Shown one piece after another: positions 1 to 64,000 of a stretch of DNA of 64,000 bases (the stretch's first letter is position 1; each line of letters begins with the position of its first letter). A program made the position numbers and the translations under genes. Origin of the DNA: Nitrospirota bacterium (lineage in GTDB: Bacteria; Nitrospirota; Nitrospiria; Nitrospirales; UBA8639); contig RFGF01000015.1 of the NCBI GenBank assembly GCA_003695915.1, positions 1-64,000 on the forward strand. The letters run 5' to 3'. The notes beneath the pieces are model-generated. The model worked only from the letters and a program-made list of their open reading frames with translations. It was not told the DNA's origin and did not search any database.

Positions 1-102
1 GGGCTGGCCAATGGCACCGTCATTCGGGCACCGGTGCGGGTGACGGCCACGGGGCTGACGGATACCGTGAGCGTGGAGAAGACGGTGACGGTGCAGAACT
101 GA
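1..102 (+). CDS. C-terminal end of an unidentified protein
   Basis: The frame is open from the first base of the window to a TGA at 100-102, giving the last 33 residues of a protein that starts outside. The tail alternates Val/Thr with small residues (VTATGLTDTVSVEKTVTV), a beta-rich pattern seen in extracellular Ig-like or repeat domains. That is only a resemblance. A strong hairpin follows 42 bases after the stop, which supports this being a real gene end. Function cannot be assigned. Confidence 0.5.
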   Translation, partial: GLANGTVIRAPVRVTATGLTDTVSVEKTVTVQN

Positions 103-144
103 GCCCTCCATTGAGAGGCCTAACTAAACGCCTTGCTAAACAAC

Positions 145-174
145 GAGGCGCGAGGGTACTAACCCTCGCGCCTC
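145..174 (+). terminator. Intrinsic terminator of the upstream gene
   Basis: A perfect 13-bp inverted repeat with a 4-base loop (arms 145-157 and 162-174) is followed by a short T-rich stretch (TTCTTG). The stem is GC-rich and sits 42 bases after the stop codon at 102. The T tract is poor, so termination strength is uncertain. The symmetry means it could also act on the other strand. Confidence 0.7.
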
Positions 175-748
175 TTCTTGCCCATGCTCTGTCGGCAGGC
201 CGACCATTCGGGTTTTCGCCGTTACGCGGCCGCCTGCATAACGATCCGACCATGGTAACAGGCTGCGGTCACAATCTCGGCGTCTTTGACTTTTCCTTTG
301 ACCAGGAGGCGCGATAATGGGTTCTGTCCTGCTGAATCAGCCGCTTTACGCTTTAGAAGGAGTCGCGCTTGCATCGAGATCTGTTGACAATGACAGAGCT
401 TGATTGTCCTGGCCGGGATTGAATATGGCCTGAATCATTGAACCCTTCATCTTGGCCGGTCATATCGCCGGGGATCGGCAGGATATCGGCACACACGAAT
501 GCGCATCGGTCTCTGCAGAGCAGCCAATTGATCAAGAAATCACACTCTTGCCAAGCCATATCATCTGAAAGCAGCGACCAAAAGCGAAAAGCAAGGTGCG
601 CGACCGGGTAGCAGGCATTGTTGTCGTCCAGCTAGAGGCGAAATGGACAGGTTGCGCCCCGCTTGACCTGTTCTGCCTCTCGCAGTATTCTGGAGACCGT
701 TTTTGTTGCGTCCATTTCGATTCAATCAACTCGCTGACTTTAGCATCA
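175..748. other. Intergenic region without a recognisable gene
   Basis: About 570 bases lie between the first terminator and proA. Short open frames exist on both strands, but none has a convincing ribosome binding site or protein-like composition. The only element I can support is a sigma70-like promoter at 663-691. The rest could hold a small RNA or decayed sequence, but nothing in it shows this. Confidence 0.4.
663..691 (+). promoter_or_regulatory. Predicted sigma70 promoter of proA
   Basis: TTGACC at 663-668 and TATTCT at 686-691 are separated by 17 bases. Transcription would start near 698, giving a leader of about 50 bases before the ATG at 749. This argues against translation starting at the upstream end of the open frame (596). 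Confidence 0.45.
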
Positions 749-2113
749 ATGAACACATCAATGGATCCCTCGGAAGCGGCAGAGCAAAAAGAACAAAAAC
801 TTCACAAATCGGATGAAGTTCGGGATGAGATCGGTGAAGAGCCATCCGAACCGGAACAGACGCCAAAAGAATATTTGGAGCCGTTGCTCGTCAAAGCCCG
901 AGCGGCCTCGCAACTCCTTGCTCCCTTGATGGCCAAAGTGAAAAATCGCGCGCTTCTGGCGATGGCTGACAGCCTAGAAGAAGCGACCGACACATTGCTA
1001 GAGGCCAATCAGCAAGATATCGAAAAACTGGAAGGGGATCCGTCTCGTTCTGCATTCGTTGATCGCTTGCGGTTGACGCCCGAGCGCATCGCTGACATGG
1101 CCAAGCAACTTCGAGAAGTCGCTCGGCTACGCGATCCGGTGGGTCAATCAGCCGGTTTTCAGGTGCGCCCCAATGGCCTAAAAGTCGGGCGAGTACGCGT
1201 TCCAATTGGGGTCATTGGGATTATTTACGAATCTCGTCCCAATGTCACTGCTGATGCCGCTGCCCTCTGTTTGAAATCAGGCAATGCCTGTGTTCTGCGG
1301 GGAGGGTCGGAAGCCATTCACTCCAATACCGCAATTGCCAAGATTTTAAGCGAAGCCGCTGAAAAGGCTGACGTCCCCGATGGTGCGATCACGTTTATCG
1401 ATCGACCTGATCGGGATATTGTCATCGAATTGCTTCGCAGCGATCGGTATATCGACGTTATTATCCCTCGAGGTGGCGAAGCGTTGATGAAGACGGTAAC
1501 GGAGCATGCAACGATTCCGGTCATCAAGCACGACAAGGGCGTCTGCCATATCTATGTGGATGCGGATGTCGATCTGGCTATGGCCCAACGAATTTGTTTC
1601 AACGCCAAAGTGCAGCGACCCTCGACGTGCAATGCTGTAGAAACGTTGTTGATCCACGAAAAGGTGGCGCGTCCGCTGCTCGCCGCGCTCGGACCGCAAC
1701 TTCTTGAAGCCGGGGTAGAAGTCCGAGGCTGTCCCAAGACGTGTCAATTGTTTTCCGGTGCGAAACCGGCCAACGACGATGATTATGGGACGGAGTTTCT
1801 TGCGCTGATTGTGGCGGTCAAAATCGTGAAGGATATGGACGAAGCCATGGCCCATATTCGGCAATTTGGATCGCAGCATACCGAGGCGATCGTCACCAAT
1901 GATTACAATCGTGCTTTGCGATTTCTCCGCGAAGTCGATGCGAGTGCCGTCATGGTAAACGCCTCGACGCGGCTCAACGATGGCTACGAGTTTGGCTTAG
2001 GAGCGGAGATCGGGATCAGCACAACCCGCATTCATGCACGTGGACCCATGGGCTTGGAAGATCTCACCTGTGCGAAATACGTGGTATACGGGTCCGGGCA
2101 AATTCGCGAATAA
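749..2113 (+). CDS. proA: Gamma-glutamyl phosphate reductase
   Basis: Catalyses the NADPH-dependent reduction of gamma-glutamyl phosphate to glutamate semialdehyde, the second step of proline synthesis, in the cytoplasm. The protein is 454 aa. After an acidic N-terminal extension of about 35 residues it follows the aldehyde dehydrogenase fold, with a cofactor-binding stretch (GVIGIIYESRPNVTAD), the PRGG motif and the catalytic cysteine near residue 294 (RPSTCNAVETLL). Usual ProA is about 415-420 aa, so the extension is lineage-specific or the true start is slightly downstream (ATG at 761). No clear Shine-Dalgarno is visible. The open frame extends back to 596, but a promoter-like element at 663-691 makes that start unlikely. 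The partner kinase proB is not adjacent. Confidence 0.92.
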   Translation: MNTSMDPSEAAEQKEQKLHKSDEVRDEIGEEPSEPEQTPKEYLEPLLVKARAASQLLAPLMAKVKNRALLAMADSLEEATDTLLEANQQDIEKLEGDPSRSAFVDRLRLTPERIADMAKQLREVARLRDPVGQSAGFQVRPNGLKVGRVRVPIGVIGIIYESRPNVTADAAALCLKSGNACVLRGGSEAIHSNTAIAKILSEAAEKADVPDGAITFIDRPDRDIVIELLRSDRYIDVIIPRGGEALMKTVTEHATIPVIKHDKGVCHIYVDADVDLAMAQRICFNAKVQRPSTCNAVETLLIHEKVARPLLAALGPQLLEAGVEVRGCPKTCQLFSGAKPANDDDYGTEFLALIVAVKIVKDMDEAMAHIRQFGSQHTEAIVTNDYNRALRFLREVDASAVMVNASTRLNDGYEFGLGAEIGISTTRIHARGPMGLEDLTCAKYVVYGSGQIRE

Positions 2114-2204
2114 TCAAGCCGACGAGCTCACGGTCATGCTTTCCCGTCACGCTTGTCCTCTGTTCTTTTCCCCTGATCATGGTTTCGTGGTAAGAAAATA
2201 GAAT

Positions 2205-2219
2205 GTGCAACCGTTGCAC
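2205..2219 (+). promoter_or_regulatory. 15-bp dyad, possible operator
   Basis: A perfect inverted repeat (7-bp arms, 1-base spacer, GTGCAAC C GTTGCAC) lies 19 bases before the next start codon. It directly follows a -10-like TAGAAT (2199-2204) that lacks a good -35 box. The position over the likely transcription start would suit a repressor. No cognate regulator is identifiable from sequence alone. Confidence 0.3.
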
Positions 2220-2238
2220 GACCTGAAAAACCTCGATC

Positions 2239-4023
2239 ATGATTTCAACAATTTGTCCCGATTTTCTCGTGCGCCAACCGGGAGCCATCGTATTCCCGGA
2301 AAATCGGATCTATGTCGAGGAATGGGAAACATCCGGCGGATCGGCCAAGCAACAAGCCAGCGGTCATTGGATCTTGTACAACCGTCATGGTTTACGATTT
2401 TTATATGCCGACCCCGAAGGGACGATTCTTCACGAGTGTGCATGGATCTCCACACCATTCGGCCCTCGATTGCGAGCCGTCCGCATGCAACTGGATTGGG
2501 GACAATGGGTCGGCATCAAGCCCGAAGGGCTGGTCAATCGGACGATGTTCAACCTCTCGAAACGACCCGGTTGGCAATGCATGACCCGCGACGACCTTCG
2601 TCTGATGGCGGCTCGAGCACTGAATACATCGCTGGAAACCGTGCGGTTTTTTTATCCAGACGAAGACCTGGTGATTCATCCGTCGGGGGAAGCCGTCATC
2701 CATCAACGCAAAGATGCGTTTTATATCCTGTCCGAAGGTCAGTTTGATGGCGCAAAATTCATGTCCTGTATGAGCCGCATGAACTGGCACGCCATCGATT
2801 ACTTGCCTGTCGTGGAATTATTTTTATCTTTGCTTCCTGGGACAGGGAGCGCGACCTTCGAGCTGATTCGCGGATTATACGACGACCAAAATCCCGTCAA
2901 TCCGCATCCGTTACGTTATCGAGGGATTCCGCCGTATCCATCCCTCGGCGCCTATTCTTTATTTAGTCAGTTTTTCGTTCCATCCTTGGAAAGCGGGGAA
3001 AATCCGTTGCCGGTTTTTCTCGATCCAGCCCGTTCGCACGAAGTGCTCTGGACGCCCACCACGCATCCGCCCGTTCGCTATTTCAAACGAGAGGCCCAGC
3101 TCTGTGTCGCAGTGAGAGGTGGAGCTATTCAGAAAGTGACGGATGCGAACGATCCGACTGGGCAACCATATTATGGCAGCGGCGAGACAGGGGTCGGGGC
3201 ATCAGAACGGACAGTGATCGTCCAAGGCGCATCAATGATCTTGGAAGACGGAGTGACTCGAAAACACATTCCCTTGGATCCGCTCTGGCGGGTGATGCAT
3301 GCGTCGACTGATACAGGGAAAAAGGCTTCTTTGATCCACCAGCGATCATGGCGTGATTTGTTTCCCTTTGGCCCTCCACAGGTCATGCCGCATGAGGCAT
3401 ATTCAGCCGTTTTGCTTTATCCGCAAGATGACGCACTCGCAGACGAGCGAGAGAGTCAGCCGTTCGTTTTTGATTATTTCGACGATCTTCTTGATGAAGG
3501 AGAAGCCTGGATACGCCCTGCCCAGGCGGCCCAACGCGTGTTGATCGACCATTGCGATGGTGCTCTGGGAGCCTGCGTTCGCCTCGATGCCCCGCGAAAC
3601 TGGACCATCATTTACAACGCTCCAGCCTTTGCACAAAAAGCGGCACAGCAATTGTGGATGCGCCTCGTTCGACAGCATCACATGGATTGGGCCTCTGGCA
3701 TTCGGTTTCTCCCGGATGCGCATGACAGCGAGGTCTTTGCCGAGCGCTCTTTTGATCTGATCTATGCATGGACACCATTTGCTTTGTATCATGAGCACCT
3801 CGAGTGGGAACGTTTCCTAAGTGTTCGCCTTCGAGCATTGGGGACTCATGGATTCTTGTTTCTCGCTGGACCGCGCCGTTTTATGGACGCCTTTCGACGC
3901 TATTCTGTGGAGATCAAATTCGCCCAATTGGTCCGAGACCTTCCAACCTTTCGTATTCACCAATCGATCTTACCGCAGGCTCGTCTCCATCCTGATCTGA
4001 CGGCCTATATCATTGGTCTCTGA
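2239..4023 (+). CDS. Conserved-looking protein of unknown function, 594 aa
   Basis: I do not recognise this protein. It is a long continuous frame with ordinary codon use, starting at an ATG. The first third (residues 1-200) is rich in aromatic residues and has the look of a soluble alpha/beta protein; there is no signal peptide or membrane segment. The last 130 residues contain a pattern loosely like the C-terminal half of a class I methyltransferase (FDLIYAWTPFALYHEHLEWE, then a beta hairpin GFLFLAGP), but no glycine-rich SAM motif is visible upstream. It stands alone between proA and the pyr promoter. A 15-bp dyad precedes it. Confidence 0.75.
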   Translation: MISTICPDFLVRQPGAIVFPENRIYVEEWETSGGSAKQQASGHWILYNRHGLRFLYADPEGTILHECAWISTPFGPRLRAVRMQLDWGQWVGIKPEGLVNRTMFNLSKRPGWQCMTRDDLRLMAARALNTSLETVRFFYPDEDLVIHPSGEAVIHQRKDAFYILSEGQFDGAKFMSCMSRMNWHAIDYLPVVELFLSLLPGTGSATFELIRGLYDDQNPVNPHPLRYRGIPPYPSLGAYSLFSQFFVPSLESGENPLPVFLDPARSHEVLWTPTTHPPVRYFKREAQLCVAVRGGAIQKVTDANDPTGQPYYGSGETGVGASERTVIVQGASMILEDGVTRKHIPLDPLWRVMHASTDTGKKASLIHQRSWRDLFPFGPPQVMPHEAYSAVLLYPQDDALADERESQPFVFDYFDDLLDEGEAWIRPAQAAQRVLIDHCDGALGACVRLDAPRNWTIIYNAPAFAQKAAQQLWMRLVRQHHMDWASGIRFLPDAHDSEVFAERSFDLIYAWTPFALYHEHLEWERFLSVRLRALGTHGFLFLAGPRRFMDAFRRYSVEIKFAQLVRDLPTFRIHQSILPQARLHPDLTAYIIGL

Positions 4024-4057
4024 ACGACCAGAGGCACAGTCCGAGACGAGTGTCTTC

Positions 4058-4087
4058 TTGACAGGGTGATCGGTTCGTTACTAGGAT
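4058..4087 (+). promoter_or_regulatory. Predicted sigma70 promoter of the pyr operon
   Basis: A consensus -35 box TTGACA (4058-4063) and a -10-like TAGGAT (4082-4087) are 18 bases apart. Transcription would begin near 4094, so the RNA leader would open just before the PyrR-binding loop at 4104 and run through the attenuator at 4171-4205. Confidence 0.55.
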
Positions 4088-4103
4088 GAATGGACCTTTA
4101 AAG

Positions 4104-4130
4104 CCCATCCGGAGAGGTGGGAAAGGATGA
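4104..4130 (+). promoter_or_regulatory. PyrR-binding loop (anti-antiterminator) in the pyr leader
   Basis: The leader carries CATCCGGAGAGGTGGG followed by GGATG, which folds as a hairpin with arms CATCC (4106-4110) and GGATG (4125-4129). The sequence UCCGGAGAGGU agrees with the conserved PyrR recognition loop known from Bacillus pyr leaders (UCCNGNGAGGY). By analogy, UMP-bound PyrR would stabilise this hairpin and favour the downstream terminator. The alternative antiterminator pairing was not resolved by eye. Confidence 0.7.
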
Positions 4131-4170
4131 TACTCATGCAGCCGAATTGGCTTGACGCCGTGCACGATCG

Positions 4171-4205
4171 ACCTTCTCATGCCGAGCATGAGGAGGTTTT
4201 TTTTT
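4171..4205 (+). terminator. Intrinsic terminator / attenuator before pyrR
   Basis: A 10-bp stem (4172-4181 with 4187-4196, one G-U pair) with a 5-base loop is followed directly by nine T residues (4197-4205). It sits between a promoter and the pyrR start codon, which marks it as an attenuator and not a gene-end terminator. Confidence 0.8.
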
Positions 4206-4246
4206 GAACTCGCTCTATCTCTCAGCCGAGACGAAAGCCTAAGTAG

Positions 4247-4807
<561 letters not shown>

Positions 4808-4832
4808 GATTCGTTGGCATATTTAAGGGAAG

Positions 4833-5750
4833 ATGGGACTCAAGCGGAAAGATTTGCTCGATGTGGCCTCGCTGTCTGCTGAAGACATTCACCTCATTTT
4901 GGAAACAGCCGATTCCTTCAAAGAAGTGAGTGGCCGGGAGATCAAAAAGGTCCCGGCGCTCCGCGGCAAAACCGTCGTCAATCTGTTCTTCGAGCCCAGC
5001 ACGCGCACCCGTACGTCGTTTGAATTGGCCGCTAAACGCTTGAGTGCAGACGTGATCAATTTTTCTCCCTCGACGAGCAGCATCGTCAAGGGGGAAACGC
5101 TACTGGATACCGCTCGGAATATCGAGTCGATGCAGGCCGATATTATCGTCTTACGACATCCGTCGCCGGGGGCCGCGGAAACGTTGGCGCGTGGGGTCCG
5201 TTCTTCGGTCATCAATGCCGGCGACGGGTGCCATGAACATCCGACGCAAGCGCTTCTCGATCTCTTTACGATTCGCCAGCGCAAGGCTCACCTTGCCGGG
5301 CTCTGCGTGGTGATCGTCGGGGATATCGCCCACAGCCGTGTGGCGCGGTCGAATATTTATGCATTGACGAAGATGGGAGCGACCGTTCGGGTCGCGGCTC
5401 CTCCGACCATGATTCCCTTATATTTGGATCGCTTGGGTGTGTCGGTTTTCTTCGATCTCGACCGCGCGTTGGAGGGTGCGGATGTGGTCATGATGCTCCG
5501 GTTGCAATTAGAGCGGTTAGGACAAGCCTATCTCCCGAGCATTCGCGAATATGCTCGGCTCTACGGGCTGACCGCAGAGCGAATGAAGCGGGCCAAGCCT
5601 GATGCGCTGGTGATGCATCCAGGTCCCCTGAACCGCGGTGTGGAGATCGCTCCAGAGGTGGCCGACAGCGGGGCAGCGGTCATTCTCGATCAAGTAGCCA
5701 ATGGCGTGGCAGTTCGAATGGGACTCATGTATCTGCTGAGCGGTGGATGA
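4833..5750 (+). CDS. pyrB: Aspartate carbamoyltransferase catalytic subunit
   Basis: Condenses carbamoyl phosphate and aspartate to carbamoyl aspartate, the committed step of pyrimidine synthesis. At 305 aa it has the usual catalytic-chain length. The carbamoyl phosphate loop STRTRTSF lies at residues 56-63, HPTQALLD at 136-143, and the C-terminal [11 protein letters not shown] is present. No regulatory subunit gene (pyrI) is seen, in keeping with control at the transcript level by PyrR. The pyrC frame begins near the stop, indicating one transcription unit. Confidence 0.97.
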
Positions 5751-5787
5751 GCGTAAAGCGCCCGGTACAGGTGCAAGGCTCAGGGGT

Positions 5788-7080
5788 ATGCCATCACATA
5801 TTCTGATTCGAAACGGTACTGTTCTTGATCCTGGCCGGTATCACGGACCGGGAGATGTCTTGATCGAGGGCCCTGTGATCAAAGCCGTCGGGCGTGACTT
5901 GCCGGTTTCTCTGCGCTCGCCTCGTTCGTTGCTGACTATCGATGCCACAGGACTGCTGGTCGTACCGGGCTTGATCGACCTTCATGTCCACCTGCGAGAA
6001 CCTGGCTTCGAGTACAAGGAAACGATCGAAACAGGTACCATGGCTGCCGTGGCAGGAGGGTTCACGTCCGTCTGCTGCATGCCCAACACCAACCCGGTCA
6101 ACGACAATCAGGCGGTAACGGATTTCATTCGTGCCAAAGCCGCTGCAGCAGGCAAAGCGCGGGTCTTCCCGATCGGAGCGATCACCAAGGGGTCTCAAGG
6201 CAAGGAACTCGCCGACATCGGCGAGTTGGTCGAAGCCGGATGCGTTGCCATCTCCGATGATGGCCGACCGGTCATGGACAGTTCGATCATGCGCCGAGCC
6301 ATGGAATATGCACGCGCCTTCGATGTGCCGGTCGTCGATCATTGCGAGGATCTTCATTTGACGACTCGCGGCTGCATGAACGAAGGGCTCGTGTCGACAC
6401 AGCTCGGCATTCCCGGCATGCCCAATGCCGCTGAAGACGTGATGGTGGCACGGAATCTGGCCTTGGCGGAATTGACGGGGGCCAAACTGCATTTGGCCCA
6501 TATCAGTACGGCAGGATCGGTACGACTGATTCGGGAGGCAAAGGCACGAGGCCTCGCGGTCACCGCAGAAGCCTGCCCGCATCATTTTACGTTGACGGAC
6601 GAGGCCACGAAAACGTTCGATACGAACGCCAAAATGAACCCCCCGTTGCGAACCAGCGGGGATGTAGACGCCATCAAAGACGGGCTCGCTGACGGCACGA
6701 TCGATGTTATCGCCACTGACCATGCTCCGCACGCCGTTCAAGAGAAACAACTCGAATTCGACGCTGCGCCGTTCGGGATCGTCGGGCTAGAAACAGCCCT
6801 TCCGCTGACGCTGGCGCTGGTAGACGATGGGATTCTGACGCTGGAAACGGCTCTACGAAAATTGACCGTGGAGGCGGCTCGGGTTTTTGGTCTCAAGAAG
6901 GGAACCCTCGCACCTGGAGCTGATGCCGATGTGGTGATCATCGATCCTGCGCGAGAATGGACCGTCGATGTTTCTCGCTTTTATTCCAAAGGACGCAATA
7001 CCCCATTTGCTAGCTGGCGGATGCGAGGTAAAGCCGTCAAGACCATTGTTGCGGGCAAGCTGGTCTACGAGGCGGATTGA
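5788..7080 (+). CDS. pyrC: Dihydroorotase
   Basis: Cyclises carbamoyl aspartate to dihydroorotate. With the ATG at 5788 the protein is 430 aa, normal for the multifunctional-type (class I) dihydroorotase; an upstream in-frame ATG at 5743 inside pyrB would add 15 residues that fit no family N-terminus. Zinc ligands are visible as HVH (66-68), the DD pair at 157-158, His185 (VVDHCED), His238 (LAHIS) and Asp311 in TDHAPH. The adjacency to pyrB is the classic arrangement for the two enzymes acting in sequence. Confidence 0.95.
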   Translation: MPSHILIRNGTVLDPGRYHGPGDVLIEGPVIKAVGRDLPVSLRSPRSLLTIDATGLLVVPGLIDLHVHLREPGFEYKETIETGTMAAVAGGFTSVCCMPNTNPVNDNQAVTDFIRAKAAAAGKARVFPIGAITKGSQGKELADIGELVEAGCVAISDDGRPVMDSSIMRRAMEYARAFDVPVVDHCEDLHLTTRGCMNEGLVSTQLGIPGMPNAAEDVMVARNLALAELTGAKLHLAHISTAGSVRLIREAKARGLAVTAEACPHHFTLTDEATKTFDTNAKMNPPLRTSGDVDAIKDGLADGTIDVIATDHAPHAVQEKQLEFDAAPFGIVGLETALPLTLALVDDGILTLETALRKLTVEAARVFGLKKGTLAPGADADVVIIDPAREWTVDVSRFYSKGRNTPFASWRMRGKAVKTIVAGKLVYEAD

Positions 7081-7112
7081 TGTGAAGAGATCATCCTGGG
7101 AGAGCCTTCATT

Positions 7113-7634
7113 ATGCGATGGGAGTTGCCGGCCTACTTTCTTGAAATGTGCGGATTAGCCGTGTGGTTCGGAGGATTGTTTATCATTATCGCAGTGGTGA
7201 TTCCCGCGGTGTTCAATTCCTTCGGCATGGAGCCGGCCGGTCGATTTCTCCGGCGCATCTTCGATGGCTATAGCCAGGTGACGCTTGGCGTCTTGATGGT
7301 TCTCGGTATCAATCTGGCCGTACGGAGTTGGTTCTCGGCGCGCAAAGCGACCCTGATCTTTCCTGTGATGAAACTGGAATATGTGCTGATAACGGCTATG
7401 CTGGTCGTGACCGTGTTAATCATTTGGGTGTTTGGACCCGAAACGGTGGCCTTGCAAGAAGCCGCGTTTCAGGCGGTCACGGAAATTGAAAAACAAACGG
7501 CCTACGACCGATTTTTTCAAATGCACATGATCGTCCGGGGGCTCTACCTGACCAATGCCGGATTGGCCGTCGGACTGTTTATCATGAAGCTGCGACAGAG
7601 TCTGATGAGGCAATTGGCGCTTGGTGAGGGGTGA
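7113..7634 (+). CDS. DUF4149-type integral membrane protein
   Basis: A 173-aa membrane protein with four hydrophobic segments (about residues 13-35, 52-70, 88-108 and 140-160). The pattern of an early WFGG followed by an IPAVF turn, and a late segment after a basic or polar linker, resembles the DUF4149 / TMEM205-like family. Molecular function is unknown. It sits in the pyr operon between pyrC and carA, 9 bases before carA, so it is co-transcribed with nucleotide genes. Whether it takes part in the pathway is not shown. Confidence 0.75.
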   Translation: MRWELPAYFLEMCGLAVWFGGLFIIIAVVIPAVFNSFGMEPAGRFLRRIFDGYSQVTLGVLMVLGINLAVRSWFSARKATLIFPVMKLEYVLITAMLVVTVLIIWVFGPETVALQEAAFQAVTEIEKQTAYDRFFQMHMIVRGLYLTNAGLAVGLFIMKLRQSLMRQLALGEG

Positions 7635-7643
7635 ACGTTTTCA

Positions 7644-8864
7644 ATGAACATTGCCACGAACAAAGAACGACGAGGCAAAAAGCCTGCGCTTCTCGTCCTA
7701 GCCGACGGCATGGTCTTTCACGGATACGCCTTGGGCCATGAGGGACAAACCGGCGGGGAAGTGGTGTTCAACACGGCCATGACCGGCTATCAGGAAATCC
7801 TCACGGACCCTTCATACAAAGGACAACTTGTGGCGATGACCTGTCCGCATATCGGCAATTATGGCACCACTTCCGAGGATAGCGAGTCTCGGGCGGTTTG
7901 GGCCGAAGGATTGATTGTGCGTGAAGCGGCTCGGCTTCCTAGCAACTGGCGATCGACGGCCTCGCTTCACGATTATCTGCAGCGGAATCGGGTGGTCGCG
8001 ATTGAAGGGGTTGATACTCGCGCATTGACCAGACATGTGAGGGATTATGGCTCGCAGTACGGAATCATTGCCCATGACGTCTCGAGCACCGATTCGCTGA
8101 TCGAACAGGCCCGTAACGCACCCTCGATCGTGGGACGAGATCTCGTGGCGGCCGTCACGTGCTCCCGAAGCTACGACTGGACGGAAGGCTCCCAGGAATG
8201 GAAACCCAACATCGCGGTGACGGATGGACCGAGCCCGGTCGCCACCAGTCGATATTGGAGGGTCGTGGTGATGGATTTCGGGGTGAAGTATACTATTCTC
8301 CGACGTCTGGTGGATGTCGGGTGTCAGGTTCAGGTCGTCCCGGCTTCGACCTCGGCCTCTGCCATTCAGGCCTTACAGCCTGATGGCATCGTGTTGTCCA
8401 ACGGTCCCGGCGATCCTCAGGGAGTTCCCTATGCCGTGGATACCGTTCGCCAATTGTTGGGCTGGCGACCTATGCTCGGTATTTGTTTAGGGCATCAGAT
8501 CATCGGCTTAGCCTTGGGGCTGACCTCTCATAAATTAAAATTTGGCCATCACGGCGCTAACCATCCGGTGATCGATCTGCGTTCCCGAAAAGTCGAAATC
8601 ACCTCGCAAAATCATAATTTTGCGGTCGGTGGCACGCATGAGCATCGACAACACAATCGCGGGATCGAAGAATTCGACACACCGTGGGGACGGGTGTCGA
8701 TCACGCATCGAAGCTTAAACGACGGGTGTTGTGAAGGGTTGATGGGAAAAGATCTCCCCTTTTTCTCCCTCCAATACCACCCCGAAGCCTCACCTGGCCC
8801 ACATGATTCATCGTCTGTCTTCCGACATTTTACGCAGTTGATCGAGAGGCAAGCTCATGCGTAA
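7644..8864 (+). CDS. carA: Carbamoyl-phosphate synthase small subunit
   Basis: The glutaminase subunit delivers ammonia to CarB for carbamoyl phosphate, used for arginine and pyrimidines. The protein is 406 aa, slightly longer than usual because of about 15 extra N-terminal residues. The N-terminal CarA domain is followed by a class I amidotransferase domain with nucleophile Cys281 (GICLGHQ) and His379/Glu381 (YHPEA). It is separated from carB by two protease genes, yet all lie in one tight run on the same strand. The 3' end overlaps sppA by 8 bases. Confidence 0.96.
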
Positions 8865-9825
8865 GTTCAGAGCATGGGTCCCCATCGTGTTGCTCTGTGC
8901 AGCGATGGCAGGATGTATCACCATCGATGTGTTTCCTGGTCGAGGGCCCCTGCGGGAGTTCACCGTCTCGGGCGAAGGGCCAGACAAAATTTTGCTCGTC
9001 GAGCTGTCAGGCTTGCTCAGTACGAAATCCCCGTCACGGTGGTTGAACGAGCCCAGTTTGCTCGAGCGCGTCAAAGCCGAACTCACGTTGGCGGAAGAAG
9101 ACCCCCGCATTAAGGCACTCATTTTACGGATCAATAGCCCCGGTGGGACAGTCACGGCCTCTGATATTCTCTACCATGAATTTCGTGAATTCCGGAACAA
9201 GCGGAACATTCCCATCGTAGCGGTCATCATGGATTTGGGGACATCGGGAGGGTACTACGTGGCCATGGCTGCAGACAAAGTGGTGGCTCATCCGTCGAGT
9301 GTGACTGGAAGTTTGGGAGTCATGATGGTGACGCTGAACGCTCAGGGCCTACTCGAAAAAGTGGGCATCGAACCGACGACCATCGTCTCAGGCCCGAAAA
9401 AGGCCATGGGATCGCCGTTCCGTGCTCTGACGGAAGAGGAGCGTCGAATCTTTCAAGGACTTATCGATTCTTTTCATGCCCGGTTCATCCAGGTCATTGA
9501 TGAGAGCCGACCCAACCTGAACTCAGAGGACATCCGTCGCTTGGCCGATGGAAGAATCATGACAGCCCAACAGGCTCATGAAGCCGGGCTTATTGACCGG
9601 ATCGGCTACATGGACGATGCCATTGCCTTGGCCAAAGCTCAAGCAGGACTGACACGAGCGACCGTTGTCACGTATCGCCGATCACGGCAGAAGTCGGCCA
9701 ATATTTACTCATCGTTCGACAGCGCCCCGATCTCGCTTACCCCGGTTCCTCGTTTTGATACTATGGAACTCATGCATCTCTTGAGCGGAGGGGCTCCGCA
9801 ATTCATGTACGTGTGGCTTCCATGA
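8857..9825 (+). CDS. sppA: Signal peptide peptidase SppA-type lipoprotein
   Basis: A membrane-anchored serine protease of the SppA/S49 family, thought to degrade cleaved signal peptides and membrane protein fragments. The 322-aa single-domain form has a lipoprotein signal with lipobox AMAGC (Cys20), then the crotonase-like protease core. The probable catalytic serine is Ser130 (GTSGGYY) and the lysine is Lys181 or Lys182 (GPKKAMGSP). The start overlaps carA by 8 bases and the stop overlaps the next ATG (ATGA), so translation is probably coupled. Lipidation in place of a plain transmembrane anchor is uncommon in this family. Confidence 0.88.
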
Positions 9826-10769
9826 CTGATCATCGGCCGCTTGTCCCGCTCCCCAAACCAGGTGGCGCATACTCGACGAGGGTCTCCTTCTCATCTTTGC
9901 GGCGCGTTCTTGTGCACAGCCTAAGTTGGGCATTGCTTATCGGGCTCGCGGCACTGCTCCAGGAAGGATGCCGAAAAGCTCCGATCACGGCTCGCAATCA
10001 ATTGATTTATATCTCCGAAGAAAAAGAAATGGAGCTCGGGATCTCGGCGTTTCGGGAAATCCTCAAACAGGCTCGACTCAGCACCAATCCGCACCTGACC
10101 GAGCTGGTCAATCGTGTCGGCCACCGCATCGCGAAGGTCGCCAATAAACCGGAATATCATTGGGAATTCGTCGTGATCGAGGACGATGATACGGTCAATG
10201 CGTTCGCATTGCCGGGCGGCAAGGTGGCGATCTACACGGGAATCCTTCAGTACACGCAAACGGAAGCCGGCCTCGCCACGGTTATGGCCCATGAAATCGC
10301 CCATGCCCTTCAACGGCATGGCGCCGAACGCTACAGCCGAGGCATTCTCGAGCAGATCGGACAACTGGGGATGTTGGCCGGAGCCGCAGCGGGCGGCATC
10401 AACCCGCAAGCCGCAGTCGGTGCCATGAGCGCCTATGGCGTCGGGGTGGCGCTCCCGAATTCACGGGCGCAGGAATCCGAAGCGGACTTCATCGGATTGC
10501 AGCTCATGGCCAAGGCAGGGTACGATCCTCGAGAAGCGATCGCGTTTTGGGAACGAATGAGCGGATGCCCGCGCAAAATGATCGGAAAGTTCTGCTTTCG
10601 TTCCAACGCGGCCATCCCTGAATTTCTGTCCACACATCCTTCCGACGTCACACGGATCAATCAACTCGAAGCTTGGATTCCACGCGTCTTGCCATTGTAC
10701 GAATCGCAAAAAGCTCGGAACGAGCGTGAGCATCGACCGCAATCTCGTTTGTCGACTTCGGCTTCGTAA
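9822..10769 (+). CDS. M48-family zinc metalloprotease, periplasmic
   Basis: A 315-aa M48 peptidase of the Oma1/LoiP/BepA-like group that handles envelope protein quality control. The HEIAH zinc motif is at residues 157-161 and the third ligand is the glutamate in ESEAD. A hydrophobic segment (about 35-47) leads to a possible lipobox cysteine at residue 50 (LQEGC), so it is exported and possibly lipidated. The start at 9822 overlaps the sppA stop as ATGA; a GTG at 9813 would add three residues. carB begins 9 bases after its stop. Confidence 0.87.
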   Translation: MTDHRPLVPLPKPGGAYSTRVSFSSLRRVLVHSLSWALLIGLAALLQEGCRKAPITARNQLIYISEEKEMELGISAFREILKQARLSTNPHLTELVNRVGHRIAKVANKPEYHWEFVVIEDDDTVNAFALPGGKVAIYTGILQYTQTEAGLATVMAHEIAHALQRHGAERYSRGILEQIGQLGMLAGAAAGGINPQAAVGAMSAYGVGVALPNSRAQESEADFIGLQLMAKAGYDPREAIAFWERMSGCPRKMIGKFCFRSNAAIPEFLSTHPSDVTRINQLEAWIPRVLPLYESQKARNEREHRPQSRLSTSAS

Positions 10770-10778
10770 GGATCTCGG

Positions 10779-13700
10779 ATGCCCAAACGAACGGATATTC
10801 ATCGGATTCTCTTGATCGGATCGGGACCGATCGTGATCGGTCAGGCTTGCGAGTTCGATTATTCGGGAACCCAAGCCTGCAAAGCGCTCAAAGAAGAAGG
10901 ATTCGAAGTGGTGCTGTTGAACAGCAACCCCGCCACGATCATGACGGATCCGGAAATGGCGGATCGTACCTATGTTGAGCCGATGACGGTGGAAGTGGTC
11001 GAACGAATTTTGGAGCGCGATCGACCGGATGCGCTCCTGCCCACGATGGGCGGGCAGACCGCGTTGAACCTGACGATGGAACTGTCTCGCCGTCAGATCT
11101 TGCAAAAATATGGCGTCCGGGTCATCGGGGCCTCCGAAACGGCGATTCAGAAGGCCGAGGATCGGGAAGCCTTTAAGCAAGCCATGATGCGCATAGGCCT
11201 GACCGTGCCGGCTAGCGGCGCTATCCGATCGCGTGAGGAAGCGCTCCAGCTCCTGGATCTGATCGGGTTTCCGGCTATCGTCCGTCCTTCGTTTACGCTC
11301 GGCGGGGCGGGTGGAAACATCGCCTACAATCGCGAAGAATACGAACGGATCGTGGAGTGGGCCCTGGCTACCAGTCCTGTCGGACAGGCCCTGGTCGAGC
11401 AATCGCTCCTGGGATGGAAGGAATACGAACTCGAGGTGATGCGCGATCTTCGGGACAACGTGGTGATTGTGTGCCCCATCGAAAATTTCGATCCGATGGG
11501 AGTGCATACCGGCGACAGCATCACCGTCGCGCCAGCGATGACCTTGACGGACAAAGAATATCAGCGCATGCGGGATGCGGCGATCGCCATTATTCGGGAA
11601 ATCGGCGTAGACACCGGCGGCTCCAATATTCAGTTTGCCGTCCATCCTGAAACCGGTCAACAAATGGTGATCGAGATGAATCCCCGGGTTTCTCGAAGCT
11701 CTGCGCTGGCTTCAAAGGCTACAGGGTTTCCGATCGCCAAAATTGCTGCCAAATTGGCCGTCGGCTATACGTTGGACGAAATTCCGAATGACATCACCAA
11801 AGTCACGACGGCATCGTTTGAGCCGAGCATTGATTATGTGGTCGTCAAAATCCCGCGCTTTACGTTTGAAAAATTTGCCGGCATCGATCGAACCCTGACC
11901 ACGCACATGAAATCCGTCGGCGAGGCCATGGCGTTGGGGGCCACATTTGTCGAAGCTCTCCACAAAGCCATCCGTTCCTTGGAAATCGACCGATTTGGAT
12001 TATGTTCCTTGCATGGGCTGGATCACCACCGGCCCGGTCAGACGATCGATCCCGGTCTCGTGGAAACGATTCGCCGCCATCTTCAGACGCCCACCGCCGA
12101 TCGTTTGTGGCACATCGCGGATGCCATTCGAGCTGGGTTTTCACTCGACGAGATTTACGCATTGACGCACATTGATCCGTGGTTTTTAGCGCAGATCCAA
12201 ACTGTGGTCGAATATGAACGCTACCTTGTTTCGCTCAGCCAGCCCTCGCATAGAGAACGCGGGAAGGAAGACTTTTCGCTTGACCCAGAGGTTTTGCGAA
12301 AAGCCAAACAATCGGGATTTGCCGATGAGCGTCTCGCACACTTAACGGGGTGTTCCGTTAGCGCCATCAGCACCGCCCGGGCTCGGGCATTCGCTCACGG
12401 CGGCGTGACCTATCGACGAGTGGATACGTGCGCAGCCGAATTCGAAGCGTACACGCCGTATTTGTATTCCACATATGGGATGGAGTGCGAGGCTCGGCCG
12501 ACCGAGCGGAAAAAAGTCATGATTCTCGGAGGAGGCCCGAATCGCATCGGGCAAGGCATCGAATTTGATTATTGCTGTGTGCACGCGGCCATGGCGCTTC
12601 GAGAAGAGGGCGTCGAAAGCATCATGGTCAACTGCAATCCGGAAACAGTGAGTACGGATTACGATATTTCAGACCGCCTGTATTTTGAACCGCTTACCCA
12701 GGAAGATGTCCTGCATATCGTCGAGCGTGAACGACCGTTTGGGGTCGTCGTGCAATTCGGCGGACAAACCCCGTTGAAACTCTGCGTGCCGCTGGCACAA
12801 GCAGGCGTGCCGATCTTGGGAACGACACCGGATGCCATCGATCGTGCCGAAGATCGCAAACGGTTTAGCGCGTTGATTGCGGAACTCGGCTTGCACCAGC
12901 CACGCAATGGAAGTGCAATGTCTCACCATGAGGCCCACGTCACGGCGATCAATGTGGGATATCCCGTGATGGTCCGTCCTTCGTATGTCTTGGGCGGACG
13001 AGCCATGCAGATCCTCTACGATCCCGAATCGCTCGATCGCTATCTGGCTGCGAATCCTATCGATATGGCTCGTTATCCGCTCTTGATCGATCAATATCTC
13101 GATGACGCCATCGAAGTTGATGTCGATGCCATTGCTGATGGTCGCGACGTCGTGGTCGCGGGTATCATGGAGCACGTGGAACGGGCTGGCATCCACTCGG
13201 GAGACTCGGCTTGTTCGTTGCCGCCCTATTCTTTGGACGAACCCATCGTAAAGGAAATTGAAACCCAGACCGTTCAATTAGCTCGATCCCTTCATGTCGT
13301 CGGGTTGATGAATATTCAATTTGCCGTCAAAGGTCAGACCGTCTATGTCCTGGAAGTGAATCCTCGCGCCTCCCGAACGATTCCCTTCGTGAGCAAAACC
13401 ATCGGCATTCCTCTTGCAAAGTTCGCTATGAAAGTCATGCTCGGACGGACGTTGAAAGAACTGGGATTGACGCAAACTCCGCCCGTTCCTCATATTGCGG
13501 TCAAAGAAGCCGTCTTTCCCTTCACCAAGTTGCAAGTAGCCGATGTTGTACTCGGCCCGGAAATGCTTTCGACAGGCGAGGTCATGGGGATCGACCGTGA
13601 GTTCGGATGGGCGTTTGCTAAATCACAACTAGCGGCTGGTAATGCGCTCCCTGACCGTGGGACGGTTTTGCTCAGCGTCAAAGATCGCGATAAGCCCGCC

Positions 13701-14054
13701 GCTGTCGAAGTCGCTCGGCGATTGCGAAGTCTCGGGTTCAGCCTCGTCGCCACTCGAGGAACGGCGGCCTTTCTGCGGGCACACGGAATCGACGTTGACA
13801 GCGTCAAAAAAGTTACAGAAGGACGGCCCCATATCGTTGATCTCATCAAAAACGGCCAATTGCAAGTGGTCGTCAATACCGTTGGGAGCCGGGCATCTCA
13901 GGATGATTCGGGTGCCATTCTCCGGCAGGCCTTGTATCAAGGGGTGCCGTATTTTACGACCATCCAAGCCGCCTGTGCGGCCGTGATGGGGATTGACGCC
14001 ATGACCAAACATCCGTTATCGATCTGTTCGCTCCAAGAGTACAGACGACGATGA
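10779..14054 (+). CDS. carB: Carbamoyl-phosphate synthase large subunit
   Basis: Makes carbamoyl phosphate from bicarbonate, CarA-derived ammonia and two ATP. The length of 1091 aa is normal. Two homologous ATP-grasp halves are visible: the first opens with [20 protein letters not shown], the second near residue 575 with [20 protein letters not shown]. The C-terminal 130 or so residues form the MGS-like allosteric domain where UMP or ornithine normally bind. The order pyrB-pyrC-carA-carB places the whole carbamoyl phosphate to dihydroorotate route under one attenuator. Confidence 0.97.
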
Positions 14055-14105
14055 AGCGGAAAGGATACCATACGCCTGAGCTGGTTCATCATGAGAGACG
14101 GAGGG

Positions 14106-14585
14106 ATGATGAAAGTTCCGATGACCAAGAAAGGATACGAGGCTCTCAAGGCAGAGCTCGATCGTCTTCGGAAAGAAGAACGGCCGAAAGTCATCCAAGC
14201 GATTGCTGAAGCCCGCGAACATGGAGACTTGCGGGAAAATGCCGAGTATGCAGCGGCCAAAGAACAGCAAGGCTTCCTCGAAGCCCGCATCGCAGAGATC
14301 GAACGAAAGCTCAGTGACGCGCATATCGTGGAAGTCGGCGACAATCATGCAGGCTCGGTGGTTTTTGGCGCGACGGTTCGCTTGATCGACATGTGTTCGC
14401 GAGAAGAAAAACAATATACGCTCGTCGGGCAAGACGAGGCCGATCTCAAAAAAGGCATGATCTCTGTTCAGTCACCGCTAGGTCGGGCGCTGATCGGGCA
14501 TAAAGTTGGCGATATCGTCGAAGTCAATCGGCCGGCCGGCACAATCGAGTACCAAATTCAAGACATCTGGTTTGAGGAAGCCTAA
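14106..14585 (+). CDS. greA: Transcript cleavage factor GreA
   Basis: Rescues backtracked RNA polymerase by stimulating cleavage of the nascent RNA 3' end. The N-terminal coiled coil carries the acidic tip (about residues 37-46, [13 protein letters not shown]), and the C-terminal FKBP-like domain ends with the family signature [11 protein letters not shown]. Starting at ATG 14106 gives 159 aa, the usual size; a second ATG is at 14109 and a GGAGGG lies at 14100-14105. The in-frame ATG at 14091 would lengthen it by five residues. It follows carB by about 50 bases and precedes the SAM hydrolase by 3. Confidence 0.94.
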
Positions 14586-14588
14586 CCG

Positions 14589-15389
14589 ATGCCGTCTGCG
14601 ATTTCCGTCATCACCTTGCTCACCGATTTCGGCGAGCAAGATTACTTTGTCCCCAGCATGAAGGGGGTCATGTATGGGATCAATCCACAGTTGCGAATCG
14701 TCGATCTCACTCACCAGGTTCCTCCGCATGATATTCGATATGCCGCCTATGTCCTGCACGCCTGTTATCGCTACTTTCCCGACGGGACTGTGCATGTGGT
14801 GGTGGTCGATCCCGGTGTCGGAAGCGATCGACGGGCATTATTGGTCTCCACCTCCCGCCATTTTTTCCTAGCCCCGGACAACGGTGTGCTCAGTTGGATT
14901 TTGGACAATGAGACCAATGTGGAGGTGCGAGCCATTGAAAACAAGCAGTATCGCCTTGATTCTCCAGGAACGACATTCGATGGGCGCGATGTGTTTGCCC
15001 CCGCTGCAGCATGGCTCACGAAAGGGCGAGTGCCCGGGTCGTATGGACGCCTCATCCGAGACTATGTCACACTTTCTCGGCAAGAAGCGAAAATCATAGG
15101 AGACACGTTGGTGGGGGAGATCGTCTATATCGATCATTTCGGCAACCTCATTTCGAATATTACCACCGATGATCTCGAGCGGTTTCGCTCCGTCGTCAAG
15201 CGCGACCCCAAATTGATCACGCTCGGCGCCGTTGCGATTGAGGGGGTGAAATCGCACTATGCCCAAGGAGCGACCGGCATCCCTGAAGCGCTTATCAACA
15301 GCAATGGCCAGCTCGAGGTTTTCATCAAACAAGGGCGTGCCGTCGATCGATGCGGGGTCGGGATCGGGGGAAAAATCGAAATCCGATAA
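14589..15389 (+). CDS. SAM hydroxide adenosyltransferase (SAM hydrolase, DUF62 family)
   Basis: A 266-aa member of the duf-62/fluorinase-like family, which splits S-adenosylmethionine with hydroxide into adenosine and methionine. The family marks are present: LLTDFGEQDYF at the N-terminus, the DPGVGSDRR segment near residue 75, the APDNGVL motif, and TFDGRDVFAPAAA near residue 136. The physiological purpose of this reaction is poorly known. It starts 3 bases after greA, so it ends the pyr-greA transcript, and it is convergent with bioA, another SAM-using gene, 20 bases away. Confidence 0.88.
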   Translation: MPSAISVITLLTDFGEQDYFVPSMKGVMYGINPQLRIVDLTHQVPPHDIRYAAYVLHACYRYFPDGTVHVVVVDPGVGSDRRALLVSTSRHFFLAPDNGVLSWILDNETNVEVRAIENKQYRLDSPGTTFDGRDVFAPAAAWLTKGRVPGSYGRLIRDYVTLSRQEAKIIGDTLVGEIVYIDHFGNLISNITTDDLERFRSVVKRDPKLITLGAVAIEGVKSHYAQGATGIPEALINSNGQLEVFIKQGRAVDRCGVGIGGKIEIR

Positions 15390-15409
15390 TCGCTCTTCTG
15401 GATGGTGTG

Positions 15410-16798
15410 TTACCGCGAAGGCGCTGATAACTGTGCGGACACTGCTCGGAGTGCCTGTTCGAGGATGGCAATCATCGTCTTGAGATGCGCAACCGTCACG
15501 CAAAGTGGCGGCATGAGCACGAGCACATTGCCGATCGGTCGAATTAACAAGCCTCGTTTCTGCGCTTCGAGCGCGACGCGGTGCCCAATTCGCTCGGTAA
15601 GTGCAAATGGGGTTTTGTCCGCCCGATTGTGAACTAATTCAATCCCGACCATCATCCCGCATTGGCGAATATCTCCTACCAGCGGTTCGTTAGCCAAGCC
15701 AGCGAGTCGACGACGGAGGAATTGGATTTTCGGTTGCAGTTTGACCAGCGTGCGTTCCCGACGAAAGACGTCCAAATTGGCGAGCGCGACGGCGCAACCA
15801 AGAGGATTGGCCGTGTAGCTGTGTCCATGAAAAAACGTTTTCCATTCGCTGTAGTCACCAAGAAAGGCTTGGTAAATGGCGTCGGTGGTCAGAGTCGCTG
15901 CCAAGGGTAGATAGCCGCCGGTCAGGCCTTTAGCTATGGCCATGATGTCCGGTGTGACCCCCTCGTGCTCGCAGGCAAACATCCGACCGGTCCGCCCGAA
16001 TCCTGTGGCCACTTCGTCAGCGATGAGAAGGACGTGGTATTGCGAACAGAGCGATCGAATACGGGAGACGTAGCCCGGAGGAGCGGGAAGAATCCCGGCC
16101 ACGGCCTGAACCATGGGTTCGAGAATGACCCCTGCAATATCGCGGTGGTGTCGATCGAGCAATCGCGCTAGGGGCTCTGTACACGCAAGTCCACAGTCTG
16201 GAAATGTGCGACCGAGGGGGCAACGATAACAATACGGAGGGTCGACCCGATAGGAAGGGAACAGGAGCCGGTGAAAAGGCTTCTGAAACAAATCGATATC
16301 GCTGACGCTCATCGCGCCCACCGTATCGCCATGATAGGCCAGTCCTAAATGGATAAACTTCTGCTTGCGCGGCTGGGACGGCGTGCATTGACGCCAATAT
16401 TGGACGGCCATCTTCAATGCCACCTCCATGGCCGTCGAGCCATTGTCGGAATAAAAGACGCGGGTCAGTCCTTGTGGTGCGAGTCGCACCAATGCTCGAG
16501 CGAGTTTAACCGCCGGTGGATGGGTCAGGCCTAAAAACGTGCTGTGTGCGATTTTTCGAAGTTGTTCGCGAAGGGCTCGATCCAAGACCGGGTGACGATG
16601 GCCATGGATGTTCACCCAAATCGACGACGATCCGTCCAAATAGCGTTTGCCGGTCGTATCGTAGAGAAATGGGCCACGGCCTCGTTCGATGATCAACGGC
16701 TCTTCTTGCTCCCATTCTTGCATTTGCGTGAACGGATGCCATACGTAGCGATGGTCCCACCGGGTGAGTTGTCGCGTGAGCCAAATTGGTTTCTTCAT
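15410..16798 (-). CDS. bioA: Adenosylmethionine-8-amino-7-oxononanoate aminotransferase
   Basis: Transfers the amino group of SAM to KAPA to make DAPA in biotin synthesis, using PLP. The 462-aa protein carries the class III aminotransferase fold: WHPFTQM substrate contact near residue 20, the GSTAMEVALKMA segment, DEVATGFGRTG, and the PLP lysine in AIAKGLTGGYLPLAA. The ATG at 16798 has an AGGGG at the right distance; the longer frame to 16852 would add 18 residues unlike the family. It stands alone, with no other bio genes nearby, and is divergent from lepA. Confidence 0.94.
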   Translation of the reverse strand: MKKPIWLTRQLTRWDHRYVWHPFTQMQEWEQEEPLIIERGRGPFLYDTTGKRYLDGSSSIWVNIHGHRHPVLDRALREQLRKIAHSTFLGLTHPPAVKLARALVRLAPQGLTRVFYSDNGSTAMEVALKMAVQYWRQCTPSQPRKQKFIHLGLAYHGDTVGAMSVSDIDLFQKPFHRLLFPSYRVDPPYCYRCPLGRTFPDCGLACTEPLARLLDRHHRDIAGVILEPMVQAVAGILPAPPGYVSRIRSLCSQYHVLLIADEVATGFGRTGRMFACEHEGVTPDIMAIAKGLTGGYLPLAATLTTDAIYQAFLGDYSEWKTFFHGHSYTANPLGCAVALANLDVFRRERTLVKLQPKIQFLRRRLAGLANEPLVGDIRQCGMMVGIELVHNRADKTPFALTERIGHRVALEAQKRGLLIRPIGNVLVLMPPLCVTVAHLKTMIAILEQALRAVSAQLSAPSR

Positions 16799-16842
16799 CG
16801 AATATCCCCTATAAGGAAAGGCTGCACGAGCCCTAAGGGTTT

Positions 16843-16871
16843 TTGACAACATCCAGGAGGGCGACTACAAT
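16843..16871 (+). promoter_or_regulatory. Near-consensus sigma70 promoter of lepA
   Basis: A perfect -35 box TTGACA (16843-16848) and TACAAT (16866-16871) are exactly 17 bases apart. The start of transcription should fall near 16878-16881, only 6-9 bases before the lepA ATG at 16887, which would make the mRNA almost leaderless. Confidence 0.7.
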
Positions 16872-16886
16872 CATGCCTTGAGAATA

Positions 16887-18701
16887 ATGAAGCATACCAT
16901 TCCCCAATCTCACATCCGCAATTTCTGTATTATCGCCCACATCGATCATGGAAAATCCACACTCGCGGACCGTTTCTTGGAGCTAACGGGCGCGATAACC
17001 CAGCGCGAATTCCGGGAGCAGTTCCTGGACGCGATGGACTTGGAGCGAGAGCGCGGCATCACGATCAAGGCCCATGCGGTGTCCACACGGTATCAAGCGT
17101 TGGATGGATCGGTCTATCTTCTCAATTTGATCGATACACCGGGGCACGTCGATTTTTCGTACGAAGTGTCACGGAGTCTCGCAGCTTGTGAAGGTGCGCT
17201 GCTCCTGGTGGATGCCACCCAAGGTGTCGAGGCCCAAACGATCGCCAATGCCTACCTCGCCATTGCCAATAATTTAACCATCATTCCCGTGATCAACAAA
17301 GTCGATTTGCCGAGTGCGGATGTCGAGGGGGTGAAACAGCAGATTCGGGATGTCGTGGGACTCGATGTCGAACACACCTATTTGGTGAGCGCCAAGGAAG
17401 GGTGGGGAGTCCGCGAGGTCTTGGAAGCCGTGGTGCGGGACATCCCACCGCCGTCCGGCGATGAACGCAAGCCGTTGAAGGCGTTGATTGTGGATTCCTG
17501 GTTCGATCCGTATCAAGGGGCGGTCGTGCTGTTGCGCGTGTTTGACGGTCGAATTACGCCGGGCATGAAAATTCAGATGATGTCCAATCGACGGATCTTC
17601 GAAGTGACCGAACTAGGGATCTTTACGCCCAAGAAATGCAAAGTGCCTCATTTGGGTACCGGCGAAGTGGGGTATATGTGTGCAGGCATGAAGGATCTGG
17701 CTGATACCAAGATCGGGGATACGATTACCGACGCTAGTCATCCCACCGACGAGCCATTGCCGGGGTATCGCGAGGTGAAGCCAGTGGTGTTTTGCGGGCT
17801 ATACACGACGGATAATGCGAAATTCGAGGATTTACGGGAATCCCTGGAAAAACTCCGGTTAAACGATTCGTCGTTCGTCTTCGAGCCTGAAACGTCGCTG
17901 GCACTCGGATTCGGGTTTCGGTGCGGATTTTTAGGTCTTCTCCATATGGAAATCATTCGTGAGCGACTGGAACGCGAGTACGGCCTCGATCTCATCAGCA
18001 CCGCTCCCACGGTGGTGTATCGTGTTCATACGACTCGGGGAGAAGTCATCGATATCGATAACCCTTCCAAGATGCCGGATCTGGCCCTCATCGAGTACAT
18101 GGAGGAACCCTTTATCCTGGCCACGATTATTGCCCCGGATCGTTACGTTGGGAATATCTTGCAACTGTGCCAGGAACGGCGTGGCATTCAAAAAAGTTTG
18201 CAATATCTCGATCCCACTCGGGTCATGCTCACGTATGAACTGCCTCTCAATGAAATCGTGTTGGACTTTTACGATCGATTGAAATCGCGATCACAAGGGT
18301 ATGCCTCGTTGGATTACGAGTTCATTGGGTATCGGCGGTCGGACCTCGTCAAATTGGATTTGTTGCTCAACGGCGAAACGGTCGACGCCCTGTCGATCAT
18401 CACGCATCGCGACAAAGCGCAGCAACGGGGTCGGCAACTGGTCGAAAAGATGAAAGAATTGATTCCGCGACAAATGTTCGAGGTGGCCATTCAAGCGGCC
18501 ATCGGCAAGCGCGTGATCGCGCGGGAAACGGTGGGTGCGCTCAAAAAGAATGTGACGGCGAAGTGTTATGGCGGCGATATCACGCGAAAACGCAAGCTGT
18601 GGGAAAAGCAGAAGGAAGGCAAAAAACGCATGAAACAAGTTGGACGAGTCGAGGTCCCTCAAGAGGCATTTTTGGCGCTGTTGAAAACGAACGATTCCTG
18701 A
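16887..18701 (+). CDS. lepA: Elongation factor 4 (LepA), ribosome back-translocase GTPase
   Basis: A translational GTPase that acts on stalled ribosomes or during initiation and assembly. At 604 aa it has normal length, with G1 [10 protein letters not shown]2 in [11 protein letters not shown]3 DTPGHVDF and G4 NKVD, then the EF-G-like domains and the LepA-specific C-terminal domain ([20 protein letters not shown]). The ATG at 16887 matches the family N-terminus; a TTG at 16878 is also in frame. No Shine-Dalgarno is visible, consistent with the very short leader implied by the promoter at 16843-16871. lepB follows after two bases. Confidence 0.97.
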
Positions 18702-18703
18702 TC

Positions 18704-19471
18704 ATGCCACCGCAAGACGAACACAAGCTTTCCCAAGGCGATCCCCCGTCGTCCGAGACCGTCTCGGACCCTCATGCGCCGGGTGCTTCTACCGAGCAGG
18801 ATGCTGTTGCGTCACAAAAATCGGTCTTGCGCGAATATGCCGAAGCCATTGTCATCGCCGTCGTTTTAGCCCTGGTCATTCGAGTTTTCGTCGTCCAGGC
18901 GTTCAAAATCCCTTCCGGGTCCATGATTCCCACTTTGTTGATCGGCGATCACATCCTCGTCAGCAAACTCGCGTATGGCCTTCAGTGGCCCGAGGACTGT
19001 CAATTTGAACTAGGCTTTCCACCTGTCACGTGTTACTCCTCGTCCATGCTGATCGACTTCGGAACGCCACAGCGGGGCGACATCATCGTCTTTCGCTATC
19101 CCGAAGACGAAAAAAAAGATTTTATCAAACGGATCATCGGGCTGCCTGGCGAAACGATCACGATTCGGAACAAGGTGGTTTTCATCAACGGTCGGCGTCT
19201 CAATGACGATGCCTATACTCAACACATCGATCCCACCATCCTGGATGGGATGATTAGTCCGCGCGATAATTTCGGGCCCGTGACGGTTCCACAGGAATCT
19301 TACTTTGTGATGGGTGATAACCGAGATCAAAGTCTCGACAGTCGGTTTTGGGGATTTGTCAAATTCAACAAAATCAAGGGCAAAGCGTTTCTGATCTATT
19401 GGTCATGGAGCGGCCAAGGCCCGTGGACCGAATGGGTCCGATGGGAGCGCATTGGTAAAATCATTCGGTGA
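18704..19471 (+). CDS. lepB: Signal peptidase I
   Basis: Cleaves signal peptides from exported proteins at the outer face of the inner membrane. The ATG at 18704, two bases after lepA, gives 255 aa. After a polar cytoplasmic head of about 45 residues comes one transmembrane helix (about 48-66), then catalytic Ser73 (PSGSM) and Lys142 (KRIIGLPGE). The GDNRDQSLDSR motif lies near residue 205. Linkage with lepA is an old and widespread arrangement. The open frame reaches back into lepA, but that part has no family similarity. Confidence 0.95.
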   Translation: MPPQDEHKLSQGDPPSSETVSDPHAPGASTEQDAVASQKSVLREYAEAIVIAVVLALVIRVFVVQAFKIPSGSMIPTLLIGDHILVSKLAYGLQWPEDCQFELGFPPVTCYSSSMLIDFGTPQRGDIIVFRYPEDEKKDFIKRIIGLPGETITIRNKVVFINGRRLNDDAYTQHIDPTILDGMISPRDNFGPVTVPQESYFVMGDNRDQSLDSRFWGFVKFNKIKGKAFLIYWSWSGQGPWTEWVRWERIGKIIR

Positions 19472-19543
19472 GTCCGTGAGGTGCGTCGGCGATGACACCG
19501 ACGATCGATCGATGATTCAGGATGCTCAAGCCCTGTTATCGTC

Positions 19544-20527
19544 ATGCACGTGAGAAAACTGGCACGCTATCTCGATCGGTTTTCACGAACACGCGTGCTG
19601 GTCATCGGCGATCTCATTCTCGATCAGTATATCTGGGGAACAGTCGATCGCGTCTCCCCTGAAGCCCCGGTTCCTGTTGTTCAGGTCGAATCCGAATCGC
19701 TTCGTTTAGGGGGAGCCGCCAACGTCTATCGCAATGTGGTCGCCTTGGGAGGCCAGGCCGATGTCTGCGGGGTGGTCGGACGCGATGAAGCTGGAGAGGC
19801 GCTTTTGCGGGAATTGGGTCTTCCTCGACGCGGTGGCAACGGCATCGTGGTGGATGCAAGTCGCCCCACAACGCGGAAAACACGGATCGTCGCACATAAT
19901 CAGCAAATTGTGCGGTTCGACGTCGAACAGCGCACACCCGTGCCGACGCATCTGGAGCGGAAAATATTGCGATACGTGGCCTCTCGTCTGCCTGATCTCT
20001 CATGCGTGATCGTTTCGGATTATGCGAAGGGGACGATCACCCCATCTTTGATGCATCAGCTTCGCTTGATGGCTTCCATGCGAAATCTGCCGCTCGTCAT
20101 CGATCCTAAAGTCGACCATCTAACCTATTATCACGGCGCAACTCTGATTACGCCGAACACCGCCGAGGCGACGCAGGCAGCCATTCGGCTCGGGATCGAG
20201 CAGCCATCGATCGAACAACTCGGCCATGCCTTGCGTCAAAAGCTCGATTGTCAGGCCGTGTTGATTACCCGAGGAGAGCACGGGATGAGTCTCTACGACA
20301 CATCCGGGGCCACCTGGCATATTCCCGCTGTTGCCAGACAGGTGTATGATGTGACAGGCGCCGGGGACACGGTCGTGGGAACCATGGCTTTGGCCTTGAG
20401 CGCAGGGGCCAGCCTTCGGGAGGCTGCGTTGTTGGCCAACCAAGCCGCCAGTGTGGTCGTCGGCATGATCGGGACCGCATATGTCACCCAAGCTCAGCTC
20501 AAGGATGCGTTGCGCGATGCTGTTTAA
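19544..20527 (+). CDS. rfaE1: D-glycero-beta-D-manno-heptose-7-phosphate kinase (RfaE1/HldA type)
   Basis: A PfkB-family sugar kinase that phosphorylates heptose 7-phosphate at C1 on the way to ADP-heptose for the LPS inner core. The 327-aa protein shows the N-terminal DLILDQYIWG, the GGAANVYRNVVALGG signature, and the C-terminal GAGDTVVGTMAL anion hole with its catalytic aspartate. It contains the kinase domain only; the nucleotidyltransferase half of HldE is absent here. It overlaps kdsB by 11 bases, tying heptose and Kdo supply together. Other PfkB substrates cannot be excluded by sequence alone. Confidence 0.88.
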   Translation: MHVRKLARYLDRFSRTRVLVIGDLILDQYIWGTVDRVSPEAPVPVVQVESESLRLGGAANVYRNVVALGGQADVCGVVGRDEAGEALLRELGLPRRGGNGIVVDASRPTTRKTRIVAHNQQIVRFDVEQRTPVPTHLERKILRYVASRLPDLSCVIVSDYAKGTITPSLMHQLRLMASMRNLPLVIDPKVDHLTYYHGATLITPNTAEATQAAIRLGIEQPSIEQLGHALRQKLDCQAVLITRGEHGMSLYDTSGATWHIPAVARQVYDVTGAGDTVVGTMALALSAGASLREAALLANQAASVVVGMIGTAYVTQAQLKDALRDAV

Positions 20528-21254
20528 TCGTTCATCGGTGGCTGTCCTCATCCCGGCCCGGTACGAATCCACACGGTTTCCGGGCAAAGTTCTCGTTTCC
20601 ATAGACGACAAACCGATGATCCAACATATTTATGAAGCGGCTCGCCAAAGCCCGTACGTTTCGACCGTTCGGGTCGTGACGGATGATGCACGGATCGAGA
20701 CCGCCGTTCGCAACTTTGATGGAGCGGTATCCGTGGTTGATCGCCCCTGTCGGACCGGTTCGGATCGGGTCGCAGCAGCAATCCAGGATCTCGACGAAGA
20801 GATCGTCGTTAATTGGCAAGCCGATGAGATTCCCCGCGATCCGGGATTGTTGGATGACTTGATCAGGCCGTTCCTTGCCGATCCGTCTGCTCAAATGGGC
20901 ACCTTGATGCGAAAGGCCCAGCCTTCGGACAATCCTTCGGATCCATCCGTCGTCAAAGTTGTCACGGATCGCCGTAGTCGAGCATTGTATTTTTCTCGGG
21001 CGCCCATTCCCTACGTCAGAGATCGTCCCACTGGGAGCCAGAGAGGTGATTATTGGCTCCACCTTGGCTTGTATATCTTTCGTCGGGAGACCTTGTTACG
21101 ATTTGCAGAACTTCCCACAGGGACATGGGAAGCAGCGGAACAATTGGAACAGCTTCGAGCGTTGGAATTCGGCATTCCCGTTCACGTCTGGGAAACTCAC
21201 GTCCAATCCGTACGAATCGATACGCCTGACGATCTCATCCATGCAAACCGGTGA
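20517..21254 (+). CDS. kdsB: 3-deoxy-manno-octulosonate cytidylyltransferase
   Basis: Activates Kdo with CTP to CMP-Kdo for lipid A-core assembly. Starting at ATG 20517 (inside the end of rfaE1) gives 245 aa, the normal size, opening with VAVLIPARYESTRFPGK. RTGSDRVAAA and YFSRAPIPYVRD are conserved. The usual metal-site motif NVQGDEP reads NWQADEI here: the glutamine and aspartate are kept, but glycine and proline are changed. It sits directly before pyrG, whose product CTP is its substrate, and kdsA. It is a clear KdsB homologue with a diverged active-site loop. Confidence 0.9.
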   Translation: MLFNRSSVAVLIPARYESTRFPGKVLVSIDDKPMIQHIYEAARQSPYVSTVRVVTDDARIETAVRNFDGAVSVVDRPCRTGSDRVAAAIQDLDEEIVVNWQADEIPRDPGLLDDLIRPFLADPSAQMGTLMRKAQPSDNPSDPSVVKVVTDRRSRALYFSRAPIPYVRDRPTGSQRGDYWLHLGLYIFRRETLLRFAELPTGTWEAAEQLEQLRALEFGIPVHVWETHVQSVRIDTPDDLIHANR

Positions 21255-21267
21255 GCGTATCCGGTAG

Positions 21268-22878
<1,611 letters not shown>

Positions 22879-22906
22879 GCTGTCTGGCTGTTGGATAGAC
22901 GATCCT

Positions 22907-23767
22907 ATGTCGCAAGTCCATGCACATGAAGTCGATCTGGGGAATTTCAAAATCGGAGGGGCGCATCCTCATGTCCTCATTGCCGGCCCCTGTGTGATCG
23001 AAAGCGAATCTCTCGTCTTGGAGACGGCTGCTCAACTGGCCTCCATTGCTCAAGCCGTTGGTTTTCCTTACATTTTCAAATCTTCCTATGATAAGGCGAA
23101 TCGAAGTTCCATTTCCTCGTTTCGCGGACCGGGGCTTATCCAGGGCTTGAAGATTTTGAAAAAGGTCAAGGAAGTCGTGCGCGTCCCTCTTTTGACGGAT
23201 GTTCACGATGTTCGTGAGGCCGCGATGGCATCCGAAGTTGTCGACATTCTTCAGATTCCTGCTTTTCTCTGCCGACAAACGGATCTTCTTGTGGCTGCGG
23301 CCAAAACTGGAAAAATCGTCAATGTCAAAAAAGGGCAGTTTCTATCACCATGGGAAATGAAAAATGTCGTAGAAAAACTGGAAGCCGGTGGCACTCACCG
23401 AATTTTATTGACGGAACGAGGAACAATGTTCGGATACCACAATTTGGTGGTCGATATGCGGTCGCTTCCCGTCATGCGGACCATGGGCTATCCGGTGATT
23501 TTCGATGCGACTCATAGCGTTCAACTCCCCGGAGGAGGGGGCACACATTCAACGGGTCAACGAGAATTTGTCGCTCCTTTGGCAAGAGCCGCAGCAGCGG
23601 TCGGGTGCGATGGCTTCTTCATGGAAGTGCATCCGAATCCCGACCAAGCCCCTTCGGACGGGCCTAACATGATTCGATTGTCGGAACTTAAACCGTTGCT
23701 TGAACATCTGATGGATATCTGCCGCGTATCTGGCAAGGGTGAAAGTCTAATCCAAAAGCACGTGTAA
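22907..23767 (+). CDS. kdsA: 3-deoxy-8-phosphooctulonate synthase
   Basis: Condenses PEP and arabinose 5-phosphate to Kdo 8-phosphate. Start ATG 22907 gives 286 aa. Family segments are clear: [29 protein letters not shown], and [14 protein letters not shown] near residue 203. The open frame runs further upstream into the pyrG end, but those residues are not part of the family. The cysteine after IAGP suggests the metal-dependent subclass, which is an inference from that one residue. The genes for the phosphatase and isomerase steps are not nearby. Confidence 0.95.
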
Positions 23768-23832
23768 GGGCGCAGAACAGGTTCTCAGGCTTCTTGTCTG
23801 CTCAGCTCTGCGATCTTGTGCGACTGAATTGT

Positions 23833-24474
23833 ATGAAGGTTTCAGAGGTTCATGCGTTAAAAGCGTCGCCGGCGTGGTGTTCGATCGCGTATCGAAATCT
23901 TAACCTACCGAATTGTTTAACCATTTCCAGGATTTGCCTCATCCCTGTTTTTGTTCTGCTGTTTATCAATCCAACAGAGTACCGTTCGATCCTGGCTGCC
24001 CTCGTCTTCTCCGCTGCGGCGGGTACCGACTTTCTCGACGGCTATATCGCCCGACGGCGTGGACAGATCACCAATTTGGGAAAATTTTTGGATCCCGTCG
24101 CAGATAAACTCTTGGTCGTCTCCGGTTTGATTCTCTTAGTTCAGGTGCAACGCGTCGAGGTATGGATTGTCATTGCTATGATTGCGAGAGAATTGATCGT
24201 CACTGGATTTCGCGCCGTGGCAGCCCGAGAAGGAATCATTGTGCCAGCCGGAGTCGGGGGGAAAATTAAAGTAATTTGTCAAATTTTAGGCATTCTCTGT
24301 TTGATTTTGGAGGGCGTTACGTTTCTTCCTAGTCATCAGTTGCATGTAACGGGAACAGTAATTTTAATTATCGCTTTAATTTTTTCTCTGGCTTCTGGGT
24401 TCCAATACATCTTCGAGATGTGGAGGGCGTCGCCTATAGGCTCAGAGAAGTGTGGCAGAAAATCCGATGGCTGA
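23833..24474 (+). CDS. pgsA: CDP-diacylglycerol-glycerol-3-phosphate 3-phosphatidyltransferase
   Basis: Makes phosphatidylglycerol phosphate, the precursor of phosphatidylglycerol and cardiolipin, in the inner membrane. The CDP-alcohol phosphotransferase signature is complete: DGYIARRR, then G and D-PVADK with the expected spacing (residues 66-91). Several membrane helices follow. With ATG 23833 the protein is 213 aa, somewhat long at the N-terminus; a TTG at 23794 is in frame further up, and the family core begins only at NLPNCLTISR (residue 24). The stop overlaps plsY by 8 bases. Confidence 0.9.
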   Translation: MKVSEVHALKASPAWCSIAYRNLNLPNCLTISRICLIPVFVLLFINPTEYRSILAALVFSAAAGTDFLDGYIARRRGQITNLGKFLDPVADKLLVVSGLILLVQVQRVEVWIVIAMIARELIVTGFRAVAAREGIIVPAGVGGKIKVICQILGILCLILEGVTFLPSHQLHVTGTVILIIALIFSLASGFQYIFEMWRASPIGSEKCGRKSDG

Positions 24475-25072
24475 CCATTGGCTCATAGCCTGCCTATGGG
24501 CGTACCTACTCGGTTCGATCCCTTTTGGAGTATTAGCGGCTAAAATCTTTAGGTGTGCGGATCCTAGGGCGGCTGGAAGCGGCAATATCGGATTCACCAA
24601 CGCTCTCCGTGTATGTGGCAAGAAGATCGGATTCTTGACCTTGGCTGGCGATTTCGGCAAAGGGTTGGTTGTCGGATTTGCGGTTACGAGCGCAGCAATA
24701 CCAGAACCACACGCTTTTCTGGTGCTGTTATCAGCAGTGCTCGGACACGTGTTTTCTCTTTTCCTGAAATTTCATGGCGGTAAAGGTGTAGCAACTGGGC
24801 TAGGTGTCTTGATCGGCTATGACGGCATTATTGGAGCCTTGCTCATATGCATTTGGGGGATCGCGGTATCGGTCTGGCGGTATTCCTCAGGAGGAGCTCT
24901 TGCGGCATTTGTCGCGTTGCCAATTCTTGCTGCCGCATTAGGAAGGACATTTGACTATATTGTATTTTGCATAATGCTCAGCGGGCTCATCTTGTGGAAG
25001 CATAGAGATAATATACAAAGATTATTAGGGGGGACTGAAAATAAACTTGGAACGAGAAAAGCGGCTAGTTGA
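24467..25072 (+). CDS. plsY: Acyl-phosphate:glycerol-3-phosphate acyltransferase
   Basis: Transfers an acyl group from acyl phosphate to glycerol 3-phosphate, the first step of phospholipid synthesis. The 201-aa membrane protein has the PlsY motifs: LGSIPFG near residue 15, AAGSGNIGFTNALR near 36, and KFHGGKGVATGLG near 97. About five to seven hydrophobic helices are visible. ATG 24467 overlaps the end of pgsA; a GTG 15 bases upstream is an alternative. A neighbouring pgsA makes a two-gene phospholipid unit. Confidence 0.93.
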   Translation: MADHWLIACLWAYLLGSIPFGVLAAKIFRCADPRAAGSGNIGFTNALRVCGKKIGFLTLAGDFGKGLVVGFAVTSAAIPEPHAFLVLLSAVLGHVFSLFLKFHGGKGVATGLGVLIGYDGIIGALLICIWGIAVSVWRYSSGGALAAFVALPILAAALGRTFDYIVFCIMLSGLILWKHRDNIQRLLGGTENKLGTRKAAS

Positions 25073-25141
25073 CATAATAGTTCTTATCCGACATTGTAAA
25101 AGGGAATCTTCATGGTGATCTTTGCATGAAGGCTAAATTCG

Positions 25142-26551
25142 ATGGTTGTGCCAATGTCCCGACAATTCTTCTCTGCATGGCTCCTGATCTTGATTGTGGC
25201 AGGAACTCTTTTGGTGCTTTCTCCTAGATTAGAGCAGCCGAGTCTGGCTGAAGATCTGGCATCTCGCGGCTTCGAAATCCTCGAGGCCGTGCAAGCGGCG
25301 ATCACGCAATTGGCCGAGCAGGTTACACCGACAGTCGTCACCATTTCTCCTCTGCGTCCCCAAGCTTCCTCTCGAGCGTTTCCCCGCTCACGAAGCCAAA
25401 CTGTCCCGGGAAGCGGATCTGGCGTCCTCGTAAGTCCGGATGGATACATCGTGACCAATCACCATGTCGTGGGCGAGGATGCCATCGAAGCCGAAGTCCG
25501 GTTATCGGACAAACGTCGATTTATTGCCCGCATCGTTGGACGAGATCAAGACACCGACATTGCCTTATTGAAAATTGAAAGTAATGAGGATCTTCCATGG
25601 GCCCCGTTCGGGGATTCTACCCGATTAAAAGTGGGACAATGGGTGCTCGCTGTGGGAAACCCGATGGGATTGGATCGGACCGTGACACTCGGAGTCGTTA
25701 GCGGCATCGGCCGTGACACGGTCAATATTTCCAAATATGAGAATTTCATCCAAACCGACGCCGCGATCAATCCTGGAAACTCAGGTGGCCCGCTCTTCAA
25801 TCTCCATGGAGAAATCATCGGGATCAACACCGCGATCATTCATATGGCCCAAGGCATCGGTTTTTCGATTCCTGCCGATATGGTTGTGCATGTGGTGGAG
25901 CAACTGCGGACGCGGGGCCACGTCGTTCGAGGATGGCTGGGAGTAGGCATTCAGTCACTCACGCCGGAGCTTGCCAACAAATTCGGCGTTTCTCCTGGAC
26001 GGGGAGTGCTAGTGAACGAAGTCTTCAAAAATGATCCTGCTGACGCAGCAGGGATCCTTCCGGGCGATATCATTGTAAGCATTGAAGGAACTTCTGTGGA
26101 AACGCCGAAGCAACTTTCTCGGTTGATCGCTCGATTCGGCCCCGGAGAAACCGTCCATATCGACGTGATACGCAATGGGCGCCGTCACACCCTCCCTGTC
26201 GTGATGGGAGAAAAAGAGGAGCGTGCCGTCACCGCCTCGCTTCCTTTCAAGACAACCGAAGTTGCCTTGGGGATCGACGTGCAAACCTTGACGCCGGGAT
26301 TGGCCGAAAGATTTGGCCTGAACGAGCGCAGCGGCGTGTTGGTCTCCAAAGTGGACCGAGGAAGCCTGGCCTATACGGAGGGGCTCCAGGTCGGAGATCT
26401 CATCAAAGAAGTCAATCGGAAGGAAGTCCGCTCGGTTTCCGAATTCTCCGAAGCCATTCAGCGTGTCAAACCCGGCGACACCATTCTTTTACGAATTGTT
26501 CGAGGATCTAGAGCTTTTTTTGTGGTCTTAAAAACTCAAGGAGCTGGATGA
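25142..26551 (+). CDS. htrA: Do/DegP-type periplasmic serine protease with two PDZ domains
   Basis: A periplasmic protease and chaperone of the HtrA family that handles misfolded envelope proteins. The 469-aa protein has an N-terminal hydrophobic signal (about residues 8-27), the trypsin-like domain with catalytic triad His108 (TNHHVV), Asp139 (DTDIALLKI) and Ser214 (GNSGGPL), then PDZ1 (about 265-350) and PDZ2 (about 372-465). Two PDZ domains make it the DegP/DegQ/MucD type, not DegS. The stop is followed by only about 30 bases before the convergent EF-G-like gene. Confidence 0.93.
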   Translation: MVVPMSRQFFSAWLLILIVAGTLLVLSPRLEQPSLAEDLASRGFEILEAVQAAITQLAEQVTPTVVTISPLRPQASSRAFPRSRSQTVPGSGSGVLVSPDGYIVTNHHVVGEDAIEAEVRLSDKRRFIARIVGRDQDTDIALLKIESNEDLPWAPFGDSTRLKVGQWVLAVGNPMGLDRTVTLGVVSGIGRDTVNISKYENFIQTDAAINPGNSGGPLFNLHGEIIGINTAIIHMAQGIGFSIPADMVVHVVEQLRTRGHVVRGWLGVGIQSLTPELANKFGVSPGRGVLVNEVFKNDPADAAGILPGDIIVSIEGTSVETPKQLSRLIARFGPGETVHIDVIRNGRRHTLPVVMGEKEERAVTASLPFKTTEVALGIDVQTLTPGLAERFGLNERSGVLVSKVDRGSLAYTEGLQVGDLIKEVNRKEVRSVSEFSEAIQRVKPGDTILLRIVRGSRAFFVVLKTQGAG

Positions 26552-26584
26552 GCGTCATGGCTCAGATGGCTCAGTCTCTTTTCT

Positions 26585-28684
26585 CTAGGACGATACAGCC
26601 GCCTTTTCTCGTTTGCTTTCCTCGACGATCTTATTGATGAGGTCACGAGGCACCTCCTCATAGCCAGCAAATTCCATGACGTAACTTCCTTTTCCCGCCG
26701 TCATTGACGTGAGGGCAGGCGCGTATTTCAGCATTTCAGCCAACGGGACACAGGCTTTGATGATTTGGTTATGCCCTTTTGCCGACATCCCGAGAATTCG
26801 CCCGCGTCGTGCATTGAGATCCCCGATAATCGTTCCGACCAGATCATCGGGTACCGTCACCTCTACGGTCATCATGGGCTCCAGCAAGGTCGGTTGAGCG
26901 GATTCCAACGCCTTTTTGATCCCGAGCGAACCGGCGACTTTGAAGGCCAGCTCTGAAGAATCCACGGGATGGTGGGAGCCATCATAGACCGTGACTCGGA
27001 GATCGACAACCGGATATCCGGCCACGACTCCTTCCTGCAATGCCTCGATCACCCCTTTTTCGACCGCCGGAATAAAGTTTCGCGGGATGACACCGCCGAC
27101 AATTTTATTGTGGAATTCGAAGCCTCCGCCGCGGGGGAGTGGATCGACCTGCAACCAACAATCGCCATATTGGCCATGACCACCGGTTTGCTTTTTATAT
27201 TTTCCTTGTGCTTGCGCCGTGCGGTGAATCGTTTCCTTATACGGGACCTTCGGCGTATTCAATTTCACTTCCACGCCATATTTCCGTTTGAGCTTTTCCA
27301 GCGTGACATCGATATGGGTCTGTCCGACACCGCTCAACAACATTTCTTTGGTCTCGTCGTTGCGGACGAACTCCAGGGACGGATCCTCTTCCACCAGTTT
27401 ATGGAGCCCTAAGCTCACCTTATCGATGTCGGCCTTGCTTTTCGGTTCGAGCGCGAACGACATCACCGGTCGCGGAAGCACGAGCCGAGGGTACACGATG
27501 GGATGCTTGTCATCACAGATCGTATCCCCGGTTTGCGTTTCTTTGAGTTTTGCGACCACGGCAATGTCTCCTGCGATCACTTTGTCCGTCTGGGTATGCT
27601 TTTTCCCAAGGGGATGAAACACATGCCCGCCTTTTTCCTTGATATTTCGACTGGCATTCAAGAATCCGGAGTCGGCTTCGAGAACACCGGAATGCACACG
27701 AATAAAGGTCAGTCGCCCCATAAAAGGATCGATGGTGGTTTTGAAAACAACGGCTGAAAAAGGTTGAGCAGGATCGGGGTGTCGTTCGATCTGTTCGCCG
27801 GACTGGGGATGTGTTCCGAGCGGTGGATGAGTTTTGGCCCGCTCGACGGGCGATGGGAGGTAGGCGACCATTGCGTCCAGGAGGCTATGCATGCCGATAT
27901 TGTGCAAGGCGGCCCCGCAAAACACCGGAAGAAAGGTTCGCGATCGCGCGCCGGCAACGATGCCTTGAATCAAGGCCTCGGTTCCCAAGTTCCCGTTGGC
28001 AAGATATTGTTCGACAAGGGCGTCGTCTGTTTCAGCGGCGTGTTCCATGAGCATCCGTCTCGCCTCTTCCATTGTCGAGACGTAATCCGCTGGGATCGCC
28101 CCTTGTTGAATCTTAGCACTCGTAGGGCTTGCCGAGACGATCGCCCCATGGACTAAATCGATGACGCCTGTGAGCCCATCGGCCTCCCCCACTGGAATGA
28201 CAACCGGCACCACGTTGCGCTCCAGAGCCGTTCGGCAATCTTCGAGGATCTGACGGAAATCGGTCCGTTCTTTGTCGAGTTGGTTAATGAACAGGACGCA
28301 GGGCAAGTCCAGTTCAGAAATCCGGTCCCACACGCGTTCCAATTCGGTGCGAATCCCAACCGATGCGCCAATCACGAGAACAACGGCATCAGCGGCAGCC
28401 AGACACCATCGGGTGTCAGCGAAAAAATCCAGGGAGCCCGGGGTATCGATGAGATTGAGGCGATGCCCTTTCCAGAGCAATGACAAAACCGCGGAACTCA
28501 CGGAATGATGCCGATGTATTTCTTCCGGCTCGAAGTCGGCTACAGTCGAGCCCTTTTCGATGCTTCCCATGGTCTGAATCGCTCCCGCAGTAAAGGCGAG
28601 CGCTTCACAGAGCGACGTCTTTCCGGCACCAGGATACGAAGCCAATACGACATTGCGAATTTTCTCTGGACTGTAATCGCTCAT
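26585..28684 (-). CDS. EF-G-like translational GTPase paralogue (EF-G2 type)
   Basis: A 699-aa protein with the full EF-G domain plan. The GTPase domain is atypical. G1 is SYPGAGKTS and not the usual AHIDAGKTT, the G2 threonine region reads HRHHSVSSAV, and G3 is DTPGSLDF, so the histidine that activates water in EF-G is a serine (Ser84). G4 is NQLDK. These changes place it with EF-G-like paralogues and not the main fusA. Its exact ribosomal role is unknown. A perfect AGGAGG and a strong promoter precede it. It is convergent with htrA and divergent from the fusion gene at 29052. Confidence 0.9.
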   Translation of the reverse strand: MSDYSPEKIRNVVLASYPGAGKTSLCEALAFTAGAIQTMGSIEKGSTVADFEPEEIHRHHSVSSAVLSLLWKGHRLNLIDTPGSLDFFADTRWCLAAADAVVLVIGASVGIRTELERVWDRISELDLPCVLFINQLDKERTDFRQILEDCRTALERNVVPVVIPVGEADGLTGVIDLVHGAIVSASPTSAKIQQGAIPADYVSTMEEARRMLMEHAAETDDALVEQYLANGNLGTEALIQGIVAGARSRTFLPVFCGAALHNIGMHSLLDAMVAYLPSPVERAKTHPPLGTHPQSGEQIERHPDPAQPFSAVVFKTTIDPFMGRLTFIRVHSGVLEADSGFLNASRNIKEKGGHVFHPLGKKHTQTDKVIAGDIAVVAKLKETQTGDTICDDKHPIVYPRLVLPRPVMSFALEPKSKADIDKVSLGLHKLVEEDPSLEFVRNDETKEMLLSGVGQTHIDVTLEKLKRKYGVEVKLNTPKVPYKETIHRTAQAQGKYKKQTGGHGQYGDCWLQVDPLPRGGGFEFHNKIVGGVIPRNFIPAVEKGVIEALQEGVVAGYPVVDLRVTVYDGSHHPVDSSELAFKVAGSLGIKKALESAQPTLLEPMMTVEVTVPDDLVGTIIGDLNARRGRILGMSAKGHNQIIKACVPLAEMLKYAPALTSMTAGKGSYVMEFAGYEEVPRDLINKIVEESKREKAAVSS

Positions 28685-28710
28685 AGCCGTCCTCCTCGTT
28701 CTGTAGCCGC

Positions 28711-28739
28711 ATTCTAGGCGTGCGTCGGAGGGGTGTCAA
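28711..28739 (-). promoter_or_regulatory. Near-consensus sigma70 promoter of the EF-G-like gene
   Basis: On the minus strand TTGACA (28739-28734) and TAGAAT (28716-28711) are exactly 17 bases apart. Transcription would start near 28704, giving a leader of about 20 bases with AGGAGG just ahead of the start codon at 28684. Confidence 0.7.
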
Positions 28740-29051
28740 CGGACGAACAGTCGGTGCTTCCGTCAAAATCCCAAACACCGACGGCCGTTCCTGTCATATC
28801 CGGCGTCATGGTTGTTCCGGAAGTCATGCATCTGTTTTGCTGTGCAAGCCCGATAACGATCCAAACTTCTTGAAGAATCCATGCTTTGATCCCGATGCCG
28901 GCGATTGCGGATGGTGGGATCGGTTATGGCATAGCCGTTGCTTCATCGCTGTCTTGGGATATGGCAGGCCTTCCAGAGCACCGCATCGCTCATGCTTCGC
29001 GTTCAATTCTTGAACAACGAGTCATTCTAAAAGAGAAAGGAACGGAACCCG
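28740..29051. other. Intergenic region before the fusion gene
   Basis: Upstream of the minus-strand promoter, about 310 bases separate the divergent genes. I see an imperfect dyad (GTCGGTG and CACCGAC, about 28750-28783) and an AAGGA ahead of the 29052 start codon, but no convincing promoter for the rightward gene. Short frames here look non-coding. Confidence 0.35.
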
Positions 29052-31403
29052 ATGAATGCACGCCGAGACCTCACGCGCATCGATCGCCAGCCTTTCGTCA
29101 TCCGATCGCATGCTGTTCCTGAACCAACCACGTTCTTTCGAGGATCGCACCCGCCGCCATCCGGGTTGATCCCAACCCTCATCAAAGCTTCCGGTGCCAC
29201 CTGGAACGGGCACATCCACGCACGCTCGTTGACCACCGTGACCGTGACCTGTAAGGGATTGCCTCCTGTCTCACCGGCACAACGCGCATCCCTTCGCTGG
29301 GACACGCCGCTAGGGTGCATAGAGTTCGGTGCATGCATCGCTACGGTGTGCTCCGACCCCGACGTTCGCATGACGACGACGATCATCTTTGCCTTCGGTG
29401 ACCTCGACGAATTTACGCGGCACCGCTTGCAACGAGCCTGGCAACATTCCGCGATGGCTCGACGGATGCACCTGCATGTCTCTGTGCGACCGACCGATCA
29501 CCCTGAAACCCTCATCGACATGCTCAACGAAAGAGCGGGAGGCTCCCAGGCACTCGATCCGCGACATGAACCACCCCCGGTTTGTGACCCTACGACGCGC
29601 ATCCACCCGGCTCATCACATCCGAATAAAGCCCGCGCCCCAAATCCAGGTCGCCGAGCCACTCTCACGAGTTCATCAGGAGAAACCCTCGATCGTCAGTC
29701 GTGAAGTCCTCGTACGCAATCGGCACGGCGAGCGAATTGTCGGCTTTTGGGATTCGGCTCCCACGATGATTCGCGAAGGCGCTCCTGTGGCGATTGTGGC
29801 ATCTGCCTATGGAGAAACGAAACGGGATTCCCTCTCGCTCGCCTATCATCTGGCTGCCAACGGGTTTCACGTTATCCGTTATGATCACACCAATCATGTG
29901 GGAGAAAGCGACGGAGACCATATAATGACGACGCTCTCTCGCATGCACGATGATCTTCAGGATGTGTGGGGATGGGCCAGCCAGCACTTCCCTGCACATC
30001 CCACTGTTGTGATCGCCACAAGCCTCGCCGGTCGCGTGGCCCTCAAAGCGTCGAGAACTGCGAGGTGTCACCCTGAACTGCTCGTTTTGATCAATCCCGT
30101 TGTCGATATGCGACGGACGCTCCAAGCCGTCCATCAAGAGGATTTATTGGGTGACTACCAGCAGGGGAAACCTCGAGGCATTACCAATGTTCTGGGATTG
30201 AATGTCGATGGGCAACGTTGGTTAGCGGATGCGCATCGCGAGGGCTATACCGATTTAGAGACGACGATTCTCGACGGCCAACAACTCAGCAGCCCGATCA
30301 TCGTCTTCTCCAGCGAGCATGACGTGTGGGTGTCCTCTCGAGACGTGTCGCGCCTCACGACGGCAGTGGGGTCTCGACTCTACGGCTGGTTCATGATGCC
30401 CGGCGGTCTGCATCGTCTGGTCGAAAATCCTCGATTGGCCCGGCTGGTCTACGCCCATGTTGTACAACGCTGTCGTGTGATGTTTCAGGGTCTCCCCTCC
30501 ACATCTCCTCTTATGGAGCCAGATCAGCGCCAACTCGGCAAACAAAAGCGTTTAGAACGCCTGCGCGGCCGATTGGGGCTCATCCCGAGCGATTTAACCC
30601 AGTTCTGGAACGAGTATTTGGCCCATTTTGACTTTGTGATCAACAGCCATGATTATCGACAATTGCTCGACCATATTGTGCATTTACTGAACCCGCTGAA
30701 ATCCGGAGGACGCTTGTTAGATGCCGGATGTGGGAACGGAATACTCGCTGCTTTTCTTCTGACGTGTTCCGACTGGTTTACGCCGACCTGCCGTTCTCTT
30801 TTGTCACCTGTTCGCTATATTGGTTTGGATTTTGTGGCCTCTGCACTGTCGCGCGCTCGCAAGCGCATCGACCTGCTGCGCGCAAACACCAGTGATCATG
30901 CGACACGGAACGACCGGGCTGATGCATTTCGCCCTTCGTTCCTTCGCGCCGATCTTCGTTCCTCGTTGGCCTTCTCCAACCATACATTTGATGCCGTGGT
31001 TGCCAATCTCGTTCTCGGGTATCTGGCCGACCAGCAGCATTTTATTCGCGAATGTCTTCGTGTCTTAAAGCCCGGCGGAACGCTCATCGTAACCAATCTC
31101 AAACCCCATTCGGATCTCTCGCGGATTTACTGCAATTTTGTCCAACGGACACGGAAGCCAGAAGACATCGAAGAGGCCCGACATTTGCTCTCGAACGCCG
31201 GGAAAATTCGGGAAGCCGAAGGCGATGGCGTTTTTCAGTTTCCCGACAAAGAGGAGTTGCGCCGGCTTCTCCAATCGGCAAGCCCTGGCGCGCCTGTCCA
31301 AGTCTTCACGACCTTTGCCAACCAAGCGTATGTTGCCGTCCTACAAAAACCCGATCTCGCTCACCCTCGCACCTCATCCCCGTTTTGGGAACAGGCAGCG
31401 TGA
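29052..31403 (+). CDS. Three-part fusion: N-terminal unknown domain, LuxD-like acyl hydrolase, SAM methyltransferase
   Basis: A 783-aa cytoplasmic protein in three parts. Residues 1-160 form an unassigned beta-rich domain (TTVTVTCKGL ... IIFAFGDLDEFTRHRL), faintly PilZ-like but without the PilZ arginine and DxSxxG motifs. Residues 215-475 are an alpha/beta hydrolase whose candidate triad Ser324 (ATSLAG), Asp424 (EHDVW) and His454 (GGLHRL), together with YDHTNHVGESDG, resembles LuxD acyl-ACP thioesterases in order and spacing. Residues 520-690 are a class I methyltransferase with LLDAGCGNG (555-563), NLVLGYL and LRVLKPGGTLIVTN. A hydrolase releasing an acyl group that is then methylated is a possible logic but is inference. 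It is followed by a kinase gene after 428 bases. Confidence 0.8.
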   Translation: MNARRDLTRIDRQPFVIRSHAVPEPTTFFRGSHPPPSGLIPTLIKASGATWNGHIHARSLTTVTVTCKGLPPVSPAQRASLRWDTPLGCIEFGACIATVCSDPDVRMTTTIIFAFGDLDEFTRHRLQRAWQHSAMARRMHLHVSVRPTDHPETLIDMLNERAGGSQALDPRHEPPPVCDPTTRIHPAHHIRIKPAPQIQVAEPLSRVHQEKPSIVSREVLVRNRHGERIVGFWDSAPTMIREGAPVAIVASAYGETKRDSLSLAYHLAANGFHVIRYDHTNHVGESDGDHIMTTLSRMHDDLQDVWGWASQHFPAHPTVVIATSLAGRVALKASRTARCHPELLVLINPVVDMRRTLQAVHQEDLLGDYQQGKPRGITNVLGLNVDGQRWLADAHREGYTDLETTILDGQQLSSPIIVFSSEHDVWVSSRDVSRLTTAVGSRLYGWFMMPGGLHRLVENPRLARLVYAHVVQRCRVMFQGLPSTSPLMEPDQRQLGKQKRLERLRGRLGLIPSDLTQFWNEYLAHFDFVINSHDYRQLLDHIVHLLNPLKSGGRLLDAGCGNGILAAFLLTCSDWFTPTCRSLLSPVRYIGLDFVASALSRARKRIDLLRANTSDHATRNDRADAFRPSFLRADLRSSLAFSNHTFDAVVANLVLGYLADQQHFIRECLRVLKPGGTLIVTNLKPHSDLSRIYCNFVQRTRKPEDIEEARHLLSNAGKIREAEGDGVFQFPDKEELRRLLQSASPGAPVQVFTTFANQAYVAVLQKPDLAHPRTSSPFWEQAA

Positions 31404-31831
31404 GGTTCGTCTTCCACCAGTCTGGTCTTCCGAGATTGCTTTCCCGCAGCGACGCCGCGAAAAGGGTTGGATAAACGTTCGCAGCTGTCTTCGTGCCCGG
31501 CCCCAATCCCGTCCGATGCACCGAGTCGCTTGAACTCGGAATCGTTAGGCCCTCGCTCTTGAACGAGTTCTTCACAGCTTGTAGGACGAATCAACGGATG
31601 CGTCAAGCACGTCTTCTTTGCCCGGCTATCGGCAGGTCTTGTCAGGACCTGCCTCACTGTCATGGGCATCGTTCCCGATCGGGCGCCGTGTTGCGCTAAC
31701 TCCCAGTCGATGCTACTTTTGATCCATAACCGTGCGTTCAGACCCCGTTCTCGCAAGCTGTGATTCTGCTGCCTCCAGATGACCGAAGAAGGGGGTTCGC
31801 GATCGACTGTCACCCACCGTGAACGTGCACA
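31404..31831. other. Intergenic region with one small hairpin
   Basis: These 428 bases contain no convincing gene. An 8-bp inverted repeat with a 7-base loop (31631-31638 with 31646-31653) lacks a T tract, so it is at best a weak terminator for the fusion gene. I found no clear promoter for the kinase that starts at 31832. Confidence 0.4.
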
Positions 31832-34045
31832 ATGACGTTTTTGGCGATTAGCGGGCTCCTCAACGGCTTGGTCGCGCTTGGGCTCGGCATCACGCTCTAC
31901 GCGCATGCTCCCCGCAACCCCAAGCATTGGACCTATGGTCTGTACTGCGGAAGCATCGCCGTCTGGGGATTCGGGTACTGTGCATGGCAACTGGCCACAT
32001 CGGACACGATGGCGCTTGGCATGCTGCGCATACTCATGTTGGGGGCAGTTTTTATTCCCATCACCCATCTGCATCACGTCATCGCGCTTCTTGAGCTCAG
32101 CCGATCTCATCGGCACCTCGTTCGTTTCGGTTATCTGCTCAGCAGCCTTTTGGCGATCGGCATGCTGAGCCCCTATGGCGTGGCCGGCGTGCATGCCATG
32201 TTAGGATTCGCCTATTGGCCCCAGGCCGGTTCCGGTTTTGCATTGTATATCGTGTGGTTGGCATTTTGCGTCGGCTATGCCTCCTGTTTATTTGCCAAGG
32301 CGCATCGCGCAGCAACCGATACCCAGCGTTTCCAGTATCGGATTTTGATGGTCGCGTATCTCATCGGGTACATCGGCGGCGCGACCAATTTCCCTATCTG
32401 GTACGGTGTACCGTTTCCTCCTTATGGAACGATTTTCGTGAGCATTTACGCTATTGCGGTCGCCTCGATCCTCGTGCATGCCCGCTTGTTGGATGTCTCG
32501 CTGGCGGTCGAGCGCAGTTTGCCCTATGTCTTCATGGCGATTGTTGTCACCCCGGCGATCGCCGTATTTCTCTATGCGCAAGTACTGTATTTTGGTTCGA
32601 TGCATATGGAATTTTCGTTACTGGTTGCGCTCGTCTTTGGACTGTTCGTCATTGCCGGCACATGGATGTTGGTAAACATGCGAGCAGCTTTATCTTCGCT
32701 CCTGTTCCGAGAACGCCATGCGATGTACGAAGCCATGACCCATTTTTCCAAATCGCTGGTCACGAACCTCGATCTCCAGTCACTCTCTCGCGATTTGGTG
32801 CGCACAGTCGGACAACTCATGGGCATTCAGCACGTCACTCTGTACTTGCTCCAGCAAGATCAGCATGTCTTTGCTCCCGTTGCTCGGTACGGCAACATCC
32901 CCTCCCCGCCTGCCCCCCGCATCCCTGTCGATGCGCCGTTGCCCCGTCATCTTGCCCAGACTCGCGATCTTCTCGTGCCAACCGAGCTGGGTCAGCCCTG
33001 CTCGTCGGTCCAGGAGGACATTCAACAAAGTTGTGAGTTTTTGGGAGCCGAGGTGGGCTTGCCATTGGTCAGCAAGAATATGCTGTTCGGATTTTGTATT
33101 CTCGGCCCGCGTTCATCGAAAGAACGCTACGCGGAGGCCGATTTGGATTTGCTCCGAATGGTGTCGCAGGAAGCCGCGATTGCCTTGGACAACGCCCGGC
33201 TCTACGAAGAACTCAAACGATCTCAAGCGTTGGTTCGGCGAACGGATCGGCTCCGCTCATTGGAAATCATGGCGGGCGGACTCGCTCATGAGATTCGCAA
33301 TCCCTTGACCTCCATCAAGGCGTTCGTCGACTTGGCTCCCGAACGGCGAGACGACGAAGATTTTTTGATGCGCTTTAGTCGCATCGTCAAAGAGGATGTG
33401 GCTCGGATCGAACGACTCACACGGGAAATTCTGGACTACGCGCGTCCCACCGATCCTCATCTCCAGTACGAATCGCTCAATGAAATTGTCGAATCGTGCG
33501 TGTACAGTGTCAGGACGCGCCCCACCTACCGCACGACGACCTTCCAGCTGGAATTGGCTGGCGATCTTCCTGCGATTCTCGCGGATCGCCAACAAGTAAA
33601 ACAGGTATTGTTGAATCTATTATTGAACGGCTTGGAAGCCATGGGACCCCAAGGCGGGACACTCACGTTACGGACCTATGCTCTCAAAAAGGCGCATCGA
33701 GACGATGCATGTGTGGAAGTCAACGATACAGGACCGGGCATCGCCCCGGATGATCTGGAGCACATTTTCGACCCGTTCTTTACGACCAAACATCTCAGTT
33801 CGGAACATGAAGGAACCGGGTTAGGTTTAGCCATTGCCCATCAGATTGTCCAAGAACATCGGGGCTGCATCGAAGTCTCCAGTCAACTCGGACATGGAAC
33901 CACATTTATCATTCGGTTTCCCGTCCCGCATGCTGATTCCGTTCATCAAGGCGCCTCATCTCGCGGCGAGCAGTCTCTTTCGCCCGGAACGATCGAGTCC
34001 ATGTCGCAGCCCTCTATCGGGAACTCCTTGCCTTTTCAGGCCTAG
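31832..34045 (+). CDS. Membrane sensor histidine kinase, 7TM-GAF-HisKA-HATPase (PrsK-like)
   Basis: A 737-aa kinase. Residues 1-285 hold about eight hydrophobic segments like the 7TM sensor of PrsK kinases from the PEP-CTERM/exosortase system. A GAF domain covers about 300-455. The phosphoacceptor His486 lies in GGLAHEIRNPL, and the ATPase domain has NLLLNGLEAM, DTGPGIAPD, FDPFFTTK and [12 protein letters not shown]. No response regulator or exosortase gene is adjacent, so the output is unknown. Its last 32 bases overlap the end of the convergent O-methyltransferase gene. Confidence 0.88.
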   Translation: MTFLAISGLLNGLVALGLGITLYAHAPRNPKHWTYGLYCGSIAVWGFGYCAWQLATSDTMALGMLRILMLGAVFIPITHLHHVIALLELSRSHRHLVRFGYLLSSLLAIGMLSPYGVAGVHAMLGFAYWPQAGSGFALYIVWLAFCVGYASCLFAKAHRAATDTQRFQYRILMVAYLIGYIGGATNFPIWYGVPFPPYGTIFVSIYAIAVASILVHARLLDVSLAVERSLPYVFMAIVVTPAIAVFLYAQVLYFGSMHMEFSLLVALVFGLFVIAGTWMLVNMRAALSSLLFRERHAMYEAMTHFSKSLVTNLDLQSLSRDLVRTVGQLMGIQHVTLYLLQQDQHVFAPVARYGNIPSPPAPRIPVDAPLPRHLAQTRDLLVPTELGQPCSSVQEDIQQSCEFLGAEVGLPLVSKNMLFGFCILGPRSSKERYAEADLDLLRMVSQEAAIALDNARLYEELKRSQALVRRTDRLRSLEIMAGGLAHEIRNPLTSIKAFVDLAPERRDDEDFLMRFSRIVKEDVARIERLTREILDYARPTDPHLQYESLNEIVESCVYSVRTRPTYRTTTFQLELAGDLPAILADRQQVKQVLLNLLLNGLEAMGPQGGTLTLRTYALKKAHRDDACVEVNDTGPGIAPDDLEHIFDPFFTTKHLSSEHEGTGLGLAIAHQIVQEHRGCIEVSSQLGHGTTFIIRFPVPHADSVHQGASSRGEQSLSPGTIESMSQPSIGNSLPFQA

Positions 34046-35081
34046 GTTCTCGAGAGGTCCCGCGCCGTTTTCCCGCGGATCCCTCCACGATCACGCCTTC
34101 CCAATCACCGGTTCCCGGTTTCAACTTGATCAGGCGCTGGCTCGTACAGCCGACCGTTTTCAGCCACGCGAGTACCTCACGAACATGGTAGGTATTGCCC
34201 GTTTCCGTAAAGAGCAGCATGGTCACGGCGAACAAATTCGCTTCCGCGGGGCGCAATCCCTCTTTGTCCGTCAGAAACGTATCTTGAATGAGAAGACGCC
34301 CACCGGGGTTGAGCGCCTGCTTGGCTAGCCTTAGAAGACGGATGTTTTCCGCAGCAGAATAAATATGAATCACATTGGAAATCCACACCACATCGAATCC
34401 CTGTGGCCAGGGCGTGGTAAACAAATCGCCGGGGTACAGATGCAACCGCGCGCGTTGAGGTCGCGAGTCGGCAATCTCTTTGGCCACCTCCAATGCCGCA
34501 GGTCGATCCATCACGGTCGCATGCAGTTGAGGGTTTTTTCTCAAGAATGCGAGAGCATAGGTCCCAGGCCCACCGCCGACGTCCAATAACGATCGGGCCC
34601 CACTCAAATCGAGCTGTGATGCTACCTCTCGGGCAGACTCGATCGAGCGTTGATGCATGGCCCAGGTAAAGGCACGTCGATACTCCGGCGTCTCCGGTTC
34701 CTTATCATCGACAGGTTTTCCAGTCTTGACGGCCTGTGTCAAGTGAGACCAGTCCTCCCATTGCCGACGGAGAAGATCCAGATAGGCTCCGCGATATGTT
34801 GGGCTGTTCGCGTTGAGCACGTGTTGCGCCAATGGACTAGCTCGATAGCGAGGGCCCTGTTTTTTTAACAGCCCTGCCGTCGCAAGGTTTCTGCAGAGTA
34901 TCTCAACGCCACGCTCGCTGGCGGAAAGCGCGTTGGCTAATTGACGAACCGTCCAAGTGGTTCTTCCCATCACGGTAAAGATATCGAGCTCGATGGCGCT
35001 TAAAAGAATTCTCGGAAGCCGAAAGGCGAACACGGCATCACGAAATTGGTCGAAGTTCCGAATAGAAGCAATCTCTGACAT
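34014..35081 (-). CDS. SAM-dependent O-methyltransferase of the hydroxyneurosporene/acetylserotonin type
   Basis: A 355-aa methyltransferase with an N-terminal winged-helix dimerisation domain (residues 10-95) and a C-terminal Rossmann domain with SAM motif LLDVGGGPGTYA (165-176). This two-domain plan is that of O-methyltransferases acting on small aromatic or polyketide substrates. IQDTFL and the H-containing segment SNVIHIYSA fit the family. The substrate is unknown. The basic C-terminal tail (GKRRGTSREPRPEKARSSR) is antisense to the kinase 3' end and may be an extension. Confidence 0.85.
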   Translation of the reverse strand: MSEIASIRNFDQFRDAVFAFRLPRILLSAIELDIFTVMGRTTWTVRQLANALSASERGVEILCRNLATAGLLKKQGPRYRASPLAQHVLNANSPTYRGAYLDLLRRQWEDWSHLTQAVKTGKPVDDKEPETPEYRRAFTWAMHQRSIESAREVASQLDLSGARSLLDVGGGPGTYALAFLRKNPQLHATVMDRPAALEVAKEIADSRPQRARLHLYPGDLFTTPWPQGFDVVWISNVIHIYSAAENIRLLRLAKQALNPGGRLLIQDTFLTDKEGLRPAEANLFAVTMLLFTETGNTYHVREVLAWLKTVGCTSQRLIKLKPGTGDWEGVIVEGSAGKRRGTSREPRPEKARSSR

Positions 35082-35235
35082 CGTCCGGCATTCGCAAGGT
35101 TACGGAGAAAAATTTGATTGAACGGTTTTCGATGATGTGCGGCTCAAGCATGCACAGCCAAATGTGTCGAATAACATGTTGGCAACAGCAAGCCCGCTTC
35201 AAGCAGGCACGGCCGACCATCATCGGGCAAATCCG

Positions 35236-35682
35236 TCAGCCCGATGTGCCCGACGAGCGAAATCGAGCTTGATAGGAGCGAATGAGGTCTAGCAGCTTCT
35301 TCGGATCGTTCAATTCGACGGGCTTTTCAAAGGATACGGCGACATAGTCTCCCGTCATTTCCACTCGTTCTTCACATCCGTGTTGGAGCAGCCATGGTCG
35401 GTACTTTGCCGTGGCTTGTTGGAGATAAAATTTGACTTGTTTGGCCAACTCATCGTTGCCAAGATCCTCCGCCGTTCCATCGGAGAGGATGCTTCGCATA
35501 TCTTCGAGCTCATATCCGGCCTGGCATCGCAAAATGCCGTCAGGACCAAGCTCGAGAATCCAGTCTTCGTCATCTAAGCGGAGCAGAAGATCATGGTCGG
35601 ATGAATCACGAGCCAATTCCGGAATCTGTGAAAGAAGATAGGCTCGCGTGTTATGCCATACATCTGTAGGCATGGTGCTCAT
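35236..35682 (-). CDS. Unknown 148-aa protein coupled to the TPR gene
   Basis: A soluble acidic protein with no signal peptide or membrane segment. It is not recognised. The N-terminal half has short beta-like strands (DDEDWILELGPDGILRCQAG) and the middle is acidic and helical; this resembles small immunity or secretion-chaperone folds only in general size. Its ATG overlaps the TPR gene stop as ATGA (35679-35682), so the two are translationally coupled. It is the last gene of the cassette that runs from 37386. Confidence 0.65.
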   Translation of the reverse strand: MSTMPTDVWHNTRAYLLSQIPELARDSSDHDLLLRLDDEDWILELGPDGILRCQAGYELEDMRSILSDGTAEDLGNDELAKQVKFYLQQATAKYRPWLLQHGCEERVEMTGDYVAVSFEKPVELNDPKKLLDLIRSYQARFRSSGTSG

Positions 35683-36509
35683 GAAAGCACAGACGAGCGA
35701 TGGGCTGGAGCGGAGGTCGGTTGGCTCTTCTGGCGCTGAATCAATGCCTCGAGCCGAGCCGTATTTTCCTGTAACTTCGGGAGGCGGAATTTTCGATCAA
35801 TGCGAACGACGAGCGTCAAGCACTCGATAGCTTCGGCGATTTGTCCCATATCTTCAAAGCACTCAGCAAGCACGTACTGAGCCCCACCCACACGTAATTC
35901 ATCATGAAGTCGCTCTGCCATGGCTAAGCTCGTGCGAGCGCAAGCCAGGGCCTCTTGCCTGCGGCCCATCGCGAGATATAACCGAGCAATCATTCGATAG
36001 ACATCAGCTTGTCCAGCGATGTTGTGCGCTTGCCGCATGAGACGAAGCGCTTCGTCGTAGTAGCTCAGTGCCAGATCGAACTCGCCCATTTCTTTCGCGA
36101 CCAGGCCGAGGTCCGAAAGCAAGACGGCTTTGGCTCCGATGTCGCCGGTTCGATTCATCAGATCCAGCGCCTCTAAATAATACGCGCGGCCCCGTTCCCA
36201 TTCCCCGGCATCCACGCACAGGTTTCCCAAATTGGCCAATGTCGCGCCGATGCCTCGATCATCTCCCAGATTTTTTTGGAGTTCCAACACTTCGAGATAA
36301 TATTGGTGGGCTTGCTCGCGCCGTCCACTGACCGCGCAAATGTTTCCGAGGTTCCCCATAGTCGTTGCGACTGCGCGACAATCGCCGCCGCGACGATCGA
36401 ATTCCAAGGCGCGGATGTAACAGCGATAGGCTTCTGTATAATATCCGCGTGAGAAATACCGATTCCCCAGTTCATTCAGATAGGCAGAGGACGATTCCAA
36501 CATTGTCAT
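35679..36509 (-). CDS. Tetratricopeptide repeat protein
   Basis: A 276-aa protein made almost entirely of TPR-like helix pairs, about six repeats from residue 8 to 245, with recurring A-x-x-LGNLGNxC and Y-x-EALxL patterns. The longer 40-residue spacing resembles the Kinesin-light-chain/FxxxLxN class of TPRs. It has no signal peptide, so it should act as a cytoplasmic scaffold. Its partner is unknown; the coupled 148-aa protein downstream is a candidate. The start could be ATG 36509 or 36503. Confidence 0.8.
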   Translation of the reverse strand: MTMLESSSAYLNELGNRYFSRGYYTEAYRCYIRALEFDRRGGDCRAVATTMGNLGNICAVSGRREQAHQYYLEVLELQKNLGDDRGIGATLANLGNLCVDAGEWERGRAYYLEALDLMNRTGDIGAKAVLLSDLGLVAKEMGEFDLALSYYDEALRLMRQAHNIAGQADVYRMIARLYLAMGRRQEALACARTSLAMAERLHDELRVGGAQYVLAECFEDMGQIAEAIECLTLVVRIDRKFRLPKLQENTARLEALIQRQKSQPTSAPAHRSSVLS

Positions 36510-36553
36510 CCACTTGGATCAAGCTCATCACGCAAGACAGAGACAGAACAGCC

Positions 36554-37150
36554 CTAAGATTGAAGGATCTGTTGGAGTGCGGATTTGGCTTCTCGCCAAA
36601 TGCAAACTCCGTCTCCGACGAGCAATGTGGTGAACTCGTATTTCAGGAGGCGCTGCAAGCCGCGTTTGGCTTTCTCGATATCGGCATATTTATCCGGTGG
36701 AAGAAGACGAAGCGAGTCGGGAGGATCACCGATGACGGCATCTCCAACAATTATGATGCCCCCCTGGTGCTGAAGATACAACGCTGACTCGCCCGGTGTT
36801 TTCTGGTCCTGTAACTGGATGACCCAGATTCCTCCCGGCAACAATTCTCCATCCGTAAACGTTTTGTCGATCTCCATAGTCATCGCCGCTGCATCCGCTT
36901 CCGGAGCAAAAACGCGACAGCGAAATTCCTCGCGATACCGATCCGCCTCTCGTTGATGATCACGGTTGGTGATCACAATGTAGTCGATGGGACCACCCTG
37001 ACGGATTTCCGCCATTTCCTGGGGAGATAAGGGCGGAGGATCGACAAGCACGCGATGGTCTCCGACATGCAATAAATGGCCATTGAAATCCAATTGCTTT
37101 TCCGGAGAAAACCACGACCATTGCCAAATGTGCGGCAGCACGGGTCTCAT
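36554..37150 (-). CDS. Metallo-beta-lactamase-fold protein with degenerate metal site
   Basis: A 198-aa protein with the MBL fold pattern (strand-turn VGDHRVLVDPP, then IVITNRDHQREA, TPGESALYL, GGIIIVGDAVIGDPP). The HxHxDH motif is reduced to TNRDH (residues 61-65), and the usual later histidines are replaced (VGDGV near 178). Canonical two-metal hydrolysis is therefore doubtful, though relatives with TNxDH occur in the superfamily. Its start overlaps the stop of the 79-aa gene as ATGA. Confidence 0.75.
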   Translation of the reverse strand: MRPVLPHIWQWSWFSPEKQLDFNGHLLHVGDHRVLVDPPPLSPQEMAEIRQGGPIDYIVITNRDHQREADRYREEFRCRVFAPEADAAAMTMEIDKTFTDGELLPGGIWVIQLQDQKTPGESALYLQHQGGIIIVGDAVIGDPPDSLRLLPPDKYADIEKAKRGLQRLLKYEFTTLLVGDGVCIWREAKSALQQILQS

Positions 37151-37386
37151 AACGAGGCGATCGTCTCCTTGAGCAGTGTCATGGTTTTTTGTCGGATATC
37201 GTCTTCGCTTATCAGGTCCAACATATCGTCTTCCGGCACGGTAATGAATTTCCGGTTAGCCCCTTTCGTCAGCGATATCAGGAATAAGCCATTGGACGGC
37301 GAGGTCGGAATCACCACCTCGACCTGGGCATCGATTGCTTTGACGAGCTCCAAAAACTGCTGCTTCCCCTCCTCAAAATTTTCCAT
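37147..37386 (-). CDS. Unknown 79-aa protein
   Basis: A short acidic protein with central beta-like segment (GLFLISLTKGANRKFITVP) and a helical C-terminus. It is not recognised. The frame is supported by its tight ATGA coupling to the MBL gene downstream and by its position at the head of the cassette. No signal peptide is visible. Confidence 0.55.
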   Translation of the reverse strand: MENFEEGKQQFLELVKAIDAQVEVVIPTSPSNGLFLISLTKGANRKFITVPEDDMLDLISEDDIRQKTMTLLKETIASL

Positions 37387-37468
37387 CAGGCCAATCGGCT
37401 CCTTTCTCTATCGGTTCCCAAACAGGACAGCGTCCGAGATGGAAGTTATCTGTCCACCGTAACACGCG

Positions 37469-38017
37469 TCACGTGTGCGGCGATGTCGGAGGCTTCGCTT
37501 CTGCAAGCAATTTTTCCACTTCTTGAAGAATCACATCGGCATCGGCTAAATCCATGTTTCCCACCCGCTGCCATCGGATAATGCCCTGTTGATCGATGAT
37601 ATACACGTTGGGAATGAATCGGCCCCCACCATAGAGCTTATCTGTCATGCGTTCTGGATCAATGGCATAAGGATAGGTTACTTTCACTGGAAAATGTTGA
37701 AGAAACTCTTGAACATCAGCCAGAGAATCTCCTGAAGAATTCACGCCGATAACCGCCACAGGCTTCCCTTGTGTACGCTCGTGGACTGTCTGCAAATTGG
37801 TCCCCTGGATCAGACATGGCTCGCAAATATGAAAGAGTCCTAAAACCACGACCTTCCCGCGTAAGTGTTTTAACGAAATGGTCTCTCCAGTTACTGTGGT
37901 CAATGTAAAATCGGGTGCGACTTCGCCGACTTTAAAAAAACTTCCAGCAGGCGCGGTGGATGTTCCAGCGAGGACTGCTCCCCCTATCGCGAGGAAGAAC
38001 AAAAGAGCACGAGTCAT
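37469..38017 (-). CDS. Exported thioredoxin-like protein (TlpA/AhpC-TSA family)
   Basis: A 182-aa redoxin. A signal peptide (MTRALLFFLAIGGAVLAG) is followed by the AhpC/TSA-type opening VGEVAPDFTLTTVTGE and a CxxC active site CEPC at residues 65-68, then FIPNVYIIDQQG with the cis-proline region. It should act in the periplasm in thiol-disulfide exchange, for example in cytochrome maturation or protection. GGAGTG sits at a good distance before the ATG. It follows pelG by 151 bases on the same strand. Confidence 0.85.
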   Translation of the reverse strand: MTRALLFFLAIGGAVLAGTSTAPAGSFFKVGEVAPDFTLTTVTGETISLKHLRGKVVVLGLFHICEPCLIQGTNLQTVHERTQGKPVAVIGVNSSGDSLADVQEFLQHFPVKVTYPYAIDPERMTDKLYGGGRFIPNVYIIDQQGIIRWQRVGNMDLADADVILQEVEKLLAEAKPPTSPHT

Positions 38018-38083
38018 ATGTCACTCCTTATATTTGTTAGCCTTCGCCACCGTGTTGAAAGACATCGGTATTCGAGCGAAATC

Positions 38084-38112
38084 ATCCTATCACAGCACAC
38101 AAGGCTCAGCAA
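38084..38112 (-). promoter_or_regulatory. Possible promoter of the redoxin gene
   Basis: On the minus strand TTGCTG (38112-38107) and TAGGAT (38089-38084) are 17 bases apart, with a leader of about 60 bases before the start codon at 38017. Both boxes deviate from consensus. It would let the redoxin and the following cassette be expressed independently of pel. Confidence 0.3.
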
Positions 38113-38168
38113 CGCATAGATAAACAAGAAGGAAATGCCATCTATCATAAAACAGACCAGCGTTATAG

Positions 38169-39539
38169 TTATTGAAGCATGAACGTTTCATATTCCAACT
38201 TTTGGAGTTTCTTGTTTAAAAGCATCATGCCGACGATGACTACTAGCAAAAGGGATCCGGCAAACCCATAGCCATAATACAAGGGCCCAGCATGGATCGA
38301 CCAAGCCGTCAATCCGGCATTGCCGACCAAAAACAAGCATGAGAGCCATACGGCCTCTCTACGCTTGTCCAAATAAAACAACACATTAAGGATGCCGAGA
38401 AACAGGACTTGAAGCCCAGCGCCGACAATAAACACATACAGCAACGATTCATAGACATTGGCGATGCCCAGCCAATCGAGAAGCGTAGGTCCACCTGCCC
38501 AAATCACCAAGCACACGGCCCCTTGCACTTTGATGATTTCCAACAAGCCATGGCGCACGATCACCATCATCTCCTGTTTTGCGCGCCGAATCGTGTCGAG
38601 CGGAGCGCCCTCGCGAATGGCCGTGTAAAACGCTTCGTGTCGTTCGACAAAATCGGTCTCCATGCGCACAAGGAAACTCGCCATAGCCGGTAGAATGGAT
38701 AAATAGGCCAGGAAGATGGGAAGATCGTACAGAGGCGCAGACCGGATCGGACCGATCACCGCGACACTCGTTTCGGGCACGAACCAAAACAACAGTTTGT
38801 CGATCCAAATGGCCAGATTGTACACGAAGCCCAACAGGACCAGACTGAGATACATGCGATTGCGATTCAGGAAATCCCACGAGAACAGAAGCTCTGAGGG
38901 ATAGTGGCGAAAGATCAATGCCATCATCCCGAACAACATCGTCGTTTGTCCGAGAAAAAATCCCAGTAGCAATCCTTCCATGCCGAGGGGACGCAACCCC
39001 AACGATGCCGCGATCGCGATGCCGTACCCCACGGCATACATCGCGAGAATCGCCTGATACGCCTTTATGCCAGAAAGAAAGATCGTGGCAATCCAGATAT
39101 TGCCCAAGACGACAAAACTCCCGATCATGAGCGCACGGTAGAGCGCACTTTCTTGAGCGAAGAAGCCCCATATCACCACGCTGCCCACCAACCCGCACAA
39201 CAGCGTGACCACGCAAATGGCTCCGTGGAAATTGCCCAGTACGACGTGATCCTGCTTCTCGAACAGACGATCGGAGACGTAACGCGTGAAGGCGGGTTGA
39301 ATGAAGCCTGTCAGGATGAGACTGCCCGCGATCAGATAGGTGGCCGATAATTGAAACTGCTGGATGAGCACATCAGGCACGACGACCGTGAGGCTGAACA
39401 TGCCCACGACCAGAATGCCGATAATGGAGAGGATCCACGGGCCGGAACTAATGACGCCGGCATAGGCATAGGCTTGGATAACCGAGAGGTAGGTATCGCG
39501 GGTCAGGATTTTGCGAAGTTCAAAGCCGATTCCGGCCAT
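38169..39539 (-). CDS. pelG: Pel polysaccharide inner-membrane protein PelG
   Basis: A polytopic membrane protein thought to work with PelD, PelE and PelF in making and moving Pel polymer across the inner membrane. The ATG at 39539 gives 456 aa, the size of the Pseudomonas protein, beginning MAGIGFELRKILTRD. About twelve hydrophobic helices are spread along it in a flippase-like arrangement. The open frame continues 186 codons upstream, but that part is a shadow of pelF. It overlaps pelF by 37 bases and is the last pel gene. Confidence 0.93.
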   Translation of the reverse strand: MAGIGFELRKILTRDTYLSVIQAYAYAGVISSGPWILSIIGILVVGMFSLTVVVPDVLIQQFQLSATYLIAGSLILTGFIQPAFTRYVSDRLFEKQDHVVLGNFHGAICVVTLLCGLVGSVVIWGFFAQESALYRALMIGSFVVLGNIWIATIFLSGIKAYQAILAMYAVGYGIAIAASLGLRPLGMEGLLLGFFLGQTTMLFGMMALIFRHYPSELLFSWDFLNRNRMYLSLVLLGFVYNLAIWIDKLLFWFVPETSVAVIGPIRSAPLYDLPIFLAYLSILPAMASFLVRMETDFVERHEAFYTAIREGAPLDTIRRAKQEMMVIVRHGLLEIIKVQGAVCLVIWAGGPTLLDWLGIANVYESLLYVFIVGAGLQVLFLGILNVLFYLDKRREAVWLSCLFLVGNAGLTAWSIHAGPLYYGYGFAGSLLLVVIVGMMLLNKKLQKLEYETFMLQ

Positions 39540-41050
39540 GTCTGCATGGCTCCTTGATACATCGCCGCATACCGAGCGATCATCGCCCTGGCGGTATACC
39601 GGGCTTCGACCCGTTTGATTCCCGCCGCCTGAGCGGCTCTCCACCGCTCGCCATCCGTCAATAAGGTCAGCGCCTCGTGAGCCAGCGCTTCGGGGTTGGC
39701 AATGGGGACGACGGCACCGGCTGCGCCGAACTCGTCGCCTTCCGCCCCTTCGCCGTAAACGAGTTCGCGACAGGCTCCCACGTCCGTCGTGACGGACGGC
39801 ACGCCCGCCGCCATCGCCTCCAAGACCACGAGCGGGAGCGCCTCGCTGATCGAGCTCAAGACCAACAGGCCGATGCGGGGAAGCAACTCGTCTACGCGCT
39901 GAAAGCCCAAGAATTTCATGCGAGCGCGCATGCCTAAGTTCTCGACGAGGTGGCGGCACTCCGTCACGTACTCCGGGTCTTCTTCCTCGGGACCCGCAAT
40001 CCAGCCCTCTGCGTGTGGGATGTGATTCAACACCGTGCGAAACGCACGAATGAAGGTTTTCACATCTTTGACGGGAACGACTCGCCCGATGAGACACAAC
40101 ACCGGGGGAGGTAATGGAGGGCGTTGGTAACGAAGGGGAACAAACCGTTCGACGGGGATACCGTTCGGGACGACCCTCGTTCGCTGGGGATCGGCGCCGT
40201 CCTGAATTTGTCGCTGCCGATTCGCTTCATAGAGCGACACGATCGGATCGGCGGCCGCATAGCATAGCCGTCCCAAAGTATCGAAAAACCGAATCCATAG
40301 ATGCTGGAAATAGCTCAGATGATCAGTCCCTTTTTCGAACGACCATCGATGATCACGAAGCCATGTCGCCTGGAATAAGTCGATTGTACGCTCTTTCGTG
40401 TAAATACCGTGTTCCGACAGAATGAGCGGGCGTTTCGTTCGATGGTGGAGCAATGCTCCAAGAAATCCCGCATAGCCTGTGGAGACTGTATGATAGACTT
40501 TTCCCGCGGCGCATTGAGAGACAGCACGGCCCAGCGTCCAGATTGGCTCGTGCATGGCTCGGACCGTCCAGAAAAAATCGATGAACGAGGGATCGGTACA
40601 ATGGTGTTCGTACACCTCGGTCAGATACGACCAGGCGGTCTCGCTATATAAAAATTCCGCTTGCAATGCGCGCGGATAACAGGACACGAGCCACATCATA
40701 TCGTCCACCATGCTCTTGGCGTGTGCACAAGGCTCTCCCCTGCGCATCCAATCGTGCAGCCGGCGCATAAATTCCATGATCCGCGGTTCGCCGGGTCGAG
40801 GGGAGACCGGAGGCTGGTCCTGGCCCGCATGCACATAATGGTGTTCCAGATGGACCACATGTGGCGGCAGATCGTATTTCGGCTCGCCATAATCCTCGGG
40901 ACGACTTCCGAGAAAGACCACTCCGAAACGATAATGAGGCAAGGCGGTGATCAACTGATGCACCCAACTCGAGACACCACCGCTGACATAGGGATAGGTG
41001 CCTTCCAGCAGAAGGACGATATCGATCTCATTGTGGCTGGCAGGCTTCAT
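39503..41050 (-). CDS. pelF: Pel polysaccharide glycosyltransferase PelF
   Basis: A cytoplasmic GT4-family glycosyltransferase that polymerises the Pel chain from UDP-amino sugars. Start ATG 41050 overlaps the pelE stop (ATGA) and gives 515 aa. Typical marks are the N-terminal LLLEGTYPYVSGGVSSW, LSEHGIYTKER, the nucleotide-binding GRVVPVKD, and the retaining GT4 E-x7-E pair at Glu403 and Glu411 (SEALPLVVLEAMAAG). PelF proteins begin exactly with this EGTYPYVxGGVSSW signature, which makes the call firm. Confidence 0.95.
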   Translation of the reverse strand: MKPASHNEIDIVLLLEGTYPYVSGGVSSWVHQLITALPHYRFGVVFLGSRPEDYGEPKYDLPPHVVHLEHHYVHAGQDQPPVSPRPGEPRIMEFMRRLHDWMRRGEPCAHAKSMVDDMMWLVSCYPRALQAEFLYSETAWSYLTEVYEHHCTDPSFIDFFWTVRAMHEPIWTLGRAVSQCAAGKVYHTVSTGYAGFLGALLHHRTKRPLILSEHGIYTKERTIDLFQATWLRDHRWSFEKGTDHLSYFQHLWIRFFDTLGRLCYAAADPIVSLYEANRQRQIQDGADPQRTRVVPNGIPVERFVPLRYQRPPLPPPVLCLIGRVVPVKDVKTFIRAFRTVLNHIPHAEGWIAGPEEEDPEYVTECRHLVENLGMRARMKFLGFQRVDELLPRIGLLVLSSISEALPLVVLEAMAAGVPSVTTDVGACRELVYGEGAEGDEFGAAGAVVPIANPEALAHEALTLLTDGERWRAAQAAGIKRVEARYTARAMIARYAAMYQGAMQTWPESALNFAKS

Positions 41051-42135
41051 GGCGTTCTCGCTGCCTGTAAGTCTGTCGATCCTACCCAGCGATCGGCGAT
41101 CGATCGAGGCTCGTTCCGCCAATAGGCCGCCACCGCCTGTAAAAGCGGGACATCTTCTATGAACAATGCCTCCCTAAAATACGAACGCACGGATGCGAAA
41201 TCCTTTTCTCGAAAGGCCAATTCAGCCAAGTAGGGTATGACGCGGCTCTCTGGCGCGCCATATTCACGAGCCTTGTGAAGGGCTGTCCGTGCCTCTGCCC
41301 ACGCTTCCCCCCGGAGCGCAATTTGGCCTAACAGCGCCCATATGCCAGGGTTGCGCTCATCAACAGCCAAGGCCTCATGGGCATACTGACGCGCTTGTGA
41401 CAAGACATGAACGGCCACGTCACCCTGTACCAAGTCTTCGAACACGAGTTCCCAAAAGGCCAGAGCCAATACTCGCGCATGCTCGGCTCGTGTCTGGGCA
41501 TCCGAACATTGTCGATACCATTCCAATTCTCGATTGATGCGGGCTTGAATAGCCTGCTCTTTTTTATCCAGCATGCCAAAGGCGACGAGCCGAACCTCTT
41601 CGACGCTATCGTGTAGAGCATGCCGAAAAAGCGGCGTGGCGTACCGCCCTTCCAATGCTTGTAATTTCCCCAGTGTCTTGAGTCGTGTCTCTACCGGGAC
41701 GGCAGAGGACATCAGCCGGCCGATGACATCTGAGCTTGGGGACGCGATGACCTCAGCAGGACGATGTTCCTGTGACCGCTCTCCCAGGCGCTGGATACCC
41801 TCGACATCGAATCGTTTTTGCTGTCGATGAGCCAGACCTACCAACAACAAGACACCCACAGCGCCCAACGCGGGGACGAACAATGTCAGCCCACTGAATA
41901 GGACCCCAAGGCCCCAGCGAGGCGCTTTGGCATGATTCGGCACCCCCACCTCCCCTAACCAGCCAATCCCCAGACTCAGCAGGACATGGGCCAACCCGTG
42001 CGTCCAAGAGATCGAGAACTGATCCGAAAACAGCAGGGCCGGGATTCCCACCACCTCAATGAGTGTGGCTAGGCACAAGCAGATGATGATCATCATGACT
42101 GCAGGGGAAAGCATCTTCCAGTACCGATACGGCAT
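41047..42135 (-). CDS. pelE: Pel polysaccharide protein PelE (membrane anchor with TPR-like domain)
   Basis: PelE proteins have two N-terminal membrane helices and a cytoplasmic TPR region that bind PelD and PelG. Here helices lie at about residues 14-35 and 45-110 (two to three segments), then a soluble part with two or three TPR-like units (about 225-300, HEALAVDERNPGIWALLGQIALRG). The start is uncertain: ATG 42135 (362 aa), ATG 42114 or ATG 42096 would all work, and all overlap pelD. The stop overlaps pelF as ATGA. Confidence 0.85.
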   Translation of the reverse strand: MPYRYWKMLSPAVMMIIICLCLATLIEVVGIPALLFSDQFSISWTHGLAHVLLSLGIGWLGEVGVPNHAKAPRWGLGVLFSGLTLFVPALGAVGVLLLVGLAHRQQKRFDVEGIQRLGERSQEHRPAEVIASPSSDVIGRLMSSAVPVETRLKTLGKLQALEGRYATPLFRHALHDSVEEVRLVAFGMLDKKEQAIQARINRELEWYRQCSDAQTRAEHARVLALAFWELVFEDLVQGDVAVHVLSQARQYAHEALAVDERNPGIWALLGQIALRGEAWAEARTALHKAREYGAPESRVIPYLAELAFREKDFASVRSYFREALFIEDVPLLQAVAAYWRNEPRSIADRWVGSTDLQAARTP

Positions 42136-43411
42136 CCGCACCCGCCAGGCTCTTGATCATGCAATGAATACCAAGTTCGTCAAACGTCCTGCCGAATCGC
42201 TCTGTAAACAGTTGGCGCATCCGAGCAAGAAATCCTTCTACTGCGGCATCATCGGAAAATGGAAGGAGAATGCATACCACGCGGCTGTTGGGACGTTGGA
42301 CGTCCCACGCCAGATCTAACCCGCGAATATTGTGACAGAGCACCTGCGCAAATTCGTCTTGGCTCGGTCCATCCCGTAAGACGAACACGACCAGTCGGCT
42401 TTGTTGGTGCCACTCGTGTTGCAGACGAATTAGACGGGGAAGTTCCTGGGCAAAGGGTAACGGGCAATCAGGGAAGCGGTGAAGGATCGGTTCGACCAGC
42501 GGTGCAAGATGAACGCCGTCGGCGAAATAACTGAGGAACACATTGAGCATGTGAAGGGATTCATGGTGCAGATTGAGAAACCGTATCTGTTCAACCGCCA
42601 ACCACCCGACGATGTGTTCATCGCTTGTGGTAGCGGGCGCCACGACCACATAACGGGTATCAGAAGCTGCGCCGTCACTCATCACATGCACGCGGTCCTG
42701 AGAGGCCTGGGCGTATCGCACGAGCGGATCGTCTTCGACGAGCGGGCCGGGATTCCCGATCGTCGCGATCGGGTGCGGGAGGATCGAGCCGTCGGCACGG
42801 GCGCCATACAACGATGCACATTCGAGTTGAAAATACTGAGCCAACAATTGGAGAAACCGTTGGGCGATGGCTGGTGGAATGGACCCGGACGAAGATTCCT
42901 TCACCAACATGCCGCGAAGGCGAGCCAGCGCCACGCGTAAGGTCAAAGGGCGGCTTGCCAAGCTTGCTTCCAAATGCTGGTGTGACATCCCCAAGAGGTG
43001 ATAGGCGACCGTCGTGTCATGCAGCCGTTCGGAAAGGTATCGCAGGCGTTCCCCTAATTGTTTTCCATACAAATTCCATCGACTTCCGAACTCGCCGCAG
43101 ATGAGAACGAGAAAGAGCTCGCCAATCAGATAGGCCTTAGAGACACCTATCCTTTCGCCCATTCCCTTTTCCATCAGGACTCCGCCGAGGATCAGACTCG
43201 ACGACAGCAATCCACCCCACAGCCCATAACGAAGCGCCATCAAAACCGGAGCCAGCCAAATCCAGGGAAACGGAGATTGCGTTAAATAGGGGTCCTCGGG
43301 AACCCAGATATGACTCAAAACCAACAGCACGAGCGTGCCCGCACACACTTCGCTCCATTGCCATTTCGTCGGAAGGCGTCGCAGATGAAGCGGAAGCGCG
43401 ATCATCGCCAT
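42056..43411 (-). CDS. pelD: c-di-GMP receptor PelD
   Basis: The inner-membrane c-di-GMP receptor that switches Pel production on. The 451-aa protein has four helices in residues 15-115, then a GAF domain (about 165-305) and a degenerate GGDEF domain. There is no GGDEF signature, but an I-site RxxD is present at Arg363-Asp366 (RGLD), and arginines occur at 397 and 399, about 32 residues downstream, as in the Pseudomonas receptor. ATG 43411 or 43405; the latter overlaps the pelC stop as ATGA. Confidence 0.92.
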   Translation of the reverse strand: MAMIALPLHLRRLPTKWQWSEVCAGTLVLLVLSHIWVPEDPYLTQSPFPWIWLAPVLMALRYGLWGGLLSSSLILGGVLMEKGMGERIGVSKAYLIGELFLVLICGEFGSRWNLYGKQLGERLRYLSERLHDTTVAYHLLGMSHQHLEASLASRPLTLRVALARLRGMLVKESSSGSIPPAIAQRFLQLLAQYFQLECASLYGARADGSILPHPIATIGNPGPLVEDDPLVRYAQASQDRVHVMSDGAASDTRYVVVAPATTSDEHIVGWLAVEQIRFLNLHHESLHMLNVFLSYFADGVHLAPLVEPILHRFPDCPLPFAQELPRLIRLQHEWHQQSRLVVFVLRDGPSQDEFAQVLCHNIRGLDLAWDVQRPNSRVVCILLPFSDDAAVEGFLARMRQLFTERFGRTFDELGIHCMIKSLAGADAVSVLEDAFPCSHDDHHLLVPSHTH

Positions 43412-44019
43412 TCCAGTTCCGAAAGCAATTCGTCGAGGAGCGTTTGCGCGACGCCGCTCAGGGCCTCTCGGCTCCAACCCGATTTGGCTCCTACGGCACT
43501 CCAGACGACTTGATCCGTTTTTAGATCGATCAACTCGAGGTTCACGCCCACAGCAGGTTCGCCATCAATGCCCACTTTGTACCGCCACTCATCCACCGCT
43601 CCGGTAAATGCGTAGCGCAGTCCTTGCTCCTTCGCCCATTGCACCGCTTTCTGTCGAAGCCGGTCGTCGGAGGCCAGCGGGGAAGCTTCCTGTATAAACG
43701 TGGGCGGATACCGACGCAGCGTGACCAAGCCCTGACTCTGCAGCAATGAGGCCGTTATGTCTTCGACCCGGCGTCCGGCTAGCGGGGTTTCCGTATGATT
43801 GACAATGGGAAGGAGGACGTAGCTCGCGGTCGGATCAAGCGTCGGTGGCGGACTGTGTGTCACCGTCGTACATCCGGCAATGGCACCCATGATCCCCAAC
43901 AACACATAGATCGAGAGAAGTCTCTTGCGCTGATGGGTCCACTGATCTCCTGTGTCAGAGGGGAGAGGAGGATTAAAAGATTGAGTGATACTCGAGCATG
44001 AATTGTCGCGTGGTCGCAT
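43402..44019 (-). CDS. pelC: Outer-membrane-associated lipoprotein PelC
   Basis: A lipoprotein that forms a ring at the periplasmic face of the outer membrane and funnels Pel to PelB. The 205-aa protein has a basic stretch (HQRKRLL), a hydrophobic core and lipobox AIAGC, followed by a domain with the CsgG-like pattern VLLPIVNHTETPLAGRRVEDI. The N-terminus before the signal is about 30 residues long; no better start was found. It overlaps pelB by 47 bases and pelD by 4-10. Confidence 0.9.
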   Translation of the reverse strand: MRPRDNSCSSITQSFNPPLPSDTGDQWTHQRKRLLSIYVLLGIMGAIAGCTTVTHSPPPTLDPTASYVLLPIVNHTETPLAGRRVEDITASLLQSQGLVTLRRYPPTFIQEASPLASDDRLRQKAVQWAKEQGLRYAFTGAVDEWRYKVGIDGEPAVGVNLELIDLKTDQVVWSAVGAKSGWSREALSGVAQTLLDELLSELEWR

Positions 44020-47000
44020 TTTTTCCGAACCCTCCTTTCAATTGGCTCGCACTGATGATTAAGCGGTCACGCCCGAACAGGCTGGTCTGCAGACCGCCTT
44101 CGAGACTGTACCCAAACCCGAACACGCTGTTCATATTCACTCCGGTGTGTCCAAACACCCGAATGCCTTTACCGTGAACACGACGGATCGTTTCCCCGAG
44201 GCTCACCTGCAGTCCGATTTGTTCGAAGCCATTGGGAATCGCAAAATCGATATTCCGATTGATCGTTGGAGGAACGAAACGAAACATACTCGATGGCAAA
44301 GCATCGGCGCGCGAATATCGTTGAATTTGCCCGATAAGACGCAGATTGATATCCGGATACTGCTTGCGAAACCAATGGCCGATCGCGCCTTCCGCCCCGA
44401 TCCCGCTCCCCAATCGATCGCGTGTTTGGCTGTAAAACTGAGCGGCGCGCACCGTCAGTTCGAGAAATTGACGTTTCGCGAATTGATAGGATCCCTCCCC
44501 TGAGACTTCATCTTTCACCCCGCCAACAATCAAGGCCACCGAATCATCCGTTTCCTGGTTGTACCCTCCCATGAGCGAAAATGCGGCCCGACGGCTCCAC
44601 TGATGATCATATTGCAAGCGGAACATGGGAACGGCCGATGCAGCTCGGCGATAGAACCCCGTCACCGCCAACGTGCCTTGTCCGATGGGATAAGCCAGCG
44701 TTCCTCCCAGCCAGAGTTCATCGGCAGGAACTCTGACCAGTTCTGTCGAATCCGCGCTTTTCTGCCAACGGACACGGACGCGGGGCATCAGGCGGAATTG
44801 CCCGAGATCGATCTTCGATGAGACACGCAGGTGATACCCCAATAAGGGGCTCCGATCAAAGATCATCGCCTGGGTGGTAAGTGCGTCCTCTTGCTCCCGA
44901 GTTGTGTCGCGGAAAAGCTGATGGAGATCTTGACGAGCCGGCTGGGCGCTTAACGCGGCAAAGGCTTCACTCTGTGCCTCGGGCCATCGGCGGAGGTGCG
45001 CGAGCGCGACGATCCGATCGTGCGGAGCGATCTTGGCCTCTTCCTCGGTCACCACGGCATCGATCTCTGCCCAATCGTTCTCGGCCAGGGCCATCATGAG
45101 TCTCGCCCAAGCCGGGCGATCGAGCGTACGCACATAATTGATCCACAGCCACCAACGCGCGGCTGCGTGACGATCACGAGCGAGCAACCAGGAGAGCACC
45201 ATCTCTTTGAGCACAGGATCGGAACGCGAGGCGGCACGATCGTGGATCCATCGCAAAAATGGTTCGGTCGGTGCCTGCGAGAGCGCGATGTCCACAGCAG
45301 TGCGAATCGCATCCGGGAGCACCTCGGTCGATGGATCACGCAGGAGATGTGCTCGTACCTGAAGCCAGGCCACACGGCGAACGCGCCAAGCCTCGGCTCG
45401 CCGCGCGGCCGCCTCCAAGGCCTGGGCATAGTTCAAGAGCAACAGGTAATCCTGGCCTCGATCGCGAAGGGCCAATTGGAAATACGGCAGCGCCTGAGTG
45501 GGGTAATCCAAGAGGAGATAAGCGGCCGCAAATGGCTCCCATAATATTGGATCGTTCTGGGCATCCTCGGACCAACTGCGGACGACACGCTCCAGACGAT
45601 CGAGCTCTCGTTGATCGATCAAAAACCACAGCCATGCCGCTCGAAGCTCGGAATTGTCCGGATCGCGCTCGAGCGCATGCTGATACGCCGCCGACGCTTC
45701 CGTGGGGTTCCCGATGTTTCGCATCACTTCCGCACGAAGGATCCAGTAGCGGGGATGGGCAACGACCATCGGCAGCCGCTCGGTAGATACCCCTTGTAAT
45801 AGATCTTTTGCTCGCACCCAACGTTTGTTTTCGATCAGCAGATCGATGGTGCGGATGAACAACGCTGGGTCGCCATCGCGTTCCCATTCCCAAAGGCTGA
45901 CCGCCACCGCTTGTTCAGGATCGACTTGTTGCAGAAGTGCGATCAACCGTTCGGTCTGCTCGCGGGCAATCGCCCTGCTGTCCCACAGTCGGCGATAGGC
46001 CGCTCTGGCAGTATCGTCCTCTTGCAGCAACCAGGCCAGATCGCCCAATAACGCCCAATACCGGTCGACGGTGGGAGTCAGGGCTTGCACGGCGATCAAC
46101 ACATCGTATGCCTGACGGAGGCGGCCGTATTGAATGAGCAGCGCGGCCCGCCGAATAGCCCGAGGCACGGTCGGACCATAGGTTTCCGTCAAACGGCTAT
46201 AAACTTCCAGCGAGGCAGCCCCATTTCCCATGCGTTGATAGAGGTCGGCCAACTCTTGGAGTAGCGCTTCATGAGGCTGCTCAGCCAATCGTTGTCGGAG
46301 ATACTCGACGGCTCGGTGAGGCTGACCGAGGCGTTCGAAGGCGGCAACCACTGCACGCCAATCCTGGTTCGGCAACCACCCATGCCGGTCCAATTCCGTC
46401 AAAGCAAACAGGAGGCTTTCGTCGTCGTACACCGCCGGAGCGAGTTGCCGAATCCGCTCCAGCGCCATCCGATCGGGCTTGTGCTCGGCCACGACTCTCC
46501 ATTGGTCGAGTGCAACCCGAGGCCGGCCGGTCCATTCCGCCACCTGTGCCAACCGACGTCGCCATCCCACATGATCAGGCACTTCGCGGACGGCTCGCTG
46601 GGCCAATTCATAGGCGTCGGTCAGATTGTGATTTTCGACGAATACATCATATGCCAGGGTATAAATTCGATCGTCGAACGGACGCCAGTCCGTCGAGGTG
46701 TCGGGCACACGTTGACGATCCGAAATGGGCCAGAGGCTCGATCTTCGTGAGTCAAAAATGGCCAGACGATCTTCGGCAAAAACCCATGGAGACACAGACA
46801 ACGCTGGAGGCTGACCGGAGCTAGGCTCGACGCTCCCCTTCCACATGGCGAGTCGGATTCTGGCCTGCTCAAACGCTCCTTGTACCTGAGAAAGGCGAAG
46901 GAGCTGTTTGACGTAACGCTGAGCAAATTCGCCATGGCCCGCTGCCCGACCGAGCACGACCAGAAACTCCAAAACGGATGGATCGCGGTCCAATCCATCG

Positions 47001-47722
47001 AGGTGCTGTTCGGCAGCGACAAGGGCCTCCTCCAAGAGATTGCCCGCCTGTAATGCGCGCAAGCCTTCGAGATAATAGGTGCGTTGAGCAGCCAGTGTGT
47101 GGCTCTGTGCTTGCGCCGAGAAATACGCATCGGCCGCCTGACGATAGGCTCCCTGTGCCAAAGCCAGATCACCGATCTTTCGATACCATTCGTCGAGGTG
47201 CGTCGTGGCTCGCTCCGCGCCTTTTCGATACCACGCTTGGGCCACAGCCAATTCGCCGATTGCGAGTGCCGACTCGGCGAGACTGGGAATGAGTTCGAGG
47301 GGGACGGCCTGCGATGTCAGCGCCCGAAGAAGCTCAACGATCTTTGTCTTGATTCTTTCTTTTTCGCCGATCGACGACGATCCGGAGAAATACTGGCGTT
47401 CGGCGATTTCGAGAGCCAGAAGCATGGCGTCCGTCTTTCGATCGGGTATGGGGTGATCGAGAAGCGGATCGACGCTGTTCCAGGCCTGCTCCCAGTCTCC
47501 CAGAGCCAGATACTGTCGAGCTAAGAGCAGGCGGAGCTTCTCATTGTCTGGGTCGTGTCGGAGCAAATTCTGGGTAAACATGACAGTCTCCGGTACGGGG
47601 TGAGCCGTCTCTGCGAGCATGTCGAGAACCTGTTCACGCGGAAAGAGAAGCACGAGGGCGAGGCTGACCCCTAACGCAAAGAGGGCGATGAACCACCATG
47701 GAAAGACTTGGTCATCCGACAT
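43973..47722 (-). CDS. pelB: Pel outer-membrane export protein PelB (TPR plus beta-barrel)
   Basis: A 1249-aa export channel. One N-terminal transmembrane helix (about residues 9-27) is followed by a long periplasmic array of TPR repeats up to about residue 870, and then a C-terminal beta-barrel ending in a phenylalanine (MLEYHSIF), as usual for outer-membrane porins. The size is close to that of the Pseudomonas protein (about 1190). In the model system the TPR part binds PelA and raises its deacetylase activity, and PelC sits at the barrel. Confidence 0.94.
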   Translation of the reverse strand: MSDDQVFPWWFIALFALGVSLALVLLFPREQVLDMLAETAHPVPETVMFTQNLLRHDPDNEKLRLLLARQYLALGDWEQAWNSVDPLLDHPIPDRKTDAMLLALEIAERQYFSGSSSIGEKERIKTKIVELLRALTSQAVPLELIPSLAESALAIGELAVAQAWYRKGAERATTHLDEWYRKIGDLALAQGAYRQAADAYFSAQAQSHTLAAQRTYYLEGLRALQAGNLLEEALVAAEQHLDGLDRDPSVLEFLVVLGRAAGHGEFAQRYVKQLLRLSQVQGAFEQARIRLAMWKGSVEPSSGQPPALSVSPWVFAEDRLAIFDSRRSSLWPISDRQRVPDTSTDWRPFDDRIYTLAYDVFVENHNLTDAYELAQRAVREVPDHVGWRRRLAQVAEWTGRPRVALDQWRVVAEHKPDRMALERIRQLAPAVYDDESLLFALTELDRHGWLPNQDWRAVVAAFERLGQPHRAVEYLRQRLAEQPHEALLQELADLYQRMGNGAASLEVYSRLTETYGPTVPRAIRRAALLIQYGRLRQAYDVLIAVQALTPTVDRYWALLGDLAWLLQEDDTARAAYRRLWDSRAIAREQTERLIALLQQVDPEQAVAVSLWEWERDGDPALFIRTIDLLIENKRWVRAKDLLQGVSTERLPMVVAHPRYWILRAEVMRNIGNPTEASAAYQHALERDPDNSELRAAWLWFLIDQRELDRLERVVRSWSEDAQNDPILWEPFAAAYLLLDYPTQALPYFQLALRDRGQDYLLLLNYAQALEAAARRAEAWRVRRVAWLQVRAHLLRDPSTEVLPDAIRTAVDIALSQAPTEPFLRWIHDRAASRSDPVLKEMVLSWLLARDRHAAARWWLWINYVRTLDRPAWARLMMALAENDWAEIDAVVTEEEAKIAPHDRIVALAHLRRWPEAQSEAFAALSAQPARQDLHQLFRDTTREQEDALTTQAMIFDRSPLLGYHLRVSSKIDLGQFRLMPRVRVRWQKSADSTELVRVPADELWLGGTLAYPIGQGTLAVTGFYRRAASAVPMFRLQYDHQWSRRAAFSLMGGYNQETDDSVALIVGGVKDEVSGEGSYQFAKRQFLELTVRAAQFYSQTRDRLGSGIGAEGAIGHWFRKQYPDINLRLIGQIQRYSRADALPSSMFRFVPPTINRNIDFAIPNGFEQIGLQVSLGETIRRVHGKGIRVFGHTGVNMNSVFGFGYSLEGGLQTSLFGRDRLIISASQLKGGFGKNATTRQFMLEYHSIF

Positions 47723-47731
47723 GCCCTGTGC

Positions 47732-50512
47732 TCATCGATCACACGAAATGGTCAGAGATCCCACCCGAGGCCGAGCCGTGTACAGCCGAACGGACTCTCC
47801 TTTCGCGCGCACGTGTTTGGTGTCGTGTCCGGACCGAAGATGACATTGACGGATATTGGCCATGCGCAAATCCAGCGGGAAGTCATGGTGAGCCTGGAAC
47901 GCAAGCCGTTGAGGACCGTGCGTCCACTGTGATATCCGGACATTCCCGGAACCGATATACGGTTCGCGCGGCGGATCGGTGGCCAATGCTACAACGATTT
48001 CATCATCTCCGCTGAGATGGAGATAGCGAACTTCTTCATGATCGGAGAATCCTACCACTCCTCGGCTTCGGCGAAGGTCAGGGAAACCTAAGGCCCGAGG
48101 AATACGCAATTCCCGCAGGTGCTGGGCGCCTCGGATCTGCCACTGCTCGTCCTGCTTCGCAATTGTGAGCGTCTGAAAATCCAATACCTTTCGAATATAT
48201 TGTGAGGCGTAAACGGGAAAGACGTCCTGTTCCAGCGCCCACCGATATACGGTATGCAGGGCTGCCAGCGACGCGGCTTTGCTGGCAGAGTACATATGGT
48301 AATAAATGTTGATCGGCTTCAATCGGCGCGGACGGTCCGTCAATGCAAAAGTTTCAAGGACCTCCTGATAGCCATAAAACGGCCCACGCCATTGATGGGT
48401 ATAGAGATTTTCATTCTGATTCGGGGCGTAGACCTGAAAGTGCCCACCTTTGTTGATACCCAGGGGCGCAACGGCCGTCAGCGTGTGTCGCTCCTGGGTC
48501 ATGACCGTGTCGCCCCCGTTCATGTTGAGCACGCGACCGGCATAGGTTTCGCCTACCGCTTCCGGGGGCGGATCGCAATCACCCGTCCACAAGAATACGG
48601 TGACCCGCTTGCCGGGAGGAGCCAACCGACGATTGATGTACTCGATCGATCCGAGAATCTCCCGTTTGTACGCGTCCGGTCCATAGCGATAGTGGGGCAC
48701 GGGCAGATGATAGTGGCCGGGTCGTGTCGGGCCTTTCGAGAGAAACTCGCGCCAGAAGAAGGGGTGCGAGTAGGAATGGCTGGCCAGCTCGACGTGGGGA
48801 AGCGTGAACATGTCGCGGGCAATCGCCTCCAACTCGGACGACTGGTCGGGATATAACCCGGTCGGCCCGATCTCGCCCTCGATGACGGAGACCGTCGACG
48901 GAACAGGATAGCGAACGAGAATCTCGCGATAGAGCACCTCGCCGGCATACGGCGTACCCGGAAGTTCGGCTCGGCTCGGGAAGCCGTCGCCGTCGATGTG
49001 GACGAGCAGCAAGCGCCGCCCCAACTCCGTTGTCGTATCCGGCACCGGCATCGGAGGTAGTTGCAGGGCGTCTCGAAGAAAACGAATCGGATCGATGATC
49101 CATCGTGAATGACCGTCGGGAAGGTGGACGAGCGCATACGGGCGCAACGCGTATCCTCCCCATTCCGTGAGCGCGAGGACATCCGAGCGTTCGCCCGAAG
49201 ACGAATCGCGCACTTGGAGGAGTGTGTGGCCCTTGTGCAATCTCAGCGGAACGAAGGCACGTCGATCGGCCACCGGTTCGATCTCGTACCCGACTCGTGG
49301 ATCCTTCGGCATGAGCGTCACGTTGTCCACATGTCGAGGAGGCGGAGCACTGGCCAGGTCGAACGGTTCGAGAAACGGTGCCTGAAGCGGAAAGCCGAAC
49401 GACTCGAACATCGCAACCCGCATGCCGTGTCGAATCTGCTCCACGAGCCATCGATGCCAGGCTCGGCTCCACGACGCCCGATTACGCGGCAACCACGCCA
49501 CGATCCCCGCATACCGGCCGACGAGCGAGTACGAAGGGAGCGGGTCCGCAATGTTCCAGTGCTCGGGTATATAGCCTAAGTAATTCAACGGCATATCGAG
49601 ATAGCGATGCAGCTCGCTGTGCGCTGGATCCGGGTCGTCTCCCCCATCGAACACGGCCAGCACTTTTCGGGGCATGACCTCCACGAGTCCCACGCCGAGT
49701 TGATCGAGTTCCGGATTGGATATCCATGGAATCATGCCCAAATTACGGATGTCGCGGGCAATCGCACGGGCGCGTTCCCGTTCATGGGGGGGAACGTAAT
49801 CGATCACGATGATCGGGAGGCGATGGTCTCGTTTGATTTTCGTGAGACTCTCGATCAACCATTGGCGTTCGTCTCGGGAGATGGTGACATACCGATGCGC
49901 ACCCTGATCCCATCCTTGAAAAAGCGACTCGACAGCCACGGCGAAGACCAGGTGAGAGACGGCCGGGATAATTTCAAATCCTCGATTCATAATCAGCTTG
50001 GCTTCGGGATACGCGGTTTTGATCGCCCGAACGATGGCGATCAACCCTGCCTCTTGACGGTGCCGGGCAGTCGGCGTCGTCGCAACTAGGTGATACGAAT
50101 CGAGCGTGTCGAGAAAGAATCCACGAAACCCGCGCTCCCACAAAGGACCGATGATCCGTTGAACGAGGAAGGTCGCCCATCCCGGTTGCGCAAGATCCAC
50201 GACCGCCGATTCCCAAGCCGTGTTCTCCCCGATGATCCAGTTGCGCGGCACGTCATCGGCAAAGGATCGATACGGTTCGAGTTCTCCGACGCTCACGTAG
50301 GCAAAGAGCTCGCTCGTCGCGGTGCGATACGTTCGTGGATCGAGCCCATGATCGGGATCGATCACCGCCACATCAAAAGCCTGTAATTCATCGACCGGCG
50401 GATGTTCACCGTAATAGAAGGCGACGCTGAACTCGCTGGCGAACGCCACGCGCACGGTGAATGCGAATGTCAGGAATCCAATCGACAGAAGCGCGGCCCG
50501 CACCCTAGACAT
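47732..50512 (-). CDS. pelA: Pel glycoside hydrolase/deacetylase PelA
   Basis: A periplasmic bifunctional enzyme that cuts and partly deacetylates Pel. With ATG 50512 (good GGAGAGGG upstream) it is 926 aa with a signal peptide. The N-terminal glycoside hydrolase domain has Asp135 (GFFLDTLDSY) and Glu195 (AVESLFQGWD) at the expected acid positions. A central linker domain leads to the CE4-type deacetylase with HIDGDGF (Asp507, Asp509) and SHSYSHPFFW (His579, His583). All key residues appear intact. Its start overlaps the epimerase stop by 8 bases. Confidence 0.95.
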   Translation of the reverse strand: MSRVRAALLSIGFLTFAFTVRVAFASEFSVAFYYGEHPPVDELQAFDVAVIDPDHGLDPRTYRTATSELFAYVSVGELEPYRSFADDVPRNWIIGENTAWESAVVDLAQPGWATFLVQRIIGPLWERGFRGFFLDTLDSYHLVATTPTARHRQEAGLIAIVRAIKTAYPEAKLIMNRGFEIIPAVSHLVFAVAVESLFQGWDQGAHRYVTISRDERQWLIESLTKIKRDHRLPIIVIDYVPPHERERARAIARDIRNLGMIPWISNPELDQLGVGLVEVMPRKVLAVFDGGDDPDPAHSELHRYLDMPLNYLGYIPEHWNIADPLPSYSLVGRYAGIVAWLPRNRASWSRAWHRWLVEQIRHGMRVAMFESFGFPLQAPFLEPFDLASAPPPRHVDNVTLMPKDPRVGYEIEPVADRRAFVPLRLHKGHTLLQVRDSSSGERSDVLALTEWGGYALRPYALVHLPDGHSRWIIDPIRFLRDALQLPPMPVPDTTTELGRRLLLVHIDGDGFPSRAELPGTPYAGEVLYREILVRYPVPSTVSVIEGEIGPTGLYPDQSSELEAIARDMFTLPHVELASHSYSHPFFWREFLSKGPTRPGHYHLPVPHYRYGPDAYKREILGSIEYINRRLAPPGKRVTVFLWTGDCDPPPEAVGETYAGRVLNMNGGDTVMTQERHTLTAVAPLGINKGGHFQVYAPNQNENLYTHQWRGPFYGYQEVLETFALTDRPRRLKPINIYYHMYSASKAASLAALHTVYRWALEQDVFPVYASQYIRKVLDFQTLTIAKQDEQWQIRGAQHLRELRIPRALGFPDLRRSRGVVGFSDHEEVRYLHLSGDDEIVVALATDPPREPYIGSGNVRISQWTHGPQRLAFQAHHDFPLDLRMANIRQCHLRSGHDTKHVRAKGESVRLYTARPRVGSLTISCDR

Positions 50513-51425
50513 TGACCCTCTCCTCGAGAAGCGCATTCAATCCGTCGGACAAGGGCGTCAGGTGCCGAATGCCGAATGCATCGCGCATCACGTCGATTCG
50601 CGCACCGGAATGGGGAATGTCTCCGGCCTGTGCCGGGGCGTAGGTGAGCCGAAGCGGATTCCCGAGGCAATGACTCAGCGTCTCGATGAGATCGAGCAAA
50701 CACCACCGAGTGCCGGTCCCGACGTTACAAACGCCGGTCATCGTGCTGTGCAAGGCACGCACATTGATCGCTGCCACATCTCTGACGAAGACAAAGTCCC
50801 GCGTCTGGAGACCATCGCCATACACCGTCAGAGGACGATGCTGCTCTGCGCAGTGCACGAACTTGCTGATGACGCCCGCGTATGGCGAACACGGATCCTG
50901 CCGTGGTCCATACACATTGAAATAGCGCAAGCCCAGCGAAGGAAATCCAAAGAGGCGTTGGAAGAGTGCGGCATAGTGCTCGTCGATGCTTTTTTCCAAC
51001 CCGTAGGGCGAAATGGGTCGAACGGGCGCGCGTTCCGCGACAGGGACTTCATCCGGAACACCATACACAGCAGCACTCGAGGCATAGACCAATCGCTGCA
51101 CACCGTGGGAGCGGGCCGCATGCAGAACCGTGACGAATCCGAGCACATTATGGCTACAGGAAGTCGGCGGCGATTCCACCGAAGCATGTACCGAGACCTG
51201 TGCCGCAAGATGCAGCACGTGTGTGACGCCTTGCATGGCTTGTCCGACGACCGCGGCATCGCGGATATCGCCAGCCTGAATGTCTAACTTGGGGTGATGG
51301 GGCAGATTCGCCCGCTTTCCCGTTGAAAAATTGTCGAGGATGCGCACGGTCGCACCTTCAGCCAATAGAGCTTCCACGGTATGAGACCCGATAAACCCGG
51401 CGCCGCCGGTCACAAGGACATACAT
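50505..51425 (-). CDS. pelX: NAD-dependent sugar-nucleotide epimerase (PelX-like)
   Basis: A 306-aa extended short-chain dehydrogenase, with the NAD loop GGAGFIGS (7-14), catalytic Ser117/Tyr141/Lys145 (YGLEK) and RYFNVYGPRQDP, typical of UDP-glucose or UDP-GlcNAc 4-epimerases. As the first gene of the pel operon, overlapping pelA, it most likely converts UDP-GlcNAc to UDP-GalNAc for Pel. This is the role shown for PelX in some Pseudomonas species; substrate preference is inferred from context. GGAGGAAG just before the ATG makes a strong ribosome binding site that is partly paired in the leader. Confidence 0.82.
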   Translation of the reverse strand: MYVLVTGGAGFIGSHTVEALLAEGATVRILDNFSTGKRANLPHHPKLDIQAGDIRDAAVVGQAMQGVTHVLHLAAQVSVHASVESPPTSCSHNVLGFVTVLHAARSHGVQRLVYASSAAVYGVPDEVPVAERAPVRPISPYGLEKSIDEHYAALFQRLFGFPSLGLRYFNVYGPRQDPCSPYAGVISKFVHCAEQHRPLTVYGDGLQTRDFVFVRDVAAINVRALHSTMTGVCNVGTGTRWCLLDLIETLSHCLGNPLRLTYAPAQAGDIPHSGARIDVMRDAFGIRHLTPLSDGLNALLEERVNV

Positions 51426-51428
51426 GAT

Positions 51429-51502
51429 CTTCCTCCGAAAAATGGCGATGGATTCAAAGTCGAAGCGGAGATGGGGCGCTTCCCATCGTAGTGTTTCGGA
51501 AG
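51429..51502 (-). promoter_or_regulatory. pel leader with hairpin over the Shine-Dalgarno of pelX
   Basis: On the minus strand CTTCCGAAA (51502-51494) can pair with TTTCGGAGGAAG (51440-51429), which contains the Shine-Dalgarno of the first pel gene. The two arms enclose a perfect inner hairpin GATGGG/CCCATC (51487-51482 with 51475-51470). Several GGA triplets lie in the structure (GGGAAG in the inner loop edge, CGGAGGAAG at the SD), as in CsrA/RsmA targets. Translational control is therefore possible but unproven. Confidence 0.4.
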
Positions 51503-51726
51503 AATGTCCTCTATTCTGAAGAAACGGGCACGATGGAACGGAAACGACGTACTAGCGGGCACACTGCCGAGCAACCAGAATGGGATCGGAGGAAGGGTAC
51601 TTGAGCGGGAAGAACGGCAAAATCTGCAGCGACGCGGACGATGCCATGATCATCTATCAGGGATGGGCTCCACACACTACATAAGGGGTGTCCTTCTGCA
51701 TCGCCCGTGGAGACCCATCCAGACGG
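51503..51726. other. Intergenic region between regulator and pel operon
   Basis: Together with the leader this makes a 301-base gap between the end of the FNR-like gene and the pelX start, on the same strand. I found no consensus promoter, no FNR-type TTGATNNNNATCAA site and no T-rich terminator. pel transcription may start here or read through from the regulator. Confidence 0.35.
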
Positions 51727-52512
51727 TCAGGGCTTTATTCGTCCAGGCGGGGAACTTGCCTCGCCCCATTGGGACGTCCGGCGTGAACCGGCTAGCGCTT
51801 GAAGCTTGTCGAGGTTGACGACAACCAGCGCATCGGGCTGTTCTTTGATCAACTGCATGCGCGCGAGTTTGCCCATGATCCGGCTCACGGTTTCGGTCGT
51901 CGTTCCCACCGCGCGAGCCAGAACCGGCCGGCGGAGCTTGAAAGGAATCGTTATGCGGCCTTTGTCGTCCGGTGAAACCGCGAAGTATCGGACCAAAAAC
52001 GCAAGAAAGCGAATGATGCGGTTTTTCACATCTTGATGTTGATAGGCGACGAAACGATCCTCCAAATCCTTCAGTTGCGCCACGGCGATGTCAAACATTC
52101 CCATGGCAAACGACACATCTCTTCTCATGTGGCCGAGAATCTGGGCAGGCTGGAAAAAGGCAATCGTCGTCTCGACCAAGGCTTCTGCCGAGCAGGTGTA
52201 TGTTCGTCCACTCCTGGCATGATCGGACAGATTGAGGATGCCGCCAGGCGGGATCACGTGCATCACCGCCTCTTGTCCATGCGGATTGAGTTTGGTCACC
52301 AGTACCAGTCCCGCGCAGACGAGATGCAATGCGCTGATCGGCTCCCCTTCAGAAAAAATGATACTCCCTTGAGGGTACACCTTGGAGGAAATGAACCCGG
52401 ATTCGTGCAAGCCGACCCGTTCGATCAATGTACGAAACGGACAGGTTTGACTAGAGGTACAGTGGTGGCATACGGGCGTATGCAAAGTTAACGGATCAGG
52501 AATACCGGGCAT
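51727..52512 (-). CDS. CRP/FNR-family regulator with FNR-like cysteine cluster
   Basis: A 261-aa transcription factor with cNMP-binding-like beta roll (about 45-150) and a C-terminal winged helix whose recognition helix reads TTTETVSRIMGKL, carrying the E-x-x-S-R of FNR. The N-terminus has CHHCTSSQTC (Cys15, Cys18, Cys24), the same C-x2-C-x5-C spacing as the iron-sulfur ligands of FNR. The fourth FNR cysteine position is not conserved; Cys66 or Cys107 could serve. An oxygen- or NO-responsive Fe-S sensor is plausible. ATG 52512 is chosen; a TTG at 52545 would add 11 residues. It lies 301 bases upstream of the pel operon. Confidence 0.85.
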   Translation of the reverse strand: MPGIPDPLTLHTPVCHHCTSSQTCPFRTLIERVGLHESGFISSKVYPQGSIIFSEGEPISALHLVCAGLVLVTKLNPHGQEAVMHVIPPGGILNLSDHARSGRTYTCSAEALVETTIAFFQPAQILGHMRRDVSFAMGMFDIAVAQLKDLEDRFVAYQHQDVKNRIIRFLAFLVRYFAVSPDDKGRITIPFKLRRPVLARAVGTTTETVSRIMGKLARMQLIKEQPDALVVVNLDKLQALAGSRRTSQWGEASSPPGRIKP

Positions 52513-52617
52513 GTAATCCGAGAGAAGGCGCCGATCTGATGCCAACCACTGGCTCGATGACGGCCATCAAGAAATTTATAGTCTTTCGTCATTGACAGAA
52601 ACGGTTGAACAATTACC

Positions 52618-52646
52618 ATTCGATGAGCATGAATGCTGATTGTCAA
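52618..52646 (-). promoter_or_regulatory. Predicted promoter of the FNR-like gene
   Basis: On the minus strand TTGACA (52646-52641) and TCGAAT (52623-52618) are 17 bases apart, in an AT-rich stretch. Transcription would begin near 52610, about 100 bases before the start codon. The rest of the 333-base divergent region to 52845 holds a small dyad (GCAT GA ATGC, 52628-52637) but no perfect FNR box. Confidence 0.4.
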
Positions 52647-52845
52647 AACCAAAATCTTTTTATAGCAAGCCTCAGAGAAATTCTATGTTATCAATCAATG
52701 ATTTAGGTGACGCTCATCATGTTCTAACCTAGCGGTGCGATTGCGCACTTGGCAAATTCGCACCTTGGCCTCGCTGATCAGAGATACCCCGTACCTTTCT
52801 TTTCATCGTTTCCTCCATCCACGCAATGTCGCATCGGTGTTGTCT

Positions 52846-54948
52846 ATGACTCTTGATCATCTCACCCGTGAACAGGCCTTAGAAGTTCTCGTTCGCGACG
52901 TCAGAGCGTTCATCGGTGAACGTGACCTTCCGCGACTCCTCGGACTGATCATCGAAAGCGCTCGTCGGCTCACCAGCGCTCGCTATGCCGCTGTGGGGCT
53001 CGTCGATGAAGCCGAGAAGCAGATCGGCACGTTCATCGCTTCCGGTCTCGATGAAGCGACACAGGTCGCAATCGGACATCCTCCGACCGGAAACGGATTG
53101 CTGGGAGCCATTCCATCCGACGGGAGTCCGTTGCGGCTGCACGAGCTGACGCGACATCCGTCGTTCCGTGGCTTTCCCTCTGCCCATCCCCCCATGCGAT
53201 CGTTTTTGGGGATTGCGCTCCATGCGCACGACCGAGTGTTCGGACGACTCTATCTCGCGGATAAACAGGGATCGGACGGGATGATCATCGACTTTACTCA
53301 GTTGGATGAGGCCATCATCACGCTGCTGGCCGCCCACGCTGGCGCAGCCATTGAAAATTGCTTGCTGCTTCAATCCATTCACCGACAAACACGCGAATAC
53401 CAACAGACGCTGGCCTCGCTGCCGGTCTCCGTTGTGCAAATGACCCGGGAGCTCGTCATCCGATCCGTCAATCACACATTCTGTCATCTCCTCCAGGCCC
53501 GGGACTCGGATCTGATCGGGCGTCATCTGGGAGAAGTCCTGCCTGTTAAGGACTTGCTGGCGTTTTTGGCGCCCTTCCAATCTCAGCCACGGAGTGTCGC
53601 CACAGTGGAACTCGAATGGTGGGTTCCTCGTCGCGACAGCGATGGCGCCGATGAACGATTGCTCTCGTGTTCAGCGACGAGCGTGGAAGACCAGGACACG
53701 CGTCAAATCGTGTTAGTCATCCAAGATCGAACGGAATTCAGGAATTTGGAGAACCAAGCTCGACAATCGCAAAAGCTCGAAATGATCGGCACGCTGGCGG
53801 GAGGCATCGCACACGATTTCAACAACATTTTGACGATCATTTCCGGATACAGCCAGATGGCTTCAATGAAAGTGCCGCCTCGCGATCCTGTCTACCATGA
53901 CTTGGAACGGATTATCCAGGCAACCGATCGGGCATCCGCGCTCACGCAACAATTGCTGGCGTTTTGTCGCGCCCAGGTCATGCAACGCAAGGCTTTGAAT
54001 ATCAATCAGGTGATCGAACAGCTTTCGCACATGCTCAACCGGATTATCGGAGAAGATATCGAGTATGCCGTGGAGCTGGAACCTGCCGTAAATTCCATCA
54101 CGGCTGACCCGGTTCAAATCGAACAGGTCGTCTTGAACTTGGTCATCAATGCTCGACAAGCCATGCCCTATGGCGGACGGTTGATGCTCCGGACCCGCAA
54201 CATCCAAATTCCTCAACCCTTGTATGCACGAGGGGAACACATTCCGGCTGGCGACTATGTGCAAGTGGATATCGCCGACACCGGCTCCGGGATGAGCGAA
54301 GAAACGATGGACCGAATCTTCGAGCCGTTTTTTACCACCAAAGAACCCGGCGAAGGTACGGGACTCGGACTTTCCACGGTCTATGGCATCGTCAAACAAA
54401 GCCAGGGGTTCATCGTTGTCTCGAGCGCCCTCGGTCGAGGTTCGACCTTTACGATGTATTTCCCGGCCATCCGCCGACAACCGGATAGGCAGTCGCCTCC
54501 GCCCATGCCTGCTTCAGTCAAACCTGGCACGGCTACGATCCTCCTCGTCGAAGACGAATACGGCATCCGCGTGCTCTTGGCCGATGTTCTGGCGTTTCAT
54601 GGCTATACCGTGTTGCAAGCGGCGTCCTCTAGCGAGGCGCTCGCCATCAGCGAACGACATCGGGATCCTATCGATCTCTTGGTGACCGACGTGATCATGC
54701 CCGGACTGAGCGGGTGGCAGCTTGCCGAATATTTTCTTGCACGTTACCCCGCATCAAAAGTCTTGTTGATGTCCGGGTATCCGGCGGAGCGAGCTTCGCG
54801 GCTAGCACAAGAGCAATGCTCCGCTGGATCGCATAGCACAACGAACCTCTCGCTCGACAATCTCTCGCCACAGGTGGCCTACATTCAAAAACCCTTTTCG
54901 CCGCAGGCCCTTCTTCACCAGATTCAACGCCTCTTGTCGGAAACATGA
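52846..54948 (+). CDS. Soluble hybrid histidine kinase, GAF-PAS-HisKA-HATPase-receiver
   Basis: A cytoplasmic sensor kinase of 700 aa (from ATG 52846; a GTG at 52735 would add 37 residues). A GAF domain lies at about 28-171 and a PAS-like region at 185-298. The phosphoacceptor His323 is in [11 protein letters not shown], and the ATPase motifs are [24 protein letters not shown] and GTGLGL. A C-terminal receiver (about 573-698) has its aspartate in [10 protein letters not shown] and lysine in YIQKPFSP. No membrane segment is visible, so the stimulus is intracellular. The stop overlaps the next regulator as ATGA, which suggests the two act together. Confidence 0.88.
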
Positions 54949-55730
54949 GCCGAGATCGGTTTGGGCAGTTCGAGACTCGCAACACGCGGCCGCCTTCCGC
55001 CATCGTGGCGCTCATCGAAAGCCGATATCGCCGGTACAGCGAGCGAGGCGGCCACGACGTCGCGCGGCAACGTTTCCCGCTCAGGATCCGTCATTTTTCT
55101 AGTCATGCGATCATCGTGCATGAAGGCTCGCCTGTGAGCCATGTGGCTTTTCTCTCAAAAGGAACTGTGGCGCTTTCGATCCTCGGACAATCGGGAAACC
55201 GTCGAGTGTTCATGCTGCTCTCCGCCGAAGCGGATCAGGATGCCATCATCGATCCCGCCTCGCTGGAGTGCGCGAATCATTCGCTCACCTGCGAGGCGCT
55301 GACCGATGTCGACGTCTATGTCGTCGACCGGCCTGCCTTCTCGGCGCTCGCAGAAACGGATGCGACGCTTTCCTACGCGATGAGCCGCATGTTGAGCGCC
55401 TTCTCCGGACGGCTCGTGGCCGAATTTCACAGCCAGCTTGTTCTTCCGGCACGGGAACGATTGGCCGGCGTATTGCTGCAGTTGGCGGCCCTTCACGGGC
55501 GGACACAGAATCAACGGACGCGGATCACCCTCCCCCTCAGCCGTCAAGACCTCGCTTCGATCGTCGGCGTGTCAAAAGAAACCCTCATTCGCATGCTCCA
55601 GGCGCTCAAAAATGATGGCCTCATCGATCTGATCGGCCTTGAGATCGATATCGTGTCGCGAGCTAAGCTTCAGACCCTCGCCGATCGAACCCGTCTCCGC
55701 CTGAATCTCCCGATGATGTCGTCTGCCTGA
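54945..55730 (+). CDS. CRP/FNR-family transcription regulator coupled to the kinase
   Basis: A 261-aa regulator with a beta-roll sensor domain (about 45-150, HFSSHAIIVHEGSPVSHVAFL) and a winged helix (LSRQDLASIVGVSKETLIRMLQALKNDGLI). The cAMP-binding arginine-serine motif of CRP is absent and there is no N-terminal cysteine cluster, so the ligand, if any, is unknown. The recognition helix has KETLIR and not the FNR ETVSR, so its DNA site should differ from that of the regulator at 51727. It starts inside the stop of the hybrid kinase (ATGA). Confidence 0.85.
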   Translation: MSRDRFGQFETRNTRPPSAIVALIESRYRRYSERGGHDVARQRFPLRIRHFSSHAIIVHEGSPVSHVAFLSKGTVALSILGQSGNRRVFMLLSAEADQDAIIDPASLECANHSLTCEALTDVDVYVVDRPAFSALAETDATLSYAMSRMLSAFSGRLVAEFHSQLVLPARERLAGVLLQLAALHGRTQNQRTRITLPLSRQDLASIVGVSKETLIRMLQALKNDGLIDLIGLEIDIVSRAKLQTLADRTRLRLNLPMMSSA

Positions 55731-56022
55731 TCGAGGAACCCGAAACCCTGTGTCTACAAGGCGGTAGCTGTTAGCGGGAGTCGGTACAATCCGTTGCCGC
55801 TCATTGGCTCAGACATTGATCCGGTCCGCCTCGCTCTGTGCAATTGTGCGCCCTTTCACCGCGATGATCTGCATCATCGTGTAACCTCGACGAACACCCG
55901 ACAACGTTCTTGAAAGACCAGCGCCATGCGACGTCATTCCGGAGCATCCGCCATTATCAGTGGATGACTGGAATCCATGGGGTATGGGTATCACGATGTT
56001 CGGTTGTCGAGAGGAGTCATGC
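55731..56022. other. Intergenic region before the large hybrid kinase
   Basis: About 290 bases. The kinase frame is open upstream to 55960, but GAGGAG at 56011-56016 points to the ATG at 56023. A minus-strand frame spans much of the region (55809-56024) but has no credible start signal, so I do not call it. Confidence 0.35.
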
Positions 56023-59000
56023 ATGTCAAGACTGTTTCAGCCTGCGGTCGCATTCATGAACCGCTTGCGTTACCCGCAAAAAGTGTTGACCATCATCTCG
56101 GTCTTTGCGCTCCCGCTGGCGATGTTCACGGTTGTGTATTGCTTGGAAATCCAGCGCGATATCGCCTTTACCGAACGCGAATTGATGGGGAATGCACACC
56201 TCCGTCCGCTCCTGAGATTGTTGAATCATGTCCAGCAGCTGCGAGGCACCACACAAATGGTGGACGAGTCCGCGGCCGCATGGCAATCCGATCTCGTGCC
56301 ACGCATCGAACAGGACGTTCATCGTCTCGAGCGCCTCGTTGACGAAACCGACAACCAACTCGGCATCGCCGACTCCGTGCACAAGGTGATCCGGGAATGG
56401 CACGAGCTCGAGCGCATCACTCCGACGCTGTCGAAAACGGACAGCTTCACCCGCTATTCAGGCCTGATCCAGCATCTGCTCGATGTGATTGTCTTGATCG
56501 GCGACCAATCCAATTTGATTCTCGATCCCGATTTGCAGGCCTATTATCTGATGGACGCCGTGGTGACCGTTTTGCCCACGCACCTCGAACGCCTCGGTCA
56601 AGTGAGAGGCGTGGGCACCAGGCTCCTCGCGCAGCGCCGTCTTTCCCCGGTCGATCACTTTCATATGTCCCAATTGATTGCCTTGGTCCAAGACACCCAA
56701 CAGGATCTCCGTCGGGCGATGAGCATTATTTACCGAGAAACACCCTTCCTCGTCCCTCGACTCGGTCCGGTGTTCGACCATGCCACCACGATGTCGAGCT
56801 CGTTCCTCGAAATGACGCAAGAGGCGCTCTTCGGTTCAGATTCCACGGTCAGTTCGACTCGGGAGTATTGGCAGCGGGCATCGGAGGCGCTGGAAGCGTA
56901 CTATCGCTTGCACACCCTTCTTTCGACTGCGCTCGACGATATACTCCACGCCCGTATCGCGGAACGGCAACACACCCGCCTGCTCGTCCTGCTCCTGATC
57001 GGGGCCGCTGCCCTTCTCGGCGTGTACCTGTTCGGCGGATTCTGTCTCGGCGTCCATCGGCTTTTGTCTACGATCGAGCACCGCATGATCGAAGTCGGCC
57101 TGCACGGACCATCGCGTGAGGAAACCCCGCATGCGTCGAATGACGAATGGGGGGATATAGCACGCACGTTCGACACGTTGGCTCAGCACTACGACGCCGA
57201 ACGAACGCTCGCCGAAGAACAGGCTTCTCGCGCTCTCGTCGCCAAGAGGCGGCTTCGCTCGACGGAGGCGCGCATGCGGACGATCGTGGAGTACGCCGAT
57301 TGCGGCATCATCAGCATCGACGAGCAGGGCATCGTGGAATCCTTCAATCGGACGGCCTCGTATATGTTCGGATACGAACCGGAGGAGGTGATCGGCCACA
57401 ATGTGTCGATGCTCATGCCGATACCGTATCGCGAGGCCCATCCCCAGTATCTCGAATGCTATCGTCACACCCATGAACGACGTGTGATCGGACAGCCGCG
57501 AGAAGTGGAAGGACAGCGAAAAGACGGGAGCGTGTTTCCGCTCGAAATCACCGTGAGCGAGGTTCGAGAGCCGGATGGCCGGCTCTTTATCGGGCTGTGC
57601 CGCGATTTGACCCGCGAAAAAGAAGCCAGAGACGAGATTGTGCGGATCACCGAGGAGCTCAAGCAGACCAATCGCGAATTGGTGGAGGCCAACCGTCAGC
57701 TGATGGATGCGCGGGACAAGGCCCAGGAGGTTGCTCGATTGAAGTCGGAATTTCTCGCGACCATGAGCCATGAGATTCGCACGCCGATGAACGGCATTAT
57801 CGGCATGACGTCGCTCCTGTTAGATACCGACCTGACCGAAGAACAGCGAGATTATGCCGAAACGGTACAAAAATCCGGCGAGCATTTGTTGACCATCATC
57901 AACGACATCTTGGACTTTTCGAAAATCGAAGCAGGCAAATTCGACATCCAACACATCGAGTTCGATCTTCGGAGCCTGATCGATGACATTCTCGAATTGT
58001 TTGCCGAACAGGCAGCCGCGAAATCGCTCGAGCTGATTGGCCTGACCCATGCCGAGGTTCCCGATAGGCTCATCGGCGATCCCGGACGCATCCGGCAAAT
58101 CCTGATCAACTTGATCGGCAATGCCCTCAAGTTCACCGATGCCGGTGAAATCGTCCTTCGCACGTCGGTGCGCGAACACCACCGCGAGGACTGCATCATC
58201 GAATGCAGTGTCACGGATACCGGAATCGGCATCGCTCCTGAAGCTCAGACACGGCTGTTCGAGGCGTTTACGCAAGTCGATGGTTCTGCAACCAGAAAAT
58301 ATGAAGGCACCGGGCTTGGTCTGGCAATTTGTCAAAAATTGGTCGAACTCATGGGCGGCACGATCGGTGTCGAGAGCACAGTCGGCCAAGGGAGTCGATT
58401 TTGGGTTACGGTTCGCATGCGGATCGGACAACAACGAGATCGGGAGGTGCTCTCTCCGATTAGCTTAGCGGGGCGACGGATCTGCCTAGTCGACGACAAC
58501 GAAGTGAACCGCTTTTTGCTGCATCATTACACCACCGCGTGGGGCATGCACGCGACGGCCGTTTGTTCCGGGTTGGAAGCCCTCGACGAGCTTCGTCGCG
58601 CAGCGACACTGGGACAGCCCTACGATACCGCGATCCTCGATCAACAGATGCCTGAAATGGACGGTTACGCCTTGTGCAAGGCCATCAAGGCCGATCCGGT
58701 CCTCGCTTCGATACCGGTCATTTTGTTGACCTCGGTGGGAAGGCGCGGCGATCTCAAAGAGGCCGGCGAGACCGGCTTCGACGGGTATCTGACCAAGCCT
58801 GTCCGGCACCACGCCTTGAAAAAAGTGCTCGAAGTGGTCTTGAGCCATGGTCCTCGAGACACGCTGTCCCGTTCACCGCATCGCATCGTCACCCACCACA
58901 CCATTCGCGAATTGGCTACTCAAGACTCGACGCGAGTGCTGGTGGCTGAAGACGACATCGTCGGTCAAAAGATGGCTGTCAAGATGCTGGAAAAACTGGG

Positions 59001-59364
59001 GTGTCGCGTCGATGTCGTTCGTGACGGCCGTCAAGCGGTCGAGGCTGTGATGCGCAATGAGTATGATCTGGTCTTGATGGATTGTCAGATGCCGAATGTG
59101 GACGGATGGGAAGCGACGCGTCGGATCCGCGAATGGGAAGCCAACGCACAGCGACGGCACCTGCCGATCGTGGCCTTGACGGCTCATGCGCTGATCACCG
59201 ATCGAGAACGATGCGTGCGTGCCGGCATGGACGATGTGCTCTCCAAGCCTGCCAGCGGAGAGGCGATAGCAACACTCATCATCCGGTGGGGGAAAAGACC
59301 GCAGGGTGAAAAGCAGGATGTTACGTTTCCGGAAGGGGCCGCGACAGGCCTTACCCGAAGATGA
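56023..59364 (+). CDS. Membrane hybrid histidine kinase, sensor-PAS-HisKA-HATPase-two receivers
   Basis: An 1113-aa hybrid kinase. Helix 1 (about 22-41) and helix 2 (about 318-341) bracket a helical periplasmic sensor of 275 residues, somewhat like NIT or four-helix MCP sensors. A FixL-like PAS domain (about 419-529) and a coiled coil lead to the phosphoacceptor His583 ([12 protein letters not shown]), the ATPase domain ([19 protein letters not shown]) and two receivers (aspartates in [11 protein letters not shown] and [11 protein letters not shown]). No HPt domain is fused. GAGGAG supports the ATG at 56023. Its stop is 18 bases from the convergent purF. Confidence 0.9.
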
Positions 59365-59382
59365 ACAAAGGATGGGTGTCGT

Positions 59383-60858
59383 TCAAGAAGCAGGGGAGGA
59401 AGCCGAGTCGAAGAGACCGAGTTGCAGTTGCTCGGCACGCGTCAACGAGATGGGATATCGCTCGGTAAAACAGGCGTTGCAATAGTGATGGGCCAGACCG
59501 GGTGCCGTCGCCAACATCCCTTCGAGGCTCAAATATCCGAGTGAATCCGCTGTCAGATACTGCCGGATCTCGTCGATCGAGTGGTGGGCTGCGATCAATT
59601 CCTGTTGCGTCGGTGTATCGATTCCGTAAAAACACGGGGCGATGACCGGCGGCGAACTGATGCGCATATGAATTTGTTTGGCCCCGGCTTGTCGGAGCAT
59701 TTTGACGATCTTCCGGCTCGTCGTCCCGCGCACGATGGAATCGTCCACCACCACCACGCGTTTGCCTTCGAGGATTTCCGGGACGGCATTGAGCTTGAGC
59801 TTGACGCCGAAGTGCCGAATCTGTTGCTCCGGCTCGATGAAGGTCCGTCCCACATAATGATTGCGGGTCAATCCAATCTCGAAGGGTATGCCCAGCCCTT
59901 CGGCATATCCCAAGGCAGCCGGTACACCGGAATCCGGCACCGGAATCACACAATCGGCCTCCGCCGGACATTCCTTGGCCAATTGCCGGCCCAATGCCTT
60001 CCGAATCGGGTACACGGAGCCGGCCCCGAAAATTTTAGAATCCGGCCTGGCAAAATAGACATATTCAAAAATACACTTGGCTGGCGGCCGTTCGAAAAAC
60101 GGATAATATGACGATAGCCCTTGATCATTGATCACCAACAGCTCCCCAGGCTCGATCTCCCGCAAAAACTCTGCACCAATAAGGTCGAAGGCGCAGGTCT
60201 CGGAGGCGACGACCCAACTGTCATGGTACTGCCCGAGGCACAGCGGGCGAAAACCATAGGGGTCTCGGGCCACGAACAAGGCTTCGTCCGTCAAAATCAA
60301 CAACGAGAACGCCCCTCGCACCGTATTCAGCGCATCGACAATGCGATTCAACAGCGTATGCGCTTTGGATTGCGCGATCAAATGAATGATGACTTCGCTA
60401 TCGGAGTCTGACTGAAAAATGGCACCATACGCTTCGAGCTCGCTGCGTAGCACGGCCGCGTTGATCAGATTGCCGTTGTGAGCCAGCGCAAGGTTGCCGA
60501 AAGCAAAATTGACGGTCAAAGGCTGGACGTTTTTGAGATCGCTATCCCCAGCAGTGGAATACCGGTTATGCCCGATGGCCTTCGAACCAGGAAGTCCCTT
60601 CAAGACTTTTTTCGAATAAATATCCGCAACCAGTCCCATGCCTTTTTGCTGATAGAAACGCCGCCCGTCCGAGGAGACGATCCCTGAGCCTTCCTGGCCG
60701 CGATGTTGCAAGGCATATAAGCCGAGGTAGGTCATGTTGGCGGCCTCGCGATGGCCGTAAATGCCAAAGACCGCGCATTCTTCGCGAAATGTATCCTGGG
60801 CATCGCTATCTTCGTGAAACATGAGGGAATGGCGCAACGATAGGTGACGGTCCGTCAT
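59383..60858 (-). CDS. purF: Amidophosphoribosyltransferase
   Basis: Makes 5-phosphoribosylamine from PRPP and glutamine, the first committed purine step. The N-terminal Ntn glutaminase is processed to expose its cysteine (EECAVFGIYG, Cys28 from ATG 60858), so a propeptide of 27 residues is implied. The ATG at 60822 would give a 15-residue propeptide, nearer the usual length. The PRPP loop VVVVDDSIVRGTTSRK lies in the C-terminal domain. At about 490 aa it has normal size. It begins about 27 bases after the purL stop, so the two form an operon. Confidence 0.95.
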   Translation of the reverse strand: MTDRHLSLRHSLMFHEDSDAQDTFREECAVFGIYGHREAANMTYLGLYALQHRGQEGSGIVSSDGRRFYQQKGMGLVADIYSKKVLKGLPGSKAIGHNRYSTAGDSDLKNVQPLTVNFAFGNLALAHNGNLINAAVLRSELEAYGAIFQSDSDSEVIIHLIAQSKAHTLLNRIVDALNTVRGAFSLLILTDEALFVARDPYGFRPLCLGQYHDSWVVASETCAFDLIGAEFLREIEPGELLVINDQGLSSYYPFFERPPAKCIFEYVYFARPDSKIFGAGSVYPIRKALGRQLAKECPAEADCVIPVPDSGVPAALGYAEGLGIPFEIGLTRNHYVGRTFIEPEQQIRHFGVKLKLNAVPEILEGKRVVVVDDSIVRGTTSRKIVKMLRQAGAKQIHMRISSPPVIAPCFYGIDTPTQQELIAAHHSIDEIRQYLTADSLGYLSLEGMLATAPGLAHHYCNACFTERYPISLTRAEQLQLGLFDSASSPAS

Positions 60859-60885
60859 GAGCAAGCAAGAGATTATTCGAATTGC

Positions 60886-63153
60886 CTATAGGGCATCAGA
60901 AAGTTGTGCTTCGAGAGCTGTGCTCCAGGTCGTCAACAGGCTTTCAATCGACTGATCGATGGACGCACATTCTTGACCGGTATCGTCCAGAATCTTCACA
61001 GTCAATCTGTCCCCCCCTACTTCGCCGATAACGGCTGCCGGGACCCGATGGGCTGCCGCACATTCGAGCACCCGATTGCCCTCGTGCGTTGGAACACTCA
61101 ACACCACACGAGATGGCGTTTCACCGAACAAGACCGCATCGAGCCGCAAGCGTCCTTTGGAAAGCTGAATTGTGGCTCCTAGGGGCCGTGCGGGATTCGT
61201 GATGCATGATTCGGCGATCGCCACAGCTAATCCGCCCTCTGAACAATCATGCGCTGAGCGAATGACACCATCATGGATGAGTGCGAGGAGGCACGCCTGC
61301 AAGGCTTTTTCACGATCGAGATGCAACCATGGGGGCTGTCCTTGCTCTCGATGGTGAACGATCTTGAGATACTCCGTGCCTCCGAGATCCTCTTCAGTTT
61401 CGCCCAACAGGATCACGAGATCGCCCTCGTGTTTAAACCATTGGGTGATCGCTGTCCGTGGTGGCTCGATCAATCCTACCATGCCGAGAATCGGCGTCGG
61501 CGGGATGGAAAGCCCATTAGTTTCATTATAGAAGCTCACGTTTCCGCTGACCACAGGAATCCCCAATGCCCGACAGGCCTCGGCCATCCCTTCGATGGCT
61601 AGCACAAATTGCCACATCACATCTGGCCGTTCGGGATTGCCGAAATTGAGGCAATCCGTCATGCCGATCGGCTCTGCCCCCGAACACACCAGATTGCGGG
61701 CGGCCTCTGCGACCGCCAGCATGCCGCCCAGATAGGGATTCAACAGGCAATAGCGCCCATTTCCATCTGTCGTGATCGCTAGCGCTTTCTGTGTTCCGTG
61801 GATGCGGAGTACCGCGGCGTCGGAGCCCGGCCGCACGATAGTCCGGATTCCAACCATGTGATCGTATTGGCGATAGACCCAGCGCTTGCTGGCGATCGTG
61901 GGAGATTGCAGCAATGATCGCAACGTTTCAGACGGATCTTTGACGCCGGGAAGATTGTCGATCGCCAGTGATTGGAGCATCTCTTGATAGCCAGGCGGAG
62001 CGCAGGGGCGCTCATAGCGTGGCGCTTCGTCGGTCAACAATGTGGCGGGAATTTCCGCAACGGTTTGTCCGCCGTGACGCACCCGAAGCATGCCGTCGTC
62101 CGTCACCTGTCCGATCACAGCCGCATCGATGCCCCACTTGTGACAGATTTCCATCACCCTGTGCTCTTCTCCAGTTCTGGCCACGAGCAACATGCGTTCC
62201 TGGGACTCGGAGAGGAGGATGTCATAGGCCGTCATGTTCGGCTCGCGGCAGGGAACGTGGTCGAGCTCCAATTGAATGCCGGTTCCCGCTCGCGAGGCCA
62301 TCTCGCACGAAGAACTGGTGAGCCCTGCGGCCCCCATGTCTTGAATGCCTACTAGCAGATCGTGATCCAACAGTTCGAGACAGACTTCCAAAAGCAACTT
62401 TTCCAAGAAGGGATCGCCGACCTGAACATTGGGGCGCTTGGCATCAGCGGATTCATCGAAACTATCCGAGGCCATAGTGGCTCCATGAATCCCATCCCGT
62501 CCGGTTTTGGCCCCGATATAGAGGACCGGATTCCCGACACCCTGAGCCCGTCCCCGAAGCAACCGGTCTTTCTCGACGATCCCGAGGCACAACACATTGA
62601 CGAGCGGATTCCGGGAATACAAATCGTTGACGGCAATCTCACCTCCTACGGTGGGCACCCCCACACAATTGCCATACCATGAGATTCCCGCCACCACTTG
62701 CTTCAACAAATGTCGATTCTGCGGAAGATGAAGCTCGCCGAAGCGTAAGGCATTCAATAAGGCAATGGGTCTAGCTCCCATGGTGAAAATATCTCGAAGA
62801 ATCCCGCCTACGCCCGTCGCTGCTCCCTGGAACGGCTCGATGAAGGAAGGATGATTATGGGATTCGATCTTGAAGACTGCCGCGAGTCCATCGCCGATAT
62901 CGACAGCTCCGGCGTTTTCCCCCGGGCCTTGAAGAACCCGGGCTCCTTCCGTTGGGAAGCGTTTGAGATGGATGCGCGAACTCTTGTAACTGCAGTGTTC
63001 GCTCCACATCACAGAAAACATTCCCAACTCGGTTATTGTAGGGGCACGCCCCAATCGATCGACGATCCGTTGGTATTCGTCGTGAGACAATCCGTGTTGG
63101 TCCAATAGTTCTTGGCTAATCGATGTCATGGATTGTTGTGGAGGACTCGTCAT
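60886..63153 (-). CDS. purL: Phosphoribosylformylglycinamidine synthase subunit PurL (small type)
   Basis: The synthetase subunit that makes FGAM from FGAR; in this 755-aa form it needs PurS and PurQ, which are not in the window but may lie elsewhere. Motifs include [10 protein letters not shown] near residue 51, [14 protein letters not shown] near 94, the [15 protein letters not shown] stretch and [17 protein letters not shown], repeated in the second AIRS half. The start is ATG 63153 with GAGGA close by; ATG 63129 is an alternative with eight residues fewer. Confidence 0.96.
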
Positions 63154-63249
63154 TCCTCGTGTCTAGACGCCGGGTCGCCTCTGAAACGTCTTTCGGTCTC
63201 GACCGTTGCAAAAGATGGTCGAAACCGGATCACGCTCGTCTTTCAAGGG

Positions 63250-63915
63250 CTACGATGGAGAAGTGCCAGTATGGTTCGGCGGATTTTCAAGCTGTTTACG
63301 GAGTTCGATCAATTCGCGCTCGATCGCATCGAACCGCTCGGCGATGGGGTCCGGAAGATTGATGTGATCCATGGATTCTTCGGGAACTCGGACCCCGACG
63401 GTTTTAATGACCTTGCCCGGAATGCCGATCACGGTGGAATTCGACGGGACCGAGCGCAGCACGACAGAATTCGCTCCGATTTTCACGAAGTCACCGATGC
63501 GGATATTGCCGAGGACTTTGGCGCCGGCTCCCACCACCACATGGTTCCCCAGCGTCGGGTGCCGTTTCCCTCGCTCTTTCCCCGTTCCTCCCAACGTCAC
63601 ACCTTGAAACAACGTGACATAGTCGCCGATTTCGGTCGTTTCCCCGATCACGACCCCCATTCCATGGTCGATAAAAAACCCTTTTCCAATCTTTGCACCC
63701 GGATGAATCTCGATGCCAGTCAACCACCGGGCGACATGGGCGATCAATCGCGGCAACAGCGGAATCCGACGGCACCATAACCAATGGGCCAGACGATGAG
63801 CCAAGAGGGCATGAAAGCCGGCATAGGTCAAGAGTACTTCCAAGCGGCTCCGCGCTGCAGGATCGCGTTCGAGTGCAGCCTGTAAGTCTTGGCTAATGGT
63901 TTTCAATAAGGTCAC
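63250..63915 (-). CDS. cysE: Serine O-acetyltransferase
   Basis: Acetylates serine for cysteine synthesis. The 221-aa protein is the short EpsC-type: a helical N-terminal part (to about residue 65) and a left-handed beta helix of hexapeptide repeats with the catalytic histidine in [17 protein letters not shown], then [19 protein letters not shown] and the acceptor loop [16 protein letters not shown]. The C-terminal tail that often binds CysK is short and non-canonical here (ending TSPS). It lies 96 bases upstream of purL on the same strand. The last 85 bases of the window hold no gene I can support. Confidence 0.94.
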
Positions 63916-64000
63916 GGCTAATGTGGTAAGAAGCCAATACGTTGTTCATCGTGGCTTATGGGTCATTGATGCAGGGGCCGGCGTTGGAGGAGGCACACGG

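Follow-up and report, generated by a model that had tools for sequence, protein, structure and literature searches.

Why does a Nitrospirota genome encode a LuxD-type acyl hydrolase and a methyltransferase in a single polypeptide, and what might such an enzyme make? In the window (the whole 64,000-nucleotide stretch of DNA that was analyzed) both domains lie in one ATG-initiated frame of 783 codons, as the sequence-only reading of this DNA had proposed, and the next gene on the same strand encodes a membrane-bound sensor kinase; the features of the two genes are listed in Table 1.

Table 1. Features of the fusion gene and of the neighboring kinase gene, in window positions
Feature	Position	Strand	Basis
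Fusion gene, PilZ-like + LuxD-type hydrolase + methyltransferase	29052..31403	+	Open frame, ATG start, 783 aa
Degenerate PilZ domain, residues 34-155	29151..29516	+	Profile-profile match, model, PDB fold matches
LuxD-type alpha/beta hydrolase (PF02273), residues 228-493	29733..30530	+	Pfam; 1tht best by sequence and fold
Predicted catalytic Ser324 codon	30021..30023	+	Matches Ser114 of 1tht; conserved in all 20 members of the catalytic set
Predicted catalytic Asp424 codon	30321..30323	+	Matches Asp211 of 1tht; conserved throughout the catalytic set
Predicted catalytic His454 codon	30411..30413	+	Matches His241 of 1tht; conserved throughout the catalytic set
Class I SAM methyltransferase, residues 533-742, motif I LDAGCGNG	30648..31277	+	Pfam, conserved residues
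Sensor histidine kinase, 7TM - GAF - HisKA - HATPase, 737 aa	31832..34045	+	Pfam; next gene downstream
Predicted seven-helix membrane sensor region, kinase residues 1-235	31832..32536	+	PF16927 score, hydropathy

Three domains in one chain

The middle domain of the fusion protein scores well over the Pfam cut-off for PF02273 (78.3 bits against 20.3, E = 7.8e-22), and the top match of the whole protein in a phmmer search of the PDB is 1tht (E = 5.8e-16), which is the Vibrio harveyi myristoyl-ACP thioesterase (LuxD). Counted along the phmmer alignment, S324, D424 and H454 of the fusion fall on S114, D211 and H241 of 1tht, the residues of the LuxD triad; both the triad and the LuxD-like spacing that had been proposed for it thus held up, and the triad is intact in all scorable full-length members of the family outside one decayed clade (below). 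An AlphaFold2 model of the fusion, made from a 20-member alignment, has good confidence for most of both enzyme domains. When this model was compared with the PDB by Foldseek, a comparison that the sequence-only reading had suggested for the middle domain, 1tht again ranked first (E = 3.3e-16, TM 0.82 over the target), ahead of RebM and similar methyltransferases and of further alpha/beta hydrolases, so that no other hydrolase subfamily fits the domain better than LuxD in either search. The LuxD equivalog is also the top NCBIfam match, yet its score of 79.5 is far below the cut-off of 420. The domain is a LuxD-family hydrolase with a complete triad, and activity on acyl-ACP is predicted for it from the sequence and the model. 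It has the PF02273 family membership, the fold and the Ser-Asp-His triad in common with LuxD proper, but it differs in being joined to a methyltransferase, in being paired with a kinase, in falling so far under the equivalog cut-off and in having no LuxC or LuxE partner. Searches of the genome for the latter two (PF05893 and PF04443) gave no match; the enzyme does therefore stand outside a lux operon, as had been claimed, and a reading in which it serves a Lux-type aldehyde pathway was rejected.

The class I methyltransferase that had been assigned to the same chain is equally clear (PF13489, E = 6.9e-16; PF08241, E = 7.7e-15), and its motif I, D593 and D634 are conserved among homologues. It reaches none of the fatty-acid O-methyltransferase family cut-offs, its closest solved kin in phmmer and Foldseek searches are natural-product methyltransferases, and its score against BioC (TIGR02072) is 43.1 bits, below the cut-off of 184.95.

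The N-terminal beta-rich domain, which had been left as unassigned, is instead a degenerate PilZ domain. Relatives of the fusion bear recognizable PilZ domains at the same place, several of them with canonical motifs, and hhalign matched N-termini of the window type to these domains with a probability of 96.7 (E = 3.1e-10, 96 columns). A separate model of the N-terminal region (pLDDT 83) has six barrel strands and a helix, and its sensible top Foldseek matches are PilZ proteins (2gjg/3kyf, BcsA, MrkH and MotI, with E values of 4e-3 and up). Some relatives, L047 and L065 for example, have the RxxxR and (D/N)xSxxG motifs; these were sought in the window protein and its nearest kin and are absent there, so binding of c-di-GMP by the window copy appears unlikely from its residues. 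The domain is a Nitrospirota add-on that probably once linked synthesis to c-di-GMP.

Distribution of the fusion and its pairing with a sensor kinase

The fusion was present in 32 of the 60 related genomes sampled and is thus neither a chance event nor an assembly accident; the claim that a LuxD-type hydrolase is joined to a methyltransferase therefore stands, but not as a single occurrence. Scanning of GTDB contigs with a single-protein query gave no matches, and an alignment-based query found homologues in Nitrospirales (including Ca. Nitrospira defluvii), Omnitrophica, Elusimicrobia and many Opitutales. Of 396 genomes of the phylum, 93 have a PF02273 match, although some of these matches are weak ones that fall on ordinary hydrolases; an Opitutales-centered search gave 8 of 132 genomes and an Omnitrophica-centered one 7 of 285. 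Opitutales, deep Nitrospirota and Omnitrophota have mostly a bare LuxD-methyltransferase protein of about 550–570 aa (for example L102:9992-11710, 572 aa, without PilZ), which we take as the core form, to which PilZ, REC-PAS-PilZ-PilZ or polyketide-cyclase domains have been added in some lineages. An Omnitrophota protein (L191:8361-10499) has an N-terminal Polyketide_cyc domain (PF03364) where Nitrospirales have PilZ.

The window fusion is preceded by a gene for an EF-G-family protein (26585-28684, minus strand), and methyltransferase, TPR and thioredoxin-like genes lie downstream (34014-38017, minus strand). Most genomes from the window's family keep this order around the fusion, and the chromosomal position of the locus is thus fixed. 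Beyond these genes, at 38169-41122 on the minus strand, is a PelF glycosyltransferase gene (NF038011, 737 bits) that adjoins one judged by eye to encode a PelG-like membrane protein; a Pel-type polysaccharide locus so near the pair is a possible regulatory target. Window positions 28500-34500 gave no Rfam matches, predictions of a terminator scan were at the level of shuffled sequence, and a promoter scan gave 6 promoter-like sites against 2.9 expected, none of them upstream of the fusion or the kinase on the plus strand.

The kinase encoded next to the fusion has HATPase (E = 1.8e-27) and HisKA (E = 1.3e-11) domains. Its match to HisKA_7TM (PF16927) is 25.1 bits against a cut-off of 28.6, relatives scoring 49.8, 57.8 and 60.0, and hydropathy displays seven hydrophobic peaks within residues 1-281; these two lines of evidence are independent of our custom 7TM profile, whose match to the window kinase is circular because that kinase was among its seeds. 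The overall layout is similar to that of PrsK, the histidine kinase of the XrtA/PEP-CTERM system, but the score against the PrsK equivalog (TIGR02916) is 119.3 bits, under the cut-off of 300, with a match that covers residues 251-697, and so we do not file the partner as PrsK.

How constant is this partnership? Of the 68 scorable homologues that bear the triad, 67 are directly followed on their own strand by a 7TM kinase gene (the exception being L033), the pair spans Nitrospirota, Omnitrophota, Elusimicrobiota and Verrucomicrobiota (Opitutales), and the stop and start codons of the two genes often overlap (ATGA). In the window the gap is 429 nt, so a single transcript is not assured there. 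Tree distances of enzyme and kinase are correlated with r = 0.92 (59 pairs, 999 permutations, p = 0.001); part of this value comes from linked genes being inherited together, but the linkage itself holds across phylum-level distances. A 1641-aa PilZ-LuxD-methyltransferase-7TM-kinase polypeptide in L079 and L161 was not taken as proof of partnership: the C-terminus of its methyltransferase runs into a shifted frame, and it is probably a frameshift artefact.

One Nitrospirales clade (L050-L058, L047, L049, L092, L163 and L164, with the layout REC-PAS-PilZ-PilZ-LuxD-methyltransferase) has versions of about 1100–1435 aa in which the residue at the position of Ser324 is N, D or G and, in most members, the Asp and His are lost as well. 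An adjacent 7TM kinase was found in none of its 13 scorable cases, and the kinase that follows these copies (423 aa in L050, for example) is without the 7TM domain; in the group of loci examined a soluble kinase is followed by an NtrC-type regulator and a regulator with HD-type output. Judged by their residues, these proteins look like pseudoenzyme scaffolds, and in some Nitrospira genomes an active copy persists alongside a decayed one (G054, with L038 and L052; G041, with L037 and L053). Over rows, loss of the triad and loss of the 7TM kinase are perfectly associated, yet on the tree just one triad change is needed, so we dropped their use as independent contrasts. As a single event the joint loss is suggestive, and it fits the idea that catalysis would belong with the 7TM receptor.

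Fatty-acid genes and FadL-type porins beside the pairs of relatives

In four deep-branching loci the pair lies amid fatty-acid-synthesis genes, among them genes for ketoacyl synthase (KAS) and acyl carrier protein (ACP). Two of these loci, from two other families of Nitrospirota (L153 and L154), have the order FabF - ACP - [LuxD + methyltransferase] - 7TM kinase - second kinase - regulator, in which neighboring genes are a few bases apart. The Omnitrophota locus L192 has, on one strand, PlsC, a polyketide-cyclase/NAD(P)-binding fusion, [LuxD + methyltransferase], 7TM kinase and regulator, then KAS - KAS - ACP - FabZ - SDR, and in L191 the cassette is inside a plsX-fabH-fabD...fabG-acpP-fabF locus. 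Over its whole extent (L192:1-9946) the first of these Omnitrophota loci has the appearance of a type II fatty-acid or polyketide-like cluster enclosing the pair.

In Opitutales the context is a different one: at 15 loci a divergent kinase and a FadL/TodX-family porin (PF03349, E = 4.7e-50 in L102) lie just upstream of the pair. The divergent kinase is of the GAF type (L102:6615-9822 and the 14 other loci), and a further protein with GAF and degenerate receiver domains is encoded downstream of the pair's own kinase at the same 15 loci. Near the pair in genomes of the window's family no ACP, KAS or FadL gene was found, so that this context comes from relatives alone; the window's family presumably draws its acyl chains from general fatty-acid synthesis.

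A putative acyl signal and its receptor

Taken together, a LuxD-type site joined to a methyltransferase, ACP and KAS genes or FadL in some lineages, and a membrane kinase in nearly all of them lead us to read the pair as a synthase for an acyl signal together with its receptor. We infer, with moderate confidence, that the fusion makes an acyl-derived product and that the adjacent kinase senses it. In such a scheme an acyl chain would be presented on ACP, from general fatty-acid synthesis or, in some relatives, from the neighboring KAS-ACP set; the LuxD-type domain would take it onto Ser324 and release it as the free acid or to an acceptor; and the methyltransferase domain would methylate the chain with SAM, most simply at the carboxylate, which would yield a fatty-acid methyl ester. 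The hydrophobic product would then reach the seven-helix domain of the kinase, which would pass phosphate to a response regulator, and in Opitutales the FadL-type porin could move the product across the outer membrane. The sequence-only reading had hinted at a pathway for a lipid or fatty-acid methyl ester or for a signal; this hint is substantially strengthened by genes on which that reading had not drawn, namely the 7TM kinase, the FabF-ACP and other fatty-acid genes of deep relatives and the FadL of Opitutales. That the product is a methyl ester in particular is a possibility we hold at somewhat less than even confidence.

Two known systems invite comparison. In Ralstonia the methyltransferase PhcB makes a 3-hydroxy fatty-acid methyl ester that is sensed by the kinase PhcS (PMC11960443, PMC13220807). 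The likeness lies in the placing of a methyltransferase gene next to one for a sensor kinase, as in the 67 of 68 cases above, and in the acyl-derived signal logic proposed for the fusion; but PhcB is described as a methyltransferase with no LuxD fusion and the output regulators differ, and the two are likened here by their descriptions. By this analogy the best reading is that the fusion-kinase pair may work like PhcB-PhcS with a different synthase architecture. Nitrospira, of the same phylum as the window, has AHL quorum sensing with the LuxI and LuxR proteins of nspI and nspR1 and a lux-box promoter (PMC8553950), which resembles our proposal in that its signal is acyl-derived, but this system is without a LuxD-type fusion and without a kinase receptor. 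A full-text literature search, with many subscription journals outside its coverage, returned no description of such a fusion or pairing.

Could the pair instead serve lipid housekeeping, the enzyme trimming or methylating acyl chains of membrane or storage lipids and the kinase reporting the state of the membrane with no exported signal? The fatty-acid-synthesis context, the PlsC and PlsX neighbors and FadL fit this equally well, and the decayed paralogues bear intracellular REC and PAS input domains. A housekeeping gene would not be expected to be as patchy as this one, however (32 of 60 relatives; 8 of 132 genomes in the Opitutales search), and its almost invariable association with a 7TM kinase of its own speaks for signaling, so we regard this explanation as unlikely, though it is the strongest of the alternatives. 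Somewhat less likely again is a signal of another kind, a fatty aldehyde, ketone or other acyl derivative, for which the LuxD domain would feed a reductase or the methyltransferase would act on carbon or hydroxyl. C-methyltransferases are among the Foldseek matches, and acyl-ACP-reductase-like genes occur in two Omnitrophota loci: L193 (TIGR04058, 147 bits, about 8 kb away) and L192, with its polyketide-cyclase/NAD(P)-binding fusion. Neither the window nor the other lineages read have such a reductase next to the pair, and the genome's lack of LuxC and LuxE again speaks against an aldehyde. The L193 stretch in question (L193:11439-13973, Omnitrophica) holds two acyl-ACP-reductase-like genes and a polyketide-cyclase-like gene, and one of the former has a PigE-like match as well.

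BioC and BioH are likewise a methyltransferase/hydrolase pair that acts on ACP-bound acids, and the fusion might in principle perform biotin-type chemistry, its methyltransferase forming a malonyl-ACP methyl ester as BioC does and its hydrolase acting as BioH to yield pimeloyl-ACP. The likeness extends to a methyltransferase with an alpha/beta hydrolase, and no protein of this genome exceeds the BioC cut-off, but the BioC match of the fusion itself is weak (43 bits, cut-off 185), its hydrolase is of the LuxD type and its partner is a kinase. Moreover, all 60 relatives have bioF, whereas the fusion occurs in 32 of them, so that biotin synthesis is independent of the fusion, and no biotin gene lies beside the fusion in any locus read; this distribution so weakens the BioC-BioH reading that we consider it very improbable. 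Equally improbable is receptor adaptation, in which the fusion would methylate and demethylate the neighboring kinase as CheR and CheB do chemoreceptors, since, for all that a methyltransferase and an esterase-fold domain in one chain are tightly linked to a receptor kinase and co-vary with it, the hydrolase is LuxD-type and not CheB-type and the ACP and KAS genes of deep relatives are left unexplained.

We return to the proposed acyl-signal synthase and its receptor. Tentatively, and with confidence only a little short of even, we suggest that these loci form an undescribed signaling class that spans four or more phyla (Nitrospirota, Omnitrophota, Elusimicrobiota and Verrucomicrobiota) and in which a one-polypeptide acyl-ACP hydrolase/methyltransferase would make a lipid signal and a co-encoded 7TM kinase would read it, some lineages having a KAS-ACP-FabZ supply of their own or else a FadL-type porin, while one clade has a synthase that would now be a catalytically dead REC/PAS/PilZ scaffold. 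If this is true, nitrite-oxidizing Nitrospirota and the little-studied Opitutales and Omnitrophota would own a fatty-acyl signaling separate from AHLs, the LuxD family would have a role outside bioluminescence, and a synthase together with its receptor would be in hand as a defined two-gene unit.
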